Assembly: GCA_022340465.1 (NCBI GenBank)
Contig: JAJDNW010000020.1
Coordinates: forward strand, 52,612 to 116,611
DNA: 64,000 nt
Direction of reading: 5' to 3'
Source: Deltaproteobacteria bacterium
GTDB taxonomy: Bacteria; Desulfobacterota; Desulfobacteria; Desulfobacterales; B30-G6
Below are positions 1-64,000 of the stretch, in pieces (the stretch's first letter is position 1; every line of letters starts with the position of its first letter). The position numbers and the translations under genes are program-made. The notes beneath the pieces are model-generated. The model did no database searches and was not told where the DNA came from. It saw nothing but the letters and a program-made list of their open reading frames with translations.

Positions 1-157
1 ACAGTTTTTTCTGGTCTTGAAGCGTCAGGGAGTCGAATACCCTGGAAAGGTCTGCGGCGTGCGTTTTGTCAACGATCTTCTGAAGATTGTACAGCGCATT
101 GCGTCGAAGCAGCCGTTTAATGCTGTCGAGCAAAATTTTATTGCGATCGCCCTGCAT
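1..157 (-). CDS. MgtE N-domain-like protein (5' part only)
   Basis: The first 52 codons of a minus-strand gene that runs off the left edge. The readable part begins MQGDRNKILLDSIKRL and contains a KIVDKTHAADLSRVFDSL stretch. This matches the 'L..xHPADLA..L..L' helical repeat of the MgtE intracellular N domain, found in Mg2+ transporters and in CBS-domain proteins. The ATG at 157 is preceded by a GAGG ribosome-binding sequence 7 nt upstream. It lies downstream of surA in the same direction but behind a 340-bp gap full of repeats, so it probably has its own promoter. Whether it is a full transporter or a soluble MgtE/CBS protein cannot be seen. Confidence 0.55.
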   Translation of the reverse strand, partial: MQGDRNKILLDSIKRLLRRNALYNLQKIVDKTHAADLSRVFDSLTLQDQKKL

Positions 158-185
158 AGGAATCCTCGGAAAATATAGAAACTAA

Positions 186-380
186 GCGTTTCAAATTTTA
201 AGAATTGAACACTCCCCGTAGCAAGCTTAAGGGGAATCTTCACCGTAAGGAATTCTATCAATTATGATTCGCTCGCTTACCCTGCAGCAAGCTGCAGGGA
301 ATGCGCTCGCTATCTCGGTTCAAATAGATAGAATCCATTGAAAATATGTTTGTTTTGATCATTCTTAAAATTCGAAACGC
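186..380. repeat. Outer inverted repeat pair flanking the 119-bp element
   Basis: GCGTTTCAAATTTTAAGAAT at 186-205 and its inverted copy at 361-380 match at 19 of 20 positions. A related inverted pair without an insert is seen at 59211-59286. The 119-bp repeat copy at 205-323 lies between the arms, which suggests a nested small element. Together with that copy this accounts for most of the 158-493 gap. Confidence 0.6.
205..323 (+). repeat. 119-bp palindromic dispersed repeat, copy 1
   Basis: The element starts TTGAAC and ends GTTCAA, so its ends are perfect inverted hexamers. It contains two internal palindromes: a CCCC...GGGG hairpin in the left half and a CCCTGCAGC/GCTGCAGGG hairpin in the right half. 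Full-length copies of exactly 119 bp occur also at 10338-10456 (inverted) and 23079-23197. Shortened copies lie at 15070, 46419 and 59502. No open frame is present, so it is a REP- or MITE-like non-autonomous element whose family I cannot name. Confidence 0.8.
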
Positions 381-431
381 TCAACTTAGGTAGAATCAAC
401 AGATTTATTTACCATGAAAAGCTTCACTTTG

Positions 432-480
432 GCAAGCCATATCCTGCAAGCTTGCGCCGCCGCATGAGGGTATGGCTTGC
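432..480 (-). terminator. Stem-loop after surA, possible terminator
   Basis: GCAAGCCATATCCT (432-445) pairs with AGGGTATGGCTTGC (467-480) with one mismatch, enclosing a GC-rich loop. It begins 14 bp past the surA stop codon. There is no clear U-run on the minus strand, so a role in termination or mRNA 3'-end protection is inferred. Confidence 0.4.
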
Positions 481-493
481 GGTGGGGCGGCCA

Positions 494-1516
494 CTATCGT
501 ATGATCTTTATGTGAGATTTTTTCTTAAGCGCTTCCAGCCACTCGCCATATTTCTCGTCGACGGCCGCATTGTACAATTTTTCTTCTATCTCCGGAGAGG
601 CTTGCTCGAAACTCTTACCGCCCTTCATGACCACGTCTTCCACATAAAATATCTGGTATCCCCGTTCCGTATCCATTACAGCCGTGTGATCTCCCGCCTT
701 CAATCCTTCAATCGCCCCCTGGATCTGCGGTGAGAAATCCGCATAGGGTATCGTTCCCAGATCCCCCCCATCCTTGGCCAGGGGGGACTCCGAATACTGC
801 CGTGCGAGGGCTTCGAAAGATTCACCGGCGTTCAGTTTTTCCATGACCGCATCTATTTTGGCGCGTGCTTTTGCACGGGCGACTCCTCCGGCGTTGGCAT
901 CCACGGCAGCAATGATGTTGCGAAGATGATATGAAAGGTCGCCCATGTATTCATCGGCGTGGCTGTCGTAATAAGCACGCACGTCCTCGGTCGTAATGAC
1001 AATTTTCGAACTGACCTCTCTGCCGACCAGGCGGCTCCTCAAGATCTGATTCTTCAGTGACCGCCTGTATTCCTGCAGGGTCATCCCCTCTGCTTCCAAA
1101 GCATTGCGCAGGTCTTCATCCGTCCACATTTTCGAAGCCTTGAGGCGCTCGATGGATGCGTCTATTTCCGCATCATCCACGGTGATCTTGTTTTTCTTGA
1201 TTTCCTGGTCTGCCAGCTTCTCGTCGATGAGCCGGTAAATCAGTTCGTCCCTCACCTTATAGAGCATCCGGCGTTCTTTTTCCTCCGAATACCCCATGGA
1301 TTTGATTCTTTCCTCATAGGGTTTCAGCTCTTTCTGCAATTCGAGATAGGTGATAATATCGTCGTTGACCACGGCAACGATACGGTCGACAATCTCTTCA
1401 GCCAAAGCGAGGCCGGCGGTCCACAGTCCCACCAGAAGCAGGCACCCGGCGAACCACCGGCCAATGCGGAGCACCCCCGCTGTGCTATGAATACGGTCCA
1501 TTCTCATTTCGCTCAC
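494..1516 (-). CDS. surA: SurA-like periplasmic peptidyl-prolyl cis-trans isomerase
   Basis: A 340-aa periplasmic chaperone/foldase that would help outer-membrane proteins fold after Sec export. Residues ~20-40 are a hydrophobic signal segment ending ALA-EE. Residues ~42-190 form the SurA_N helical chaperone domain (IVAVVNDDIITYLEL). Residues ~195-300 are one parvulin (PpiC) domain with the typical LAKDGGDLG and QGAIEGLKAGD motifs. E. coli SurA has two parvulin domains, so this is the shorter one-domain type common in deltaproteobacteria. The GTG start overlaps the stop of the upstream lipoprotein gene (GTGA), which shows translational coupling; an ATG nine bases downstream is an alternative start. 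Confidence 0.88.
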   Translation of the reverse strand: MSEMRMDRIHSTAGVLRIGRWFAGCLLLVGLWTAGLALAEEIVDRIVAVVNDDIITYLELQKELKPYEERIKSMGYSEEKERRMLYKVRDELIYRLIDEKLADQEIKKNKITVDDAEIDASIERLKASKMWTDEDLRNALEAEGMTLQEYRRSLKNQILRSRLVGREVSSKIVITTEDVRAYYDSHADEYMGDLSYHLRNIIAAVDANAGGVARAKARAKIDAVMEKLNAGESFEALARQYSESPLAKDGGDLGTIPYADFSPQIQGAIEGLKAGDHTAVMDTERGYQIFYVEDVVMKGGKSFEQASPEIEEKLYNAAVDEKYGEWLEALKKKSHIKIIR

Positions 1517-2202
1517 GAATCGTTCATTTTTTCCCAGGCAGCGAAATTGACCTCCACCTCGTACCTGTTTTGCAGATTTTCAAGCCAGGTTCGATAGGCT
1601 TTCTGGGCTTTCTGCCGTCTTACCAGCTTAACCACTTTGGCATCGATGTCGGGCTCGATCAGATGCCCCTCCTTCTCCGCGCCGTCAGACGGATAAAGCG
1701 CCTCATATGCAGCCGTCATCTCTGCCGGCGTCAGGACCACAGACGCTTCCAGATCTTCACGCACCACTTTTTCCTCGAGCAGACGCGTACGCAACTGCTC
1801 TTTCCAAACATCGTAGGAAATCGCCTGCTCCAATAGAACCTTTTTGAACTCACCGTCCGGATAGTCGGCCCTAATTCTGTCGACGGCGGCCTGCAGTTCC
1901 TCATCGGTAACTTCGAGGTTCATCTCCTCGGCCCTTTCGAGCAGAATCAGCTCCTCTGTCAGCTGATTAAGCAAGCGCAGCTTCAATTCCTTTTCCACCA
2001 GCGGGTCCGCCTGGGACTGTATCGGGGATTCAGCCGAGGCCGCATCGTACCGGCGATTGAATTCGGCCACCGATATCGAGCGGTCGTTGACCCTGATCAG
2101 GGATTCGAACCTCGGCGGGGTCGACCGCTCGCTGCATCCGCCGACGGTCAGCAAAACAGCGCTCAACAGCGTTGCTATCAAACGGTACCAAGGCATTCCC
2201 AT
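1513..2202 (-). CDS. SurA N-domain-like lipoprotein without PPIase domain
   Basis: 229 aa. The N-terminus has a basic/hydrophobic signal ending in a lipobox (LLTVGGC), so the mature protein is expected to be a lipidated periplasmic protein with Cys23 as its first residue. The remainder resembles the helical N domain of SurA/PrsA (INDRSISVAEF-like segment, long charged helices), but no parvulin domain is visible. Immediately followed by surA with a 4-bp overlap and preceded by mfd, so it is probably a dedicated partner chaperone of SurA. The exact function is inferred only from fold resemblance and neighbourhood. Confidence 0.7.
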   Translation of the reverse strand: MGMPWYRLIATLLSAVLLTVGGCSERSTPPRFESLIRVNDRSISVAEFNRRYDAASAESPIQSQADPLVEKELKLRLLNQLTEELILLERAEEMNLEVTDEELQAAVDRIRADYPDGEFKKVLLEQAISYDVWKEQLRTRLLEEKVVREDLEASVVLTPAEMTAAYEALYPSDGAEKEGHLIEPDIDAKVVKLVRRQKAQKAYRTWLENLQNRYEVEVNFAAWEKMNDS

Positions 2203-2261
2203 TCTAAAATCCGCGTTTCTTTGTTAACGTATGTTTCTAATTAAATTATGCATTTAGGTGA

Positions 2262-5200
2262 TCACGGGTTAACATGGCGGGCAATATCTTTCAAGATATT
2301 TTTCGCCTGGGTGAGACGGGCGTATGCGCCTTGATGAGAGAGATGCGCGTTCAATACATATCCCGGTGTCAGTCTGAAACGATCGCCGCCTGCCACGATC
2401 ATGTCGGCCAGCCTCTCGGGGTTTTCCTGATGCGCTTCCGAGAAATGCACAGTCATATCGCTTCCGGCGATGTCCAGTCGCATGACCCCGGCATGCCGCG
2501 CCAGTATCTTCAGCATGATCTTCAATAGCAGGTTGCCGGCTTCGTCCGGCAGGTTGCCGAAGCGGTCGATCAACTCATTTTTAAGCGCGGTAATCTCCGC
2601 GATGTCGGTCATCTTTGCCAGGCGTCTGTATATGGAAAGCCGTTGATCGATATCTTCGATATAAGTCTCCGGAATGTAAGCCGAAAGGGCCATGTTGACT
2701 TCCGGCTCCAGCTGCGGGATGAGGCGCTCCCCTTTCAACTCGCTGATCGACTCCTCCATCAGTTTCAGAAACATGTCGTACCCCACCGCGGCGATGTGAC
2801 CGGATTGCGAAGCACCCAGGATGGTACCGCCACCACGGATCTGGAGGTCGCTCATGGCAATTTGAAAACCGGCCCCCAAATCACTGTGCTCCATGAGGAC
2901 CTTGAGCCGTTTCTGCGCATCCCTTCCTAAATAGCTTTCGTCCGGAATAAACAGATAGGCATAGGCCTGTTCCTCCGACCGCCCCACCCGTCCCCGCAGC
3001 TGATACATCTGTGCGAGACCGAACCGGTCGGCCCGGTTAATGATAATCGTGTTGGCGGAGGGGACGTCGAGACCCGACTCGATGATGGTCGTGCAGACCA
3101 GCATGTCGATGTCGCGGTCCATGAACCGCATCATCACCTTTTCGAGCTCCCTCTCCTCCATGCGGCCATGGGCGATGTCCAGCCGCACCTCGGGGACCAG
3201 GGTCTTCAAGTACCCGGCTGTCTTTTCTATGGTATTGATATTGTTGTGGACGAAAAACACCTGCCCTTTCCGCTTCAGCTCTTTCCGGATCGCCTCCCTG
3301 GCGATGCCCTCATCGAACTCGCAGATATAGGTGATAATGGATCGGCGATATTCCGGCGGTGTCGCAATCAGTGAAATGTCGCGTATCCCCACCATGGACA
3401 TGTGCAGGGTCCTGGGTATCGGCGTTGCCGTCAGCGCCAGGACATCGACGGTGCTGCGGATGCGTTTCAGTTTCTCCTTGTGGCGCACGCCGAAGCGCTG
3501 CTCCTCGTCCAGCACGAAAAGCCCCAGGTCCTTGAAGCCGACATCCTTCTGCAGCAGCCTGTGGGTGCCGATGACAATGTCGACTGCGCCCGATTTGAGT
3601 TCTTCCACGATCCGCTTCTGTTCGGCCTTCTTCCGAAACCGGCTCAGGCAGGCCACCCGAATGGGATAGCCGCTGAACCGCTCCGAAAAACTGGCAAAAT
3701 GCTGTTCGGCCAATACCGTGGTCGGCACCAGGACGGCAACCTGCTTGTTGTTGAACACCGCCATGAAAGCGGCCCGCATGGCGACTTCTGTTTTGCCGTA
3801 GCCCACGTCCCCGCACACCAGTCTGTCCATGGGAGTGGCCTTCTGCATGTCCTCGAGCACGTCCTGGATGGCCCCGCGCTGGTCGGCGGTCTCTTCGAAC
3901 AGAAAGCCGGCTTCGAAGCCCCTCAGTTCACCTGTCACCGGCACGTGCTCGAAGCCCTCGTTGACCTTGCGCGCGGCATACAGTTTCAGCAGTTCACCGG
4001 CAATTTTTTCGGCCGATTTTTTCGCCTTGCGCTTGACCTTTGCCCAGGAAACCCCTCCCATTTTATCAAGCAGGGGAATGGTGCCCTCGACTCCCATGTA
4101 TTTTTTGATGAGGGCCATCCGGTCGACGGGAAGATAGAGTTTGTCTCCATCCCGGTACTCTATCAGCAGAAAATCGTTGTCCACTCCCGACAGGTTCATC
4201 TTTTCAAGGCACTTGTATTGACCGATACCGTGTTCTTCATGCACCACCAGATCACCGCTCTTGAGATCCTCGAAAGCCAGGATCTGACGGTTCGCCAACC
4301 CGCTGCCCCCCTTTTGGCGATGCCTGCGGGCGCCGAATATCTCATCCTCGGCAACCACGGCCACCCGCTCCCCCGCCCACACAAAACCTGTGGAAAGCGC
4401 ACCTCTGCACAGGAACACGCGCCCGTCCCTCCCAGCGATTCCCCTCAGCCAATAGGGAAAAGAGGTTTCATAACGGACGGCGATCCCGTAAGGTTCGATC
4501 AGCGTCTGCAACCCTTTCAGCCGGGCGTCCGTCGCGCACACCAGAACGGTCATGAAGCCGTCTTTTTGCCTTTCCTCCAGCCATGTTATCAATGGCGATC
4601 CCGCACGATCCACATGGGCGGGATTTCTCAGTTCGGCGGTCAACACGGCATTGTTTTCAATATGGAAGGGGTAGGTCCTTTTCCCGGCGTCATCGCCGTC
4701 TTCTTCCCTCACCACCGACAGCATCCTGAAAGCCAGGGGCAGGGTCTTGGCAAAGGTTTCCTTCAGTTCGGGCCAATCGAAATACATCCTGGTCGGCTCA
4801 ACGGCAAAAGAGCCGTCGGCGATCGACGCTTCGAAGTTCGTGTCCACCTGATCCTGCGCTTCTCCGGCACTCTTTTCCATGAGTTCGTCATCGACGGAGA
4901 CCCACAGGGTTTCCTCCGGAACATATTCGAAAAGGGATGACAGCCGGGGATAAATCAATCCGAGAAAACTTTCGATGCCGTTGAAGAGACCCTCCTCCCG
5001 GATGCGCTCAACAAGGTGCCTGACCTCGGTCACCGGCAGGCCCAACCCGGCGCCCTGCTTTCTTACCCGGGAGATCAGGGCCCGTTTGTCCTCTTCTTTC
5101 AGAATCACTTCTTTGGAGGGAATGACGACCGCTTCCTTCACCGGATTCAGGGTCCTCTGGCTGGCAGCCGAAAAAAAACGGATGCTTTCCACGAAATCAC

Positions 5201-5792
5201 CGAAAAGCTCGATGCGCAGGGGATTCTCGTACAGCGGCGAAAACAGGTCGAGGATCCCTCCCCTCACACAGAAATCGCCCGGTTCCTCGACGATGGTCGC
5301 GTGGGTGTATCCGCCTGCAATCAGCTTCGTCACCAGGTCATCCCTGTCGACCTCCTCCCCTTCGAGCACAATATCGGCGTAGGCCACCAGGGATGCTTTC
5401 GGAATGATCCTTTTCATCAGGGCGGCCACCGTTGTCACCACCACCGGCGCCTTTTCGCGCTGGGTCAGATTATAAAGCGTGCGCATCCTTGCCGCCGCGG
5501 TCTCATTGTGAGAGGCCAGAAATTTGAAAGGCAGAAGATTGTAGGGGGGAAAATATTCGACGATGTGGTCGGGATCGTTTCTCAAAAAAAAGAGCAGGTC
5601 ATCACGGAACGCGAGGGCACTTTTCGGAGAGGCCGCGACCACAACCATGGGACGTTTCAATTCTTCATACAGGCGGGCCACGGTATAGGCCTTTTCCGCG
5701 CCTGAAAACCCGGTGCAGTTCAGGGCGGTCGTTCTTGCGGGAATGGCCCGCAGCAGCGTATCGACTGTAAATTTTCCTTGATTTTGATGCAT
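2262..5792 (-). CDS. mfd: Transcription-repair coupling factor Mfd
   Basis: 1176 aa, the usual length. Mfd is a DNA translocase that removes RNA polymerase stalled at lesions and recruits UvrA. Visible parts: an N-terminal UvrB-like module (residues ~15-330), the CarD-like RNA-polymerase interaction domain (~500-600, GDLVVHEEHGIGQYKCLE), then the RecG-like helicase core with Walker A GDVGYGKTEVA, the DEEQ box in VLDEEQRFGV, motif III LTATPIPRTLHMSM and the motif VI region QLRGRVGRS. The C-terminal TRCF domain is present. It is the first gene of the run mfd-lipoprotein-surA. The ATG at 5792 has only a weak ribosome-binding site. Confidence 0.98.
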   Translation of the reverse strand: MHQNQGKFTVDTLLRAIPARTTALNCTGFSGAEKAYTVARLYEELKRPMVVVAASPKSALAFRDDLLFFLRNDPDHIVEYFPPYNLLPFKFLASHNETAAARMRTLYNLTQREKAPVVVTTVAALMKRIIPKASLVAYADIVLEGEEVDRDDLVTKLIAGGYTHATIVEEPGDFCVRGGILDLFSPLYENPLRIELFGDFVESIRFFSAASQRTLNPVKEAVVIPSKEVILKEEDKRALISRVRKQGAGLGLPVTEVRHLVERIREEGLFNGIESFLGLIYPRLSSLFEYVPEETLWVSVDDELMEKSAGEAQDQVDTNFEASIADGSFAVEPTRMYFDWPELKETFAKTLPLAFRMLSVVREEDGDDAGKRTYPFHIENNAVLTAELRNPAHVDRAGSPLITWLEERQKDGFMTVLVCATDARLKGLQTLIEPYGIAVRYETSFPYWLRGIAGRDGRVFLCRGALSTGFVWAGERVAVVAEDEIFGARRHRQKGGSGLANRQILAFEDLKSGDLVVHEEHGIGQYKCLEKMNLSGVDNDFLLIEYRDGDKLYLPVDRMALIKKYMGVEGTIPLLDKMGGVSWAKVKRKAKKSAEKIAGELLKLYAARKVNEGFEHVPVTGELRGFEAGFLFEETADQRGAIQDVLEDMQKATPMDRLVCGDVGYGKTEVAMRAAFMAVFNNKQVAVLVPTTVLAEQHFASFSERFSGYPIRVACLSRFRKKAEQKRIVEELKSGAVDIVIGTHRLLQKDVGFKDLGLFVLDEEQRFGVRHKEKLKRIRSTVDVLALTATPIPRTLHMSMVGIRDISLIATPPEYRRSIITYICEFDEGIAREAIRKELKRKGQVFFVHNNINTIEKTAGYLKTLVPEVRLDIAHGRMEERELEKVMMRFMDRDIDMLVCTTIIESGLDVPSANTIIINRADRFGLAQMYQLRGRVGRSEEQAYAYLFIPDESYLGRDAQKRLKVLMEHSDLGAGFQIAMSDLQIRGGGTILGASQSGHIAAVGYDMFLKLMEESISELKGERLIPQLEPEVNMALSAYIPETYIEDIDQRLSIYRRLAKMTDIAEITALKNELIDRFGNLPDEAGNLLLKIMLKILARHAGVMRLDIAGSDMTVHFSEAHQENPERLADMIVAGGDRFRLTPGYVLNAHLSHQGAYARLTQAKNILKDIARHVNP

Positions 5793-5868
5793 AAACGAAG
5801 TAGTGCAATCTACTCTGCCATACGGTTTGAAACCGATGGGAGATGCAACGTTAAAAGAGATGCCGTCA

Positions 5869-5944
5869 GCCGATGTAGCTCAGCTGGTAGAGCAGCTGAT
5901 TCGTAATCAGCAGGTCAGCGGTTCGAGTCCGCTCATCGGCTCCA
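5869..5944 (+). tRNA. tRNA-Thr (anticodon CGU)
   Basis: A complete 76-nt cloverleaf: acceptor GCCGATG/CATCGGC, D arm GCTC..GAGC, anticodon stem GCTGA/TCAGC around loop TTCGTAA (anticodon CGT in DNA), T arm AGCGG-TTCGAGT-CCGCT, and an encoded CCA end. The isoacceptor reads ACG codons. It is followed directly by a good intrinsic terminator, so it is a monocistronic tRNA gene. Confidence 0.96.
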
Positions 5945-5952
5945 ATAAAATC

Positions 5953-5995
5953 AGGGGATTACAGGCATTTACGCCTGTTGTCCCCTTTCGTTTTT
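5953..5995 (+). terminator. Intrinsic terminator of tRNA-Thr
   Basis: AGGGGA(5953-5958)..ACAGGC / GCCTGT..TCCCCT(5981-5986) forms a strong hairpin. It is followed by TTCGTTTTT, a U-rich tail typical of factor-independent termination. Confidence 0.85.
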
Positions 5996-6047
5996 CGCGC
6001 ATAATAGCGCATATTAGACTCAAAATCGACAGTTTTGTGTATAAAGG

Positions 6048-6572
6048 CTACGAAGCACTCACTGCCCTGATCAGTTCTTCCATTGCATGTTGTGCAATCG
6101 TCCGCATTTCGTCGTCGGTCCGGTCCTGAATGGGATGGCGTACAAACACGACCGCCGGATCATACCCCAAAGCCAGGGCCTGGGCCTCTCCAGCAGCCTT
6201 GAACTCCGATGAGGCCACATATACGCCCGGAACGCCCCGGCCTTCCAATTCCACGATATCGTGCACACTGCACGACGTGCACGACCCTCAGTCCGCAAGG
6301 GCTTCAATGACCAGGTCGCATTGTGTGCTGATTTTCTGCTGAAGTTCCACGGGGGCTGTTCTTGCAAAGGTTGGTTTCTGATATCGTTTGACCTTCATGC
6401 CCTTTCCGGAAAGCCGGGCCTCGATTTCGTCTAAAAATATGTCCCCGCGGGCCTTCGAGATGTCCAGCAGGCCCACCGTAAGCCCCTGAAGATCCGCGGG
6501 CCTGGGCAACCTTTTCCGCCTTTCAGGGGCGTTTTCAGATGTCGGGTCCAGCAGAATGGTTGTTTTCGTCAC
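6048..6572 (-). CDS. UGSC-family selenoprotein with in-frame UGA (Sec95)
   Basis: A 174-aa product if the TGA at 6290-6288 (codon 95) is read as selenocysteine. Upstream of it the frame reads CDLVIEALAD and downstream GSCTSCSVHDIVELEG, giving the motif U-G-S-C-T-S-C that names the UGSC family. The frame stays open for 79 further codons of good protein sequence to the stop at 6048. Reading the TGA as stop would leave two meaningless halves. The GTG start at 6572 has an AGGAGGT Shine-Dalgarno 6 nt upstream and overlaps the thioredoxin-domain gene stop by 4 bp. A UxxC redox motif next to a thioredoxin partner suggests a thiol/selenol redox enzyme; the substrate is unknown. A SECIS-like hairpin starts 3 nt after the UGA. 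Confidence 0.87.
6259..6284 (-). promoter_or_regulatory. SECIS-like hairpin of the UGSC gene
   Basis: Beginning 3 nt after the UGA, TCGTGCAC (6284-6277) pairs perfectly with GTGCACGA (6266-6259) around a 10-nt loop that starts with G. Bacterial SECIS elements lie inside the coding region just after UGA and bind SelB. The loop is slightly closer to the UGA than in E. coli fdhF. The hairpin is seen; SelB binding is inferred. Confidence 0.6.
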
Positions 6573-8008
6573 GATCGGACCTCCTTTGTTACGGATTGGC
6601 TCCCCTTGGGACCGCTGGCTACCCACCCCCCGATGATGGCGGAAAATAGCCCGGCGGTTCCGCCGGCATGAACGATGTGAAGTCCGTCCGGCCGGAATTT
6701 GGGCAGGGTTGCCTCCTTCAGTGCCTCGGGAACGCCTTCGGCTATGCCGCCTGCCCCGCGAACCAGGTCCGCTCCGGGAAATTGGAGCAGGCCGTCCAAC
6801 TCCTCCCTCAGTCTCGATTTTGTCCATCCCGCCCTGCTGAATATGCGGCCGTGTTCAGGGGACACCACCAGCATGGCGTCAGCGGCCATGGGGATCTTGG
6901 GATGTGCCACGTTTCGAAGGCACAGGGCATAGGTCCGCGCAAGGGATTCGGGCGTGCGGGACAGCTGATCAAAAACGGCCTGAACCCCGTCTCCAGCGAA
7001 CAGGGTCACCGTAGATGCGTCTTTTGTAAATCCTCGCTCAACGCTCAGCGGTTCCCATGGCGAATCGTCTTCCTTCTCCGCAAAACAGAAGGTGTACTTG
7101 CCGGGGTTTCCCAGCGTTGAGCGGTCGATCTCGTCCGGCCGGCCCCCGCCTACATTTCGAACCACCAGCTGCAGGGTGCGGCCGATGGTGGCATTGGCCC
7201 GGTTTCCCTGACCCAGGGCGTTGACACCCGAATTCATGCCGATGGCTTTGGTCACGGGGCCGTTGACGACCACCACCGGCCCTGAGAAATAGGTTGTGGC
7301 CAGTAGACCATGCAGGCAGAAGTCGTCTATTAAAGCCGCTTCAACAGCAGCGAGCACGACCGGCATATACTCCGGCTTGCACCCGGCCATGACTGCGTTG
7401 ATTGCCACTTTTTCCACGGTACAGGGTGCCTGGTTGGGAGGGATGCGGCCCACAACCTCGTCCGCTGCCCGGTCGGTGCCCCGGAGCATGCGGACCACGC
7501 GGACCTCGGTGGGCGGAACCACGGGCAGTCCGTCGGTCCACCCGCGGGTAAAACAAGTCTCCACATCGTCTTCCAGCTGCGGAGATTCAATGCGCCTCGA
7601 AGCCAGGGGGACCTTGCCGAACCGCACGGCCAGTTCCTCGGCAATGCCGGGTTCCACATTTTTCGCTCCGCACCCCGGCCGAAACTCGGGCAGGTCACCG
7701 CCCAGACCGTCCATGCCGGACAGCCTCCGCCATTCGGCCCTGTCCCATCCCACGGCGCGCCCTGTCTCTTGGCCGTCCTCCATTCTGATCAGCGTGGGGA
7801 CCGTTTCAATATCGAAGTAAAAGGAGGTTTCCAGTGCCGTATCGTCGATCACGCCCGGCAATCCCTCGGGAAACCCGGGATCATCTTGGCAATAAATGGT
7901 GAGCGCCGCAATGGCTTCGGCGATCTCCTTCATGGCGGGCACGACCGTGGCGCAAGTCTCGCACGCCCGCTTGCAAAACACAATGTACCCATCCGGCGGT
8001 TTTTCCAT
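6569..8008 (-). CDS. Thioredoxin-domain protein paired with UGSC protein
   Basis: 479 aa. Residues 1-~100 resemble a thioredoxin-like fold with the redox motif C16-E-T-C19 and a cis-Pro segment IETVPTLIR. Residues ~150-460 form a larger conserved domain (TRGWTDGLPVVPPTEVRVVR, CKPEYMPVV, AIGMNSGVNALGQGNRAN) that I know only as accompanying UGSC-family genes. No signal peptide, so cytoplasmic. Its stop overlaps the GTG start of the UGSC selenoprotein gene (GTGA), so the two are translationally coupled and probably act together, the thioredoxin part reducing the UGSC active site. Function beyond redox is not known. Confidence 0.72.
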   Translation of the reverse strand: MEKPPDGYIVFCKRACETCATVVPAMKEIAEAIAALTIYCQDDPGFPEGLPGVIDDTALETSFYFDIETVPTLIRMEDGQETGRAVGWDRAEWRRLSGMDGLGGDLPEFRPGCGAKNVEPGIAEELAVRFGKVPLASRRIESPQLEDDVETCFTRGWTDGLPVVPPTEVRVVRMLRGTDRAADEVVGRIPPNQAPCTVEKVAINAVMAGCKPEYMPVVLAAVEAALIDDFCLHGLLATTYFSGPVVVVNGPVTKAIGMNSGVNALGQGNRANATIGRTLQLVVRNVGGGRPDEIDRSTLGNPGKYTFCFAEKEDDSPWEPLSVERGFTKDASTVTLFAGDGVQAVFDQLSRTPESLARTYALCLRNVAHPKIPMAADAMLVVSPEHGRIFSRAGWTKSRLREELDGLLQFPGADLVRGAGGIAEGVPEALKEATLPKFRPDGLHIVHAGGTAGLFSAIIGGWVASGPKGSQSVTKEVRS

Positions 8009-8178
8009 GGATCGACTCCCAATTCAGTATTCGCTTTACAACCCGCCCTGTCCCGCCCCGCACGCGGGCACCTGATGTTTCACATCGATCTCATGCTTCC
8101 GAACGGCAGTGGCCTCAAAGGTTGGGTCACCTGAAGGGCGAGTTAAGCAATCGTCAAAAGTTGGAAATAAATTAGACA

Positions 8179-8310
8179 TCAGGCTGCCCGAGCGAGCGAA
8201 TAGGGTAAACCGCAATAAACCTCATTCTGGGTTTTAACGTCTAGGGAAGAATGTCCCCTTTTGCGATTATAGCCACTGATCCAGATCATTCGGCTAATCG
8301 CTCTCTGGAT
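8179..8310 (-). pseudogene. Remnant of an IS3-family transposase C-terminus
   Basis: A minus-strand frame contains GYNRKRGHSSLDVKTQNEVY, the end of the integrase core of IS3-family transposases (consensus YN.KR.HSSL.YKTP.E.Y). The rest of the transposase is missing and no terminal inverted repeats are recognisable. It sits in the 379-bp gap between the thioredoxin-domain gene start and hcp; nothing else is seen in that gap. Confidence 0.6.
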
Positions 8311-8387
8311 AGCGCTGACACTATACTGTGTGTCCTGCCTGCGCAGGAATAACAAAGGGTTTAAGTTAAAACTCCGCGGTCCCTGCA

Positions 8388-10031
8388 TTAATTACCAGCC
8401 ATCATCGCTGCAATGTCGTCGTCCACATCGCCGATCTGTTTGATGTCAAAGTTTTCCACCAGGACCTTGAGCACATTGGGAGAAACAAACCCCGGCAGGG
8501 TGGGCCCGAGCCTAATCCCCTTGATGTTCAAAGACAGCAGGGCTAAAAGGACGGCCACTGCCTTCTGCTCATACCAGCCGATGTCGAAAGACAACGGCAG
8601 ATCATTGATGTGATCCAGTCCAAAAGCGTCTCTGAGTTTCATGGCGATAACCGCTAACGAGTAGGAGTCATTGCACTGGCCGGCATCCAACACCCTGGGG
8701 ATGCCCCCGATATCGCCGAGATTCAGTTTGTTGTACCTGTATTTGGCGCACCCGGCAGTCAGGATCACGGTGTCTCGAGGCAGCTTTTGCGCCACCTCGG
8801 TAAAATAGGACCGGTTCTTCATCCTTCCATCACACCCGGCCATGACAATAAAGCGTTTGATGGCGCCCGATTTTACCGCTTCAATCACTTTGTCTGCCAG
8901 AGCCAGCACCTGGTTGTGGGCGAAACCGCCAACGAGCGTACCGGTCTCGATCTCCTGCGGGGCTTCGCATTGCGCAGCGCGTTCGATCAATGCGCTGAAA
9001 TCCTTGGCCGCTCCATTTTGCCGGTCGGCAATATGGGGCGCCCCTGGATACCCTGCGGCCCCGGTCGTAAAGATCCTTTCGCCGTACGTATTTTTCTTTT
9101 TGATGGGGATAACACAGTTGGTGGTCATCAGGATCGCGCCGTTAAAGGTTTCAAAATCCTGGTTTTGGTGCCACCAGGAGCTGCCATAGTTTCCCTTCAA
9201 GTGGGCAAATTTCTTTAGCCCTGGGTAATAATGGGCCGGCAGCATCTCGCTGTGGGTGTAGACATCGATGCCTTTGCCCTCGGTCTGGGCCAACAATTCT
9301 TCCAGGTCCTTGAGGTCGTGCCCACTGACCAAAATTCCGGGATTGGTGCCGACACCCAAATTAACTTCGGTTATCTCCGGGTGTCCGTATGCGGTCGTGT
9401 TGGCTTCATCCAATGCAGCCATGGTTGAAACGGCGCATTCACCTGTTTTCAACACCATGGCGACCATTTCATCGGTGGACAGCGTTTCCGTCGTAGACGC
9501 CAGCCCCTCGATCAATTGGGCATATATTTCTTTTTTCTCGACCCCCAGCATGGCCGCATGGTGGGCGTAGGCGCTGATGCCCTTCGATCCGAAAACGACG
9601 ATTTCCCTGAGGGAGCGCACATCTTCATCTTCCGTGGACAAAATGCCGACGGTCTTGGCTTTTTCCTGGAACTGTGACGCATCTTCGTTGATGTAATTGG
9701 CTGCATCGTGAAGGTTATCAGGCAAGGCAGCCACGAGAGACGCTTTCAGTTCAGCCTTAAATGCCTGGGTTTCCTTTACACAGGCGGTAAGGGCCTCGTT
9801 GTCGAAATTGGCATTGGTGATGGTTGTAAACAAAGCAGCTGTAATGATGCGACCAGCATCCTCGATCTTGTCTATGCCGGATCGACTCCCAAGCTTTGCA
9901 AGGACTGCAATCCCCTTGCAATGGAAAATAATTAAATCCTGAAGGTTAGCTGTTGTTTCTTCCTTCCCGCATACTCCCCGGATGGTGCACCCCGTTCCTT
10001 TTGCTGTTTCCTGACATTGAAAACAAAACAT
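8388..10031 (-). CDS. hcp: Hydroxylamine reductase (hybrid cluster protein, Hcp)
   Basis: 547 aa, typical for the two-domain Hcp of anaerobes. Hcp reduces hydroxylamine to ammonia in vitro and acts as a high-affinity NO reductase/S-nitrosylase in vivo in studied bacteria. The N-terminal cysteines C3, C6, C15 and C21 (MFCFQCQETAKGTGC..) bind the [4Fe-4S] cluster. Ligands of the hybrid 4Fe-2S-2O cluster are visible as the His in ILVSGHDLKDL and the cysteines in MTTNCVIP, VILTAGCAKYRYNK and LDAGQCNDSYS. The start has a strong GGGGAGG site. No hcr gene lies beside it. With the octaheme cytochrome at 21.7 kb it points to handling of nitrosative nitrogen compounds. Confidence 0.97.
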   Translation of the reverse strand: MFCFQCQETAKGTGCTIRGVCGKEETTANLQDLIIFHCKGIAVLAKLGSRSGIDKIEDAGRIITAALFTTITNANFDNEALTACVKETQAFKAELKASLVAALPDNLHDAANYINEDASQFQEKAKTVGILSTEDEDVRSLREIVVFGSKGISAYAHHAAMLGVEKKEIYAQLIEGLASTTETLSTDEMVAMVLKTGECAVSTMAALDEANTTAYGHPEITEVNLGVGTNPGILVSGHDLKDLEELLAQTEGKGIDVYTHSEMLPAHYYPGLKKFAHLKGNYGSSWWHQNQDFETFNGAILMTTNCVIPIKKKNTYGERIFTTGAAGYPGAPHIADRQNGAAKDFSALIERAAQCEAPQEIETGTLVGGFAHNQVLALADKVIEAVKSGAIKRFIVMAGCDGRMKNRSYFTEVAQKLPRDTVILTAGCAKYRYNKLNLGDIGGIPRVLDAGQCNDSYSLAVIAMKLRDAFGLDHINDLPLSFDIGWYEQKAVAVLLALLSLNIKGIRLGPTLPGFVSPNVLKVLVENFDIKQIGDVDDDIAAMMAGN

Positions 10032-10182
10032 TTTTTACCTCCCCTATGCATTGGCTTGATTTTCAACCCTGGAAAGAATTTTCTATTGTTTCGTCTCTAG
10101 TAAGACTTGAGGTGCACGGAATCGCTGAGATTATGTAATCAGGATACAACAACCCAATCAGAATTGTCAATCACACGAGAAT

Positions 10183-10334
10183 CTATTTCCAGTGCGTTTG
10201 CATCTTATATAGTTCTTCAATCACTTCAGGGGCCAGAGGTTCTGTTTGGTGATGCATTGCCTCAGTGGACAAGGCTCGACCCGGCGGCAGCCGCGGTAAG
10301 GGTCTGAAAGGTGGCCTCTATCCCGACTCGAGGG
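10183..10334 (-). pseudogene. Possible MttB-family methyltransferase remnant
   Basis: The frame reads GIEATFQTLTAAAAGSSLVH before a stop at 10273. This is similar to the 'A..ALAGANLIHD' region of trimethylamine/glycine-betaine methyltransferases. In another frame a short segment reads LAPEVIEELYKMQTHWK and ends at 10183, like a C-terminus. The two pieces would be joined by a deletion and frameshift. The right edge abuts repeat copy 2. Assignment rests on short stretches and is tentative; the gap between hcp and the repeat holds nothing else I can support. Confidence 0.33.
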
Positions 10335-10337
10335 CCG

Positions 10338-10456
10338 TTGAACCGAGATAACGAGCGCATTCCCTGCAGCTTGCTGCAGCGAAAGCGAGCGAATCATAAT
10401 TGATAGAATTCCTTACGGTGAAGATTCCCCTTGAGCTTGCTGCGGGGAGTGTTCAA
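10338..10456 (-). repeat. 119-bp palindromic dispersed repeat, copy 2 (inverted)
   Basis: Same 119-bp length and the same TTGAAC/GTTCAA ends as copy 1, in the opposite orientation. The internal hairpins CCCTGCAGC/GCTGCAG and CCCC..GGGG are kept. It lies between two decayed genes, an MttB-like remnant and an ICMT-like frameshifted gene that ends 16 bp away. Confidence 0.8.
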
Positions 10457-10471
10457 TTGCGGTAATTGGAG

Positions 10472-10860
10472 CTATCGCAAATCTACTGGAAAGATGAAGA
10501 TACCTTTAGATTGAAACAGCAACGTCGCTCCTAATAAAACGAGGGTTCCAGCTATGTAAAGAGGGTTTCTTACGTATTTGTAGAGTCCAGTTCCCAAAAG
10601 TTCTTTGGTTGGCGTAAAAGGTATCGGCGTTCCCTTGGCATAAATCACAAAACTGGCTGAACACCAAATATATGCAGCAACCCCCAAGGTAATAAACACC
10701 AAACCAACATACTGAAATACCCTGTTGTTATACTCGATATCATGACCAAACTCTGCCAGGATTTCATGTGGTAACCAGATGATAAAAAATGGAACCAAAA
10801 AAATAGGAAAATCACGGTACCAAGTAGAGAAAAAATAGTTATAGAAGTGCTTTTCTTCAT
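10472..10860 (-). pseudogene. Frameshifted, truncated isoprenylcysteine methyltransferase-like membrane gene
   Basis: The ATG at 10860 opens a frame reading MKKSTSITIFSLLGTVIFLF. A second frame continues VPFFIIWLPHEILAEFG to a stop at 10472. The frames join at a run of seven T on the minus strand (10797-10803); one extra T would restore a single protein. The joined product has several membrane helices and the TGLYKYVRNPLYIAGTLVLL motif of the ICMT/phospholipid methyltransferase family. The usual C-terminal catalytic segment (FG..Y..Y...VPR) is missing, so it is also truncated, next to repeat copy 2. It could be a sequencing slip at the T-run, but the truncation would remain. Confidence 0.6.
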
Positions 10861-10890
10861 TAGAATCTGATTAACTTTAGGCAGATGCAC

Positions 10891-11925
10891 TCAAGCGTCT
10901 TCCGGCGGTTCCGGAAAACGGTTCGCGGATTGGGTTTTGATCATCCAGCCGGGATATTCTGCGGGCAATTCGCTGACCTTTTGCAAGCGACCCAGGTCAG
11001 CGTCGGAGAGCGTCACATCCGATGCGGCGAGGCTATCTGAAAGCTGCTCCGGGGTTTTGGCACCGATGATCACGCTGGTGACCACCGGCTGGTGCAGCAG
11101 CCATGCCAAGGCGATCCGGGCCACGGACACATTCTTTTGGCGAGCGATTTCCCGCATCTCATCGACGGAGTTGAATGCGCGTTCCCTATTCACCGGCGGA
11201 AAATCGAAATCAACACGACGGGCACCTGCAGGCCCCTTGCCTTCGCGGTCAAATTTGCCGGACAGCAGGCCGCCGGCTAGAGGACTCCATACCAGCAGGC
11301 CCAGGCTCTGGTCCTGCAGGGCCGGCACGATATCCCGCTCTAGATCACGGCCGGCGATAGTGTAGTAGGCTTGCAAGCTCTCAAAACGGAAAAGCTTGAA
11401 TTTGTCGGAAATCCACAGCGATTTCATCAATTGCCATGCCGCCAGATTGGAACAGCCGATGTAGCGGACCTTTCCCGAATGCACCAGGTCGTCCAGGGCC
11501 CGAAGGGTCTCTTCCATGGGGGTGACGGGGTCGAACCCGTGAATTTGATACAGGTCGATGTAATCGGTCCCCAACCGAGTCAAACTGTCTTCAACCGCCT
11601 GCATGATATGACTGCGCGATAGACCGGTTTGGTTGGGTCCAGGCCCCATGCGACCAAATACTTTCGTTGCCAGCACCACATCTTTACGGCGATTTCCCAG
11701 TGCTTTACCAAGCATCTTTTCCGATTCTCCCTCGGAGTACACATCGGCCGTATCGATAAAGTTGACCCCAGCTTCGAGCACACTGCCGACAAGGCTGTCT
11801 GCTGCACCCTGGGACAGTTGTCCGATCGAACTCCAAAATCCTCTGCCGCCGAAGGTCATGGTTCCGAAACACAATTCAGAGACAAGCAATCCGGTTCTTC
11901 CAAGTTGTCTGTATTTCATCTTCAA
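10891..11925 (-). CDS. Aldo/keto reductase
   Basis: 344 aa, an NAD(P)H-dependent oxidoreductase with a TIM-barrel fold. The catalytic tetrad is complete: Asp58 and Tyr63 in FIDTADVYSEG, Lys88 in LATKVFG, His129 in YQIHGFDP. The C-terminal cofactor site reads VIIGAKTPEQL. It belongs to the AKR subgroup like E. coli YajO/YghZ or the Gfo-like 'MKYRQLGRTGL' proteins; the substrate cannot be inferred. Cytoplasmic. It stands alone, 30 bp upstream of the decayed ICMT-like gene in the same direction. Its base composition is more GC-rich than the MscS gene to its right. Confidence 0.9.
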   Translation of the reverse strand: MKMKYRQLGRTGLLVSELCFGTMTFGGRGFWSSIGQLSQGAADSLVGSVLEAGVNFIDTADVYSEGESEKMLGKALGNRRKDVVLATKVFGRMGPGPNQTGLSRSHIMQAVEDSLTRLGTDYIDLYQIHGFDPVTPMEETLRALDDLVHSGKVRYIGCSNLAAWQLMKSLWISDKFKLFRFESLQAYYTIAGRDLERDIVPALQDQSLGLLVWSPLAGGLLSGKFDREGKGPAGARRVDFDFPPVNRERAFNSVDEMREIARQKNVSVARIALAWLLHQPVVTSVIIGAKTPEQLSDSLAASDVTLSDADLGRLQKVSELPAEYPGWMIKTQSANRFPEPPEDA

Positions 11926-12108
11926 TATCCTTCCGTGTTCCTATGCGCTGCAAAATGCAGGTGGTGGTTTACTAAAAAACTAGCAAATCTCTTGGAATGC
12001 AAATAAATAATGCTAGTTTTTCAATGACTCTCTTTTCCTAAAGTTACCTTTGTATATTAAACTTACCGGCAAAAAAGTCGACAAAGATTATTTGGTGAAA
12101 AATTGAAA

Positions 12109-13455
12109 TCATGACGGTTTCTTCTCTTGGTTGGCCAGGCCAATTTCGTTGAGATTTTTGTCTACAAGAAGATGTACATCACGTTGGGGAAACGGAATTT
12201 CAATGTGATTTTCTTTGAGGCTATCCCATATCTTGAGTAGCGCTTCACTGGTTACATTGGCGACCCCATTTTGAGGGTCTTCAATCCAAAACCGCAGTTC
12301 CAAATCAACGGAGTTTTCCCCGAAACCCTTTAAAAGACATACCGGTGGCGGATCTGTGAGTACGCGCTTGATGCCCTTGACTGCTTTGGCAATCATCTGA
12401 ATAACAGCATGCGGATCAGCCTTGTACGTTATACCTACGGGAACCCGGACCCGAATTTTTTTTGAAGAATAGGACCAGTTGATGACCTGTTGGGCAATCA
12501 GATCTTCGTTGGGTATTAGATATTCCTTTTCATCACGGGTTACCACCGAGACATATCGCCCCCCCATATGATTTACGTACCCGTATACATCAGCAAGTTG
12601 CACCACATCGCCTGGTTTGATCGATTTATCAGATAGCAGGATAAGGCCGCTGACGAAATTTCCAACGACCTTTTGCAAACCGAAACCGATACCGACACCA
12701 ATGGCACCGCTGAAAAGTGTCAGTGCCGTTAAATTGATTCCAATGCTATTTAGAGCAACCAAACAAACTAAAAACACCAGGATAATATTGACACTTTTGG
12801 TTATCATCAAACGTGTCGAGGGCAATATTTCGGGTACACCGACAAGTCTCTTTTCGAGATAGGCACTGAACCAGCCGACACATTTTAACAAGGCAACCAA
12901 TATAACCAAGCCTTTCATGATGGAAAGCAGTGTCAGATTAATGCCTCCAATGTGAAACCCTGTGCGTTCCATAATTGCAATGGTTTCATCCAGGATGCCG
13001 ATGATGTTCAATGCCGCAATCGACCAGCTTAACGCGGCGATAACCCGGGACCAGAAGTGATCCAAAATGATGGAGGCAGCCAGCTGGATAATGACCCAAG
13101 CCACCGATAGATTCAAAATCAGCGCCATCAGGAAGGTGCTGTGCCCAAGACTGTTGACCCCTTGGACACACAACCATAGAATAAAGATGCTGAAAATGAG
13201 CGGCATGAGTTCTATCGAACGATTCACAAACCTTGACAAATAGGAATAATTCCGGATTTTTTCCTGAAAACGATTTTTAACAACATTTCGAAACCATGTT
13301 CCGATCAGTGTTCCAATCAACCTGGCTGCCAGCAAGACAAATACCTGTAAAGCAAGCTCTATCAGGTTTTCCCAAACAAAAATATTATGGTAAAGCCACT
13401 GCTTCACTTCATCCATACGCTGATTCAGCATTTCGAGATTTAACAGGGTATTCAT
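12109..13455 (-). CDS. Mechanosensitive ion channel, MscS family
   Basis: 448 aa. It would open under membrane tension and release solutes on hypo-osmotic shock. Four to five hydrophobic helices span residues ~20-230. The pore helix/TM3 signature is LFSGAIGVGIGFGLQKVVGN at ~245, followed by FVSGLILLSDKSIKPGDVV, the beta domain (GRYVSVVTRDEKEYLIPNEDL) and the C-terminal alpha/beta domain ending near IPFPQRDVH. It is longer than E. coli MscS (286 aa) because of additional N-terminal helices, like YbdG/YnaI types. No operon partners; the gene is clearly AT-richer than those to its left. Confidence 0.95.
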   Translation of the reverse strand: MNTLLNLEMLNQRMDEVKQWLYHNIFVWENLIELALQVFVLLAARLIGTLIGTWFRNVVKNRFQEKIRNYSYLSRFVNRSIELMPLIFSIFILWLCVQGVNSLGHSTFLMALILNLSVAWVIIQLAASIILDHFWSRVIAALSWSIAALNIIGILDETIAIMERTGFHIGGINLTLLSIMKGLVILVALLKCVGWFSAYLEKRLVGVPEILPSTRLMITKSVNIILVFLVCLVALNSIGINLTALTLFSGAIGVGIGFGLQKVVGNFVSGLILLSDKSIKPGDVVQLADVYGYVNHMGGRYVSVVTRDEKEYLIPNEDLIAQQVINWSYSSKKIRVRVPVGITYKADPHAVIQMIAKAVKGIKRVLTDPPPVCLLKGFGENSVDLELRFWIEDPQNGVANVTSEALLKIWDSLKENHIEIPFPQRDVHLLVDKNLNEIGLANQEKKPS

Positions 13456-13810
13456 ATTTTATTCCGTCAGAGGAGCGAACGCCATCGCGCCCGAAGATAT
13501 AAAGTCAATCGTTTAACTGATACCATTTTTCTTACAATTTTGCAAAAGAGGGAAAACCGCTGGAACGATCGCTCCCTCTGATAACACGAGAATGCAGATG
13601 GGCTAAATTTTATGTCGGTGGTGATGCTCTAAAAAAAAGCCTGTAACTATCAGAAACCCTGAGTAAGTTTGATAAATCAACGGTCAAGCACGGTTGAAAT
13701 GGTCAATCGGGGAGACCTGCCTTGCGGAGGGCATTTGTATATCGGTCTACATCCTCAAATCAAGTCAATCAAAAGGCTGTGATACCCTTCTTCTTGTATT
13801 GCAGTTAAAA
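13456..13810. other. 355-bp gap with no gene seen
   Basis: AT-rich non-coding stretch between the MscS and CNB-domain genes. The only structure noted is a segment at 13617-13656 (GGTGGTGAT..CTGTAACTATCAG) that recurs in altered form at 15772-15807. The promoter of the MscS gene should lie at its left end, but no convincing -35/-10 pair was found. Confidence 0.5.
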
Positions 13811-14305
13811 TTATGACCAGAAATTTATATTTGATTTGCCTTTATGCTCGATTAATTCTCTGGTCGCATGTCGCAATCTTTCAGCTAATATTTCGGATAT
13901 AATTCTGTAAAGCACATAATGGAAAGTGATCTTTTCTGCTCCAGCCATATGTTCTATGTGATCGGTATCCACAGCGAGGCAAACAGTCTCTCCTTCGGCA
14001 CGCACTGATGCAAACCTTGGAGCGCTATCGATAAATCTCATTTCACCAAATACATCACCCCTCCTTTTTAGTACAGCGACTTCTTTGTTCCCTTTTGTGA
14101 TCTTGACCCTCCCATAGATTATAAAATACATCCAGTGGTCAATACTACCCTCACTGATAATAGTTTCCCCGGATTTGTACATGCGCAATTTGCTCATTTT
14201 TATAAAGACTTTAAGATCTTCTATCGTTAGAGGCTCGAAGACCGGCATCTTTTTCAAATCAGATATTATTTTTTCATTTTGTTCTAAATATTGAGATTCT
14301 TTCAT
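13811..14305 (-). CDS. Cyclic nucleotide-binding (CNB) domain protein
   Basis: 164 aa. Residues ~22-130 form one cNMP-binding beta-roll: KSGETIISEGSIDHWMYFII, then GDVFGEMRFIDSAPRFASVR, where the phosphate-binding cassette 'GE....PR.A.V' is recognisable. There is no helix-turn-helix after it, so it is not a Crp/Fnr transcription factor but a single-domain ligand sensor, or a regulatory subunit for another protein. I start it at the ATG at 14305, which has an AGGGAAGG site; a frame extension upstream to 14398 has none. Ligand unknown. It may relate to the class III cyclase 3 kb away. Confidence 0.8.
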   Translation of the reverse strand: MKESQYLEQNEKIISDLKKMPVFEPLTIEDLKVFIKMSKLRMYKSGETIISEGSIDHWMYFIIYGRVKITKGNKEVAVLKRRGDVFGEMRFIDSAPRFASVRAEGETVCLAVDTDHIEHMAGAEKITFHYVLYRIISEILAERLRHATRELIEHKGKSNINFWS

Positions 14306-14458
14306 TTTATAACCTTCCCTTCGGATACTCGGTACAATCTCGTTTATCCTATCGACCCATATTCTCCTTCTAATCAGATACCCTGTATCTAAAATCAAAT
14401 ATCAACGGGGTGGTGATTGATGGAGAATATGACCACCCTTAGGAAAATCAATAGATTC

Positions 14459-14476
14459 CCCCGGGTAAACCCGGGG
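14459..14476 (-). terminator. Strong GC hairpin downstream of sodN
   Basis: CCCCGGG (14459-14465) pairs perfectly with CCCGGGG (14470-14476) around a 4-nt loop, 62 bp after the sodN stop. There is no U-run immediately after it on the minus strand, so it may be a terminator or an mRNA-stabilising hairpin. Confidence 0.4.
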
Positions 14477-14538
14477 TGTTCTGTCTTCGACCGCATAAAT
14501 CTTTGAATTGATCGCTCGCAGTTGCGCGCTTGCCCCGC

Positions 14539-15000
14539 TCATTTCTTTGGGTAGTAGGGTATTAAAGCCTCAATACTTATTTTTAGTTGGTTGACATATT
14601 TTTCGTCAACGCTCTGTTTTGTTTTCATGGCCAGAACAATAACGGTATGGTGTTTGACCAGACGCTCTTTATAATTTTCCTGGTCCGGTTTGACGCGCTG
14701 GGCAAGAAAATAGTTGCTTATAGTATCGATAATATTTTGGGCATGCTTTTCTTTGTTCATTATCCAGCGTACTCTTTGGTTTATTGATTGAGGATCATTT
14801 TTTTGGGATAGATCAACAATCAACCGAATTGATTTTTGCACGGTGGCAGCATCTTCTAACATCGCTTTTATACGCGCATAGTCATCATAAATACCACAAG
14901 GTATCTGGCAGTGTGCAAATACAGTAAGCGGTGCGATACACCAGAAGGTAGAAATCAATACAACGAGCAATAAAGTGGTCTTACAATTTGTTGTTGTCAT
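14539..15000 (-). CDS. sodN: Nickel superoxide dismutase (exported)
   Basis: 153 aa. NiSOD disproportionates superoxide using a nickel ion held by an N-terminal hook. After a 29-residue Sec-type signal (hydrophobic LLLVVLISTFWCIAPL, cleavage after VFA) the mature chain would start HCQIPCGIYDD. It provides the hook residues His1, Cys2, Pro5, Cys6 and Tyr9. The four-helix body (DYARIKAMLEDAATVQKSI, NQRVRWIMNKEKHAQ) follows. I start at the ATG at 15000, because GGAGG at 15005-15009 is then its Shine-Dalgarno. In streptomycetes a SodX protease matures NiSOD; here the signal peptide would do this, so no sodX is expected. Confidence 0.93.
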   Translation of the reverse strand: MTTTNCKTTLLLVVLISTFWCIAPLTVFAHCQIPCGIYDDYARIKAMLEDAATVQKSIRLIVDLSQKNDPQSINQRVRWIMNKEKHAQNIIDTISNYFLAQRVKPDQENYKERLVKHHTVIVLAMKTKQSVDEKYVNQLKISIEALIPYYPKK

Positions 15001-15069
15001 TTTTTCCTCCATTGTTGAATTGGTTTAAGCAAAATGGCACCAGACAGCATGATGCCCCCGGAAACGGCA

Positions 15070-15111
15070 TTGAACACTCCCCGCAGCAAGCGTAAGGGGA
15101 ATCTTCACCGT
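15070..15111 (+). repeat. 119-bp repeat, copy 3 (left 42 bp only)
   Basis: Matches the left end of copy 1 from TTGAACACTCCCCG to CTTCACCGT, then similarity stops abruptly. Only the left hairpin (CCCC..GGGG) is kept. It ends 5 bp before the stop codon of the flavin reductase gene and may serve as that gene's 3' hairpin. Confidence 0.75.
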
Positions 15112-15116
15112 TGCGA

Positions 15117-15680
15117 TCAGGTTTTGCCGGTTTTGAGTTGTTTTCCAATATGCCAACATGTAGCGATTTCACCGCCTATCGACCAGTATTTTTTACTGTT
15201 CATATCAAACAGTAGCGGTTTTAATCTTGAAATATCAATATTTTTCCCGGAGAGAATCGATTCGTCAGCATACGTCTGAACAATTTCTCCGATAAAGACA
15301 TCATGGGTAGGAAAATCAATAATCCGATCAAGTCGGCATTCCATACATACCATGCATTGCTGTATCATCGGGGCCGTCTTCAGTTCACCGTAAAATATCT
15401 CGAATAAAACCGCTTTATCTGTCTTTTTCCCCGTCATGATTCCACAATAGTCCGTCTCGACAACAAGATTTTCAGAAGGCAGGCAGACGCTAAAAGTTTT
15501 ATTTTCCTTAATTCCGGTGTTGGTATAATGAATTTTTCCCATGCCGAGCGAAATATGGTTGTGGGTCATAATGCCAATATGGGCAATGGTTATAAAATTG
15601 GGTTTTCCGCTGACCATAGCACCCACAAGTGTTGTAGGCGTAGGATACAGGGCATTAACAGCATCAAGCTTTACTTTCAT
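15117..15680 (-). CDS. Flavin reductase family (FMN-binding split-barrel) protein
   Basis: 187 aa. Contains the split-barrel flavin domain: YPTPTTLVGAMVSGKPNFIT, then the FMN-contact HISLGMGKIHYTNTGI and FSVCLPSENLV segments. Two cysteines in CMVCMECRLDR are notable. The family includes flavin reductases and flavoredoxin-like proteins that move electrons in sulfate reducers. The neighbouring SodN and rubrerythrin suggest a role in oxygen or redox stress. The start at 15680 is chosen over an upstream frame extension because it fits the usual MKVKL..NALYP family start and has a GGATGAGAAG site. Confidence 0.85.
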   Translation of the reverse strand: MKVKLDAVNALYPTPTTLVGAMVSGKPNFITIAHIGIMTHNHISLGMGKIHYTNTGIKENKTFSVCLPSENLVVETDYCGIMTGKKTDKAVLFEIFYGELKTAPMIQQCMVCMECRLDRIIDFPTHDVFIGEIVQTYADESILSGKNIDISRLKPLLFDMNSKKYWSIGGEIATCWHIGKQLKTGKT

Positions 15681-15849
15681 TCTTCTCATCCTTTCATTTA
15701 TTGTTGGCATAATAGCGGAGCATTGTAAACCGGCAGATACCTTGAGCCAGTATCACACATTTAGGCCAACTGGTGGTGATCCTCAAACGACCTGTAACTA
15801 TCAGGAATATTTTATACGTTGGAGTAATGTCAAGTTAACGTTAATATGT

Positions 15850-16029
15850 TTATCCAGGAAGCCCCGCTTTTAGAAAAGAATCTAGTATGAGTTCAGCCAT
15901 AATTTCACGATACGCTTTGAGCGTTCGGATCGTGAAAACCTCGTTATCTGCCATCAGGAGGCTATGACCCTTCACATCAGCGCTGAGGATGGCTCTGAGC
16001 TTTCGTTTTACGTTTTGTTCGTTGGGCAT
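15850..16029 (-). pseudogene. N-terminal remnant of a class III adenylate cyclase gene
   Basis: The frame reads VKRKLRAILSADVKGHSLLM then TLKAYREIMAELI. This is the start of the common adenylate/guanylate cyclase-TPR family, including the metal-binding Asp of 'ILSADVKG'. It then runs into unrelated sequence (LDSFLKAGLPG) and stops, so about nine tenths of the usual protein is missing. There is no downstream frame with the rest. It is probably non-functional, although a short product could be made from the ATG at 16029 or 16038. Confidence 0.7.
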
Positions 16030-16280
16030 ACTGATCACCTTCCTCTGGATTGTGGGTTGCAGAAGATGATACTGTGTGGATGAGGTTTAACTACGATTCC
16101 ATGAATATACAGAATGGTTTTGGTCGGGTCAAGAAATGGTGGCTTCTGCGTTACAGATAAATGGAGATGATCTCAACTAACCGATATTTTTCTTATTTCT
16201 AAGATGCCATCTGGTGATGTCAATCGTAAGCCGTGATCTGAAGTTAGCCAGAATGTCAATCACTGTTAATTTGAGATGAT

Positions 16281-16308
16281 GTGCCGCAGGTTTTGAAGCC
16301 TGCGGCAC
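16281..16308 (-). terminator. Hairpin after the rubrerythrin gene
   Basis: GTGCCGCAGG (16281-16290) and CCTGCGGCAC (16299-16308) form a perfect 10-bp stem with an 8-nt loop, 25 bp past the rubrerythrin stop. It is not followed by a U-run on the minus strand, so it may terminate with help or protect the 3' end. Confidence 0.55.
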
Positions 16309-16332
16309 ACAGATAGCCGAAAGCTAGCTCTT

Positions 16333-16854
16333 TTAAACATCCAAATAAGCCGGCTCATAGTACCTTTGCGGGTGCTTGCATGAAGGGCATTTCTTGGGGG
16401 GCTCGGTGGCCTCATGTATGTAACCACAGACACTGCACTTCCATTTGATTGGTGCCTCGCGTTTGAAAACCGTGCCGGCCTCGACCATGGCGATTAGTCT
16501 TTTGTACCGTGCCCTGTGGTGGGCTTCGATTTTGGCGACCTGCTTGAACGCCATGGCGGCTTCCTTGTGGCCTTCCTCCTCGGCTGTTTTGGCGAATTCC
16601 GGGTACATGCTCTCCACTTCGTGATCTTCCCCGCCCCAAGCCTCCTTGAGGTTGGCCAAGGTGTCCCCGATACCATCCAGCAACAGCAAGTGATCTTTGG
16701 CGTGTTGCTGTTCATTTTCGGCGGTTTCCTCAAAAATTTTTGCGATGTAGCGGTACCCTTCTTTGCGGGCGACTTCGGCAAAAAAAGTGTATTTGTTGCG
16801 TGCTTCAGACTCTCCCGCAAAGGCAGCCTTCAGATTTTCTATTGTCTTACTCAT
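16333..16854 (-). CDS. rbr: Rubrerythrin
   Basis: 173 aa. Rubrerythrin reduces hydrogen peroxide in the cytoplasm of anaerobes, with electrons arriving through its rubredoxin-like iron site. The N-terminal four-helix domain carries the diiron ligands in GESEARNKYTFFAE, EETAENEQQHAKDH, EEEGHKEAAMAF and KIEAHHRARY. The C-terminal domain has the two Cys pairs CSVCGY and CPSC that bind the single Fe. It is a monocistronic gene with a hairpin terminator, in a cluster of stress genes with SodN and the flavin reductase. Confidence 0.97.
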   Translation of the reverse strand: MSKTIENLKAAFAGESEARNKYTFFAEVARKEGYRYIAKIFEETAENEQQHAKDHLLLLDGIGDTLANLKEAWGGEDHEVESMYPEFAKTAEEEGHKEAAMAFKQVAKIEAHHRARYKRLIAMVEAGTVFKREAPIKWKCSVCGYIHEATEPPKKCPSCKHPQRYYEPAYLDV

Positions 16855-17151
16855 GTTCTCTCCTTTTGTTGGGTATGGAATATGAGGTACATACCTTATT
16901 TTGATGGATGGGTCAAGAAATGGGGTGTTCCAAACGTCTTGACGGGCTGTTTAGTTGGCAATCCTACAATGTCCGCACCTGAGAGATAGGGAGGCCATCG
17001 GGCATTTTCGTACAAGAAAATAACGGTTTCCGATGGATGTTACCACCACCGGCTTTCACTAATACGCTGATACCGAAACCACTTTCCTCACGAAAATGTA
17101 AAAATAAAACCTGCCGGTTAAATCAAATCGGTGAAAATGACCGAACCGCCC

Positions 17152-20100
17152 TTATTTTAAAGTTTCAATTAACTCATTGGCCTCTTCAAGATACACGTTA
17201 GCTCCGCATTCCTTAAATATCTCGATGGCGCCTGACAAACATTTCTTTGCTAATTCTTTCCTTTTTTTAGCTATGTGTAAATTTCCCAAACCAAGATATG
17301 CCATTCCTTGGAAACCCTTTATACCGGAGCGCTTGGAGTTATCGATCGCATTGTTGAAATAGCTTTCAGCCTTTTTGGCGGCAAACGGAATGTTTTTTGC
17401 TAAAAATCCGGCATTTTTTCTAATAATCGAAAGGGTCGGTTTTTCACCGTAAGCAATTTCATAAAAAACACTCCCTAACACAAACTCTGATAGCACAATA
17501 CCATAAACAAGATTCTTTTTTTTGCTGAGCGCATATGTTTCTTCAATCATTTTAAGCCCTTTTGACATTTCTCCCTTTTTGATTAAAACTATCCCGAGAA
17601 TTGGCTCAATTACTGGGTTAAAAATATCACATCCGAATTTATGCGCGTAGGATGCGACTTCATTTAGCGCTTTTTCCCCTTCTTTCATTTGTTTGTTCAG
17701 GATACAACATACCCCCAGATAAAGTCGGGGCCACTGAGTGTAAAATGGGTCTTCAGCAACCTCGATTGCCTTTCGATAACACAAAACTGCTTTGGTCATA
17801 TTGCCTTCAGAAAAATAGCTGTGTCCGAGGCAAATATGGCCAACGACCTGGCATCGAATATTGAAATTCATTTTTCCATATTCGATAAGCTGGTTTCCGA
17901 TTTCATAGCTGTGCTTGTTTTCTCCTGTGAAACTTTCCATATGGCTGATGCCAGCAATCGATTTAAAATATAGATAAGCGTCAGATTCGATTGATTTGGA
18001 AATAGACACGGCTTTTTCCCAACAGGAATAACCCTCTTCGTATTTAATCATTGGGGCATAGGCATATATAAGCCAGGTATACGCATAGCCAATTATTTGC
18101 TTGGCATGAGAGGCTTCGGCAAGTGTAATTGCTTTCTGAAGGTATCTTACTGAATCCTCCAGTTCCCATCTGAATTGAAGATTAAAACCAAGCCACCCAT
18201 AAAACATCCCTTGCTTTTCTTTGTCCTTTACCAGTCCTGCTTCACTTTCGTGGCGCTTTAAGAGTTGAGTCTGTTCCTTATAATCACCCCGGTAATAATA
18301 AACTAAAGACCATTTGTTCAATAGATCAAAAAGAAGCTCCAAATTTTCTTTAGCTTTAGACTGCTTTTCTGTTAAAAGATTGTATGCTTGTTGATAGTAT
18401 TGATGAGATTCTTCGACCGCATATCTTTTCAGACTTTTTTCGCCTGATTTGATCAGATAATCGACAGCTTTATGCAATGAGGTTGCTTGGCTGAAGTGAA
18501 AAGCTAATGTTTCATAGAACTCGGGAAGTCTGTCCTTGAATAATTGCTCCATCACAATACCGATACGCCCATGTATTATTTTGCGTTCGCTTTTCAGCAA
18601 ACCATCGTAAACCACCTCCTGAGTCAGCGCATGCTTGAATATATATTCTAAATCCGGTTGAACTGAACGTGTTCGGAGGAGATCAAGTCTTTCAAGACCA
18701 TTTAAACTGTTATCGATATGATCTTGGAGCAGGGTGATTCTTTTCAAAATTTCATATAGAAAAGCTCTTCCAATAACCGAAGCTTCCTTAATTATCTGCT
18801 TGGTTTCTTTATCCAAACGATCTAATCTACCAGCAATTACGCCGTGAATCGTGGATGAAATATCAGATTCAGCGATTGAACGTGTGAGTCTCCAAACTTC
18901 ACTATCACGTACTAAAATTCCCGACTCGATCATGGAGTTAATCATCTCTTCAACGTAAAAGGGATTTCCCTCTGCTCTATCTTGAAGGAACTCTACCAAT
19001 TCAGATGGAATCGTATCTGTTTTCAGTAAGGACGCCACCATCTCATACGATTCAGAAGGAGACATGTCCTGCAACCGGATTTCTTTATAGGGATTTGCCA
19101 TGGCATTTATTTGGTGGCTTGTAAACAAGGCTATTACCGGTCGGTAAATACACACAAATAAAATAGGCTCTCTGATATCAGTTAGAACATTACGGATAAG
19201 CTCCAAAAAAGATGGATCAGCCCAGTGAAGGTCTTCCAAACAGATGATGGTTGGGCCTCTTTCAGCAATAGCGCTTAAAACAATCTTAATCGACGCTTGC
19301 AGCTGTGCTTTCCAGTGTTCGGGACTGACGTTTTCGATTTCGGGATACCGGATCGAAAAAAGACTGGACACATAAGGGATTAAATCAGCATTTTTTCCCA
19401 TTAGAGATTTTAACCCCTTTTCAATTTTCGTCTTTATTTCTTCGGGAGGATCACCCTCTTCAATTCCCAACGATCGGCTTAAAAGATTAATTAAAGGAAA
19501 GTACGATACATTTTGGCTGTAATTATATGCCTGGCCTTCCAGCCATTGGAACTCGTTGAGGTTTATTCCTTCTTTAAATTCTTGTATTAGTCGGCTTTTC
19601 CCGGTGCCGGCGGTACCATGTATGGAAAAAATACCTCCTGCCCCGTGTTTAAGCTTGTAGGCAGCATCTTTAAGTTGGTTTAATTCCACATCTCGCCCAA
19701 TTAATTCGGCCTTAAATCCGTGTATTCGGTGAGTTTTGAGGGGGTGTTCCTTTTGCGACAGAACCTTGTAAACTCGGATTGGTGCAGACTTACCTCTTAT
19801 TGAGGTCGACACCGGTCCTTCAAAATCAAAATATCCTTCTGCCTGATAAAAAGTGTCTGGTCCAACCAATATTTCTCCAGCATTACCAAGAGCACTTAAT
19901 CGGGCTGCCACATTTATAGCGTCTCCAGCAACACCATGGGTACCTTTTGCGAAATTAATATCTCCGGTGACAACCAGTCCGGTGTTGATGCCGGAATGCA
20001 TGGCCAAAGGATGCTCAATGATTTCCTCGTATTGGGGACTTAACAAATCCACTGCTCTATGAATTTCTTGGGCAGCCATGATCGCTCTCACCGGATCATC

Positions 20101-20553
20101 CTCATGAGCCTCTGTCGCACCGAAAAGCGCCATAACCGCATCGCCCGCAAACTTTTCAACAAACCCGCCATATTTGAGAATAATTTGTGTAATTTCCTTA
20201 AATAGCCTGCCGGTGATATCTTTGACGTCTTCGGGGTCCAATCTTTCGCTCATCGAGGTGTACCCGGTAAGATCCGAAAAGAGAACCGTTATATGTTTGC
20301 GTTCGCCTTCAATAGGGAAAGCGATGTCGATGGCGTTTTGAACTAAGGGCTCAGATGGCGGGCTGTCGGTCTCCGTTTTTATGTTGAAAGCTTCTTTTGA
20401 AGATTTCAGATTAAAACCGCATTCACCACAGAATTTACTCTCAAAGGGGATTTTCGCCTTGCAGGATGGACATTCCAACTCAAATTTAAAACCACACTCT
20501 TCGCAGAACTTCACGCCTTTGCGATTTTCAAAATTACACTTTGGACACCGCAT
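17152..20553 (-). CDS. Zinc-ribbon/adenylate cyclase/AAA ATPase/TPR signalling protein
   Basis: 1133 aa multidomain protein. Residues 1-~50 hold a double zinc ribbon (four CxxC pairs, starting MRCPKC). Residues ~85-260 are a class III nucleotide cyclase domain (HITVLFSDLTGYTSM, FAGDAVMALFG with the metal Asp residues). Residues ~285-560 are an AAA-type ATPase with Walker A HGTAGTGKSRL and Walker B IICLEDLHWAD. The remainder to the C-terminus is TPR-like helices. This layout is known from many deltaproteobacteria and probably makes cAMP in response to a signal sensed by the ATPase/TPR half. The start at 20553 fits a GGAGGG site 7 nt upstream. The gene is AT-rich compared with its right-hand neighbours. 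Confidence 0.9.
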   Translation of the reverse strand: MRCPKCNFENRKGVKFCEECGFKFELECPSCKAKIPFESKFCGECGFNLKSSKEAFNIKTETDSPPSEPLVQNAIDIAFPIEGERKHITVLFSDLTGYTSMSERLDPEDVKDITGRLFKEITQIILKYGGFVEKFAGDAVMALFGATEAHEDDPVRAIMAAQEIHRAVDLLSPQYEEIIEHPLAMHSGINTGLVVTGDINFAKGTHGVAGDAINVAARLSALGNAGEILVGPDTFYQAEGYFDFEGPVSTSIRGKSAPIRVYKVLSQKEHPLKTHRIHGFKAELIGRDVELNQLKDAAYKLKHGAGGIFSIHGTAGTGKSRLIQEFKEGINLNEFQWLEGQAYNYSQNVSYFPLINLLSRSLGIEEGDPPEEIKTKIEKGLKSLMGKNADLIPYVSSLFSIRYPEIENVSPEHWKAQLQASIKIVLSAIAERGPTIICLEDLHWADPSFLELIRNVLTDIREPILFVCIYRPVIALFTSHQINAMANPYKEIRLQDMSPSESYEMVASLLKTDTIPSELVEFLQDRAEGNPFYVEEMINSMIESGILVRDSEVWRLTRSIAESDISSTIHGVIAGRLDRLDKETKQIIKEASVIGRAFLYEILKRITLLQDHIDNSLNGLERLDLLRTRSVQPDLEYIFKHALTQEVVYDGLLKSERKIIHGRIGIVMEQLFKDRLPEFYETLAFHFSQATSLHKAVDYLIKSGEKSLKRYAVEESHQYYQQAYNLLTEKQSKAKENLELLFDLLNKWSLVYYYRGDYKEQTQLLKRHESEAGLVKDKEKQGMFYGWLGFNLQFRWELEDSVRYLQKAITLAEASHAKQIIGYAYTWLIYAYAPMIKYEEGYSCWEKAVSISKSIESDAYLYFKSIAGISHMESFTGENKHSYEIGNQLIEYGKMNFNIRCQVVGHICLGHSYFSEGNMTKAVLCYRKAIEVAEDPFYTQWPRLYLGVCCILNKQMKEGEKALNEVASYAHKFGCDIFNPVIEPILGIVLIKKGEMSKGLKMIEETYALSKKKNLVYGIVLSEFVLGSVFYEIAYGEKPTLSIIRKNAGFLAKNIPFAAKKAESYFNNAIDNSKRSGIKGFQGMAYLGLGNLHIAKKRKELAKKCLSGAIEIFKECGANVYLEEANELIETLK

Positions 20554-20854
20554 TTTGAAGCCCTCCACTAAATTTTATACAGTTTAAACGGCGCCAGAGG
20601 GATATCGAGTTGCATTCCGGGCATTTCATGGCTTGCGCCCATTTCTATTTCCAAGAACGATTTATTTGAGAATACAGTCAGATGGAGATAGATGGATTTA
20701 TATTACGGTGTGGATTTTATGTCAAATTGGTTAAATATAGTCAACACCACGGAAACACTACGGTCCAGATGGGTAGACCTAAATTGAGGTGAAATATCGT
20801 TGACATCTATTTTGATCTTTACTATGGGAATCTTAATTCACTTATTCTCCCACG

Positions 20855-21058
20855 ATGGTAAAAAACCGGTTCAGAACGCATATTCGGCACGACCAGATCG
20901 CTCCAGCCGCGCTCAGCGTTATCAACCAAGCGGGTCTCAAAGGGCTTAATGTGGCCGCTGTGGCCAAACGGGTCGGCTTGGTTCCTTCGGCTGTATACCG
21001 GCATCGCAAAAATGCCTGGGAACTATTTTCAGCCGCCATTGAGAAGGCAAATTCATAG
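20855..21058 (+). pseudogene. Truncated TetR-family regulator (DNA-binding part only)
   Basis: 67 codons containing a TetR helix-turn-helix (QIAPAALSVINQAGLKG, VAAVAKRVGLVPSAVYRH). It stops where the ligand-binding domain should begin. TetR proteins are normally ~190-220 aa, so this is a fragment. It ends 32 bp before nrfH in the same direction, suggesting that the intact gene once regulated the cytochrome operon. A short DNA-binding peptide could still be made, but it would lack dimerisation helices. Confidence 0.7.
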
Positions 21059-21090
21059 CTCATACGAAAAGTAATTTGGTGGGAGGTACC

Positions 21091-21648
21091 ATGAAAAAGT
21101 ACCTGATTGCAGCCATCCTTGTTGGTATCGGCATCCTCCTTGCCTTTCCCCTCTTCAGTATCGGGTATTATACAATGATCAGGACTTCGACGCCGCAATT
21201 CTGCGCATCCTGCCATGAGATCCAGTACGCCTACAATACCTGGAAAACCAGCACCCACGTCAACAACGCCCACGGCTTCGTGGCCGATTGCATGGATTGC
21301 CACCTCCCGGCCCCGCACGACACCTTCAACTTTTTTTATGCCAAAACCGCTCACGGCATCAATGACATCTACGTTCATTTGACAGAGGGCCCGGACCGTT
21401 ACGACCATGCGCTGCAAAAAGAAAAAGCCTATGCCTCTTTCACCAACGACCAATGCCAGAAATGCCACCGCAATATTCTTTACATCCCCAATAAAAGAGG
21501 CGCCATGCTGGCACACCGGGCTGTGCTTTATGCGAGAAAAGGCTACGAAAAAAAGTGCGTGGACTGCCACCGGAACCTGGTTCACAAGCCGAAACAGGCC
21601 TATGCATACAAACAATACCAGGATTCCTATCGAGGAGTCGGTTTATAG
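21091..21648 (+). CDS. NrfH/NapC-type tetraheme cytochrome c (quinol dehydrogenase)
   Basis: 185 aa. One N-terminal membrane anchor (residues ~4-30) is followed by four CxxCH haem sites at 38-42, 67-71, 122-126 and 156-160. Proteins of this family take electrons from menaquinol and pass them to a periplasmic multihaem reductase. The start has a GGGAGG site. It is followed 29 bp later by the octahaem cytochrome gene, so the pair resembles nrfHA in layout but with an HAO-like partner instead of pentahaem NrfA. It could be named nrfH by similarity, but substrate specificity is set by the partner. Confidence 0.92.
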   Translation: MKKYLIAAILVGIGILLAFPLFSIGYYTMIRTSTPQFCASCHEIQYAYNTWKTSTHVNNAHGFVADCMDCHLPAPHDTFNFFYAKTAHGINDIYVHLTEGPDRYDHALQKEKAYASFTNDQCQKCHRNILYIPNKRGAMLAHRAVLYARKGYEKKCVDCHRNLVHKPKQAYAYKQYQDSYRGVGL

Positions 21649-21677
21649 ACTGAACACATAAAGAAAGGAGGTCATCG

Positions 21678-23060
21678 ATGATTCGAAAACGGGGGCTTTT
21701 ATTGTTGCCGGCGGCGCTGATGATCTGTTTTGCCCTGGCAACGGCAGGTATGGCCCAGAATGTTCCCAAGGAAAAGGAATTTCGCATCGAACGAAGCATG
21801 CCCGCGGAGGCGATTGCCTGTATCGAATGCCACAAACGAGAGCATCCGGGGATCTTCTCCGACTGGGCCCGCAGCCGTCACGCCAGCGCCAACATTACCT
21901 GCTACGACTGCCACAAGGCCGAAGAATTCGACCCGGACGTCAGCCAGGCGCATTACCGGCAATATCAACGCTCAGACCAGCCGTTTGGGAAGAAAGAATA
22001 CAAAGTGCCGATCTCTGCTGTGGTCACGCCTAAGGACTGTTCGCGCTGCCACCCGGATGAGGCCAAGCAGTACAGCCGGAGCAAGCATGCCAATACGATC
22101 GAGATTATCTGGAAGATCGACCCCTGGCTGAACAAAGGCATGAACAGTGATTTCGAACGCGTTGCCGGGTGTTACCATTGCCACGGCACGGTGCTGAAAC
22201 AGAAAGAAGGCAAGCTGACGCCCGATACATGGCCCAATGTGGGCGTGGGCAGAATCAACCTGGACGGCAGCAAGGGAAGCTGCACCAGTTGCCATACGCG
22301 TCACATGTTTTCGGTCATGGAGGCCCGCAAGCCGGAAGCCTGCGGCCAGTGTCACTTAGGGCCCGACCACCCCCAGATCGAAATTTATATGGAGTCCAAA
22401 CATGGCGACATCTACACGGCCCATGGGGATGACTACAACTGGACCGCCGCGCCGGGAACCTGGTCGCCGGGCGTCGATTTCCGGGGCCCAACCTGTGCCG
22501 TCTGCCACATGTCCGGTGCCGGTACGACACTGACCACCCATGACGTCACCGAAAGGCTCTCCTGGGAACTCCAGGCACCGCTTACCGTGAGGCCGTTCGA
22601 GTTTGCCGCGTTACCGGCTAAAACCGACTGGAAAGTGGAGCGTGATAAAATGAAGGCGGTCTGCACCCAGTGTCACAGCAAGGTCTGGGTGGACGATCAC
22701 TATGTCAAGCTCGACAAGGTGGTTCAGGAATACAATGACGTCTACTTCAAGCCAGCCAAGGCCATGCTCGATGATCTGTACGCAAAAGGCCTGTTGGACA
22801 GCAGCAAGTTCTTCGACGAGCGCCTTGAAGTGGAATACTACGAACTCTGGCACCACGAGGGCCGCCGCGCCAGAATGGGGGCCGCCATGATGGCGCCGGA
22901 TTACTCCTGGTGGCACGGGTTTTACGAGTGCAAAAAGCGCTACAACAACTTTATGGAGGAAGCCCGTCACCTGATCGACAACAATCAGAAGGCCTATGTG
23001 GCCAAGGACTATCCAAATGCCACGGGGAGTACAACCAAACCAAAAGAAGTCTTTAAATAA
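21678..23060 (+). CDS. Octahaem cytochrome c, hydroxylamine oxidoreductase (HAO) family
   Basis: 460 aa. A signal peptide (residues 1-26, cleavage near GMA-Q) is followed by eight CxxCH motifs at 48, 75, 121, 165, 202, 222, 273 and 329. The C-terminal part has the HAO-type segment ELWHHEGRRARMGAAMMAP followed by DYSWWHGFYECKKRY. In ammonia oxidisers HAO oxidises hydroxylamine. The NrfH-linked versions of epsilon- and deltaproteobacteria are thought to work as reductases of nitrite/hydroxylamine to ammonia. Quinol electrons from the upstream NrfH favour the reductive role here. Whether the tyrosine that cross-links haem P460 is present cannot be decided without an alignment. Excellent AAAGGAGG site. 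Confidence 0.9.
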   Translation: MIRKRGLLLLPAALMICFALATAGMAQNVPKEKEFRIERSMPAEAIACIECHKREHPGIFSDWARSRHASANITCYDCHKAEEFDPDVSQAHYRQYQRSDQPFGKKEYKVPISAVVTPKDCSRCHPDEAKQYSRSKHANTIEIIWKIDPWLNKGMNSDFERVAGCYHCHGTVLKQKEGKLTPDTWPNVGVGRINLDGSKGSCTSCHTRHMFSVMEARKPEACGQCHLGPDHPQIEIYMESKHGDIYTAHGDDYNWTAAPGTWSPGVDFRGPTCAVCHMSGAGTTLTTHDVTERLSWELQAPLTVRPFEFAALPAKTDWKVERDKMKAVCTQCHSKVWVDDHYVKLDKVVQEYNDVYFKPAKAMLDDLYAKGLLDSSKFFDERLEVEYYELWHHEGRRARMGAAMMAPDYSWWHGFYECKKRYNNFMEEARHLIDNNQKAYVAKDYPNATGSTTKPKEVFK

Positions 23061-23078
23061 CCAGAAAACATAGCTCTA

Positions 23079-23197
23079 TTGAAGATTCCCCGCAGCAAGC
23101 GTAAGGGGAATCTTCACCGTAAGGAATTCTATCAATTATGATTCGCTCGCTTACCCTGCAGCTTGCTGCAGGGAATGCGCTCGCTATCTCGGTTCAA
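23079..23197 (+). repeat. 119-bp palindromic dispersed repeat, copy 4
   Basis: Same length and ends as copy 1, here starting TTGAAG. Its left half is a perfect 11-bp hairpin (GAAGATTCCCC/GGGGAATCTTC) and the right half CCCTGCAGC/GCTGCAGGG. It begins 18 bp after the HAO-like gene stop, so the left hairpin may terminate that operon. Its right end cuts into the NO-reductase remnant. Confidence 0.8.
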
Positions 23198-23452
23198 TTT
23201 CTTCTTTTTCGTAAGACCAACCGGTGAACAGCCCTGCTACGAACCATGCCAGCGCGGCAACGCCGATTAAAAACAACGAATGGGCCAGCGGTACGTTTCC
23301 TTCCAATCCGCCATGCGCGACTTCTGACAGGCCTCCCATGCCTCACAGCCGATCAAAGCGAGCGGCACGACTTCCAAGGCGCCGAAGGTTGCGCCCACCG
23401 CCACGATGGAGATCGGGCCGCTGAAGTACAGGTGATGAAAGCTGCCCGGCCG
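23184..23452 (-). pseudogene. Fragment of a quinol nitric oxide reductase (NorB/qNor) gene
   Basis: One frame reads FHHLYFSGPISIVAVGATFG and then ALEVVPLALIGCEAWE..YRWPI. This is the helix carrying the HH pair and the 'FSALEVVP' segment of NorB-type NO reductases. A stop follows at 23267. A shifted frame continues HSLFLIGVAALAWFVAGLFTG, the next NorB membrane helix, and ends inside repeat copy 4 at 23184. Only ~85 of the ~750 residues of qNor remain, with a frameshift, so it is dead. It lies between the HAO-like cytochrome and hgcB. Confidence 0.65.
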
Positions 23453-23506
23453 ATTTCACCAGCCGGCATCCGACTGAACCTAAGCCCGGGCAATTGCACA
23501 TCTGTT

Positions 23507-23797
23507 TCAGCAGCAGATGCCGTTGCCGCAAGTCGCATTTTCTTTGCCTTTTATCCAGACCTGGATAATATATGCGGCTCAGCCAACCCCGGGATTGACC
23601 TCGAACGCACCGGTCGGACAATTGGTTACGCAGGCACCGCATTCCATGCAGGCGTCAAAATCGATAATGACCGCTTTTCGGCCCTGCATCTCCATGACAT
23701 GTTGAGGACAGACCTGGGTGCAAAGGCCGCAGCCGATGCATTTTTCCGGATCCAAGACCAGAGAACTCACATCTTCGATGTACCTGAAGGCTTCCAT
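23507..23797 (-). CDS. hgcB: Mercury-methylation ferredoxin HgcB with selenocysteine at position 73
   Basis: 96 aa if the TGA at 23581-23579 (codon 73) is selenocysteine. HgcB is a 2[4Fe-4S] ferredoxin that reduces the corrinoid of HgcA during Hg(II) methylation. Cluster ligands: C20, C23, C26, C30 and C50, C53, C56, C60, the second group in the HgcB signature CMECGAC..NC. Known HgcB continues GVGCA, and here it is GVG-UGA-AA. After the UGA the frame stays open for 23 codons (IIQVWIKGKENATCGNG) to the C-terminal pair C95-C96 and then a TGA stop. That is the expected length and ending. The start has AAGGAAAG 7 nt upstream. If UGA were a stop, the protein would end at residue 72 and lose three conserved thiol positions. 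It lies 123 bp after hgcA. Confidence 0.85.
23551..23581 (-). promoter_or_regulatory. Candidate SECIS element of hgcB (UGA plus hairpin)
   Basis: The UGA at 23581-23579 is followed by 10 nt and then TTATCCA (23568-23562), GGTC (23561-23558), TGGATAA (23557-23551): a perfect 7-bp stem with a GGUC apical loop. The loop begins 17 nt after the UGA. In E. coli fdhF (from memory) the SECIS loop is also GGUC-type inside CAGGUCUG, 18 nt after UGA. Loop sequence and spacing therefore nearly coincide. SelB binding is inferred. Confidence 0.75.
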
Positions 23798-23920
23798 CTT
23801 ATCACTTTCCTTTTTCGTGCCGCACACGCGTTCGGCACCGCTTTTCCCCAACCCGGACAAACCGGAAAAGATAAAGCACATTTATCACGAAAACACGAAA
23901 GTCCCAAAACACGAAAGGGG

Positions 23921-25105
23921 CTAAAAGGCGGCGTAGATCCAGATCCCTATTGATGCCAGCAGTCCGATAAACTGGATCGGAATATAGCGTTTCATCTCCT
24001 TTTCAACTCCCGAAGGGGAAGTAAAGGGGGTGGTTCCGGTAAAATTCATGGCCATAACGGAACTGACGGTCGTAATCAACAACAACAGGGCGATGCCAGC
24101 TTTCCAGGAAATAGCCGCCGTAAAAAACGCAAAAATAAAAAAAACGGCCGTTACCAAACCGGTAATGATTCCCTTGAGGGCAAACGCCTTCACGGGAATA
24201 AAGGGCAGCAGTGCCGGTGTTATCACGGCCCCCGAGATTATGCCGGCAGCGAGGGCATATACGGCGGTGGTCCCCCGTGTCCAGGCATTGGTTATGGAAA
24301 AGACACCCGGACCGATACCGGACAGAATAAGAATGGCCAGCGCCGACAGCATGGCCGGTTTCAATGCCGTCTGCAATTCGATCGGAGACAGAATCAAGCG
24401 CTCGAACAAGGTAAACGTCACCATCCGCATCTGTTGGTCCGCCACAAAGCCGTTTTTAAAAAAGGCCGGAATATCCGTTGCCTTCACAGGGCCGTATACT
24501 ACCCTGAAACCGGATTCCTTTTTTACCGCCGTTGCCGAAACGCCGGTTGCGCCCAATTGAGGAACGATGAGACGCCTGTGACTGACAATCTTATCCAGCT
24601 GCGCCTCCACGATCTGCCTCACCAGTGTCGCCGTTGAAAACGTGCCTTTCCCGGCCGCGCACCAAACATTGATCCCCTTGGTATTCAAAACCAGAATCCA
24701 GGCGTCGATCCCGGATATCGCCCTTCTTAAATGATCGACGGTCAGTTTGAAGTTGGCCGTCACCAGGATCTCGGAATCCCGGGTCGGTTGTCCCACCGCA
24801 TAGAGCCCCGGTACAAGTTTGTAGTTGTAGCGGTTGACGCCGCATCTGACCAGGCCGTTCGCAAGGTAGTCCGCCTTTTCCCAATATGTCTTGATCAGAG
24901 GCACCGGGCCGACCTCCGTTTCTACAAACCCTTCGACATAATGCATCAGCTTGTAGCCGGGCTGCTCGTAAAGCGCCATGGGGTCGGCATCTAAATCACC
25001 GTCACCTTTCCCTGCCCCGGGCATGGCATCCATGATCTGCACTCCTGTTGTGCAGAATCTTTCACGGTCCGGTGTATTTTTTCTTTCTATAGAAGATTCG
25101 GGCAT
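23921..25105 (-). CDS. hgcA: Mercury methyltransferase corrinoid protein HgcA
   Basis: 394 aa. HgcA carries a methyl group on a cobalamin cofactor and transfers it to Hg(II), producing methylmercury. The diagnostic cap-helix motif N146-V-W-C149-A-A-G-K is present, with Cys149 as the lower-axial cobalt ligand, inside LNTKGINVWCAAGKGTFST. The N-terminal soluble CFeSP-like domain (~50-240) is followed by five predicted membrane helices (~255-394), as in known HgcA. The ATG at 25105 has GAGG 9 nt upstream. An ArsR-type gene precedes and hgcB follows in the same direction. The ~45 N-terminal residues before ALYEQPGYKLM are poorly conserved-looking and could be trimmed by a later start. Confidence 0.97.
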   Translation of the reverse strand: MPESSIERKNTPDRERFCTTGVQIMDAMPGAGKGDGDLDADPMALYEQPGYKLMHYVEGFVETEVGPVPLIKTYWEKADYLANGLVRCGVNRYNYKLVPGLYAVGQPTRDSEILVTANFKLTVDHLRRAISGIDAWILVLNTKGINVWCAAGKGTFSTATLVRQIVEAQLDKIVSHRRLIVPQLGATGVSATAVKKESGFRVVYGPVKATDIPAFFKNGFVADQQMRMVTFTLFERLILSPIELQTALKPAMLSALAILILSGIGPGVFSITNAWTRGTTAVYALAAGIISGAVITPALLPFIPVKAFALKGIITGLVTAVFFIFAFFTAAISWKAGIALLLLITTVSSVMAMNFTGTTPFTSPSGVEKEMKRYIPIQFIGLLASIGIWIYAAF

Positions 25106-25123
25106 GTGGTTCCCTCAGCATTT

Positions 25124-25246
25124 TAACTCCCTTCATCTTCCACCGGCGATCGTTATGGAAACACGGTTGTCTTATGGATACCTCACCGCATCGGTAGAAC
25201 CATTTAAATTCTCAGCGGCTGAGCCGGTGGCTTATGAAGGGAGTTA
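25124..25246 (-). promoter_or_regulatory. Long inverted repeat in the arsR-hgcA gap
   Basis: 24-nt arms at 25124-25147 and 25223-25246 are inverted copies matching at 21 of 24 positions; the mismatches form one 3-nt internal loop after 13 perfect pairs. The 75-nt interior has smaller hairpins (TCAGCCGCTGA). The structure ends 18 bp upstream of the hgcA start, so it would be in the leader of any arsR-hgcA transcript. It lacks the conserved B12-box of cobalamin riboswitches. It may be a structured leader, an attenuator or a small inserted element. Confidence 0.5.
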
Positions 25247-25320
25247 GCACCTATTTGTTCAAATCGCATCATGCTTGCGAAAAATTCTGACTTACGGTCG
25301 GTTGCGTATTTGGTGTTGGG

Positions 25321-25677
25321 TCAGGGGCAGCATTTCAAACCCGACGAATCCGGTAGAATGTCGGCCAAACAGGTTTGATCCGATGAAATCAACGGGTCGT
25401 CGGCCACCGACCGGATCACCCATGTCAGCGCGTCGTTCACGGTAGATGCCGTTTCGCTTGTGTTCAGCCGATAATACATCCAGCGGCCCTCTTTGCGGCC
25501 TAAAACAAGCCGCGCATTACGCAAAATGAACAGGTGTTTGGATACCGTGGAGGGAGCCAATTGCAGCATGTCGATCAACTGGCATACACAGAGCTCCATC
25601 CGACCGTTCAGCGCCAGCAGGATACGTATGCGGTTTTCGTCGGCCAATGCCTTGGTGATATTCATTAATTCAAACAT
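25321..25677 (-). CDS. ArsR-family metal/thiol-responsive repressor upstream of hgcA
   Basis: 118 aa winged-helix regulator. N-terminal ALADENRIRILLAL helix, then the ArsR-type metal site ELCVCQL (Cys-x-Cys), the recognition helix LAPSTVSKHLFILRNA, and the wing GRKEGRWMYYRLN. A C-terminal Cys-Cys pair (LKCCP) could add ligands. ArsR-like genes directly upstream of hgcA have been noted in several mercury methylators. Same direction as hgcA with a 215-bp gap containing a long inverted repeat. It probably represses its own promoter and perhaps hgcAB; the ligand (As(III), Hg(II) or other) cannot be read from sequence. Confidence 0.88.
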   Translation of the reverse strand: MFELMNITKALADENRIRILLALNGRMELCVCQLIDMLQLAPSTVSKHLFILRNARLVLGRKEGRWMYYRLNTSETASTVNDALTWVIRSVADDPLISSDQTCLADILPDSSGLKCCP

Positions 25678-25789
25678 GCATACCTCTCATAATTCGCCAT
25701 TTAACGAACTATCACCATGTTATTTCTTACGCCGCCTCCTGTCAAGCAAAGCCAGTCACCATCCCTAAAAAGGTGACATGTCAATGGCC

Positions 25790-25938
25790 CGAGGGTAAGA
25801 GCCGAGAGGCCGGAGATCAGAGGCCGTAAGTTAGAGGTCAGAAATCAGGCGTCTATCGCCTTGCGTTTCACGGTTCACGTCTTACACCTCACGGTTCACG
25901 GTTCACATTTCACTTTTCGCGATGGAACACGTAATCAC
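25790..25938 (-). repeat. Degenerate GTGAACCGTGAAACG-type repeat tract
   Basis: The gap between arsR and the rseC-like gene is filled with imperfect 7-9-nt units such as TTTCACGG and TTCACG, read as CCGTGAA on the other strand. About 44 bp (25895-25938) is nearly the reverse complement of 36599-36645, including GTGATTACGTGTT and AAAAGTGAAATGTGAACCG. No coding capacity. Confidence 0.65.
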
Positions 25939-25949
25939 CTGAAGCGCAT

Positions 25950-26420
25950 TTACCCCTTAATCCCCGCCATGGGAATACCCGTGGTCACTACCCCGGTGAC
26001 GGTCGGCGTCATTTTCTTTCGCATTCGCGGGCTGTGGTCGACGAAGACGACAATGATGAAACCGACGACCAGTCCGCTCACGGCACCGAGGATCGAACCC
26101 GATATTTCGGCAATACTCAACAGTTTCGCCAGCCGAAGTCCTGTAAAAGCCCCGCAAAGCATACCGATTACCGGTAAAAGATAGAGAACGACGGCACCGG
26201 TGGTCAGGCTGCCAAAGGACAACTGTACTTTAACCACATCGCCGACGTGGGCGCCGACCGCGTTGATCGCACGGCTTTGAATTTTGTTGGCGCTTGTGAG
26301 ACAACTGTGACATCCACTGCCGGCCGACTGGCATCCGCCGCAGGCGCTTTTACGATCCAGTAAAACCTGTGCGGTCCCATTCGGTTCCGTTTTGATGACA
26401 ACACCTATGTTTTCGGGCAT
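25950..26420 (-). CDS. RseC/MucC-family membrane protein (SoxR-reducing system)
   Basis: 156 aa. N-terminal part with a Cys cluster (SACGGCQSAGSGCHSC) that may bind an Fe-S cluster, then two membrane helices (~75-100 and ~105-127). RseC-type proteins are known in E. coli as part of the Rsx/Rse complex that keeps SoxR reduced, and beside Rnf complexes elsewhere; no rnf genes are seen here. It stands alone between arsR-hgcAB and copA. Role here unknown. Confidence 0.8.
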   Translation of the reverse strand: MPENIGVVIKTEPNGTAQVLLDRKSACGGCQSAGSGCHSCLTSANKIQSRAINAVGAHVGDVVKVQLSFGSLTTGAVVLYLLPVIGMLCGAFTGLRLAKLLSIAEISGSILGAVSGLVVGFIIVVFVDHSPRMRKKMTPTVTGVVTTGIPMAGIKG

Positions 26421-26549
26421 CTTGCATCACCTCCTGCCCAGCATCGAAAATTGAGTTGTTCTGTTCATTGCGTTTGTTGTGTTTGTTGCGTTACTCGCTA
26501 ACCCAAATATCTCTGACCTGGACCTAAGGGCCAGAATGTCAATACGAGA

Positions 26550-28988
26550 TTAAACCTTCGCCCGATAAAGGCGCAGGCTGTTGCTCACCACCGAAATGCT
26601 GCTCATGGCCATGGCCAGCGCCGCCAGGATGGGATGCAGGTGCCGCAGCATTTCGGGCAGTGCGTCGAAGGGTGCCAGCACACCGGCTGCCACGGGGATC
26701 AGAATGACGTTGTAGACAAACGCCAGAAAAAGATTCTGGCGGATGGTCCGCATGGTCTGGCGGCTAACCGCTATGGTGCGCGGTATGCCTTTCAGGCTGC
26801 CGCTGGAAAGTATCACGTCGGCGGTTTCAATGGCCACGTCCGTGCCGGTACCGATAGCCATCCCCACGTCGGCCTGCGCCAGGGCGGGAGCATCGTTGAT
26901 GCCGTCGCCGACCATGCCCACACGCCGGCCGCTGTCCTTGATTTTCTTTACTTCCGAAGACTTTTCTTCCGGGCGCACCTCGGCGTGAACGTCATCGATG
27001 CCCACCTGTTCGGCAATGGTCCTGGCGGTCTTGGGGTTGTCCCCTGTGAGCATGACGACATGCAGGTGCTGGCGGTGCAGGCTCTCGATGGCCTCGGCCG
27101 AATCGGGTTTCAGCTGATCCGCCACGGCCAGCAACCCGGCCATGCGGTCTTCGAGCGTCACCACCATGACGGTCTTACCCTGCGCCTGCAGCCGGTCGAC
27201 ATTCCCATCGGCGGCCGCCAGAACAGCCGCATCAAACCACTTGGGCTTTCCGACCCGTACCTTTTTTCCTGAAATGGTCGCCTCAACACCGAAACCGCCG
27301 TGAGCGCTAAACTTGTCAATGGCTGCCAAGTCTATCCCCCGCTCTTTAGCCTCCTGGACAATCGCCTTGCCCAACGGATGCTCGGACCCCTGCTCCACGG
27401 AGGCGGCCAGCCAAAGCAGGCTTTTTTCATTCATATCGGCGCCGTCCAAGACCACCACATCGGACAGGGTGGGCTTGCCCTCGGTGATGGTACCGGTTTT
27501 GTCTAAAACGATGGTGTCCAGTTTGGTGGCGGTCTCCAAGGCTTCCGCCCGTTTGAACAGAATGCCGTTCTCGGCGCCTTTGCCCGTACCGGCCATGATT
27601 GCCGTGGGTGTCGCCAACCCCAGCGCACACGGACAGGCGATCACCAGCACGGCCACCAGGCGGATCATGGAAGGAACGAACTCACCGGTCACCCCCCACC
27701 AGATGCCGAAGGTTATAAAGGCGATCAGGATCACCCCCGGCACGAAAACCGCCGCCACCCGGTCGGCCAACGCCTGGATCGGCGCCTTGCTCCCCTGGGC
27801 TTCCTGAACCAGACGGATGATCTGGGCCAGGGCGGTTTCCTGCCCCACCCGTGTCGCCTGAAACTTGAGCAGGCCTTCGCCGTTGATGGTGCCGCCGACA
27901 ACCGTGTCGCCTTTCTTCTTGTCGACCGGGATCGGTTCGCCGGTCAGCATGGACTCGTCCACCGCCGAGCGTCCCTCTATCACCGCACCGTCCACCGGAA
28001 TGCGCTCCCCGGGACGCACGACCACCGTCATTTCTTTCTTCACCTGGGAAAGGGCGATCTCCTTTTCCTGTCCGTCTTCGACAATGAAGGCGGTCTTGGG
28101 CTGCAGTCCGATCAGTTTGCGAATGGCATTGCCGGTCTTTCCCTTGGTGCGGGCCTCCAGAAGCTTGCCCACCTTGATCAGGGTGATAATCACCGCGGCG
28201 GTCTCGAAATAGACATGCTGGCCGGCTGCCGGAAACAGCAGGACGACCCAGGAATAGAAGTAGGCCACCGACGAACCCATCGCGATCAGCACGTCCATGT
28301 TGGCACTTTTGTTGCGGAGGCTTTTAAAGCCGCCCACATAGTAATCCCAACCGGTGTAGAACTGAACCGGCGTGGCCAGCGCTGCAAAAAGCCAGTTGAC
28401 CCACACCGCATGGCTCCAGGGACCGATGAACCCGAAATCCCGCAGCATGCTCAACACAAACAGCGGCAGGGCGAAAATCGCGCCCACGATCAGCTTGCGC
28501 GTCTGGTTGTGAATCTCCGCCTGGCGGGCAATCTGCTCGGCATCTTGACCATCGGCGCTCTCTTCAGGAAGAATGGCCCCGTAGCCGGCTTTTTCGATGG
28601 CAGCGACGATATCGTCGACACCCACCACATCCGGTATGAAATCGATGGCCGCGCGCTCGGACGCAAAGTTGACGGATGCCTGCGTGACGCCCGTCACTTT
28701 CTTGTCGAGAGTTCTTTCGATGTTGGCGGCACAGTTCGCACAGGTCATGCCGGTTACGGGTAATTCCAAATGCTGCGTGACCACACCGTAACCGGCCCGT
28801 TCGACGTTCTCCACCACGGCCTTGACGTCGATTTGGCCGGGGTCGAAGCGCACACTGGCCTTTTCGGAAGCAAAATTGACCGAGGCTTCCTGGACGCCGT
28901 TCAACTTATTGAGGCTCCGCTCGATATTGGCGGCGCAGTTGGCGCAGGTCATGCCGGTCACGGGCAGCGATACAGTTTCTTCGGGCAT
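26550..28988 (-). CDS. copA: Copper-exporting P1B-type ATPase CopA
   Basis: 812 aa. Pumps Cu(I) out of the cytoplasm. Two N-terminal heavy-metal-associated domains have GMTCANC motifs (C15/C18 and C83/C86). Eight membrane helices follow with the metal-transport CPC motif in [13 protein letters not shown], the TGEP actuator motif, the phosphorylation site DKTGTIT, the SEHPLG (HP) motif and [16 protein letters not shown]. All catalytic elements are intact. A SHOCT-domain membrane protein gene is 27 bp upstream in the same operon, and a consensus sigma-54 promoter precedes both. A metal-sensing two-component system lies further upstream. Confidence 0.97.
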
Positions 28989-29015
28989 AAGAACACCCCC
29001 TCCATTGAATATTTC

Positions 29016-29393
29016 TCAGCTTGACAGAACACGCCGCTTTTCTTCGTACTCGATCCTGTCGATTTCACCCCGGGCGTAACGCTGCTTGAGTATCTCCAGT
29101 GGGTCGGAACTTTTTCCATCCCACTGTGCCGCACCGCGGATCCCGTTGAACGCGCCCGATACCAGCAGCGCAACCGCCCCGATAATAAGAACCCAAAAGA
29201 TAATCATAATAATTCCCACGCCACCCCCCATGAAACCTCCCATGCCAGCTCCCATGAGACTGTGGTGTCCCATCGACCATCGCTCGTTTTCCGGCCAGAA
29301 CCCGATATTATGCCGGTAAAGAAACCACACGCCCAGGGCAACCAGTACGGCGGAGACGCCGATGCTGATGAGGGTTGAAGTCTTACGGTTCAT
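29016..29393 (-). CDS. SHOCT-domain membrane protein, Met/His/Gly-rich loop
   Basis: 125 aa. Helix 1 (~8-26), a loop rich in Met, His and Gly (RWSMGHHSLMGAGMGGFMGG), helix 2 (~55-80), then a C-terminal SHOCT motif (DPLEILKQRYARGEIDRIEYEE). SHOCT proteins are common next to copper-export ATPases. The Met/His-rich loop suggests copper binding at the membrane surface, though this is inferred. First gene of the copA operon under the sigma-54 promoter. Confidence 0.85.
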   Translation of the reverse strand: MNRKTSTLISIGVSAVLVALGVWFLYRHNIGFWPENERWSMGHHSLMGAGMGGFMGGGVGIIMIIFWVLIIGAVALLVSGAFNGIRGAAQWDGKSSDPLEILKQRYARGEIDRIEYEEKRRVLSS

Positions 29394-29527
29394 TTCATTT
29401 TATCCTTTCTGCAAACCTGTCGGTTTCTCTCTCACTGCCGTGACCGGCCCTGTGGCCAACGGCCGTGTGCAGGCACGTCATCCATTTTTTCCTCATGCGA
29501 ACCGATCGAATCGTTGGAAAATAAGTG

Positions 29528-29543
29528 AGCAAATGCCGTGCCA
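29528..29543 (-). promoter_or_regulatory. Sigma-54 (RpoN) promoter of the SHOCT-copA operon
   Basis: TGGCACGGCATTTGCT on the minus strand matches the -24/-12 consensus TGGCACG-N4-TTGCW exactly, with GG and GC ten bases apart. It lies ~135 bp upstream of the SHOCT gene start. The gene just upstream in the same direction encodes an NtrC-type activator, so enhancer sites may lie in 29544-29713. This promoter is the main content of the 320-bp gap 29394-29713. Confidence 0.82.
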
Positions 29544-29713
29544 CAGGCTTCCGCCATCCAGACCAATAGCCCCTCATCACTCTGATATTAAACGAAATAT
29601 TTCATATACATTTATCTTGATAAAATCAGATCCATCTTAGCGGTTCCTTTGAAAGCCAATAACCGGGTAATAATTATACGGCTCCGGGATGCCGGGGTCC
29701 CGATTGAACGGTT

Positions 29714-31093
29714 TCAAAACAAATCATAGTGTTTCAGCTTGTTGTGAAGCGTCTTTCGCGTGATGCCCAGGCGGCGTGCCGCTTCGGCTTTATTCCCTCC
29801 GCTGGCCTTCAGCGTTTCCAGGATGGCCTCTTTTTCTATCTCCTCCAATGGACGCGACCCGTCTGTGACCTTGACCTCCGGCGATTGCGCCTGCGTCGGG
29901 CCAGGATACGTTTCGGTGATGTTGAGTGGAAGTTGCTGTTCGGTAATGTACTCGCCCGTCAACAGAATTACCGCCCGCTCCACAGCGTTCTCCAACTCTC
30001 TGACGTTTCCGGGCCATTCATAATTGACCAGCATGTCCATGGCCAGAGGCACAAAGCCCTTGACAGCCCTGCGGTTTTTTTCGGCAAATTTTTCCATAAA
30101 ATGCTGGGCCAGCAGGGGGATGTCCTCCTGCCGCTCTCTCAAAGGGGGCACGTTCAAGGGCATTACGTTCAGACGGTAGAAAAGATCTTCACGAAACCGC
30201 CCCCGGGCAACCTCGGCCACCAGATCGCGGTTGGTGGCCGCAATAACGCGAACGTCCACCTGCATCGTCTCTTCCCCGCCAACCCGCTGAATTTCTCTTT
30301 CCTGGAGCACCCGCAGCAGTTTGGCTTGCATGGTCGGTGACATTTCACCGATTTCATCCAGAAAAACCGTACCGCTATCGGCCTGTTTGAACCGGCCTTC
30401 ACGGCGCTTGTCTGCGCCGGTGAAGGCACCCTTTTCATGACCGAAAAGCTCCGATTCCAGCAGCGTTTCCGTAATGGCTGCACAGTTGACCACTACCAGC
30501 GGCTTTTCTCTGCGCGGCGAGTTGAAGTGCAGCGAGCGGGCGATCAATTCTTTACCGGTGCCACTCTCGCCCGTGATCAATACGGTGGCCTCTGAGGGTG
30601 CAATCATGGACATCATTTCCAGCAGTTTGGTCATGGAGGGACTGCGGCCAATGATGTTGGCCATGTCGTAATCTTCCCTCAAATGGGTCTTTAACGCCCT
30701 GATTTCCTCCTTCAGCCCGGCATGCTCGCTGGCTCTTTCGATGGTAAGCTTGAGAACTTCGAAATCCAGCGGTTTAATCAGATAATCGTACGCGCCTGAT
30801 TTTAAGGCGTCGACAGCCGAACCGACCGACGAGTAGGCGGTCATGATGATAACCGGGATCGCCGGATTATAGGCTTTGATTTCCTGCAGGGCTTCGATAC
30901 CGCTCATATTGGTCATGCGCACATCCATGAGAATGAGGTCGACGGGCCCGGACTTGACCATGTCGACCGCCACATCGCCGTCCTCGGCGATTTCCACGGT
31001 ATAGCCCCAGCTGCGAACGATCATTTTCACCGAAGCCAGATGACCGGGGTCATCGTCAACGATCAGTATCTTTGCTGTTTTGGATGATGTCAT
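29714..31093 (-). CDS. Sigma-54-dependent response regulator (ZraR/AtoC type)
   Basis: 459 aa. Receiver domain (~8-120) with the phospho-acceptor Asp in [16 protein letters not shown]+ activator domain (~140-380) with Walker [12 protein letters not shown], the sigma-54 contact loop GAFTGAD and Walker [13 protein letters not shown]-terminal Fis-type helix-turn-helix ([19 protein letters not shown]). It would activate RpoN promoters when phosphorylated by the upstream kinase. The stop of the kinase gene and its start are 7 bp apart, so they form one operon. Likely target: the promoter at 29528-29543. Confidence 0.95.
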
Positions 31094-31100
31094 TGTTCCC

Positions 31101-32885
31101 TCACGCTTTGTCTTTTGAATTGCACGGAATCGATATGGTAAACGTCGTTCCCTTGTCCAATGTGCTCATGACGTCTATGCGCCCTTCATGGGCCTCTATT
31201 ATTTTATACACGATGGCCAGCCCCAGACCGGTGCCTTTCTTTTTGGTGGTAAAATAAGGATCAAAAATTTTATTGAGATTCTCCGCCGCAATCCCCCGCC
31301 CGGTGTCACTCACGACGATCTCGACATGTTCGGTATCCGCCGCGAAGCACCTCACCGTGAGCGTTCCACCGGTATCCATCGCCTGTATGGCATTGACATA
31401 CAGGTTGAGCAGGCACTGGGCCAGCCGGTCCGGGTCGATCCATACAGGGCATAGGTCATCGGCGATGTCGACTTTAATTTCGATGTTTTTGTTGCCGGCA
31501 TCCTGCCGGATCAGTTGTATCGATCGCAGAATCATCTCATTGATATCGCTCGGCTCTCTTCTCATCGCGCTGGGACGTGCAAAATCCAGAAGTTCGGTTA
31601 TCACCCGATTGAGGCGATCCACTTCCTGCACCATGACCACTGCCGCCTCTTTTCCATCGCTGCCTTCGGCAAACTGTTCTGAAAAAAAAGTGGCCAGCGC
31701 TTTGATGGAGCTCAGGGGATTTCTGACCTCATGGGCAACCCCGGCTGCCAGGCCTCCCATGGCCGCCAGTTTTTCCTGCCGCCGGATTTCATCCTGTAAT
31801 CGGCGAATTTCTCTCAAGTCCCTCAATATCAATACCTGACCGACAAACTCCCCGGCCTCGTTGTTGATACGCGTGGCACTGACGCTCACCGGGACCTTCC
31901 TGCTTTCGGCGAAAACACATTCCATTTCCTGCTCTGAAATTTCCATCCCCTGATCGAGGCTATTTTGCACATCACACAACCCATCGGGCAGGAGGGCATC
32001 CGGTTTCCGGTTTTTCGCAAGCGACTTTTTCAAATCGGTTATTTTTTCGGCGGCCTCGTTGAAAAATGTGATTTTCCCCGAACGATCGGTGGCGATCAGG
32101 CCCACCGGCAGATGACTGACCACTTCATCGGCAAAGGCACTGGTATCCTGCAAGGACTTTTTCGCAGATCGATAACTGTGCATCCAAAACAAAGAAACAG
32201 TTCCACCGAACCCAAGCAGCAGCATCACAACAGACAGTATGACGGTGGTCTGGATATCACTCTGAATCGCCTCTTCAAAGGGGGTCACATCCAGCCCCAC
32301 AATAATCAGAAACTGACTTTGTTTTTCAGGGGAAAACCAGTCGTCGGAACGATCCGTCATCATTTGGTGGCGTCGCATCATCCCCTGCATATGCTTGAAT
32401 TCGCCCTCTTGATATACCGTCAGGGGCCGAAAGTGCCGGTGAACCTCGAATATCCGCTGGCCGTCCGCCGACGTGACCAACTCCCAATTTTCATGCTGGT
32501 CGGGCCCCAGGTGCGTTATTTTTCGGTTGGGGGCGAATGGCCGCCCGATCTTTGAGGGATCACTGTGCGCCACGGCCAGACCCGCCTGATCCATCACGGC
32601 CATATATTTCACATCCGGCAATCGGGCGGTCTCTTCAATCAGCCGTTGGATCTGCTGGCCTCCCCACATCATGCCCATCATACCGGTCCTTGCGCCGGCC
32701 TCTACGGCACGAATAAGTGCGGCCCCCTTGGCACTGAGAAGCTCGGACATATAGCGGCGCTCACGGTTCGTGTTTTGATACGCCAGCACCAGAATCACAA
32801 ACAGGAGAATAATCGTGGACCCCAATATGATCCACGGTGATGTCTGCATCATGGTTCGCGAACTGTTTACCGGTTTCTTGACCAT
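31101..32885 (-). CDS. Membrane sensor histidine kinase, likely metal-sensing (ZraS-like)
   Basis: 594 aa. Helix at ~17-38, a periplasmic sensor domain (~40-200) with AVMDQAGLAVAHSDPSKIG and a His/Met-rich stretch (HMQGMMRRHQMMTDR), a second helix (~205-230), a PAS domain (~245-350), HisKA with the phospho-accepting His in AAGVAHEVRNPLSSIKA, and a HATPase domain (LLNLYVNAIQAMD, DTGRGIAAENL). The sensor resembles ZraS of the zinc/envelope-stress system. The Met/His-rich part and the copA operon suggest copper as the signal, which is an inference. First gene of the kinase-regulator operon. Confidence 0.92.
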   Translation of the reverse strand: MVKKPVNSSRTMMQTSPWIILGSTIILLFVILVLAYQNTNRERRYMSELLSAKGAALIRAVEAGARTGMMGMMWGGQQIQRLIEETARLPDVKYMAVMDQAGLAVAHSDPSKIGRPFAPNRKITHLGPDQHENWELVTSADGQRIFEVHRHFRPLTVYQEGEFKHMQGMMRRHQMMTDRSDDWFSPEKQSQFLIIVGLDVTPFEEAIQSDIQTTVILSVVMLLLGFGGTVSLFWMHSYRSAKKSLQDTSAFADEVVSHLPVGLIATDRSGKITFFNEAAEKITDLKKSLAKNRKPDALLPDGLCDVQNSLDQGMEISEQEMECVFAESRKVPVSVSATRINNEAGEFVGQVLILRDLREIRRLQDEIRRQEKLAAMGGLAAGVAHEVRNPLSSIKALATFFSEQFAEGSDGKEAAVVMVQEVDRLNRVITELLDFARPSAMRREPSDINEMILRSIQLIRQDAGNKNIEIKVDIADDLCPVWIDPDRLAQCLLNLYVNAIQAMDTGGTLTVRCFAADTEHVEIVVSDTGRGIAAENLNKIFDPYFTTKKKGTGLGLAIVYKIIEAHEGRIDVMSTLDKGTTFTISIPCNSKDKA

Positions 32886-32988
32886 GGTTTCTCTTTCCCA
32901 CCTCCCTCACGGATTGAACGGCTTATTTTTCTAACATAACCATAGCGTGTAATTTGTAAACATATTTTGTTCCGTCACCTGGGAGGAT

Positions 32989-33007
32989 GCGTATAATATT
33001 TATACGC
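32989..33007. promoter_or_regulatory. Palindrome overlapping a TATAAT box in the divergent gap
   Basis: GCGTATA-ATATT-TATACGC is a perfect 7-bp inverted repeat with a 5-nt spacer that includes TATAAT on the plus strand. It lies in the 310-bp gap (32886-33195) between the divergent kinase and Nudix genes and could be an operator over a promoter for either. No clear -35 was found; nothing else is seen in this gap. Confidence 0.35.
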
Positions 33008-33195
33008 TTGACTCTATAGCGCCCCAATCTTCGTCTGGCGTATGGATGCCGAATTTGTTATATACCCCTCAGAGGGTGTCTTAAAAACAAGCCCCTGGTT
33101 CAAGATCGAAGCTGCAAGGCGATCTCCATGATTTACCGCCGCATCTGCCGGTGACGGCGGGGCCGGCTATTTAAGGGGCGCAAAAGGAACGGTTG

Positions 33196-33882
33196 ATGGT
33201 CGATAGAGATGAAAAACACCACCTGCAATGTGATCCAAGCTTGCAGCGCACCATCCGCTGCAACCTCGAACGATTCATCGTCCAGCCCCATTCGGAAAAC
33301 GGAGCCAGCAAAGCCGCCGTGGCGCTGACCGTCGTGGATGCCGGCCACGGGGCCGGGGTGTACGGTCTGCCGGTCTTCGACACCCCCCGCAGGGAGGCCG
33401 CCCTCATCCTGACGCGCAGGTCCACGAAATTGAAAAACCATTCCGGTCAGTGGGCCCTGCCCGGCGGCCGCATGGAGGACGGTGAATCTGCGGAGGAAGC
33501 GGCGCTGCGAGAACTCGAAGAAGAGGTGGGGTTGAAACTGGCCCGCAACAGCGTCCTGGGACGATTGGATGACTTCACCACGCGATCGGGCTTCAGCATT
33601 TCACCCGTGGTGGTCTGGGGCGGCCCCGGTGTAATCCTCGCGCCGAACCCGAACGAGGTACGATCCATCCACCGCATCCCCCTGGCCGAATTCCTGCGAA
33701 AGGATGCGCCTATTCTCGAAGACACGCCGCACGGCAAAGACCCTGTTCTGCGAATGCCGGTCGGCAACAACTGGATCGCGGCTCCAACGGCGGCCATGCT
33801 TTATCAATTCCGGGAGGTGGCTCTCCGCGGAAGGGATACACGCGTGGCGCATTACGACCAGCCGCTCTTCGCCTGGCACTGA
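33196..33882 (+). CDS. Nudix hydrolase (CoA pyrophosphatase-like)
   Basis: 228 aa. The Nudix box is complete: GGRMEDGESAEEAALRELEE followed by EVGL (G-x5-E-x7-REUxEExGU), which binds Mg2+ and hydrolyses nucleoside diphosphates linked to another group. A proline/arginine-rich LTRRSTKLKNHSGQWALPGG segment before the box is like the CoA pyrophosphatases (NudL/YeaB type). Start at the ATG at 33196 with AAGGAAC upstream; a TTG three bases earlier is possible. Single gene on the plus strand, divergent from the kinase operon. Confidence 0.9.
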   Translation: MVDRDEKHHLQCDPSLQRTIRCNLERFIVQPHSENGASKAAVALTVVDAGHGAGVYGLPVFDTPRREAALILTRRSTKLKNHSGQWALPGGRMEDGESAEEAALRELEEEVGLKLARNSVLGRLDDFTTRSGFSISPVVVWGGPGVILAPNPNEVRSIHRIPLAEFLRKDAPILEDTPHGKDPVLRMPVGNNWIAAPTAAMLYQFREVALRGRDTRVAHYDQPLFAWH

Positions 33883-34115
33883 TTTTTCACGACCGACGAT
33901 ATCAAAAACCGATGCCTCACCATCACACACAGTCGATCGCATTGAAATGGTTGAATCCCGGCCGTAAAAAATTACAAAACGCGGCTGCGCCGCTCCATAA
34001 ATCTTTTCCCGTTTTCAAACTTTCGTGCTTCCGTGATCAGGGGCCGTTCCCCTTGCCAGTTCCAACGGCGGCTTAAAGTTGACAAACCATTGTAAATCTT
34101 ATAATAAACATCATT

Positions 34116-36032
34116 ATGAAAAAGAAAATACTCATCGCCGACGACAACCGCCTGCTAAGAAAATTCCTTTCCACCCACCTGGAACGGGCCGGTCACCAGG
34201 TGCGAACGGCCGAGGACGGTCTTGCCGCACTGGATGTACTTTCAGAGTTTGCCCCCGATGTCATGTTTGTCGACCTCTTCATGCCGAAAATCGACGGGGA
34301 CAAACTTTGCCAGATCGTGCGCGCAAGAGAAGACCTCAAAGACTGTTATCTGGTCATTCTATCGGCCGGAATCGCAGAAACAGGGAAAGACTATACCAAA
34401 ATCGGCGCCAATGCATGTATTGCCAAGGGCTCCTTCAGCAATATGGCCAAAAACGTCCTGGCAGCGGTCAACGCCTCCGACGCGCGGGTCCGGGAGGATG
34501 AGCCTCGATCGATCATGGGCCTGGATGCCGTCTATTCGAGGCAGCTGACCAAGGAGCTCATTTCACGCAACCGCCACCTGGAAACCATCCTTGAAAGCAT
34601 GACCGAGGGATTTCTCGAAATATACTCGGATCGCGTTGTATATGCCAACGCAGCCGCGGTGCAGATGTTCGAAGTCAGCCTTGAACATCTCCTGTATGCT
34701 TATCCGCCCGACCTGTTCGAGGGAGGCGCCAAACCGTTTGTCGAAAAAATGGTCCACAAGCCGGATGACATGGACAACACCAAGGATGAAACCTTCGATC
34801 TGCACAGTAGAAAGGTGAACATTAAAAGCTTTCCTTTGGAGGGTGAACCCGACACCAGCATTATCATTCTCTCCGATGTCACCGAACAGAAGCGCCTTGA
34901 ACAGAAACTCCAACAGGCCAAAAAGATGGAAGCAGTCGGCACGCTTGCCGGCGGGGTGGCGCATGACTTCAACAACCTGCTCATGGGGATTCAGGGCAAT
35001 ATTTCATTGATGATGCTCGACCTCAAACCCGGAGACACCCATTTCGAAGAGGTTGCCAGTATCGAAAGGTGCGTCGACAGTGCCGCCAGGTTGACCAAAC
35101 AGCTGCTGGGGTTTGCCCGCGGCGGCAAATACGTGATAAAGTCCACCAGCCTCAACGAAATGATCGAAAAGTTAAAGCGGATGTTTGAAAGAACCAACAG
35201 AAACATCCGCTTCCAGGAAAAATATCAGGAAGGCCTGTGGTCCGTCGAGGTCGATCAGGGGCAGATCGAACAGGTGATGATGAACCTGCTCATGAACGCC
35301 TGCCAGGCCATGCCCCAAAGCGGAATCCTGCGGATAAAAACGGAAAATGTCACCCTGAACCCATCATTTGTCAAATCCTTCGACGTCGAACCCGGAAAAT
35401 ATGTAAAAATTTCCGTCATCGACACCGGCCACGGCATGGATCCCGCGATACGGCAGCGAATTTTCGAACCTTTTTTTACCACCAAAAATGTCGGCGAGGG
35501 CTCCGGAATGGGGCTTGCCTCGGCCTTCGGTATCGTGAAAAATCACCATGGCATCATTGAATGCCTCAGCGTCAAAGGCAAAGGGACCACCTTCAACGTG
35601 TACCTCCCCGTATCCCCTGCGGAAGCCGGCGATAGCGTCAGAGCCGATAGCGGGCCCCAAGCGGGATCGACCACCATCCTGCTGGTCGACGACGAAGACA
35701 TCATTATCAACGTCGATAAAAAGCTGCTCGAAGAACTGGGCTACAATGTGTTGACTGCCGAAGATGGAGCTGCCGCCCTGAAAATTTTCGATGCCCACCA
35801 TTCACGGATCGATCTCGTTCTGCTGGACATCATCATGCCCGACATGAGTGGTGAGGAGGTTTACACCCGCATGAAACGGATAGATCCGGATGTCAGGGTT
35901 CTGCTGTCGAGCGGCTACAGCATCGATTGGAAAGCCAGAAAAATGATTGAAGAAGGCTGCCGCGGCTTTATCCAAAAACCATTCAAAATACAGCATCTCT
36001 CCCACAGGATCAGAGATATCTTATCATCTTGA
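34116..36032 (+). CDS. Hybrid histidine kinase with receiver domains at both ends
   Basis: 638 aa, no membrane segment, so a cytoplasmic signalling protein. Order: receiver (1-~120, D53 in FVDLFMPKIDG), PAS-like region (~150-260), HisKA (~275-340, phospho-His in GGVAHDFNNLLMGIQGN), HATPase (~380-490, LLMNACQAMP, DTGHGMD), second receiver (~515-635, Asp in LVLLDIIMPDMSG, Lys in FIQKPF). The GGVAHDFNNLL motif marks the NtrB/FixL-like HisKA subgroup. No output domain, so the partner must be elsewhere. It is not adjacent to a response-regulator gene. Confidence 0.93.
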   Translation: MKKKILIADDNRLLRKFLSTHLERAGHQVRTAEDGLAALDVLSEFAPDVMFVDLFMPKIDGDKLCQIVRAREDLKDCYLVILSAGIAETGKDYTKIGANACIAKGSFSNMAKNVLAAVNASDARVREDEPRSIMGLDAVYSRQLTKELISRNRHLETILESMTEGFLEIYSDRVVYANAAAVQMFEVSLEHLLYAYPPDLFEGGAKPFVEKMVHKPDDMDNTKDETFDLHSRKVNIKSFPLEGEPDTSIIILSDVTEQKRLEQKLQQAKKMEAVGTLAGGVAHDFNNLLMGIQGNISLMMLDLKPGDTHFEEVASIERCVDSAARLTKQLLGFARGGKYVIKSTSLNEMIEKLKRMFERTNRNIRFQEKYQEGLWSVEVDQGQIEQVMMNLLMNACQAMPQSGILRIKTENVTLNPSFVKSFDVEPGKYVKISVIDTGHGMDPAIRQRIFEPFFTTKNVGEGSGMGLASAFGIVKNHHGIIECLSVKGKGTTFNVYLPVSPAEAGDSVRADSGPQAGSTTILLVDDEDIIINVDKKLLEELGYNVLTAEDGAAALKIFDAHHSRIDLVLLDIIMPDMSGEEVYTRMKRIDPDVRVLLSSGYSIDWKARKMIEEGCRGFIQKPFKIQHLSHRIRDILSS

Positions 36033-36089
36033 CAATTTGCTAAAATTAGTATAATTAGATAGTTACATCAAATTCGAAAGGAAATATGC

Positions 36090-36224
36090 ATGCAAGACCC
36101 GGAAGAGCAAAAGATCGAAGCAGCCATGGAAGCGATTATCAAAAACATCGATTCCATCATCGAAAAAATTAACCACCAGGATCCCGGAAGAGCCGAAGAA
36201 ACGCGACCGCAGGAAAATATGTAA
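36090..36224 (+). CDS. Small acidic helical protein, 44 aa, unknown
   Basis: MQDPEEQKIEAAMEAIIKNI.. with an AAAGGAAAT ribosome-binding site 6 nt before the ATG. The chain is highly charged and predicted as one amphipathic helix, with I/A/M spacing that could form a coiled coil (EAAMEAIIKNIDSIIEKI). It lies 57 bp after the hybrid kinase and 69 bp before the IHF-like gene, all on the plus strand. I do not recognise it. Confidence 0.5.
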   Translation: MQDPEEQKIEAAMEAIIKNIDSIIEKINHQDPGRAEETRPQENM

Positions 36225-36293
36225 ACAAAAAACCCCACTGCCGTAAAAAACTGGTGGCACGGCTCCGGGAAACCTTCCAAACCAGGGGGAACC

Positions 36294-36572
36294 ATGGCGT
36301 TAACCAAAAGCGACATCGTGACAAAAGTTCATGCACTGGGGTTTACTCAGAAAAAGGCCGTGGACACCATCGAGTCTTTATTGGAGATTATCAAGACGAC
36401 GCTGGCCCGGGGGGATGATGTGCTGGTATCGGGTTTCGGAAAATTTTGCGTAAAGGAAAAAAATCAGCGGCGCGGCAGAAACCCGGCTACCGGTTCGGAC
36501 CTGCTCCTCAGGGAGAGGAAAGTCGTTACGTTCAAATGTTCCGGCAAACTGAGAGACAGGGTCAACAGCTAA
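36294..36572 (+). CDS. ihfA: Integration host factor alpha-like DNA-bending protein
   Basis: 92 aa, normal HU/IHF length. Starts MALTKSDIV and has the DNA-binding arm signature GFGKFCVKEKNQRRGRNPAT with the proline at the arm tip. The gene is IHF-alpha-like rather than HU-like because of the GRNPATG/LLLRERKVVTFK stretch. It bends DNA and would help activators reach sigma-54 promoters such as the one at 29528. The start has a CAGGGGGAACC site. Confidence 0.9.
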   Translation: MALTKSDIVTKVHALGFTQKKAVDTIESLLEIIKTTLARGDDVLVSGFGKFCVKEKNQRRGRNPATGSDLLLRERKVVTFKCSGKLRDRVNS

Positions 36573-36598
36573 TGAAATAACCCGGTGTTGGGCGTTGA

Positions 36599-36790
36599 GT
36601 GATTACGTGTTACGTCGTGAAAAGTGAAATGTGAACCGTGAAACGTAACACGTAGGGCGCAAGGCATAAGGCGCAAGACAATCTCAAAGCATCATGCGTT
36701 GAACGGTCTGCCCCTTGGGTCCTGCACCCTCAGCCCTGAGCCGTATACCGTGAGACGCGAAACGTGAGGCGCTAGGCGTCTGACTTCTGA
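36599..36790 (+). repeat. Degenerate GTGAAACG-type repeat tract
   Basis: The gap after the IHF-like gene contains units such as GTGAAA, GTGAACCGTGAAACG, GGCGCAAGGC and GTGAGACG. The first ~47 bp match the inverse of 25895-25938 almost perfectly. Similar tracts are at 55262-55450 and 57545-57662. Non-coding. Confidence 0.65.
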
Positions 36791-36838
36791 CTCGATCAAG
36801 TCCTGATCTAAGGTTGTCACTTTTTCAAAGTAAAGAAT

Positions 36839-36857
36839 CCTGGCCCAGAGGGCCAGG
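36839..36857 (-). terminator. Terminator of the opp-acnA run
   Basis: On the minus strand CCTGGCCC-TCT-GGGCCAGG, a perfect 8-bp stem, 21 bp after the acnA stop and followed by ATTCTTT. Good placement for an intrinsic terminator though the U-tract is short. Confidence 0.65.
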
Positions 36858-36877
36858 TTTTAAAAACTGGAATAAAT

Positions 36878-39562
36878 TTACTGCATGATCTGCCTCAACA
36901 CATATGGCAGAATGCCGCCGTGCTCGAAGTAGGCCACATCCACGGCGGTGTCCAACCTGGCCGTCACCTCGAAAACCACCTCGCTTGAATCGTCCCTGGC
37001 TGCTCGAACCGTGAGCGTCTTTCTGGGCGTCATGTTTTCCATGCCTTCTATTGTATAGGATTCGGAACCGGTAAGCCCCAAAGACTCACAGCTGTCGTCA
37101 CCCCTGAAAATCAACGGCAAAACCCCCATGCCGACCAAATTGCTCCGATGAATTCGTTCAAACGATCGTGCAATCACGGCGCGGACGCCGAGCAGACTGG
37201 TTCCCTTGGCGGCCCAGTCTCTCGAGGAGCCTGTACCGTATTCGCTGCCCCCCAAAACCACCAGCGCTTTGCCTTCCCGGATATACTGCATGGCGGCATC
37301 GAAGACGAACATCTCTTCGCCTGTGGGGAACTTGCGGGTAAAACTGCCCTCTCTGGGTTGCACGAGACTGTTTTTAATGCGGATGTTTCCGAAGGTCCCG
37401 CGCATCATCACCTCATGGTTCCCCCTGCGGCTGCCGTATGAATTGAAATTTTCAGGCTTCACTCCCTGGGCGGTGAGATACGTTCCCGCGGGATATTCCT
37501 CCGGAATCGCACCGGCGGGTGAAATGTGGTCCGTGGTTACCGAATCTCCCAGGAGCAGGAGCGCCCGCCCCCGATCCAGCCCGCCGGGTTTCTCCATCGC
37601 CAGTCCGAAATTTTCGAAATAGGGGGGGCGTTTGATATACGTCGACCGCTCGTTCCACTGAAAAGTGGTGTCTTCTCCAACGGTGAGGTCCTCCCAGAAG
37701 TGGTCGCCCTTGAAAATCTCGGCGTACACCTGGCGGAAGCTCTCCGGATCCATATTGGCGGTTACCATTTTCTCGATTTCGGCAACGTCGGGCCAGATAT
37801 CTTTCAAAAGCACCGCTTCACCCTCAGCCGTCACGCCGACGGGCTCCGTTTCCAGATCAATGTCCACACGGCCGGCTAGTGCGTATGCGATGACGAGCAT
37901 GGGGGATGCCAGGAAGTTGGCTTTGACGAGTTGATGGATCCGGGCCTCGAAGTTCCGGTTCCCGGACAGCACGGCGGCCACTGTCAGATTCTCCCTGGAT
38001 ATGGCATCGCTTATCTCGGGCGCCAGCGGTCCGCTGTTGCCGATACAGGTGGTGCACCCGAAGGCGGCCAGATGAAAGCCGAGTTTTTCCAGATAGCGCA
38101 TCAAACCCGACGATTCAAGGTAGTCGGGCACCACCCTGGATCCCGGAGCAAGGGAGGTCTTCACGTAGGCCGGCACCTTCAACCCCTTTTCCACCGCATT
38201 TTTGGCGAGCATTCCGGCACCGATCATCACAAAAGGGTTGGAGGTGTTCGTGCAGGAAGTAATGGCGGCGATCACCACGCTGCCGTTGCCGATTTCCTCT
38301 TCCCCGCCTTCCAGTTTTACGGTGACATCCTTGACGCACAAGCCATCCGGAGCTGCAGTTGCGCCATCGGCGGCACCGGCACAGATCGTTTGAAAGCGCG
38401 CCTTCAAGGCGCCGACCGTAATTCTGTCCTGCGGCCTTGCGGGGCCGGCAACCGACGGTTCGATGGAGGCGAGGTCGATATCCACGATGTCGCTGTAATC
38501 GGGATCGCGTTCGCCCTCATAGAAGAGGCCGGTCTCCCGGGCATAGCGTTCCACGATCCCGGCCTGCCCGGACCGATTGGTCATTTTCAGGTAGCTGATG
38601 GTATTTTCATCGATGGGGAAAAAAGCCATGGTTGCACCGAACTCGGGGGACATGTTGGCGATGGTTGCCCTGTCGGTCAGCGTCAGGCTCTGCATCCCTT
38701 CGCCGAAGAATTCCACGAACTTTTCCACCACCCGTTTCTTTCTCAATATTTCCGTAACCGTCAGAACCAGGTCCGTGGCGGTTACCCCCGGCCGCAAGGA
38801 TCCGGTCATGCGAACCCCGACGACCTCGGGGATGGACATGTAGTAGGGTTGCCCCAGCATGACCGCCTCCGCTTCGATACCACCGACCCCCCAGCCCATG
38901 ATTCCCAAACTGTTGATCATGGTGGTGTGGCTGTCGGTTCCCACCAGTGTGTCAGGATAGGCGATCCATCCGTCCGGCAACTTTTCGGTCATGACAACCC
39001 GGCCGAGGTACTCGAGGTTTACCTGGTGGCAGATACCTGAATTGGGGGGCACCACCTTGAAATTGTCGAAGCTTTTCTGGGCCCATTTCAACAGTTCGTA
39101 GCGTTCCCGGTTGCGCTCATATTCCATGGCGACATTTTTTCCCAGAGCGTCCGGACTGCCGTAGTAGTCCACCTGGATGGAGTGATCGACAATCAGTTCC
39201 ACGGGCACCAGGGGATTGATCTTTCCCGGGTCGCCGCCAAGCTCGCGGACGGCATCCCGCATGGCGGCAAGGTCCACAACCGCCGGAACTCCCGTAAAAT
39301 CCTGCATCAACACCCTGCCCGGGTGATACGGAATCTCCACCGGCTCCGGGTAATGCCGCCGCCAACCGGCAATATGTTTAAGGTCATCCTCGCCGACGAT
39401 GCTGCCGTCCATCTTTCTCAGAAGGTTTTCCACCAGAACCCTTATGGAATACGGCAGCCGCTGAATGTCGGCGATTCCGTTTTTCTCAAGTAAGGATATG
39501 TCGACAATGTTGTATTTTTTTCCGTCCACTTCTATCGTGCGTACATACGACTCAGATTTCAT
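36878..39562 (-). CDS. acnA: Aconitate hydratase A
   Basis: 894 aa from the ATG at 39562, which has a GGAG site; an earlier in-frame start at 39649 would add 29 basic residues overlapping the next gene. Aconitase interconverts citrate and isocitrate in the TCA cycle. The [4Fe-4S] ligands are visible as the Cys in AITSCTNTSNP and the pair in FGCTTCIGNSG. Conserved GTDSHTTMINSLGIMGWGVGG and the C-terminal GGSEYGTGSSRDWAAKG swivel-domain motif are present. Length and motifs fit the AcnA/IRP1 branch. It follows the last opp gene by 34 bp in the same direction, so may be co-transcribed. Confidence 0.97.
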   Translation of the reverse strand: MKSESYVRTIEVDGKKYNIVDISLLEKNGIADIQRLPYSIRVLVENLLRKMDGSIVGEDDLKHIAGWRRHYPEPVEIPYHPGRVLMQDFTGVPAVVDLAAMRDAVRELGGDPGKINPLVPVELIVDHSIQVDYYGSPDALGKNVAMEYERNRERYELLKWAQKSFDNFKVVPPNSGICHQVNLEYLGRVVMTEKLPDGWIAYPDTLVGTDSHTTMINSLGIMGWGVGGIEAEAVMLGQPYYMSIPEVVGVRMTGSLRPGVTATDLVLTVTEILRKKRVVEKFVEFFGEGMQSLTLTDRATIANMSPEFGATMAFFPIDENTISYLKMTNRSGQAGIVERYARETGLFYEGERDPDYSDIVDIDLASIEPSVAGPARPQDRITVGALKARFQTICAGAADGATAAPDGLCVKDVTVKLEGGEEEIGNGSVVIAAITSCTNTSNPFVMIGAGMLAKNAVEKGLKVPAYVKTSLAPGSRVVPDYLESSGLMRYLEKLGFHLAAFGCTTCIGNSGPLAPEISDAISRENLTVAAVLSGNRNFEARIHQLVKANFLASPMLVIAYALAGRVDIDLETEPVGVTAEGEAVLLKDIWPDVAEIEKMVTANMDPESFRQVYAEIFKGDHFWEDLTVGEDTTFQWNERSTYIKRPPYFENFGLAMEKPGGLDRGRALLLLGDSVTTDHISPAGAIPEEYPAGTYLTAQGVKPENFNSYGSRRGNHEVMMRGTFGNIRIKNSLVQPREGSFTRKFPTGEEMFVFDAAMQYIREGKALVVLGGSEYGTGSSRDWAAKGTSLLGVRAVIARSFERIHRSNLVGMGVLPLIFRGDDSCESLGLTGSESYTIEGMENMTPRKTLTVRAARDDSSEVVFEVTARLDTAVDVAYFEHGGILPYVLRQIMQ

Positions 39563-39596
39563 GATGATTCTCCATCTCCTCGATGCAACCGGTTTT

Positions 39597-40433
39597 CTAC
39601 CGTGCCTTGCCCTCGGCGCCACCATAGGCAAACTTGGGCTGGGCCGCAATCAACCGGCGGGTGTACGCATGCTGCGGGGCGCGGATGATCTCTTCGGTTT
39701 TGCCGGTCTCCACGATTTCGCCTTGATGGATCACCGCGATTCTGTCGCATAAATAGCGCGCGGCAGCAAGATTGTGCGTGATGAATAAAAAAGTGACGCC
39801 ATGGCGTTCCCGGATATCCAAAAGCAAACGGAACAACTGGATAGCGATGGTTGCATCCAGCATGGAAGCGGGTTCGTCGGCAACCACGAATTCGGGTTTC
39901 AACACCATGGCACGGGCGATGGCCACGCGCTGCCGCTGCCCGCCGCTGAGCTGATGAGGATAACGGTACAAATAATCGGTGCCCGGGGACATGCCCACCA
40001 CTTCCAGGGATTTCATCACCTTGTCCCGCCGGTCCCTCCTCGATCCCTTGCCGTGTATGGCCAGCGGTTCCGCAATCGTGTCGAGAATCGAAAGGTGAGG
40101 GTTGAGCGACTGGTAAGGGTCCTGGAAAATCATCTGCACCTTCATGCGGAATGCCTTCAAACCCGCCCCCTTAAGGTGCCCAACCTCATCGTCTCCCAGG
40201 CGGATGCTCCCCTTATCGGGATTTTCCAGCTTGACCACCAAACGCCCCATGGTGGTCTTGCCGCTGCCGCTTTGTCCGACAAGGCCGAAGATTTCCCCCC
40301 TGCCTATTTCCAGGGAGACATCGTTTAAAGCGATCACCCGTTGCCCGGAATCACCGAAGAGACCTGTGCTCGCTTTGTATGTCTTCGATATGCCGTTCAA
40401 CCGCATGATCGTCTTGCTCTCAATTGCCGCCAT
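39597..40433 (-). CDS. Peptide ABC transporter ATP-binding protein (OppF/DppF type)
   Basis: 278 aa. Walker A GQSGSGKTTMGR, signature LSGGQRQRVAIARAM, Walker B FVVADEPASMLDA, then the H-loop FITHNLAAARYL. The C-terminal oligopeptide-transporter extension is short. The ATG at 40433 is preceded by GGACGGAG; an upstream TTG start at 40457 is less likely. Energises uptake with the neighbouring OppD-like ATPase. Last transporter gene of the cluster. Confidence 0.92.
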   Translation of the reverse strand: MAAIESKTIMRLNGISKTYKASTGLFGDSGQRVIALNDVSLEIGRGEIFGLVGQSGSGKTTMGRLVVKLENPDKGSIRLGDDEVGHLKGAGLKAFRMKVQMIFQDPYQSLNPHLSILDTIAEPLAIHGKGSRRDRRDKVMKSLEVVGMSPGTDYLYRYPHQLSGGQRQRVAIARAMVLKPEFVVADEPASMLDATIAIQLFRLLLDIRERHGVTFLFITHNLAAARYLCDRIAVIHQGEIVETGKTEEIIRAPQHAYTRRLIAAQPKFAYGGAEGKAR

Positions 40434-40465
40434 CTTCTCCGTCCTCTTGTTTTTCAAGGTTGGCG

Positions 40466-41422
40466 CTAAGAAGTCAAGCTACAAAGGGCCCTGTGGGTCG
40501 GTGTCGCCTGCCGGTATTCGGGCGCACGGTTTTCACACATCGCCGATGCATGCGGGCACATTTTATAAAACCGGCACCCGGTCGGCGCTGCAATCAGGTC
40601 GGGCGTTCTCCCTATCATTTCCAGCGGTGCCGGCCGGTCACCCTCCAGCGTCAGGTAGGAAGTAAGCAAAAGACGCGTGTAGGGGTGAATGGGGGTGTTG
40701 AACACCTCCTCCCGGGAACCGAACTCCACAATCTGCCCGGCATACATCACGGCGATATCATGGCAGACATTGGCCACAACGGCGATATCGTGAGAAATGA
40801 AGATCACGCTGATGTTCATTCTGTCCTGAATGGACCGGATCTCCTGCAGGATCTGATCCTGTACGATGACGTCCAAAGCGGTTGTGGGTTCGTCCGCTAT
40901 GACCAGTTTGGGGTTGCATGCCAGGGCCATGGCAATAACGGCCCGTTGTTTCATGCCGCCGCTGAACTGATGCGGATAAGCCCTCATGCGCTCCCTGGGC
41001 ATCTCCACGAGGTCGAAGAGTGCCTCGACGCGTCCCTGCAACGCCTCCTTCGATATGCCGGGTTCGTGGGTGGCGATAGCCTCTCGCAGCTGCGCATCGA
41101 CACGGTGAACGGGGTTCAGTGCGTTCATGGCCGCCTGAAAGATCATGGCGATTTCATTCCAGCGAACCTCGCGAATGCCTTTATCCGACAGTTGAACGAG
41201 GTCTTGGCCACCGTACAGGATCCTGCCCCGCGTCACCCGGCCGTTTTCGGGAAGAAGGCGCATCAGCGCCATGCCCAGGGTCGTCTTTCCACAGCCCGAC
41301 TCACCGACGAAGCCGAGCGAGCGGCCCTCTTCGAGCTCAAACGAAATGTCGTCGACGGCTTTCAGCACCCCTTTTTTGGTTTGATAGCTGACACATAAAT
41401 TTTCGACCGATATCAACGTCAT
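40466..41422 (-). CDS. Peptide ABC transporter ATP-binding protein (OppD/DppD type)
   Basis: 318 aa. Walker A GESGCGKTTLGMAL, signature FSGGMKQRAVIAMAL, Walker B LVIADEPTTALDV, H-loop IFISHDIAVVA. The C-terminus has the oligopeptide-family Cys-rich segment (GCRFYKMCPHASAMCENRAP), known to bind an [4Fe-4S] cluster in OppD/DppD relatives. It starts 1 bp after the OppC-like stop. Confidence 0.94.
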   Translation of the reverse strand: MTLISVENLCVSYQTKKGVLKAVDDISFELEEGRSLGFVGESGCGKTTLGMALMRLLPENGRVTRGRILYGGQDLVQLSDKGIREVRWNEIAMIFQAAMNALNPVHRVDAQLREAIATHEPGISKEALQGRVEALFDLVEMPRERMRAYPHQFSGGMKQRAVIAMALACNPKLVIADEPTTALDVIVQDQILQEIRSIQDRMNISVIFISHDIAVVANVCHDIAVMYAGQIVEFGSREEVFNTPIHPYTRLLLTSYLTLEGDRPAPLEMIGRTPDLIAAPTGCRFYKMCPHASAMCENRAPEYRQATPTHRALCSLTS

Positions 41423-41423
41423 A

Positions 41424-42332
41424 TTATTCCGAAAACTCCTCTTTCCTCAACCGCGGATCAAGGACTTCGTCCATGGCCCTTCCCAACATGTAAAAAGAAA
41501 GGGTTATCAAGGAGATGCAGATCCCCGGCGGCAAAAGCCAGTAAGGTGCCTGAAACATGTGACCCGTTTTCCAAACCCACTGCAGCATCATCCCCCAACT
41601 CACCTGGCTGGGGTCGCCGAATCCCAGGAATGCCAGCGCCGCCTCAACAAGAATGGCGGAAGTCACTCGAAACGTCATGTAAAGAAATGACAGGGGCAGA
41701 ACATTGGGCATAATGTGCCGGAATATGATCCTGATGTGCGACGCACCCGCCACCTTGGCCGCTTCGATGAACGGCCGCTCTTTGAGGGTCAGTGTTTGCG
41801 CCCTGATAACGCGGGAAACCCCCGGCCAGCGCAACAGGGCGATCAAAAGCACGATCAGCCATATGTTAAGCTGCCCGAACAGTGCCGCCAGGAGCAGCAG
41901 GATCAACAGGGACGGCATGACCATGATCATATCCGCCAGCCGCATGAGCAGCATATCCACGAATCCGCCCATATATCCGGCAAGCATGCCGACGATCGTT
42001 CCCAGCACGATGCTGATGAAGGCTGCCGAAAGGCCGACCATGAAGGCTATTTTGGCGCCCTCCAACAATTGTGTGAATATGTCCCGCCCGATGAAGTCCG
42101 TACCCAGCCAGTGGCGCCAGCCCGGTCCGGTAGCGTGCGAGATCAGCGGATCCACACCGGTCATGGGATCATACATCGGGCCGAAAAGCGGTGTAAAAAA
42201 GCTGGCCACGGCCATAAGCGCGAAAAGAACCAGCAGCGTCAACCCGATCTTTCCCAGAAGATTTTCCCTGAAAATAGCCCACCCCTTGGCCAACCTGTCA
42301 AACAAATGAACTCTTTCCGATAGGTTACTCAT
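41424..42332 (-). CDS. Peptide ABC transporter permease (OppC/DppC type)
   Basis: 302 aa inner-membrane permease with six helices. N-terminal GKIGLTLLVLFALMAVASFF helix, a periplasmic loop with GTDFIGRDIFTQLLEG, the EAA-loop region EAAKVAGASHIRIIFRHIMPNV that contacts the ATPase, and a typical end DEVLDPRLRKEE. Pairs with the OppB-like permease 52 bp upstream. Confidence 0.93.
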   Translation of the reverse strand: MSNLSERVHLFDRLAKGWAIFRENLLGKIGLTLLVLFALMAVASFFTPLFGPMYDPMTGVDPLISHATGPGWRHWLGTDFIGRDIFTQLLEGAKIAFMVGLSAAFISIVLGTIVGMLAGYMGGFVDMLLMRLADMIMVMPSLLILLLLAALFGQLNIWLIVLLIALLRWPGVSRVIRAQTLTLKERPFIEAAKVAGASHIRIIFRHIMPNVLPLSFLYMTFRVTSAILVEAALAFLGFGDPSQVSWGMMLQWVWKTGHMFQAPYWLLPPGICISLITLSFYMLGRAMDEVLDPRLRKEEFSE

Positions 42333-42384
42333 TTGGTTTTCTCACTAAACGAAGTTTAATTACCTAAAAAATGCGCCGCACTTT

Positions 42385-43362
42385 TTAGTAACGGATCCGC
42401 GGATCCAGATACGCATAAAGCACGTCGACAATCAGGTTAGCCGTCAACACGACCGCGGCTATCAATAAAAAACAGGCCTGGGCCAGAGGGTAATCATTGT
42501 TGCTTACGGCAAACACCAGCTCCTTGCCGATACCCGGCCAGGTAAAAACGGTTTCGGTCAAGGCACCGCCGTTAATGGAAAACGCCAGGCTCAAGCCGAC
42601 GCTGGTTATAACGGGAAGCGCCGCGTTCCTGGCTGCATGGTGGTTTCTCACCGCCTTTTCCGTCAGCCCTTTTGCGCGGGCCGTGACGATGTAGTCCTCC
42701 TTGAGCGTTCCCAGCATGCTGCTGCGCATGAGCAGCAGATAGGATCCGGTCTGAATCACGAAAAGGGTCATTAACGGGAGCAGCATGTGGTGGATCACAT
42801 CCAACCCCTTTACCAGAAAATTGGAATTTCCCCTGACCCACACTTCGGGTGAGATAATACCGTTCAGCGGAAACCACCCGACCTTGTATCCCAGGATCCA
42901 CACCAGCATCAATGCGAACCAGGGAACAAACAGCGTATGGCAGACAAGCGCACCGAGCGTCATCCAGGTGTCACTTTTCCTGCCCTTGTGCCAGGCGGCA
43001 ATCTTACCTAAAAACACACCGGCCAGCGCTGCCAGGATAGTGGAGGTGGTGAAGAGAAGAATGGTGTTGGGCAGGCGCTTCCAGATGATATCGAGCACGG
43101 GTTCACCGTAGTGAAACGAAATGCCGAAATTGCCGCCGAAGAAATTTTTCAGATAGTACAGATACTGTGTCCATATGGGTTGATCCAATCCCAACTGAGA
43201 AATGACGTGCTGCACGTCTTCGGGCGTCCACATGGGGTCCACCATGCGTGCAACGGGATCACCGGGCGCGATCCGAAACAGCACGAACAGAACCGTCAGT
43301 ATCACGAAGAATATGACGCCAATTTCCACCAGCCTCCTGAGTATGAATTTTCTGAGCTCCAT
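42385..43362 (-). CDS. Peptide ABC transporter permease (OppB/DppB type)
   Basis: 325 aa. Starts with the family's FILRRLVEIGVIFFVILTVL helix and FRIAPGDPV motif, has six helices and the EAA-like TARAKGLTEKAVRNHHAARN loop, and ends VDVLYAYLDPRIRY. Follows the substrate-binding protein gene after a 248-bp gap that contains no other gene. Confidence 0.93.
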   Translation of the reverse strand: MELRKFILRRLVEIGVIFFVILTVLFVLFRIAPGDPVARMVDPMWTPEDVQHVISQLGLDQPIWTQYLYYLKNFFGGNFGISFHYGEPVLDIIWKRLPNTILLFTTSTILAALAGVFLGKIAAWHKGRKSDTWMTLGALVCHTLFVPWFALMLVWILGYKVGWFPLNGIISPEVWVRGNSNFLVKGLDVIHHMLLPLMTLFVIQTGSYLLLMRSSMLGTLKEDYIVTARAKGLTEKAVRNHHAARNAALPVITSVGLSLAFSINGGALTETVFTWPGIGKELVFAVSNNDYPLAQACFLLIAAVVLTANLIVDVLYAYLDPRIRY

Positions 43363-43610
43363 ATTTTCTGCCTCTGTATATATATGCGGAAGCCCTACTT
43401 CTTTGAGCCTGTCCGTTCCACACGGCCATTGAACATCGTGACACCGAGCAGAAAATATAACGTTCCTGCCCCGTTTTTATTTTCAAATGGCAAATCGTAT
43501 GACACGTGAATTGACCCTCGGTCTACTTAGCCTGAACCAGAAAACCATGTATTGCAGGGATCTATCAGTAGTTTTAATCCCGGTTGCCGGAGGACAACCC
43601 GCGACACGCA

Positions 43611-45353
43611 TCAGCCATCAATGGGTTTGACGCAACAGAACGACCAGATGTTGCCGATCCCCTCGACCATCTCCACCCATCCGGAAAAACGATCCGTGCG
43701 GGCCGCCTCCAGCACGTTGGGGTTGTACAGCGGTATATAGGGAACGTCCTCCATTAGTATCCGCTGCATTTCCCATATGGTTTCACGGCGTTTGTATCGA
43801 TCCATCTGTCCGCGCTGCTTGTTCCTGAGTGCGTCGAATGTCTTGTTCCGGTAGCCGCTCATGTTCCAGCCGCGCTCCTTGTCCTGCTTCGAATAGAAAA
43901 ACGTCCCCACGTAATCAGGATCCAGATTGAGTTTTCCATACCCCAGGATAAAAGCGTCGAAATCCCGTTTGCCCTTCACCTGCTCCAGAAGGGCGCTGAA
44001 GGCCATGGGGCGGGCATAGACCATTATGCCCAGATCACGCATCCACTCCTGAATCATCAACCCGGCAAAGGCCCGCCGGGGGTCATAGTCGGCCGGAGGC
44101 GTCAGGATCGTGATCCGCTGCATGGGGGTTCCGTTCGGTAAGCGCAATTCTTCACCCCTGGTTACCCTGCCCTGACTGTCAACCGGCGGAACCTCCCAAC
44201 TGTATCCCCTGGCCTTCAAAAGTTCATAAGCCAGTTTGACACGCCGATCATGGTCCAGCCCCTCGCCGTAGCGTACAACCCGGGGATTGTGATAAAACGC
44301 GTTTCCCGGCGGCACCACCGAATTCAACACGGTGCCGTACCCTTGCAGAATCCGTGAAATGATAAACTCCTTGTCGATGATCGTGGCGATGGCCCTCCTC
44401 AAAACGACATCGTCAAAGGGCGGTTTGCGGACATTGAACCCCATGTAATAAAGAGCGCTTTTCTGATTGTGAAATACGCGGATGTGAGGCTCAAGCGTCA
44501 GATTCTCGATGTAGCCGGGTTGGATCCCCCACCAGAACATGTCGATGTTGCCCTTTTTGAGAGCCAGGATGGCCACGTCCGAAGTCCCGTAGAACTCGAA
44601 CAGAATACTGTCGATAAAGGGCCCCAGCAAATGCCCGCCGATCTCCTGGCCGCTGCCGAAGAAGTAGGGATTTCTCACCATGTGCAGGTAGGCACCCGCT
44701 TTATATTCCTTGACCACGAAGGGGCCGGTTCCCATGGGGTGTTCGATCCGAAAGCTCTGCAGCGTTCTAAGCGGCTTCTCGGCCTTTTGGGCCGCCTCGG
44801 TCAGTGCTTTCCACTCCCTGCTAGAAACGATCGGTGCAATCAGCGCCCTGGATAAAAAGGTGGCCGAAGGCTTTTTCAAATAAAAAATCACCGTGTGTGC
44901 ATCCGGTGTCTCAATCTTTTTTATCGCCTTCCATCTGCTGGCATAACCCGGAATGTTAAAATCGGTGATGATCCTGCCGGTGAACACCACATCGTCGGCG
45001 GTGAAATCCGATCCATCAGCCCATTTTGCTTTTCTCAGCCCGATCCTGTAGGAGATGTTTTCCTCATCATACACCGGTGCTTCGACCGCCAACCATGGTA
45101 TCAGTTCCAGGGTCTTCGGGTCGCGGATATACAACGCCTGGTAGATCTGGGTCAAAATCTTGCGTGAATTCGCATCGCTTGCCAGCCAGATGTTGAGCGT
45201 TCTGGGCTCCTCGGGCAAACCGATGCGCAGCATGCGCTCCGGTGTGTCACCCCGACAGGCAACAAACAGGGTCAAAACCAGCGTAAACAGCATCCAGGCC
45301 GGCCATCTGCCGGCGGCACTCTTTTTATTTTCTGTACGGTCTTGTGTTCTCAT
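43611..45353 (-). CDS. Peptide ABC transporter substrate-binding lipoprotein (SBP family 5)
   Basis: 580 aa. Signal with a lipobox (TLVLTLFVAC-R), so membrane-anchored in the periplasm or on its surface. SBP_bac_5 features: LRIGLPEEPRTLNIWLASDA, YRIGLRKAKWADGSDFTADD and the mid-domain MGFNVRKPPFDDVVLRRAI. The family binds peptides, nickel chelates, glutathione and related compounds; specificity cannot be read. Its start overlaps the 3' end of the GshB-like gene by 29 bp, so the two are translationally linked. Confidence 0.92.
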   Translation of the reverse strand: MRTQDRTENKKSAAGRWPAWMLFTLVLTLFVACRGDTPERMLRIGLPEEPRTLNIWLASDANSRKILTQIYQALYIRDPKTLELIPWLAVEAPVYDEENISYRIGLRKAKWADGSDFTADDVVFTGRIITDFNIPGYASRWKAIKKIETPDAHTVIFYLKKPSATFLSRALIAPIVSSREWKALTEAAQKAEKPLRTLQSFRIEHPMGTGPFVVKEYKAGAYLHMVRNPYFFGSGQEIGGHLLGPFIDSILFEFYGTSDVAILALKKGNIDMFWWGIQPGYIENLTLEPHIRVFHNQKSALYYMGFNVRKPPFDDVVLRRAIATIIDKEFIISRILQGYGTVLNSVVPPGNAFYHNPRVVRYGEGLDHDRRVKLAYELLKARGYSWEVPPVDSQGRVTRGEELRLPNGTPMQRITILTPPADYDPRRAFAGLMIQEWMRDLGIMVYARPMAFSALLEQVKGKRDFDAFILGYGKLNLDPDYVGTFFYSKQDKERGWNMSGYRNKTFDALRNKQRGQMDRYKRRETIWEMQRILMEDVPYIPLYNPNVLEAARTDRFSGWVEMVEGIGNIWSFCCVKPIDG

Positions 45354-46338
45354 GCTTCAGTTCTGCCACTTTCCGTTCGATAAAATCGATGACATCCGCT
45401 TCGAGTTTGACCCCATCGAGACGGTTGATTCTCGGTATGCCGCCCGGGCTCACGCAGTTTATCTCCACCAGTTTATCTCCGATCAGATCGATTCCCACAA
45501 AATAAAGGCCGTCGCAAATGAGCTTGTCCTTGATGGCCGCGCATATCTCACGCTGCTTCCGGTCGACCCGATGTTTGTGTACGGTTCCACCGGCATGGAC
45601 GTTGGTGCGGAAATCCCCCTCTCTGGGCGTTCTGCGGTATGCGCCCATTATCTCGCCGTTCAGCAGCAAGATGCGGACATCGCCGTGGGATTTTACGACA
45701 TGGATGTATTCCTGTACCATGATTTGTTCACGTTCGGGGTACCTTTTGTAGTCCTTGACATAGTAGCCGATCAGGGAATTGAGGTTTTCCTGGTCGCGGT
45801 TGCTTACCTTGATGACCCCTTCTCCGCCAAACCGCTGCAACGGTTTGATCACCATGGCACCGCCGAAATCGTCGATTATCTTCTTTAGCCGCAAGGGGTC
45901 CCTGGAGACATGGGTTTCGGGAATGATACCCGGAAAATTGAGGATGTAGAGTTTGCTGTTGCCCAATATCTGGCCGCCGGTGCTGTTGATCATGAATACA
46001 TTGCCGTTCACGGGCGCCAGCAATTCCATGACCTGGTAGTTCAAGGGCGGGTTTTTCCTTAAAAACAAGGCGTCCAGATCCGTCAGGATCTCGAAAATGA
46101 GGTCGTCTTTTTGCAGGCATTGAATCAGGCACTTCCAGTAGTCGACAATGCCCAGATCCGGCGGCACGGTGATGTTCCACATTCTTGCCACCACCCGGTT
46201 GTCCCTGATGTACACATCGTGGGGCTCGAGAAAATAGACCGTATGCCCCCGTTGATTGCATTCGTACATCAAGTAACTGGTGGTTTCCCATTGTGGATCA
46301 ATCGTTTCCAGATTGTCCATCATAAAGGCGATTTCCAT
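45325..46338 (-). CDS. GshB-like ATP-grasp ligase
   Basis: 337 aa. The N-terminal domain resembles prokaryotic glutathione synthetase (AFMMDNLETIDPQWETTSYL, HTVYFLEPHDVYIRDN), followed by the ATP-grasp fold (GGAMVIKPLQRFGGEGVIKV, IMVQEYI..GDVRILLLNGE, GIDLIGDKLVEINCVSPGGI). GshB joins gamma-glutamylcysteine and glycine. No gshA is in this window, so another acceptor is possible. It heads a run with an Opp-type peptide transporter, suggesting that the ligase and the importer handle the same small peptide. The ATG at 46338 has a GAGG site. Confidence 0.8.
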   Translation of the reverse strand: MEIAFMMDNLETIDPQWETTSYLMYECNQRGHTVYFLEPHDVYIRDNRVVARMWNITVPPDLGIVDYWKCLIQCLQKDDLIFEILTDLDALFLRKNPPLNYQVMELLAPVNGNVFMINSTGGQILGNSKLYILNFPGIIPETHVSRDPLRLKKIIDDFGGAMVIKPLQRFGGEGVIKVSNRDQENLNSLIGYYVKDYKRYPEREQIMVQEYIHVVKSHGDVRILLLNGEIMGAYRRTPREGDFRTNVHAGGTVHKHRVDRKQREICAAIKDKLICDGLYFVGIDLIGDKLVEINCVSPGGIPRINRLDGVKLEADVIDFIERKVAELKHENTRPYRK

Positions 46339-46418
46339 GCGATCCTCGGTTTGTGAGAATAATTCGCGCAGCATACCTTTCTTCAAACAAAAATGCAAAC
46401 AGATACAAAATTCAACTA

Positions 46419-46472
46419 TTGAAGATTCCCCGTCGCAAGCTGCGGGGAATGCGCTCGCTTTCTTCGGTTCAA
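46419..46472 (+). repeat. 119-bp repeat, copy 5 (internally deleted, 54 bp)
   Basis: Starts TTGAAGATTCCCCG and ends GCGCTCGCTTTCTTCGGTTC-AA, joining the left and right ends of the element with the middle missing. The TTGAA/TTCAA ends are retained. It lies upstream of the GshB-like gene and beyond the stop of the fusion transporter gene. Confidence 0.7.
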
Positions 46473-46504
46473 GTCGTGATAAATGATCTTTAATCTTTCA
46501 CAGT

Positions 46505-49500
46505 TTACCCGGGATGGGACCCCTGCTTTATTTTTTCATGCAGGGTGCGGATGCGGCTGCTCAACACTTTGCAGATCGTCAATGCTATCTGGGGATACTC
46601 CCTGACGATTTCGTTGAATTCCTGTTTGTGCAGGACCAGCAATCGGGACTCACTTTCCGTACGGATGGTGGCCGAGCGGGGGACGTCCTCGAAGAGTGCC
46701 ATTTCCCCGAAATAGTCCCCCTCCCGGATACGATCCACTTCAATTTCGTTTCCCCCGGCATCGCCGATGTGAACGGACACCTCCCCGCTGATGATCAGGT
46801 ACATGGTTTCTCCCATGTCCCCTCTTTTGATGACGATCTCACCGGGTTCATATTGCACCTCCTCCGTCACCGATCCGACGGCCGCCAGTTCCGATACGGT
46901 GAGCCCCTCGAACATTTCAATTTTCTTCAACAGCAGTATCTTGTCGGTAATGACAACCTCTTTGGCCATGTCACGCTCCTTTGCACGTTCCAGCAGCCCG
47001 GCGTTGATCAACACCTTGCGGGCGGCCTTCTTCAGGGAATCTTCCGCGGTCGCTTCGAGAGTCATCAAGGCGTCCCGGTCCGTCTCTTCCAACCGCTCCG
47101 GGGCAATCAGATTCAGATAGAGGTGGAGCGACAACCATTCATTCCGCTCTTCCAGCCACTCCAGATAGCTTTGCTTGCCCTCACCGAACGCGGGAAGTTT
47201 GAAGTGCCGCCTCCCGACAGCCAGTTTCTCCGAGAAAGACGCCCCCCCTAAAAGCGGCAGCAGAATCTTCGACAGGGACCGGTCCAGAAGATCGTCCAAC
47301 GCTTCCATGCTGTTGGCTCTCTGCATGCCGTCCGCAGAATAAATTCCCCGTCCGACGATCTTCATCTGTCCGGTTTTGTCCTGCAAGGCCAGCACCCGCA
47401 ACACATTTTCGATTTCCAGTCTGCTTTTCTGCTCCAGGTGATCCACCAGGAGGCTGCGGGCTTCGGAATCGGGATACCTTTTGACATACGCCACCGCCAC
47501 GAGATAGGCATAGCATGCATTCAGTTGCGTCCGTGCAAAACGATAGGCTTCGATATCGCCGATATTCAGCGTTTCCAAAAGGTCGAAAACACCTTCGCGG
47601 ATCTTGCGCCGCGGTATGTTGAGCGACTCGATCAGCAACTGGCCGTTCTGGTACTCGGCCGCTTTGATCTTTTCCCTGGCCAGGCGGTGCAGTGTTTCGG
47701 AAGCGTCGCCCATCATGGCTATCGCCACCCTCAGCGTGTCATCATCTTCGATGTTGAACGCTTCCAGGGCGGACCGGCGCACCTGTTGATCGTCGTGACC
47801 GAGAAAGGGCTTGACGAGTCCGTTGATACCGGGTGCGTCGAGCTGATGCAGGCTCTGGATCACCCGGTGGGCCATGAAGTGGTTTTCTTCCTCCGCCAGA
47901 ATCTCCTTCAGTTGTTCAACAAAGCGGGCATCTTTCGAGGCCCCGGCGGCAATGACACCCGCCAGCCGGTCGTCCCGGGAAGAGGCCTGCAGCCACGTGT
48001 CGATGATATTGCAGTACTTTTCCGGCTCCCGGCGGCAGAGGCCCGCGGCTGCAAGGGCTCTGACCTCGGGAGCCTCCGCTTGCGCATACGCCTCGCGATT
48101 GAGCTGCCAAGACAACGCCAGGTCCAGCCGGTTGGCCGCCGTAATGATGGCGGCCATCAGGGCCGGCTTGCGATAGTCGACCAGTTTGGGAAAAACCTCG
48201 GCCGCCTCCGCCTCCGGTGCCGAAGAAAGCAGGGCGAGAAGTCCTATGCGGGTCTGGTCGTCCTGTTCCTGCAACATGTTCAGAATGTTGGCGTCCAGTT
48301 CTTCGACCGCCAGCGACTTCATCAGGCCCGCATACCACAGGCACTCTTTCCCACGCGTCGCGCGGAAAGTCTCCATCAGCTGTTCGCGAATCTTCCTGTC
48401 CCGGAAAAGCTCGTCCATATCCCGCTTTTCCATGGATTTCAGGTCCAGCATCCCCTTGGAAATCAGATTCAGCAATATCCTGGAATAGTTGCGCTTTAGA
48501 ATGTAGGGGGTGATGGCCATGGCCACCACAACGGGCAGGGCCACCAGCGAGAGGTAGCGGGGGTGAAACAGCTGGTTGAAAACGACCATGAGGCCCGCCC
48601 CGGTAAGTGTCCCGGCCTTGATGGCATAGCCCCTTAAAAACGGCATCATCACGGCCCGCTGGTCGGACGGCAGCAGCCCCGTGAGGACCGCCCGGGCCGG
48701 GAGGTGAATGGTGGATTTCAGCACATTGGTGGACAAACGGGCATAACCCGCTGCAAACTTGTTAAACCGCAAAAGCAGCCCTACAAAGGCCAGAATGTAG
48801 TTCACCGGATGAATCATCAAGGCCGTGGGCAGACCCCAGCGGCCGTAGAATCTGCCCACGAACAGCAGGATCACCAGGCTGATCGCGCTCATGGTGCCCC
48901 TGAAATAGCTCAAGAATGCCAGTTTACCCGGCTCCAGGTTGAAACTTTCGTCGACAACCACATTGAACTGAAAGTTCATGATCGGCAGGACCACATTGGG
49001 AAGCAGAAACAGCAGGATCAGGATCTTGATCAGCAGCGATCCCCTGATCATCGGCCTCACCCGTTTGAACTGGTCCAGGAAACCGGGCTTTTTTTTCTTT
49101 CCGCCGCCCCTTTTTTCCTTCACCAGCAGTGTGGGAAAATTTTTTCCGATCTGTCCCAGCACCACGGCCCCGGCAAGCATGATCAGAGTATAGATCAAAA
49201 GCAGGTTGTCCAGATCGATGGTTCGCGCCATGTAGGGCGTGCCGAAGCTCAAAATGATCTGGCTCACGATGGCACCGGCGGAAATCAGCGGGAAAAGCCT
49301 TTTGGACTGGCGGACGTTGAAAAGGTCGTTGGTCAGATTCAGATACAGCAGGCTGATCACCGACTCGAATTGCGTCTTCAACACATACAGCACCGGGTAG
49401 ATCAGAGGGAATCCCATGGGAATCAGCAACCGGAGGATGCCGATGGCCGTGCCGCAGAAAATGAAAATAATGGCTAGCAGGCGGGTGCCGGGCATGCGGG

Positions 49501-49726
49501 CGATGAACCCGGACAGGAAACTGATGATGCCCACCGCCAGAATCGCGTTGAGGAACATGATGATGGGCATCTTCTGTACGTCGTACCGTGACAGAAAGGT
49601 CGTGTCGGCGTAGTTGCTCAGGATGATGAAGCCGCCCACCAGCAGGAAGCGCAGCACCAGGGTCCAGAAAAACAGCCCGGTTTCATCCGCATAGATGTTC
49701 AGCCAGCTGCGCAGGGTTTTCAGCAT
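46505..49726 (-). CDS. NTT-like transporter/HEAT-repeat/cNMP-binding fusion protein
   Basis: 1073 aa. Residues ~1-430 are ~10-12 membrane helices in an arrangement like the ATP/ADP-translocase (NTT/MFS) family (LRFLLVGGFIILSNYADTTF, LYLNLTNDLFNVRQSKRLFP). Residues ~450-900 are HEAT-like helical repeats (EQLKEILAEEENHFMAHRVI, RRSALEAFNIEDDD). Residues ~940-1065 are a cyclic-nucleotide-binding domain (EPGEIVIKRGDMGETMYLII, GDYFGEMALFEDVPRSATIR). Whether it moves nucleotides is unknown; the cNMP domain suggests allosteric control by cAMP. Single gene between the repeat copy and the SUMF1-like gene. Confidence 0.85.
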   Translation of the reverse strand: MLKTLRSWLNIYADETGLFFWTLVLRFLLVGGFIILSNYADTTFLSRYDVQKMPIIMFLNAILAVGIISFLSGFIARMPGTRLLAIIFIFCGTAIGILRLLIPMGFPLIYPVLYVLKTQFESVISLLYLNLTNDLFNVRQSKRLFPLISAGAIVSQIILSFGTPYMARTIDLDNLLLIYTLIMLAGAVVLGQIGKNFPTLLVKEKRGGGKKKKPGFLDQFKRVRPMIRGSLLIKILILLFLLPNVVLPIMNFQFNVVVDESFNLEPGKLAFLSYFRGTMSAISLVILLFVGRFYGRWGLPTALMIHPVNYILAFVGLLLRFNKFAAGYARLSTNVLKSTIHLPARAVLTGLLPSDQRAVMMPFLRGYAIKAGTLTGAGLMVVFNQLFHPRYLSLVALPVVVAMAITPYILKRNYSRILLNLISKGMLDLKSMEKRDMDELFRDRKIREQLMETFRATRGKECLWYAGLMKSLAVEELDANILNMLQEQDDQTRIGLLALLSSAPEAEAAEVFPKLVDYRKPALMAAIITAANRLDLALSWQLNREAYAQAEAPEVRALAAAGLCRREPEKYCNIIDTWLQASSRDDRLAGVIAAGASKDARFVEQLKEILAEEENHFMAHRVIQSLHQLDAPGINGLVKPFLGHDDQQVRRSALEAFNIEDDDTLRVAIAMMGDASETLHRLAREKIKAAEYQNGQLLIESLNIPRRKIREGVFDLLETLNIGDIEAYRFARTQLNACYAYLVAVAYVKRYPDSEARSLLVDHLEQKSRLEIENVLRVLALQDKTGQMKIVGRGIYSADGMQRANSMEALDDLLDRSLSKILLPLLGGASFSEKLAVGRRHFKLPAFGEGKQSYLEWLEERNEWLSLHLYLNLIAPERLEETDRDALMTLEATAEDSLKKAARKVLINAGLLERAKERDMAKEVVITDKILLLKKIEMFEGLTVSELAAVGSVTEEVQYEPGEIVIKRGDMGETMYLIISGEVSVHIGDAGGNEIEVDRIREGDYFGEMALFEDVPRSATIRTESESRLLVLHKQEFNEIVREYPQIALTICKVLSSRIRTLHEKIKQGSHPG

Positions 49727-49769
49727 TCAAGTCATCCTGTTTGATGAATTCCGGCTACGATTCCGTTTG

Positions 49770-50609
49770 TTAAAGCGCTTCCCTGGCCACTCTGAACCCG
49801 ATGATCTTGATCCGGTTGGACGGGTGTGAATAGGCCCGGTTGGCGGAACGCAGGTCATACCATTTCGAAGCCCAGCCACCGCCGCGGCGCACCCGATGGT
49901 TGCCCTCGGATGGGCCCGTGGGGTCCTTGACGGGTTCCAGATCGTAATCGCCATACCAGTCCTGGCACCATTCCCAGACGTTGCCTTGCATGTCGTAAAG
50001 CCCCCAGGCATTGGGGGCAAAGGTCTTGACCGGGGCCGGTTTTCCGGCGTCAAGCTTCAGCGTATGCAGGTACTGCAGGCAGGCCCCCGACCCCTTTTTG
50101 TTCCCGTACATGGCTTTGTCGCACTCGATCTTGTCCCCCCACGAAAAAGGCGTCTGCGTACCCGCCCGGCAGGCGTATTCCCACTCCGCCTCCGTGGGCA
50201 GCCGGTACACCCCTTCGCCCCTCGCGTTGAGTTTCTCGATAAATTTCTGGCAGTCATTCCACGAAACGCGGGTAACCGGCATGTTGCCGGCGCCCCGTCG
50301 CCACCCAATCAGCGGCTTGCCCATGATGCTTTCCCACTGATCGACGGTCACTTCCGTGGACTGCATGTATATCGGCTTGGTCAGCGTGACGGTATGCTGT
50401 TCCTCTCCGCCGTGTCTGTCCCGCCCGGCTTCGTTTTCCGGGCTGCCCATGACAAACGTGCCTGCCGGAATAAGGACAAAGGTCATACCGATGGTGTTGC
50501 GATAGGTTTTTTCAAGGGCCAGGCTGGGTTGCGGACCCGCCAGCGCCGTCAGCAAAACCAGAAGGACAAGATAAAAAGGTGTGTGTCTGACTGTGCTGTT
50601 CGTGTGCAT
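49770..50609 (-). CDS. Exported SUMF1/FGE-domain protein lacking the catalytic Cys
   Basis: 279 aa. Signal peptide (~1-32, ending SLA-LEK), then a SUMF1-type domain: IPAGTFVMGSPENEAGRD, YRLPTEAEWEYACRAGTQ, WGLYDMQGNVWEWCQDWY, GGGWASKWYDLRSANR. True formylglycine-generating enzymes need a Cys pair near the last motif. Here that segment reads YDLRSANR with no Cys, so formylglycine formation is unlikely. Such proteins often bind or scaffold in the periplasm. The ATG at 50609 has a GGGGG site. It lies 43 bp upstream of the transporter fusion in the same direction. Confidence 0.85.
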   Translation of the reverse strand: MHTNSTVRHTPFYLVLLVLLTALAGPQPSLALEKTYRNTIGMTFVLIPAGTFVMGSPENEAGRDRHGGEEQHTVTLTKPIYMQSTEVTVDQWESIMGKPLIGWRRGAGNMPVTRVSWNDCQKFIEKLNARGEGVYRLPTEAEWEYACRAGTQTPFSWGDKIECDKAMYGNKKGSGACLQYLHTLKLDAGKPAPVKTFAPNAWGLYDMQGNVWEWCQDWYGDYDLEPVKDPTGPSEGNHRVRRGGGWASKWYDLRSANRAYSHPSNRIKIIGFRVAREAL

Positions 50610-50919
50610 GACATCCCCCTTCACAGTTGCCGCCTCTTGTTGTGGTTAATTGAATATTATCACATATTACCGCTAAATAAAATTGAATTTACCCCTGTTT
50701 TCCATCCGCGGACAAGCCCTCGCCGGCCGGGGCACGGTTGCGATTCGAACGGGAAACTGATTGACACGCCGTTGCCCTTCCTCTATTTTTCCCGCCAGGA
50801 AAATGAAACGAGAAAGCGGTTGCCCAAAAAACATTCCGAATAGCGTCCATCGTAATCGAGTTTCAATCGGAACAGACTTATGGAAATCGATATCATCCGG
50901 ATTCGTTCCCCTTTTTCTC
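50610..50919. other. 310-bp divergent gap
   Basis: AT-rich part next to the SUMF1-like gene (AATTGAATATTATCACATATTA) likely holds promoters for the divergent genes. The part nearest the GNAT gene is GC-richer and can be read as an N-terminal extension of it from a TTG at 50761, which I do not favour. No other feature seen. Confidence 0.45.
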
Positions 50920-52032
50920 ATGACAGCGCCCTTTAGCCAAGATGAAACTGAAAATCCTGCCGACATGGCAACCCTGACGAGGCTGGCGCAGGCCGGCGCT
51001 TCTGAATGCCGGCTGATCCGCCGCGGTGATTTTCCGTCCGATATGGAGATGTCGCCTACCCCCTGCCGGTGGTTTCCCGACATTCAATCCCTGGGCCTCA
51101 TGTGGGAAGGGGCGCTTCCCACTGCCCGGCAATTGACACAAATCACCGGCATTGAAGGCCTGAAATCGATTTTTTGGGAGGCCGGTTCCGGCCGGGCGGA
51201 TGCCATGCAGCAGGTGTTGTGGCAGGCCTCTCGAAACGGGGTGTGGAACCACCTTGTGTTTTCGGCGCAAAACAGACGCGCGGATGACGCTCTTTTGGGG
51301 TTTGCCCTGAACAATCCCAATATCGTCAACTCCTACAGTTTTTGCGCTGACCGGATCGTCACCACCATCCCCGGGGTGGAAGAGCGCCTGGCATCCCTCC
51401 AAAAATACGCGCGGGTGAAGCCGCTGCCGGGAAAGCCGCTTTGGAAAACGTTGGGCACGCCAGAATTATTGCTACAATTCTTGAACCGATTCGGTCATCG
51501 GCAGGTTCGGAACTGGATGCTGATGAAAAAAGACAACCGGGTTCACCGCATCGGTCGGTCCATTGTCTATTGTTATCGTCGGCCGCACGAACTCCCCGAA
51601 GGCTTCATGGAAGAAATCTGCAAAATGGTGGGGGCCGGTGGCTCTGTTGCCATGCAGCAGGTCAGATACAACCTCGAAAGAGCCTTTCTGATCGCCTATG
51701 CCATGGAATTCAACTGCATCGTCGGCAATTCCAGCCTGAAGCACCCCCGACCGGCGTACATAACGAGGCTGAACCGGCAAACCGGACTCGATTTCACTGG
51801 CTACCTCGAGAGGGGATACACCTCCGTAAGGCCTGAATACAGGGGGGCGGCGATCGGAACGCGGCTGCTTGAAGGACTGACCAAACGCACCGGTGGGAAA
51901 AAACTCTACTCGATCATTGCCGAAGACAACGTCGCCACCCAGAAAATAGCGACCCGCAACCGGACGCGTAAGATAGCCACCTTTTTCAGTGAAAAAGCAG
52001 GCAAGGAAGTGGGGGTTTGGGTCCCCGAGTAA
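50920..52032 (+). CDS. GNAT-family N-acyltransferase, two-part protein
   Basis: 370 aa from the ATG at 50920; the start is uncertain because no clear Shine-Dalgarno precedes it. The C-terminal ~180 residues look like an acetyltransferase: a beta strand FLIAYAMEFNCIVGNSSLKH, then TSVRPEYRGAAIGTRLLEGL, where R-G-A-A-I-G is the acetyl-CoA pyrophosphate loop. The N-terminal half (CRWFPDIQSLGLMWEG, WNHLVFSAQNRRADDALLGF) is unfamiliar and could be a degenerate second GNAT domain. It is followed by a strong terminator, then an ATP-grasp and a PP-loop gene on the same strand. The substrate is unknown. Confidence 0.65.
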   Translation: MTAPFSQDETENPADMATLTRLAQAGASECRLIRRGDFPSDMEMSPTPCRWFPDIQSLGLMWEGALPTARQLTQITGIEGLKSIFWEAGSGRADAMQQVLWQASRNGVWNHLVFSAQNRRADDALLGFALNNPNIVNSYSFCADRIVTTIPGVEERLASLQKYARVKPLPGKPLWKTLGTPELLLQFLNRFGHRQVRNWMLMKKDNRVHRIGRSIVYCYRRPHELPEGFMEEICKMVGAGGSVAMQQVRYNLERAFLIAYAMEFNCIVGNSSLKHPRPAYITRLNRQTGLDFTGYLERGYTSVRPEYRGAAIGTRLLEGLTKRTGGKKLYSIIAEDNVATQKIATRNRTRKIATFFSEKAGKEVGVWVPE

Positions 52033-52034
52033 AC

Positions 52035-52078
52035 GATTCTGCGCTCATTCCAGGGGGAATGCGCACAGAATCTTTTTT
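52035..52078 (+). terminator. Intrinsic terminator after the GNAT gene
   Basis: GATTCTG (52035-52041) pairs with CAGAATC (52066-52072), with an inner CATTCC/GGAATG stem, then TTTTTT. It starts 3 bp after the stop codon. So the ATP-grasp gene downstream needs its own promoter or read-through. Confidence 0.88.
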
Positions 52079-52241
52079 GTGACGCGGCTGCGCCGCTGTT
52101 ATTACGGGCAGATTTGATGTACAGTGAGGGGGTTCCCGCGGGGTTGTCCCCGGGGTTTTCTGTTAATTGCCGGCAAACTGAACGCTTCGCCGCTATCAGA
52201 ATTATTTACTTTGTGTTCTTTAGTGTCTTTGTGGTTGAAAA

Positions 52242-53162
52242 ATGCAAATTGGCATCATCACCGTACGCGACGGCAGCTACCACCCCAACGGCCGGCTCAT
52301 GGAGGCGGCGGCCGCACGCGGCCACCGGGCGGAGCTGATCCACCCCTACAGGCTGTGGCCCTGGATAGACAGCCGGGGGCTGGGATGCCAGGGAGAGCCG
52401 GATCCCCAATCCCTGGATGTGGTCCTGCCGCGCCAGGGAGCCACCATCGGCGATTCCAGCCTGGCGCTCCTCCACCACCTCGGCTGCATGGGACTACCCC
52501 TGGTCAATGATGCCGATGCCGTCCGCCTGTCCCGCAGTCAAATTTTAACCCTGCAGGCACTGGCGACCAGGAAGCTGCCGGTGCCGGAAACCCTGTTCGT
52601 CAACTCGCCGGCCGGCTTCGACAGGGCCGTCGTTCTGCTGGGCGGCTATCCCGTGGTGGTCAAACAGGTCAGCGGCCGCCAGGGTACCGGGATCCGCCTG
52701 GTGGAAGATAGCGCACGGGCGCAGGCGGTGATCGCAAACGAACTCGATCGGCGCGCCGGAATCCTGGTGCAGCGCTTTATCCCCCCCGCCAACCGCCGTG
52801 ACATACGGGTAATGGTGGTGGCCGGAAGAATCGCGGGCGCCATGGAGATGAAACCCCGGCAGGGAGACTTCCGGGCCAACTTCCATCTTACCGGTGAAAG
52901 CCGTGCCGTCCGGCTTGCCCGGGGGCATGAAAAGCTGGCCCTGGAGGCGACCGGCGCCACCGGTCTGGACATCGCCGGCGTGGACATGATCGTAGACGGC
53001 CACGGCCGGAGCTATATCGTCGAAGTCAACTATTCGCCGGGATTCAAAGGGCTGGAAAAAGCCACCGGACTGGACATCGCCGGCTGCATGATCGATTGTG
53101 CGGCAGCCAAGTCCGGCGCCCGGGAGGCGGGTAAAATTAAAAAAACAAACACCAAACACTAA
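52242..53162 (+). CDS. RimK-like ATP-grasp ligase
   Basis: 306 aa. RimK-type N-terminal domain (MQIGIITVRDGSYHPNGRLM, VVLPRQGATIGDSSLALLHH), then ATP-grasp: YPVVVKQVSGRQGTGIRLV, GILVQRFIPPANRRDIRVMV and the metal/phosphate segment IVEVNYSPGFKGLEKATG. The family makes amide bonds between amino acids or between an amino acid and a protein or small-molecule acceptor, using ATP. The next gene starts 10 bp later, so it is coupled to the PP-loop protein. Confidence 0.85.
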   Translation: MQIGIITVRDGSYHPNGRLMEAAAARGHRAELIHPYRLWPWIDSRGLGCQGEPDPQSLDVVLPRQGATIGDSSLALLHHLGCMGLPLVNDADAVRLSRSQILTLQALATRKLPVPETLFVNSPAGFDRAVVLLGGYPVVVKQVSGRQGTGIRLVEDSARAQAVIANELDRRAGILVQRFIPPANRRDIRVMVVAGRIAGAMEMKPRQGDFRANFHLTGESRAVRLARGHEKLALEATGATGLDIAGVDMIVDGHGRSYIVEVNYSPGFKGLEKATGLDIAGCMIDCAAAKSGAREAGKIKKTNTKH

Positions 53163-53172
53163 ACACAATAAA

Positions 53173-54309
53173 ATGCGCATCGAAAACCTCAGAATGGAAA
53201 ACGCCGCCGGCCTCGTGCGTGCCGCCGCTACGGTCAGATGGGAAACCTGCCGGGAGCCGGACAAGAACATTTACATCGAAACAGAGGAAACCTTTGCGGA
53301 AAGCTTTTCCTGCAATCCGCATGCCTTTCTGGTGGGATGCATCATCCCGGCCATGCACTTCGGGGAGAAACGCCTGAAAATCGATGCGGCCGTCTGCCCC
53401 TACCTGAAGGAAGGCCTGGACCTGGTGATGGCCTTGATGCATGAATGGTCGCACGGAGCCTACCTTCCCCTGTCCCTGGAAACCGGCACCGCTTCGCTGG
53501 CTCCTTTTCAGAATATCAAACGCCAGGCCGGGCTATTCCTGTCCGGCGGGTTCGACTCCCTGGCCGCCCTGAGGCTCAACCGCCTGGCCTATCCCTCAGA
53601 TCACCCCGGTTCGATCAAGGATTGCTACCTGGTACACGGCTTCGACATCGGCGGCGTCGTCGAACGCGGTATGAAATACCACGTGTTTGAGCGTGCCAAA
53701 GCGGCCCTTGCGGATGTGGCCGAGGATGCCAGTGTCAATTTGATTCCGGTGTATACCAACATACGCCACCTGTGCGATGAAAGGGATCTGTGGCTGAATT
53801 ATTTCTTCGGTGCCGTGCTGGCCGCCGTGGGGCATGCCTTCGTCCCGCGCAACGACCTCATCTACATCGGGTCCTCTTACGATCTTCCCAACATACACCC
53901 CTGCGGGTCGCACCCCCTGCTGGATCCGGAATTCTCAAGCTACGATCTCAGGATCAGGCACCGGGACCTGCATCTCTCGAGGGTGGAAAAGCTGAAAATC
54001 GTAGCCGACTGGGAGGTGGCCTTTCAAAATTTCCGGGTCTGTCTGGCAAATGTCAAAGACCGCCTCAACTGCGGCAAATGTGAAAAATGCGTGCGCACCA
54101 TGGCGGGCTTGGTTGCCATCGGCAAGCTGCAGGATACCGGGGCCTTTGTCGAGGACGACCTGGACCCGGACCTTTTGGCCAGCTTCAACATCCGCATTCG
54201 GGTGCGGGAGCCTTTTTACCGGGAACTTTTGCCGCTGCTTGAAAAACGCGGCCGTGGCGATCTGGTGCAAACGATCAAAAGCATGTTATGCAATGACCAG
54301 GTGGACTGA
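53173..54309 (+). CDS. PP-loop ATPase (QueC/asparagine synthetase-like adenylating enzyme)
   Basis: 378 aa. A pyrophosphatase-type P-loop S-G-G-F-D-S is in LFLSGGFDSLAALRLNR (~residue 125). A C-terminal Cys set CGKCEKCVRTMAG resembles the zinc site of QueC-like enzymes. PP-loop enzymes adenylate a carboxyl or carbonyl group so that nitrogen or sulfur can be added. Start at the ATG at 53173, 10 bp after the ATP-grasp stop. With the ATP-grasp ligase and the GNAT gene it suggests a small-molecule or peptide biosynthesis set. I cannot name the product. Confidence 0.75.
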   Translation: MRIENLRMENAAGLVRAAATVRWETCREPDKNIYIETEETFAESFSCNPHAFLVGCIIPAMHFGEKRLKIDAAVCPYLKEGLDLVMALMHEWSHGAYLPLSLETGTASLAPFQNIKRQAGLFLSGGFDSLAALRLNRLAYPSDHPGSIKDCYLVHGFDIGGVVERGMKYHVFERAKAALADVAEDASVNLIPVYTNIRHLCDERDLWLNYFFGAVLAAVGHAFVPRNDLIYIGSSYDLPNIHPCGSHPLLDPEFSSYDLRIRHRDLHLSRVEKLKIVADWEVAFQNFRVCLANVKDRLNCGKCEKCVRTMAGLVAIGKLQDTGAFVEDDLDPDLLASFNIRIRVREPFYRELLPLLEKRGRGDLVQTIKSMLCNDQVD

Positions 54310-54348
54310 ACGCATTTAGGCCTTGGATATGGGGCCTCGATAAGGTAT

Positions 54349-55269
54349 ATGCACTACACCAAGAATCATAAACGCTACCATTGGACCGAGCCTGAAAACA
54401 TCGGTGAATGGGCCCGACGGGTGATCGCCGTCCGCCCCCTGGTGTTATTTCTCTGCATTTTTGCCCTGTTCATGTCGGAAATGCGTTTCGACTGGGTAGA
54501 ACGAGTCGTGGGCTCCTTTCTGGTGTCCACGAACCGACAGCGACCGGAATCCGGCACCATCTGGGAAACCGGACGGCAGACACGCACGGCCAGAAAAACG
54601 CTCGAACAAATCGTGTCCGACCGGCGGACCTCTCAGGAGGAAACCAGGCAGGCCCAAAGCTTCAATGACATCGCCGCCACCATCCAGCCCGACCAGTGGG
54701 TCATGATCCCCCCCGAACGCTTTCGCCGGCTCTATCTCCAACTGGCTCCGGTCGCGGCCGAAAAAATCATACCGTCGCTGGATCTTTTGATGCTCATCAA
54801 TGAAAACAACTGGGAGCGGACCTATTTTGAAAAAGAGGGCGACGGGCTTACGATTTACCTTCTCGACACGGAGAACCGGGTTCTGAGGCAGCTGGCTATA
54901 CCGCCCCAATTGCTTCACGCTATGGGTGAAAGCCAGGTCGAATTCGACGAATCGCTTGACAGCCTGCCCCAGTTCTCGAATCGGATATACCCGGCCGCCA
55001 CTTTTTTTAACGCCCTCAACAGCCTCAAGAGCGATCTGCGCCGGGAGGCCATACCACAACCCGACCGGCTGCTGCGTTCCTCCGGGAAAATTGTCAGGGT
55101 GGGCATATCCCGTCGGCCCACGTTCGGCTATGTCGAACTGGGATTTGAAATAGAGGATGCCGAACGGCATGCCGTTGTTCTGATGAACGGTAATGAGAGA
55201 GCTGTCCGGCAGTTGCAGTCCAGGCTGGAAAAAAGAACCATGGGGCAGCACAACAACGAAGCCCGGTAA
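54349..55269 (+). CDS. Membrane-anchored protein of unknown function
   Basis: 306 aa with one helix near the N-terminus (~27-45, VRPLVLFLCIFALFMSEMRF), then a ~250-residue domain probably outside the membrane. I recognise no domain; charged and Arg-rich stretches (RRTSQEETRQAQSFNDIAAT) alternate with beta-like ones (GDGLTIYLLDTENRVLRQLA). It starts 40 bp after the PP-loop gene and ends 210 bp before the penicillin-binding protein gene, so it may belong to either unit. Confidence 0.75.
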   Translation: MHYTKNHKRYHWTEPENIGEWARRVIAVRPLVLFLCIFALFMSEMRFDWVERVVGSFLVSTNRQRPESGTIWETGRQTRTARKTLEQIVSDRRTSQEETRQAQSFNDIAATIQPDQWVMIPPERFRRLYLQLAPVAAEKIIPSLDLLMLINENNWERTYFEKEGDGLTIYLLDTENRVLRQLAIPPQLLHAMGESQVEFDESLDSLPQFSNRIYPAATFFNALNSLKSDLRREAIPQPDRLLRSSGKIVRVGISRRPTFGYVELGFEIEDAERHAVVLMNGNERAVRQLQSRLEKRTMGQHNNEAR

Positions 55270-55450
55270 TGAAACGTGAAAGGTGAGACGTAAAACGTGA
55301 AGGGTGAGACGTGAGCCGTAAGGTGCAAGGGGTCTTCAGAGCTCCGGACACCCTGCGCCCTGCGCCGTAAACCGTATACCGCAAACCTTATACCCTGTAC
55401 CGTGAAACGTGAAACGAGCAGCACGCCTAACGTCTTACGTCCAACGGTTT
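55262..55450 (+). repeat. Degenerate GTGAAACG-type repeat tract
   Basis: Rows of units such as TGAAACGTGAAAGGTGAGACG, GTAAAACGTGAA, CCTGCGCCCTGCGCCGTA and CCGTGAAACGTGAAACG fill the gap before the penicillin-binding protein gene. The tract begins inside the last codons of the upstream gene. Same family as 25790, 36599 and 57545. Confidence 0.65.
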
Positions 55451-55479
55451 TTTGAACACATACCGAACACCGAACATCT

Positions 55480-57507
55480 ATGACCAAAACGACCAAAATA
55501 CTGCGAATCCTGACGACGCTTTTTTATCTGTCCGCTTTCACCGCCGGCATCGGTGCGCTGATCGTCGCCGGCATGTTCTTTTTCATCGTCAAAGACCTGC
55601 CCCGCATTCCCGAGCCCCTGAGCCGCATCATAGAGACCGAGCCCACCGAAATATTTGCGGCCACGGGGGAAAGAATCATGCTGATGGGCGGGCGCGAGGC
55701 CATCCCCTTGAACCGCGTTTCCCCGGACTTTATCAGGGCCATCCTGGCAACCGAGGATCACCGGTTTCCGGAGCACCACGGGGTCGACAAGCTCCGCACC
55801 CTCAAGGCCATGGCGATCACTCTGTTCGTACCGGGAAAGGTCCAGGGAGCTTCGACCATTACCCAGCAACTGGCTAAAAACCTGTTTTTCAGTTTCAAAC
55901 GTTCTTACATGCGCAAGCTCCAGGAGTTGATGGTGGCTCTGCAAATAGAAGCCCGATACAGCAAAGACGACATCCTGGAAGCCTATGTCAATCAGATTCC
56001 CTTCGGCGTGGGGGCATACGGCATCGAGAATGCCGCCCAGACCTTTTTCGGGAAATCGGCATCCGACCTCAACCTGGAGGAGTCCGCACTTTTGGCAGGC
56101 ATCCCTAAATCGCCCACGCGTTATAACCCGTATCACCACTTCGAACGCGCAAAAAAACGGCAGCGGGTGGTGCTTTCGAGGATGGTCGCCGTTAAATTTA
56201 TTTCCCAACAGGATGCCGACCGCGCCTTCCGGGCCGACCTCCGACTCCGCCAGCGCCCTGCCAGGGCACGAACCGGAAGCTACTTTCTGGACACGGTGAT
56301 CAAGCGGCTGGAAAAAACCTACGGACCGGAAGTCGTATTTCACGGGGGGCTTAAAGTCACAACCACGCTGGACCCCCAGATGCAGACGTGGGCCGCTCAA
56401 TCCGTCCGGGATGGCCTGGAAAAGCTTGACGGCGCCATGGGTTTTGACGACGATTTTGAAGCAGTCGACCTGACGACCGAACAGCGTCCCCAGGGTGCAC
56501 TGGTGGCGATACAGACCAATTCCGGTGCCGTCAAGGCACTGGTGGGCGGAAGGAACTACTCTCAGTCGGAATTCAATCGCGCCGTTCAAAACAACCGCCT
56601 TCCGGGTTCGGGATTCAAGCCGTTTCTCTACTACACCGCTTTTGAAAAGCTCGATTTGAATCCCGCCAGCGTATTCATAGACCGGCCGGTGAAAATTGCG
56701 CCGGCGGGCGCTCCTGTCTGGGTCCCCAAAAACTTCTCACGCGACTTTCAAGGGCCAATGATATTGAAGCAGGCCTTTTTGGATTCGGTCAACACCATCG
56801 CCGCCCAACTGGTGGAAAAGACCGGCCCGGAGGATGTCATCGCGACCGCCAGACGGTTCGGTATTAAAAGCCACCTCTCACCGGTTTACTCGGTGGCCCT
56901 GGGGACATCGGGTGTCAGCCCGCTGGAGATGGCGGCGGCTTATGCAACCCTCGCCACGGGCGGTGTCCGCCACGACCCGTTTTTTATCTGGCGGGTGGAG
57001 GACCCTTTTGGACAGGTATTGGAAGAAAAAATAGTGAGCGGTGAAAGATCGCTGGATCCATCCATCGCGTACCAGGTGGTGGACATGATGCGCGGTGTTG
57101 TGGATGACGGCACCGGCTCGGTGGTTCGGCGCCTGGGTTTTAAAATGCCGGCGGCAGGAAAAACAGGTACGACAAACCGTTACAAAGACGCCTGGTTTAC
57201 CGGATTCACCCCCACGCTTTGTACTTCCGTGTGGGTGGGGTTCGACAGAAACATCGGATTGCGGGACAGCCGTAATATAGGCATTACCGGTGGACGGGGG
57301 GCGGCCCCCATATGGACCGAATTTATGAAGCTGTCCCTGGCCGACGAGCCGTCCCGGGAATTCAACATCCCCCGGGGCATCCACTTTGAAAGCGTCGACC
57401 CGATTACCGGGAAAAAAGCCGGCTACTACACCGAGAAGCCCGTGCGGGTTGCTTTGAGGAAGGGGCAAACCCTCGAAGGGGACCCCTTCGATCTTAATAC
57501 ACATTAA
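55480..57507 (+). CDS. Class A penicillin-binding protein 1A
   Basis: 675 aa bifunctional peptidoglycan synthase. N-terminal anchor (~10-38). Glycosyltransferase 51 domain with the catalytic Glu in ATEDHRFPEHHG and ASTITQQLAKNLF. Transpeptidase domain with S-x-x-K in GSGFKPFLYYT, S-x-N in LDSVNTIAAQL and the K-T-G box in AGKTGTTNRYKDAW. All catalytic motifs present. The enzyme polymerises and cross-links the wall from the inner membrane. It is followed by SPOR, CsgG-like and TPR envelope proteins on the same strand. Confidence 0.95.
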   Translation: MTKTTKILRILTTLFYLSAFTAGIGALIVAGMFFFIVKDLPRIPEPLSRIIETEPTEIFAATGERIMLMGGREAIPLNRVSPDFIRAILATEDHRFPEHHGVDKLRTLKAMAITLFVPGKVQGASTITQQLAKNLFFSFKRSYMRKLQELMVALQIEARYSKDDILEAYVNQIPFGVGAYGIENAAQTFFGKSASDLNLEESALLAGIPKSPTRYNPYHHFERAKKRQRVVLSRMVAVKFISQQDADRAFRADLRLRQRPARARTGSYFLDTVIKRLEKTYGPEVVFHGGLKVTTTLDPQMQTWAAQSVRDGLEKLDGAMGFDDDFEAVDLTTEQRPQGALVAIQTNSGAVKALVGGRNYSQSEFNRAVQNNRLPGSGFKPFLYYTAFEKLDLNPASVFIDRPVKIAPAGAPVWVPKNFSRDFQGPMILKQAFLDSVNTIAAQLVEKTGPEDVIATARRFGIKSHLSPVYSVALGTSGVSPLEMAAAYATLATGGVRHDPFFIWRVEDPFGQVLEEKIVSGERSLDPSIAYQVVDMMRGVVDDGTGSVVRRLGFKMPAAGKTGTTNRYKDAWFTGFTPTLCTSVWVGFDRNIGLRDSRNIGITGGRGAAPIWTEFMKLSLADEPSREFNIPRGIHFESVDPITGKKAGYYTEKPVRVALRKGQTLEGDPFDLNTH

Positions 57508-57544
57508 ATTCTTTTTAATGATCTTTATCTTTTCCGGTTTATCC

Positions 57545-57662
57545 GGACTGGGGTTTATGTTTTAGGTTTTAAGTCGCAAAAGGCACAGCGCAGGCCTGTG
57601 AGCATCAAAAACCAAGAACCGATAGCCGCCTAAACCATAAAACGTAAAACCTAAAACTGAAG
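57545..57662 (+). repeat. Degenerate AAACCTAAAAC/GTAAAACG repeat tract
   Basis: AT-richer variant of the intergenic repeat type: ATGTTTTAGGTTTTAAG near 57557 and the inverted TAAACCATAAAACGTAAAACC near 57630. The two arms could pair. Non-coding gap between the penicillin-binding and SPOR protein genes. Confidence 0.5.
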
Positions 57663-57689
57663 AATTGACCCATTGAGGCATCGATAGGC

Positions 57690-59159
57690 ATGATCCACTT
57701 CCTTCGTCATTATACCGCACGGCTCTGGGCCAGCCTGATTTTGACTAGCCTGGCGGTACTCATAGGCTTCCCTGTGATCGGGGGGCAACAGGGTCCCTGG
57801 TTGGCTTTCTGGGCGGCCCTGGCAGGCTTTTTGGTGTTCTTTTTCCTGGTGGGCTGGATCGGCAATACCCTCGGCATACGGTGGATCGGCATTCTGATGC
57901 GTGAAGCCGGCATATGGGAGCGTGCCGGCAATTTCAGACGATCCGGAAAAATTTTAAAAAAGGCCGTCTCGATCTTCGACAGCTTTCTCATATCACCCGT
58001 GGCCCGGGAAGCATATTCCCGCGAGATCTCATCCCGCATGGCCCGCTCATACCTGTCCCAGCCTGAGCCGGGCCCGCAAGCCGAAGGGTTCGTCGTCGCC
58101 TACCTGCAGAGGCATCCGGAGGATGCCGAGGCCAGTGATATGTGGCTCGAAAAATCCGGCTCCCGTGGGAATCTGCCCGGAAAACACGAGGACCTGGTCT
58201 TTGCCTTGAGCGATGCCCAACCTGAAAACAAAGACCTTCAGCGTATGCTTGCCCATGCCTGTCTTCGGTCCGAACGCAGCGACTACCAGGCCATTAAAAT
58301 CTACAAACGCATTATCGAAGACCCGGCACCCGGCGACCGCGGCATCGTCGACGACATCGCCTGGAGATTCTATCATGACCGCCGCACGGACCGCTTGGCC
58401 CTGCAGGCGTATCTGACGGCTTTCAAGGCCGACACGAATAAAAAGCGCCTTCTGGTAGGTATGGCCGCCTGCGTCGAACGCCTTGCGGTCGGTGACCGGA
58501 CATCCCGTACGTATCAGGAAGCCGCAAAGCTGATTTCCAGGCTGGATGAAACCACGCTTGCCAAGATGCGGGCGAATTTTGCCCCGTCTCCTCCGCAAAC
58601 CGCAGCCGCGCCCGATAAAAAAGAAGCGCTCAAAACGATTGCACGGACACTCCGCACGACCGCTTCCGCTCTGTCGGCCACCCTCATCTCGGCCCGCCGG
58701 GCCACGATCGGCGCCTATGCCTCCCTATACCACCATGTTAAGACCCACCGCCTGACACGGCCGGTATCGAAGTGGGCCGTCCTCGGTCTGGCCGGGGCCA
58801 TCCTGGTCGTCCTGGTGATCAACACCGCCGGCCATTTGATCTCCTCCCAAAAGACGCTTCCTCCGCCGGAACCGAAACCGCCGGCGGCAATCGAGGTCAC
58901 CGATCCCTTTACCCTGCAGGTGGCGGCCTATCTCAAGATGGAACATGCCGAAAAATTCGTCGCCACACTGAAAAGCATGGGGGAGGACGCCTACTACACC
59001 GAAGCCAGGAGTTCCAAATCCAACTGGTTTCAGGTGCGCATATCCCATTTCCCCACCAAAGAGGCGGCCCGCTCACACGGGGAGGCCCTCAAGTCCAAAG
59101 GCATCATCGATGACTTTTATGTGGCCAATTACCAGAAGCCCGGCCAGAAGTCCGAATAG
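57690..59159 (+). CDS. SPOR-domain envelope protein with TPR-like middle
   Basis: 489 aa. Two N-terminal helices (~10-30 and ~38-60), a helical TPR-like middle (~75-300, DYQAIKIYKRIIEDPAPGDR), a further helix (~368-388), a Pro-rich linker, and a C-terminal SPOR domain (~405-480, FTLQVAAYLKMEHAEKFVAT). SPOR domains bind denuded peptidoglycan glycans at division sites. The neighbourhood of a class A penicillin-binding protein fits a wall-related role. Confidence 0.85.
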   Translation: MIHFLRHYTARLWASLILTSLAVLIGFPVIGGQQGPWLAFWAALAGFLVFFFLVGWIGNTLGIRWIGILMREAGIWERAGNFRRSGKILKKAVSIFDSFLISPVAREAYSREISSRMARSYLSQPEPGPQAEGFVVAYLQRHPEDAEASDMWLEKSGSRGNLPGKHEDLVFALSDAQPENKDLQRMLAHACLRSERSDYQAIKIYKRIIEDPAPGDRGIVDDIAWRFYHDRRTDRLALQAYLTAFKADTNKKRLLVGMAACVERLAVGDRTSRTYQEAAKLISRLDETTLAKMRANFAPSPPQTAAAPDKKEALKTIARTLRTTASALSATLISARRATIGAYASLYHHVKTHRLTRPVSKWAVLGLAGAILVVLVINTAGHLISSQKTLPPPEPKPPAAIEVTDPFTLQVAAYLKMEHAEKFVATLKSMGEDAYYTEARSSKSNWFQVRISHFPTKEAARSHGEALKSKGIIDDFYVANYQKPGQKSE

Positions 59160-59210
59160 ATCCCCCGGGGTCGAGCCAGCGGCATCCGTCAGTGCGTGCA
59201 ACCTGAGTGG

Positions 59211-59286
59211 AACGTTTCAAATCTTAAGAATGCTTAAAAAAACTTGGACGAATGCTATCTATTAGCACTCTTAAAATTTGAAGCGC
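59211..59286. repeat. Short inverted repeat related to the 186/361 arms
   Basis: AACGTTTCAAATCTTAAGAA (59211-59230) and CACTCTTAAAATTTGAAGCG (59266-59285) form an imperfect hairpin. It is the same sequence family as the outer arms at 186-205 and 361-380, but with only ~35 bp between the arms. Both copies also share an AATAGATAG piece inside. This and the repeat at 59502 are all that I see in the 473-bp gap 59160-59632. Confidence 0.55.
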
Positions 59287-59501
59287 GCAGATCAGGTGCC
59301 GTTTATTTCGCATTCATCCCTATTTTTTTCTTGAATTCATTCCGACCTGTAATGTAGAATACAGTGAATTCAGCACCATTTCAGATAGTTAATCTACCTT
59401 ATAGACCCGGTGGTCATTGCGGTTCGTTTTTTTGCTCTAATAACATTCAGTTAGATCTAAAACGCACGACTATTTATGGGGAGTGGTTTCATTACCGCTT
59501 G

Positions 59502-59554
59502 TTGAACCGCGATGACGGGCGCAGTCGCTTTGAGCTTGCCGCGGGGAGCGTTCA
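59502..59554 (-). repeat. 119-bp repeat, copy 6 (degenerate, internally deleted)
   Basis: TTGAACCG..GCGCAGTCGC..TTGAGCTTGCCGCGGGGAGCGTTCA follows the inverted order of copy 2 with the middle missing, like copy 5. Similarity is lower than in the other copies, so it is probably the oldest. Confidence 0.5.
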
Positions 59555-59632
59555 CCGCATCGTTGCAGCGTCGAGGTTCGATCAACCACCATCACAGCAT
59601 TGAACCTGAACTGAGTGAAGTCAAGACAGCCA

Positions 59633-61720
59633 ATGTATTCCTACCTAAAAACATATGGCTTTCCCTGCCTGCTTTTGACCTTTTTCATCTTTCTAAGTTG
59701 CGCTGTTCAACAGGATGTCCAGGTTAAAATAAAAAACGGCAAAAAATATGGCGTGGTCGAAGGCGCTTTCCGGCACCGCTGGTGGAACTATTACGAACGC
59801 GGCCTTTCCTTCGCCGCAGGGGAGTTCTGGGAAGACGCGGCTGCCGACCTGAGAAGGGCCGTCGAACAGAGAGATGCCGACCAGCGCATGGCCCGCACCT
59901 ACGGGATGCACTTTGTCGATTATTTTCCCCACCGCGAGCTCGGTGTCGCCTATTTCCATCAGGAAAAGTACGATCAGGCCGAAAACGAACTCGAAACCTC
60001 CCTGGATATGGTGGACACGGGTAAAGCCAAGCACTATCTGAACCTGGTGCGCAAGAAAAAACTGGAGCTTTCCAAAGCGGATGCCGCACCGCCGTCCATC
60101 AGGCTGGAAGCGGCCGCTTTGCAGCGCGCATCCAACCGCTTTCGCTTCGAAATCAAGGGAGAGGTGGACGACGATTTTTACGCCCGTCGGATCACCATCA
60201 ACGACGTACCCGAATTCATCGAGCTGTCCGCCAAGAAAATTCCCTTTACCAGAGAGATAAAGCTGAAAAAGGGGCTCAATGCAATCGATATTCGCTCCGC
60301 CGACCTGTTGGGCAAGACGACCGAAAAAACCATCGAAGTCTTCGGCGACTTTGAAGGACCCGCCCTGCAGCTGAAGAACGTCGCCGACGGCGACGAAGTA
60401 GCGCAAGCGACCCTTGTCCTCAGCGGCGCCCTTGCCGATGCCACCGGCATCACCGAACTGAGGGTCAACGACCGGGTGATCGCATACGACAAGGAAAAGG
60501 AGGTCGACTTCGCCCTGAATATCGACCTCGAACGAGGCGAAAATAAAATCCTGCTGGCGGCTGCCGACGCCGTTGGCAATGTCACCACAGGTGAGCTGAA
60601 TCTTACCTATATGCCCCAGCTGGCAAACGAAATACGCCCCGGCCGCAATCGCTTCCTCGAGGCGTGCCGTGAGAGTCCCATCTTCCTGGCTTTTTCCGGA
60701 AACACGCTTTCTTCGCCTCCCGCCGGCATTATGTACGCAGCCGCTCAGTCAAAGGCCGCCTTTCGCCTCAACTTCAAAGACCTAACCGGGGAACAAACCG
60801 TCTACTACAACACCCTTTATGTCGACGGCACCGCGACAGGCACCTATGAAATCGATTCGGTCGCCGTCAACGGCGAGCCTCTCCTGATCATTCCGGGGCG
60901 CACCGTTTATTTTAATCAGCTTCTGGAACTAAAGGAGGGGCGGAACGCCATCACCATCGAGGTGACCGACGTAAAAGGCAACATTGCCGATAAAACCGCC
61001 GTCGTCAATTACCGGGTGCCCAACGTACAGCAGATAGGATCGCGCATGAGCCTGGCCGTTTTACCCTTCCAACTCAAAGGGGATGCCGGGGTGGCCAGTG
61101 AATTGGTCTACGACTACCTCATCGATGCCTTCGTAGACCAGGAACGCTTTCATATCGTCACCCGGGGCGACGAACTCGAAGCCGTCCTCCGGGAGCAGCG
61201 GCTGAGCCAAACCGACCTGGTTGACAAAAAAACCGCTGTACGTGTTGGAAAGCTGGTTGCTGCTGAAGCCGTCCTCATGGGCACCGTGCTTGAAACCGGG
61301 GATGCCATTGAAATTTTCGCCCGCCTCGTCAACACGGAATCATCGTCGGTTCTGGAAACCAAAGATGTCTTCGGCCAGGACAAGGCACTGCCCCAGATTC
61401 AGTATCTGACCAATGGCCTGGCCTTGAAGCTCAAACACAGCTTCCCGTTGATCGAAGGAATGGTAATCAAAGTCAGCGGCAACGAAATTTATGCCGACTT
61501 CGGCAGTTTCAAGCATATCAAGAAAGAGATGCGCTTCATCGTTTTCAAACAGGGGGAAATCATCAAGCACCCGGTTACCGGCAAGGTATTGGGCAGCGAT
61601 ACCAAGGAGCTGGGCGTGGCCACGGTGGTCAGTGTGTTCCAAGATATGTCCATAGGAAAATTAATCGCCGATTTTGAAGTGGGCGACATCCAGGTACAGG
61701 ATCTGGTTATAACAAAATAA
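59633..61720 (+). CDS. Lipoprotein with TPR, Ig-like and CsgG-like domains
   Basis: 695 aa. Signal with a lipobox (LLLTFFIFLSC) gives a lipoprotein. Residues ~45-145 are TPR-like (RWWNYYERGLSFAAGEFWED, ELGVAYFHQEKYDQAENELE). Residues ~155-460 hold Ig-like/bacterial-repeat segments (ITELRVNDRVIAYDKE). Residues ~470-600 are a CsgG/FlgT-like domain (SLAVLPFQLKGDAGVASELV, VGKLVAAEAVLMGTVLETGD). CsgG forms curli export pores, but the family is broader and many members only assemble periplasmic complexes. Head of a run with a TPR protein and a Ser/Thr kinase. ATG at 59633 chosen because it gives a standard 22-residue signal; a GTG at 59615 is also in frame. Confidence 0.78.
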   Translation: MYSYLKTYGFPCLLLTFFIFLSCAVQQDVQVKIKNGKKYGVVEGAFRHRWWNYYERGLSFAAGEFWEDAAADLRRAVEQRDADQRMARTYGMHFVDYFPHRELGVAYFHQEKYDQAENELETSLDMVDTGKAKHYLNLVRKKKLELSKADAAPPSIRLEAAALQRASNRFRFEIKGEVDDDFYARRITINDVPEFIELSAKKIPFTREIKLKKGLNAIDIRSADLLGKTTEKTIEVFGDFEGPALQLKNVADGDEVAQATLVLSGALADATGITELRVNDRVIAYDKEKEVDFALNIDLERGENKILLAAADAVGNVTTGELNLTYMPQLANEIRPGRNRFLEACRESPIFLAFSGNTLSSPPAGIMYAAAQSKAAFRLNFKDLTGEQTVYYNTLYVDGTATGTYEIDSVAVNGEPLLIIPGRTVYFNQLLELKEGRNAITIEVTDVKGNIADKTAVVNYRVPNVQQIGSRMSLAVLPFQLKGDAGVASELVYDYLIDAFVDQERFHIVTRGDELEAVLREQRLSQTDLVDKKTAVRVGKLVAAEAVLMGTVLETGDAIEIFARLVNTESSSVLETKDVFGQDKALPQIQYLTNGLALKLKHSFPLIEGMVIKVSGNEIYADFGSFKHIKKEMRFIVFKQGEIIKHPVTGKVLGSDTKELGVATVVSVFQDMSIGKLIADFEVGDIQVQDLVITK

Positions 61721-61752
61721 CAGCGTGTACTGCGCTGTTTGGAAGATACGAA

Positions 61753-62625
61753 ATGCGGCTATGCGGACGGAAATTGAAAGTCTATTTTTTTTCAGTCGGT
61801 TACATCATCCTTCTGTCGGCGGCTAATCCGGCAGTTTATGCAGGGAATCAGAACAGGGAGACTTTTCAGGCGGCGGAAGCCCTGCTCCAGAAAAAGCAGT
61901 TCACGGCGGCGCTGGCACGTTATGAAGAAGTCTTGACCCGTGAACCGTCGTTTGTTGCCGCCTATCGCGGATTGATTCAATGCTATGCCTCCCTGGGAGA
62001 TCCGGAAGGGGGATCCGCTTTCGTAGAATCGCTTTATATCGAAAATCCCGACAACGCCGGTATCAACTACGGCATGGGCTACGCCTTGTACCGGCTCGGG
62101 AAATATCAACAGGCGGCATCCTTTTTCAAGCGGGCCACCGAACTGAACCCTGACCTGGCGGAAGCCTGGAACAACCTGGCGGTTATTTACCATTTCGTTG
62201 ATCGCGATTATGAAAAGGCAAGGGAATACTATGAAAAAGCCATTGAACTGGGCCGGTGTTCTCACAATAAGCGGGTGATCGACATCGCCGGCGAAAATCT
62301 GGCGCATCTTCCCAGGGAGAAAGTAATCACCCCCATTACGGATGATTTGTCCCTAGAAGATTTTCTGAACCGTTTCATCGCTTTTGCCGAGGAAGGAAAT
62401 AAAGACAAGCTGCAGGCCCTCGTTCTAGGGCAGCGTGACAACTGTCAGCTGGCCATGGATTGGCTCATGCAGCAGGTGCAAAAGGCCCGGAGCCGTCAAG
62501 ACGAAAAAAGTGAATCCGGCGCCCTGACAATCGCCCGGCTTTTGGCCGGACAGTACCATCAAAGCTTTCAGAGCGATGACCTCTCGGAAAAGCTGGACCT
62601 CTATCAAGGGCCAACCAGGCAGTAA
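61753..62625 (+). CDS. Exported TPR-repeat protein
   Basis: 290 aa. Signal sequence (~10-30, ending VYA-GNQN), then four TPR-like helix pairs (FTAALARYEEVLTREPSFVA, ALYRLGKYQQAASFFKRATE, AWNNLAVIYHF..YEKAREYYEKA) and a helical C-terminus. TPR proteins scaffold protein complexes; the partner is probably the CsgG-like lipoprotein 32 bp upstream or the kinase 15 bp downstream. Confidence 0.85.
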   Translation: MRLCGRKLKVYFFSVGYIILLSAANPAVYAGNQNRETFQAAEALLQKKQFTAALARYEEVLTREPSFVAAYRGLIQCYASLGDPEGGSAFVESLYIENPDNAGINYGMGYALYRLGKYQQAASFFKRATELNPDLAEAWNNLAVIYHFVDRDYEKAREYYEKAIELGRCSHNKRVIDIAGENLAHLPREKVITPITDDLSLEDFLNRFIAFAEEGNKDKLQALVLGQRDNCQLAMDWLMQQVQKARSRQDEKSESGALTIARLLAGQYHQSFQSDDLSEKLDLYQGPTRQ

Positions 62626-62640
62626 AAGGGGCATATCCCG

Positions 62641-64000
62641 ATGCACAAAAAAATTAAAACAACCTGTGCCCGGTGCGGAAAGGATTTGCTCGTACCGGAG
62701 CAGGCGGCGGGCAAAAGCATTCTTTGCAGGGCCTGCCGGGAAAAGATGCAGACAGCACGCACGGTAGCCGCCAACACCGCCGACGAAACGCAGACGACTA
62801 CCGTACAACTGCAGCAACGGACAGCCGCCACAAAAGTGATCAGAGACGTCTTTAAAATAGAACCCAGCATCGATTTGAGCGACACCACCACCGAACCCCT
62901 TCCTCCCGGCGCCGAGGCCCGTACCGATGCGGTCCGGAAATCGATCGGCGCCATCATATCTCAGGCCCATAAAGACACCAAATATATCATCGACAGGCAA
63001 ATCGGAAAGGGAGGCATGGGTGCCGTTCTCGGTACCATAGACCAGGATATCCGCCGCAAAGTGGCCATGAAGGTGATGCTCCCCAAAAACAGGCGTGACA
63101 CGCCCAAAATCAGGCGGTTTCTGGAGGAAGCCCAGGTCACCGGACAGTTGGAACATCCCAATATCGTCCCTGTTCATGAAATAGGCATTGACGAAAAGGC
63201 CAACGTATACTTCACCATGAAGCTGGTGCAGGGAGAAAACCTGGAAGCGGTCATCGGTAAGTGCCGCCGGGGCAATGAGAAATATCTCCGCAAATACACC
63301 CTGGGAGCTCTTCTTCAACTGTTTATGAAAGTGTGCGACGGCATGAGTTATGCCCATGCCAAGGGCGTTCTGCATCGCGATCTCAAACCGGAAAACATCA
63401 TGATCGGCGGGTTTGGTGAAGCGCTGATCATGGATTGGGGACTCGCAAAAATAGTGGGGCAAGAGGAGGAAGCCGTCGACGCCCGTGGCACATTAGGGGG
63501 GGACGCCCGGCATCCCGTGACCGCAGAAGGAAAAGTAATGGGCACCCCTGCCTACATGTCGCCGGAGCAGGCTTGCGGCCACATATCCGAACTCGACAAA
63601 CGCAGCGATCTCTTTTCCTTGGGGGGAATCCTATACAAAATCCTCACGTTCAGCCACCCTTACGAAGGTAAAACTATTCAGGAATCTCTGGAGCTGGCCC
63701 AGAACCATGAGCTCGTTCCACCCGACCAGCGGTCACCGGAAAGGAATATCCCGCCCGAGCTTGCCGCCATCTGCATGAAGGCCATGGCCTATGACAAGGA
63801 TGACCGCTATGCCGACGCCACCGAAATCAATCATGACCTTCAGCTGTACCTGGACGGCAAAAGCGTTTCGGCCAAAAGGGACAGCCTGGTAACCAAAGCA
63901 AGCAAATGGATCGCCAGAAATAAGGTCGCCTCTGCGGGCATTGCGGCCGCGGTGATCTGTCTGGTTGCCGGCATGGTTGCAGCCACCCTGTATCAACATA
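62641..64000 (+). CDS. Hanks-type Ser/Thr protein kinase with N-terminal zinc ribbon (3' end beyond the window)
   Basis: At least 453 aa; the frame is still open at the right edge. Residues 1-~40 form a zinc ribbon (CARCGK..CRACR). The kinase domain (~120-420) has the Gly loop GKGGMGAVLG, the catalytic loop HRDLKPENIM and GTPAYMSPEQA. The usual DFG is DWG (IMDWGLAKI), as in several bacterial families; the metal-binding Asp is kept. A membrane helix starts near residue 430 (AGIAAAVICLVAGMVAATLY), so a sensor outside the membrane probably follows. Start at 62641, 15 bp after the TPR gene. Confidence 0.92.
   Translation, partial: MHKKIKTTCARCGKDLLVPEQAAGKSILCRACREKMQTARTVAANTADETQTTTVQLQQRTAATKVIRDVFKIEPSIDLSDTTTEPLPPGAEARTDAVRKSIGAIISQAHKDTKYIIDRQIGKGGMGAVLGTIDQDIRRKVAMKVMLPKNRRDTPKIRRFLEEAQVTGQLEHPNIVPVHEIGIDEKANVYFTMKLVQGENLEAVIGKCRRGNEKYLRKYTLGALLQLFMKVCDGMSYAHAKGVLHRDLKPENIMIGGFGEALIMDWGLAKIVGQEEEAVDARGTLGGDARHPVTAEGKVMGTPAYMSPEQACGHISELDKRSDLFSLGGILYKILTFSHPYEGKTIQESLELAQNHELVPPDQRSPERNIPPELAAICMKAMAYDKDDRYADATEINHDLQLYLDGKSVSAKRDSLVTKASKWIARNKVASAGIAAAVICLVAGMVAATLYQH

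Follow-up and report, generated by a model that had tools for sequence, protein, structure and literature searches.

A predicted selenocysteine HgcB with a conserved SECIS-like hairpin in a Desulfobacterales lineage

The Cys-type HgcB of ND132 and most other organisms has two CxxCxxCxxxCP motifs, the sequence GVG-x-A around residue 73, a C-terminal Cys-Cys pair and an adjoining hgcA gene. The functional weight of residue 73 is illustrated by mutagenesis in the mercury methylator ND132, where replacement of Cys73 by Ala abolished Hg methylation (PMC7305189); the initial annotation had referred to such mutagenesis, and the published result agrees with it. Loss of both tail cysteines in ND132 cut methylation by 95% (PMC7305189). 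According to the HgcAB model in that work, residue 73 lies about 13 Å from cluster B, with the tail within reach, and it was proposed that the HgcB tail delivers CH3Hg+ to Cys73 (PMC7305189). SAM has since been reported, in a 2024 paper, as the methyl donor of HgcAB (PMC11588087).

A form of HgcB with selenocysteine (Sec) has also been described. It was predicted by Haft and Gwadz in 2023 (J Bacteriol 205:e00259-22, as cited in PMC13188914 and PMC11588087), and a 2026 review (PMC13188914) lists the mercury methylation ferredoxin HgcB with NF040864, the motif GVGU and WP_250697400.1. The same review lists a Sec-containing HgcA (NF040863, motif CU). The initial annotation of the present DNA knew of no published selenocysteine HgcB. 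This part has to be withdrawn, as Sec-HgcB has been in print since 2023; therefore, the hgcB gene described here is a well-supported further case of a published kind. It shares the family model, the residue and the predicted recoding with the published entry, which comes from another organism and locus. The available parts of PMC13188914 and PMC11588087 say nothing about conservation of the hairpin, fixation in a family or transfer, some of which Haft and Gwadz (2023) may contain. What we add is a measurement of the constraint on the hairpin, the distribution of the Sec form, a tree of HgcA and the occurrence of Sec in all 53 sampled genomes of one family (f36) that have an HgcB match.

The window analyzed here is a stretch of 64,000 nucleotides from a genome of 4.39 Mb (162 contigs, 95% complete). 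Its hgcB gene runs from 23797 to 23507 on the minus strand; the positions of the initial annotation hold as plus-strand numbers, and the strand had been left unstated. It comprises 96 codons, the 73rd being UGA, and is terminated by TGA. Its translation is MEAFRYIEDVSSLVLDPEKCIGCGLCTQVCPQHVMEMQGRKAVIIDFDACMECGACVTNCPTGAFEVNPGVG-U-AAYIIQVWIKGKENATCGNGICC. The in-frame UGA, at 23581-23579, stands exactly where homologues have the conserved Cys73, within the motif P-G-V-G-U-A-A-Y-I-I-Q, and the frame continues to the C-terminus ...GICC. Translation thus agrees with the earlier placement of the codon and with the earlier reading through the UGA to a C-terminal Cys-Cys and a total of 96 residues. 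The product scores 117.6 bits with the curated HgcB model NF040864 (cut-off 99), when Cys is substituted for U and the stop is counted as a 97th residue. The translation contains two CxxCxxCxxxCP cluster motifs, C20-C23-C26-C30P and C50-C53-C56-C60P. The score above the cut-off, both cluster motifs, the neighboring hgcA and the Cys/Sec position 73 identify the product as HgcB. Cys-type HgcB differs from it in having Cys73, encoded by TGC or TGT, and mostly Thr or Ser at residue 80.

The partner gene hgcA (23921 to 25105, minus strand; start codon provisional) lies 123 bp upstream of hgcB on the same strand and scores 405.4 bits with NF040863 (cut-off 275). Its product has NVWCAAGK with the usual Cys, in contrast to the Sec-containing HgcA listed in PMC13188914, although it is the same partner protein. 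Sec was not found among the HgcA partners of the 62 Sec-HgcB loci surveyed below; 61 of these loci have an HgcA with NVWC, and none was found for L058. Six of the partners, recovered by tblastn, vary in the CAAGK that usually goes with NVWC: CAAAK occurs in L020, CAAGE in L033 and L083, CAASK in L034 and L067, and CAASE in L050.

Upstream of hgcA lies a gene for an ArsR/SmtB-family regulator (25321 to 25677, minus strand; NF033788, 90.1 bits, cut-off 55). A gene for a heavy-metal P-type ATPase follows at 26550-28988, also on the minus strand, with no internal stop codon; the N-terminal metal-binding domains of this ATPase match NF041115, UxxU metal-binding (seleno)protein, at 118.3 bits (cut-off 95). 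The region downstream of hgcB (23187-23455, minus strand) contains two open pieces that overlap in different frames and are possibly the remnant of an oxidase-like gene. One of the pieces has a match to COX1 that is below the cut-off (PF00115, E 0.021).

A search of the genome for the selenocysteine machinery, as the initial annotation had suggested, found selA (592.6 bits), selB (374.5 bits), the tRNA-Sec gene selC (75.4 bits) and selD (385.9 bits), all above their cut-offs. The selD gene (L114; G000:C13:29872-30798, minus strand) has a UGA of its own, within an AGAG-U-ASK motif. The second UGA-containing gene that had been noticed in the window, of the UGSC family, is likewise present: it extends from 6048 to 6572 on the minus strand, with an assumed GTG start and the TGA at 6290-6288, and scores 152.2 bits with NF041046 (cut-off 125). 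The UGSC selenoprotein family is already listed in PMC13188914. The hgcB gene has the features of a selenoprotein gene, namely an in-frame UGA at the Cys site of its homologues, a SECIS-like hairpin with a GG loop, and selA, selB, selC and selD in the same genome. From these sequence features, we consider it highly probable that the UGA-73 gene and its hairpin are read by the organism's own SelB and tRNA-Sec, which would yield a 96-residue HgcB with Sec at the essential Cys73 position. SelB would bind the hairpin, and Sec would be inserted at the UGA.

HgcB was searched in two largely overlapping samples of 389 genomes each, one drawn from the order and one from the class, at E <= 1e-15, and an HgcB-like match was found in at least 168 genomes of the order sample and at least 170 of the class sample. 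We read every TGA-flagged hgcB locus among the matches listed and a share of the unflagged ones, 94 in all; L025 duplicates L112 and was dropped. Among the 93 loci of this selection, codon 73 is TGA in 62 (61 genomes) and TGC or TGT in 31. Two TGA-flagged loci are not of the UGA-73 type: in L084 the flagged TGA is the stop, and in L082, described below, it is codon 23. Two UGA-type genes (L044 and L068) come from G250, where they lie on different contigs of an assembly with 8% contamination.

A single change from TGC or TGT to TGA would suffice to create the codon, and contigs of metagenome-assembled genomes hold errors. The UGA could accordingly be a point mutation or a sequencing error, and hgcB a truncated pseudogene. 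We give this explanation hardly any credence. The initial annotation had pointed to relatives with the same TGA and a downstream hairpin as a check, and 61 further hgcB genes carry both, the lowest HgcB identity between a pair of UGA-type genes being about 42%. Furthermore, the relatives keep an open, conserved frame past the UGA, with the C-terminal Cys-Cys kept in 59 of the 62 Sec-type proteins, and the codons that form the hairpin are frozen, as detailed below. A pseudogene or read error is therefore rejected in the main on the shared TGA-73 and the frozen hairpin codons. On this comparison, the hgcB gene with UGA-73 is in all likelihood a genuine selenoprotein gene rather than the result of a mutation.

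A different possibility is that UGA-73 acts as a true stop or as a selenium-sensitive switch, so that the main product would be a 72-residue HgcB and the full-length protein would be made only with ample selenium. The 72-residue piece retains both cluster motifs, and HgcB database entries of 72 residues exist, although these are products of gene callers and uninformative about the cell. Conversely, the frame, the tail cysteines and the SECIS-like codons after the UGA are all conserved, and residue 73 is essential in ND132 (PMC7305189). We regard a stop or switch as improbable. Insertion of Sec is the reading that we favor, and some termination at UGA-73 may conceivably accompany it under low selenium.

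The SECIS-like hairpin is located at 23568 to 23551 on the minus strand and has the sequence UUAUCCA-GGUC-UGGAUAA. Its 7-bp stem begins after a 10-nt spacer from the UGA, and its GGUC loop lies 17 nt past the UGA. Stem, loop and spacing match the initial annotation exactly, and the near-identity of geometry with the SECIS of E. coli K-12 fdhF, which had also been claimed, is upheld: the fdhF element has a GGUC loop as well, 18 nt after its UGA, and CAGGUCUG is found around the loop in both fdhF and hgcB. The two elements differ in their stems, that of fdhF being longer and bulged (computed fold) and that of hgcB a plain 7 bp. The fold of the hgcB hairpin as a single sequence is only moderately distinctive (z -1.62; 10 of 200 shuffles are equally good). 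An Rfam scan of the window at the gathering threshold returned one tRNA and no SECIS.

The hairpin exceeds chance because it is conserved across the UGA-type genes. The 7-bp stem is kept in all 62 of them, the window's gene included, whereas redrawing synonymous codons, with codon use taken from each gene itself, would leave both the stem and a GG loop in about 5 of the 62. The loop begins with GG in 61 of the 62 and is GGUC in 50 genes, GGUU in 6, GGUG in 2, GGGC in 2, GGUA in 1 and AGUU in 1. The protein sequence by itself imposes some of the pairing, as 21 of the 31 Cys-type genes show 5 bp at the hairpin position. All 7 bp are present there in two Cys-type genes (L102 and L103), whose loops lack the initial GG; in Cys-type hgcB, unlike in the window's gene, GG at the loop position is absent but for chance.

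The constraint is also visible in the individual codons. Three isoleucine codons of the stem, Ile77, Ile78 and Ile82, are ATT, ATC and ATA, respectively, in all 62 UGA-type genes, compared with ATT at 77 in 8, ATC at 78 in 16 and ATA at 82 in 1 of the 31 Cys-type genes; the Sec genomes are all related, so that their counts are not independent and Fisher values for Sec against Cys are inflated by kinship. The contrast between the stem codons and the neighboring codons of the same genes is less affected. Codons 77, 78 and 82 are the sole ones without synonymous change among 48 conserved degenerate codons of the Sec set, whereas one of 43, codon 23, lacks such change in the Cys set. Residue 80, whose codon supplies the GGU of the loop, is Val in 60 of 62 Sec proteins; of the 31 Cys proteins, 1 has Val and 27 have Thr or Ser. 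Therefore, the RNA seems to dictate an amino acid too. Taken together with the codon data, the hgcB hairpin looks to be under selection as RNA.

In family f36, a hand count finds the Sec form in 53 of 53 genomes with HgcB among the matches listed. The window's own family is represented by four genomes, of which the window's and G003 have the Sec form and G001 and G002 the Cys form. We also scanned 84,980 species, each represented by one genome, for the motif GVG-U-A-x-Y-I-I-Q in any codons. This yielded 59 stretches, assigned by record titles; the pattern requires the YIIQ tail, so that other forms would escape it. According to the titles, the stretches come from genera or families of Desulfobacterales or from Delta- or Proteobacteria left unclassified. 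The matches include Desulfospira joergensenii DSM 10085, Desulfocicer vacuolatum DSM 3385 and Desulfamplus magnetovallimortis, and such cultured or named carriers make the Sec form testable.

In a phylum sample, an HgcB match was found in 116 of 395 genomes, and 112 of these lie outside the order. No Sec at residue 73 was seen in these 112 genomes, of which 107 were judged by their match rows (no TGA within the match), at least one match, in G634, ending before codon 73. The remaining five TGA-flagged rows outside the order all have TGC or TGT at codon 73, the TGA being the terminal stop.

The history of the pair was examined in an unrooted tree of 87 HgcA sequences, 60 from Sec loci and 27 from Cys partners; L058, L096 and L108 (no usable HgcA) and L029, L091 and L105 (short matches) were omitted. 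One branch, with support of 100/100, has 59 of the 60 Sec rows on one side, the window's among them, and the tree requires two changes between Sec and Cys partners. The window's HgcA falls into a starred set of ten Sec rows; its nine companions there come from family f36. The HgcA of G003 is placed elsewhere in the Sec clade, beside that of G145 from another family (100/99), and those of G001 and G002 are placed in the Cys part of the tree. The window's pair is thus within the Sec clade though G001 and G002 of its own family are of the Cys type, and therefore it was probably acquired horizontally. By its place in the tree, the window's hgcAB pair belongs to a Sec-HgcB lineage of Desulfobacterales.

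An unrooted tree cannot distinguish gain from loss, and the window's family is sampled by only four genomes. It could thus be that the Sec form is ancestral in this family and was replaced later by Cys types in G001 and G002, with no transfer into the window's lineage. We think this unlikely, though it deserves some weight, given the grouping of the window's HgcA with nine f36 rows, the position of G003 beside G145 and that of G001 and G002 in the Cys part. Misbinned contigs retain a small probability as the origin of the family pattern, above all the 3.25-kb contig of G003. Horizontal acquisition of the pair is still the reading that we prefer. The heavy-metal ATPase gene, which ends 1.4 kb before the hgcA start, is matched at 63-70% identity in each of the family's other three genomes, as expected of a resident contig in this comparison inside the family alone. 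G003 has a second ATPase match at 34% identity.

The sole exception among the 60 Sec rows is L083 (G154:C6, hgcB near 1767-2033, minus strand), whose HgcA is placed among the Cys types. Before the UGA, its HgcB is nearest to the Cys types, with 75% of residues shared with L098, though the group means are close (63% for Cys and 61% for Sec). After the UGA, it is identical over 17 residues to several Sec types, and the DNA is 94% identical to that of L080. To judge from this division, L083 looks like a Cys-type hgcB onto which a Sec-type 3' end, with UGA and SECIS, has been grafted. It is also possible that the 3' end arose by convergence under the SECIS constraint.

By analogy with the published Cys-type HgcB, the two [4Fe-4S] clusters would pass electrons to the corrinoid of HgcA, the tail cysteines would serve as carriers of Hg(II) or CH3Hg+, and residue 73 would take part in the transfer. 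We propose that Sec73 would act in this step as a selenolate; its hold on Hg or CH3Hg+ would probably be tighter, with exchange retained. Selenium binds mercury strongly, and one may speculate that a selenol at residue 73 of HgcB changes the handling of Hg. In a family of sulfate reducers that apparently has Sec at this residue, selenium status could control methylmercury output. More broadly, methylmercury formation may have become dependent on selenium within a single ancient lineage of sulfate reducers. Sec would have replaced Cys73, become fixed in a whole family, and spread both by hgcAB transfer and by grafting of the UGA-SECIS 3' end onto Cys-type hgcB, and selenium supply would decide which organisms methylate. 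We offer this broader scenario tentatively and at present lean somewhat against it.

The selB gene was considered as a marker separating Sec from Cys genomes and was rejected, as its cut-off is exceeded in 54 of the 61 Sec genomes and also in 25 of the 31 Cys genomes. Seven Sec genomes fall below the cut-off. Three of them, G250, G358 and G391, show partial matches resembling fragments, and no selB match at E 1e-40 was found in G392, G384 and G363 (77-81% complete). The seventh, G374, carries a UGA-type hgcB, is 100% complete and 7% contaminated, and has only a short match, of a size that is also obtained with EF-Tu-like genes.

A TGA at another position was observed in L082 (G179:C339), where TGA occupies codon 23, the site of the cluster ligand Cys23 (CSGUGEC), and codon 73 is TGC. 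A strong hairpin (-17.3 kcal/mol) follows this TGA, which may be an error, the mark of a pseudogene or a codon for Sec as a cluster ligand.

Surveys that require a complete hgcB may miss UGA-type genes, since HgcB entries are cut at 72 residues. The database entries P0021, P0044, P0087, P0096 and P0115 have this length, which is what gene callers that take the UGA for a stop would produce, and P0096 is named as the dihydropyrimidine dehydrogenase PreA subunit.
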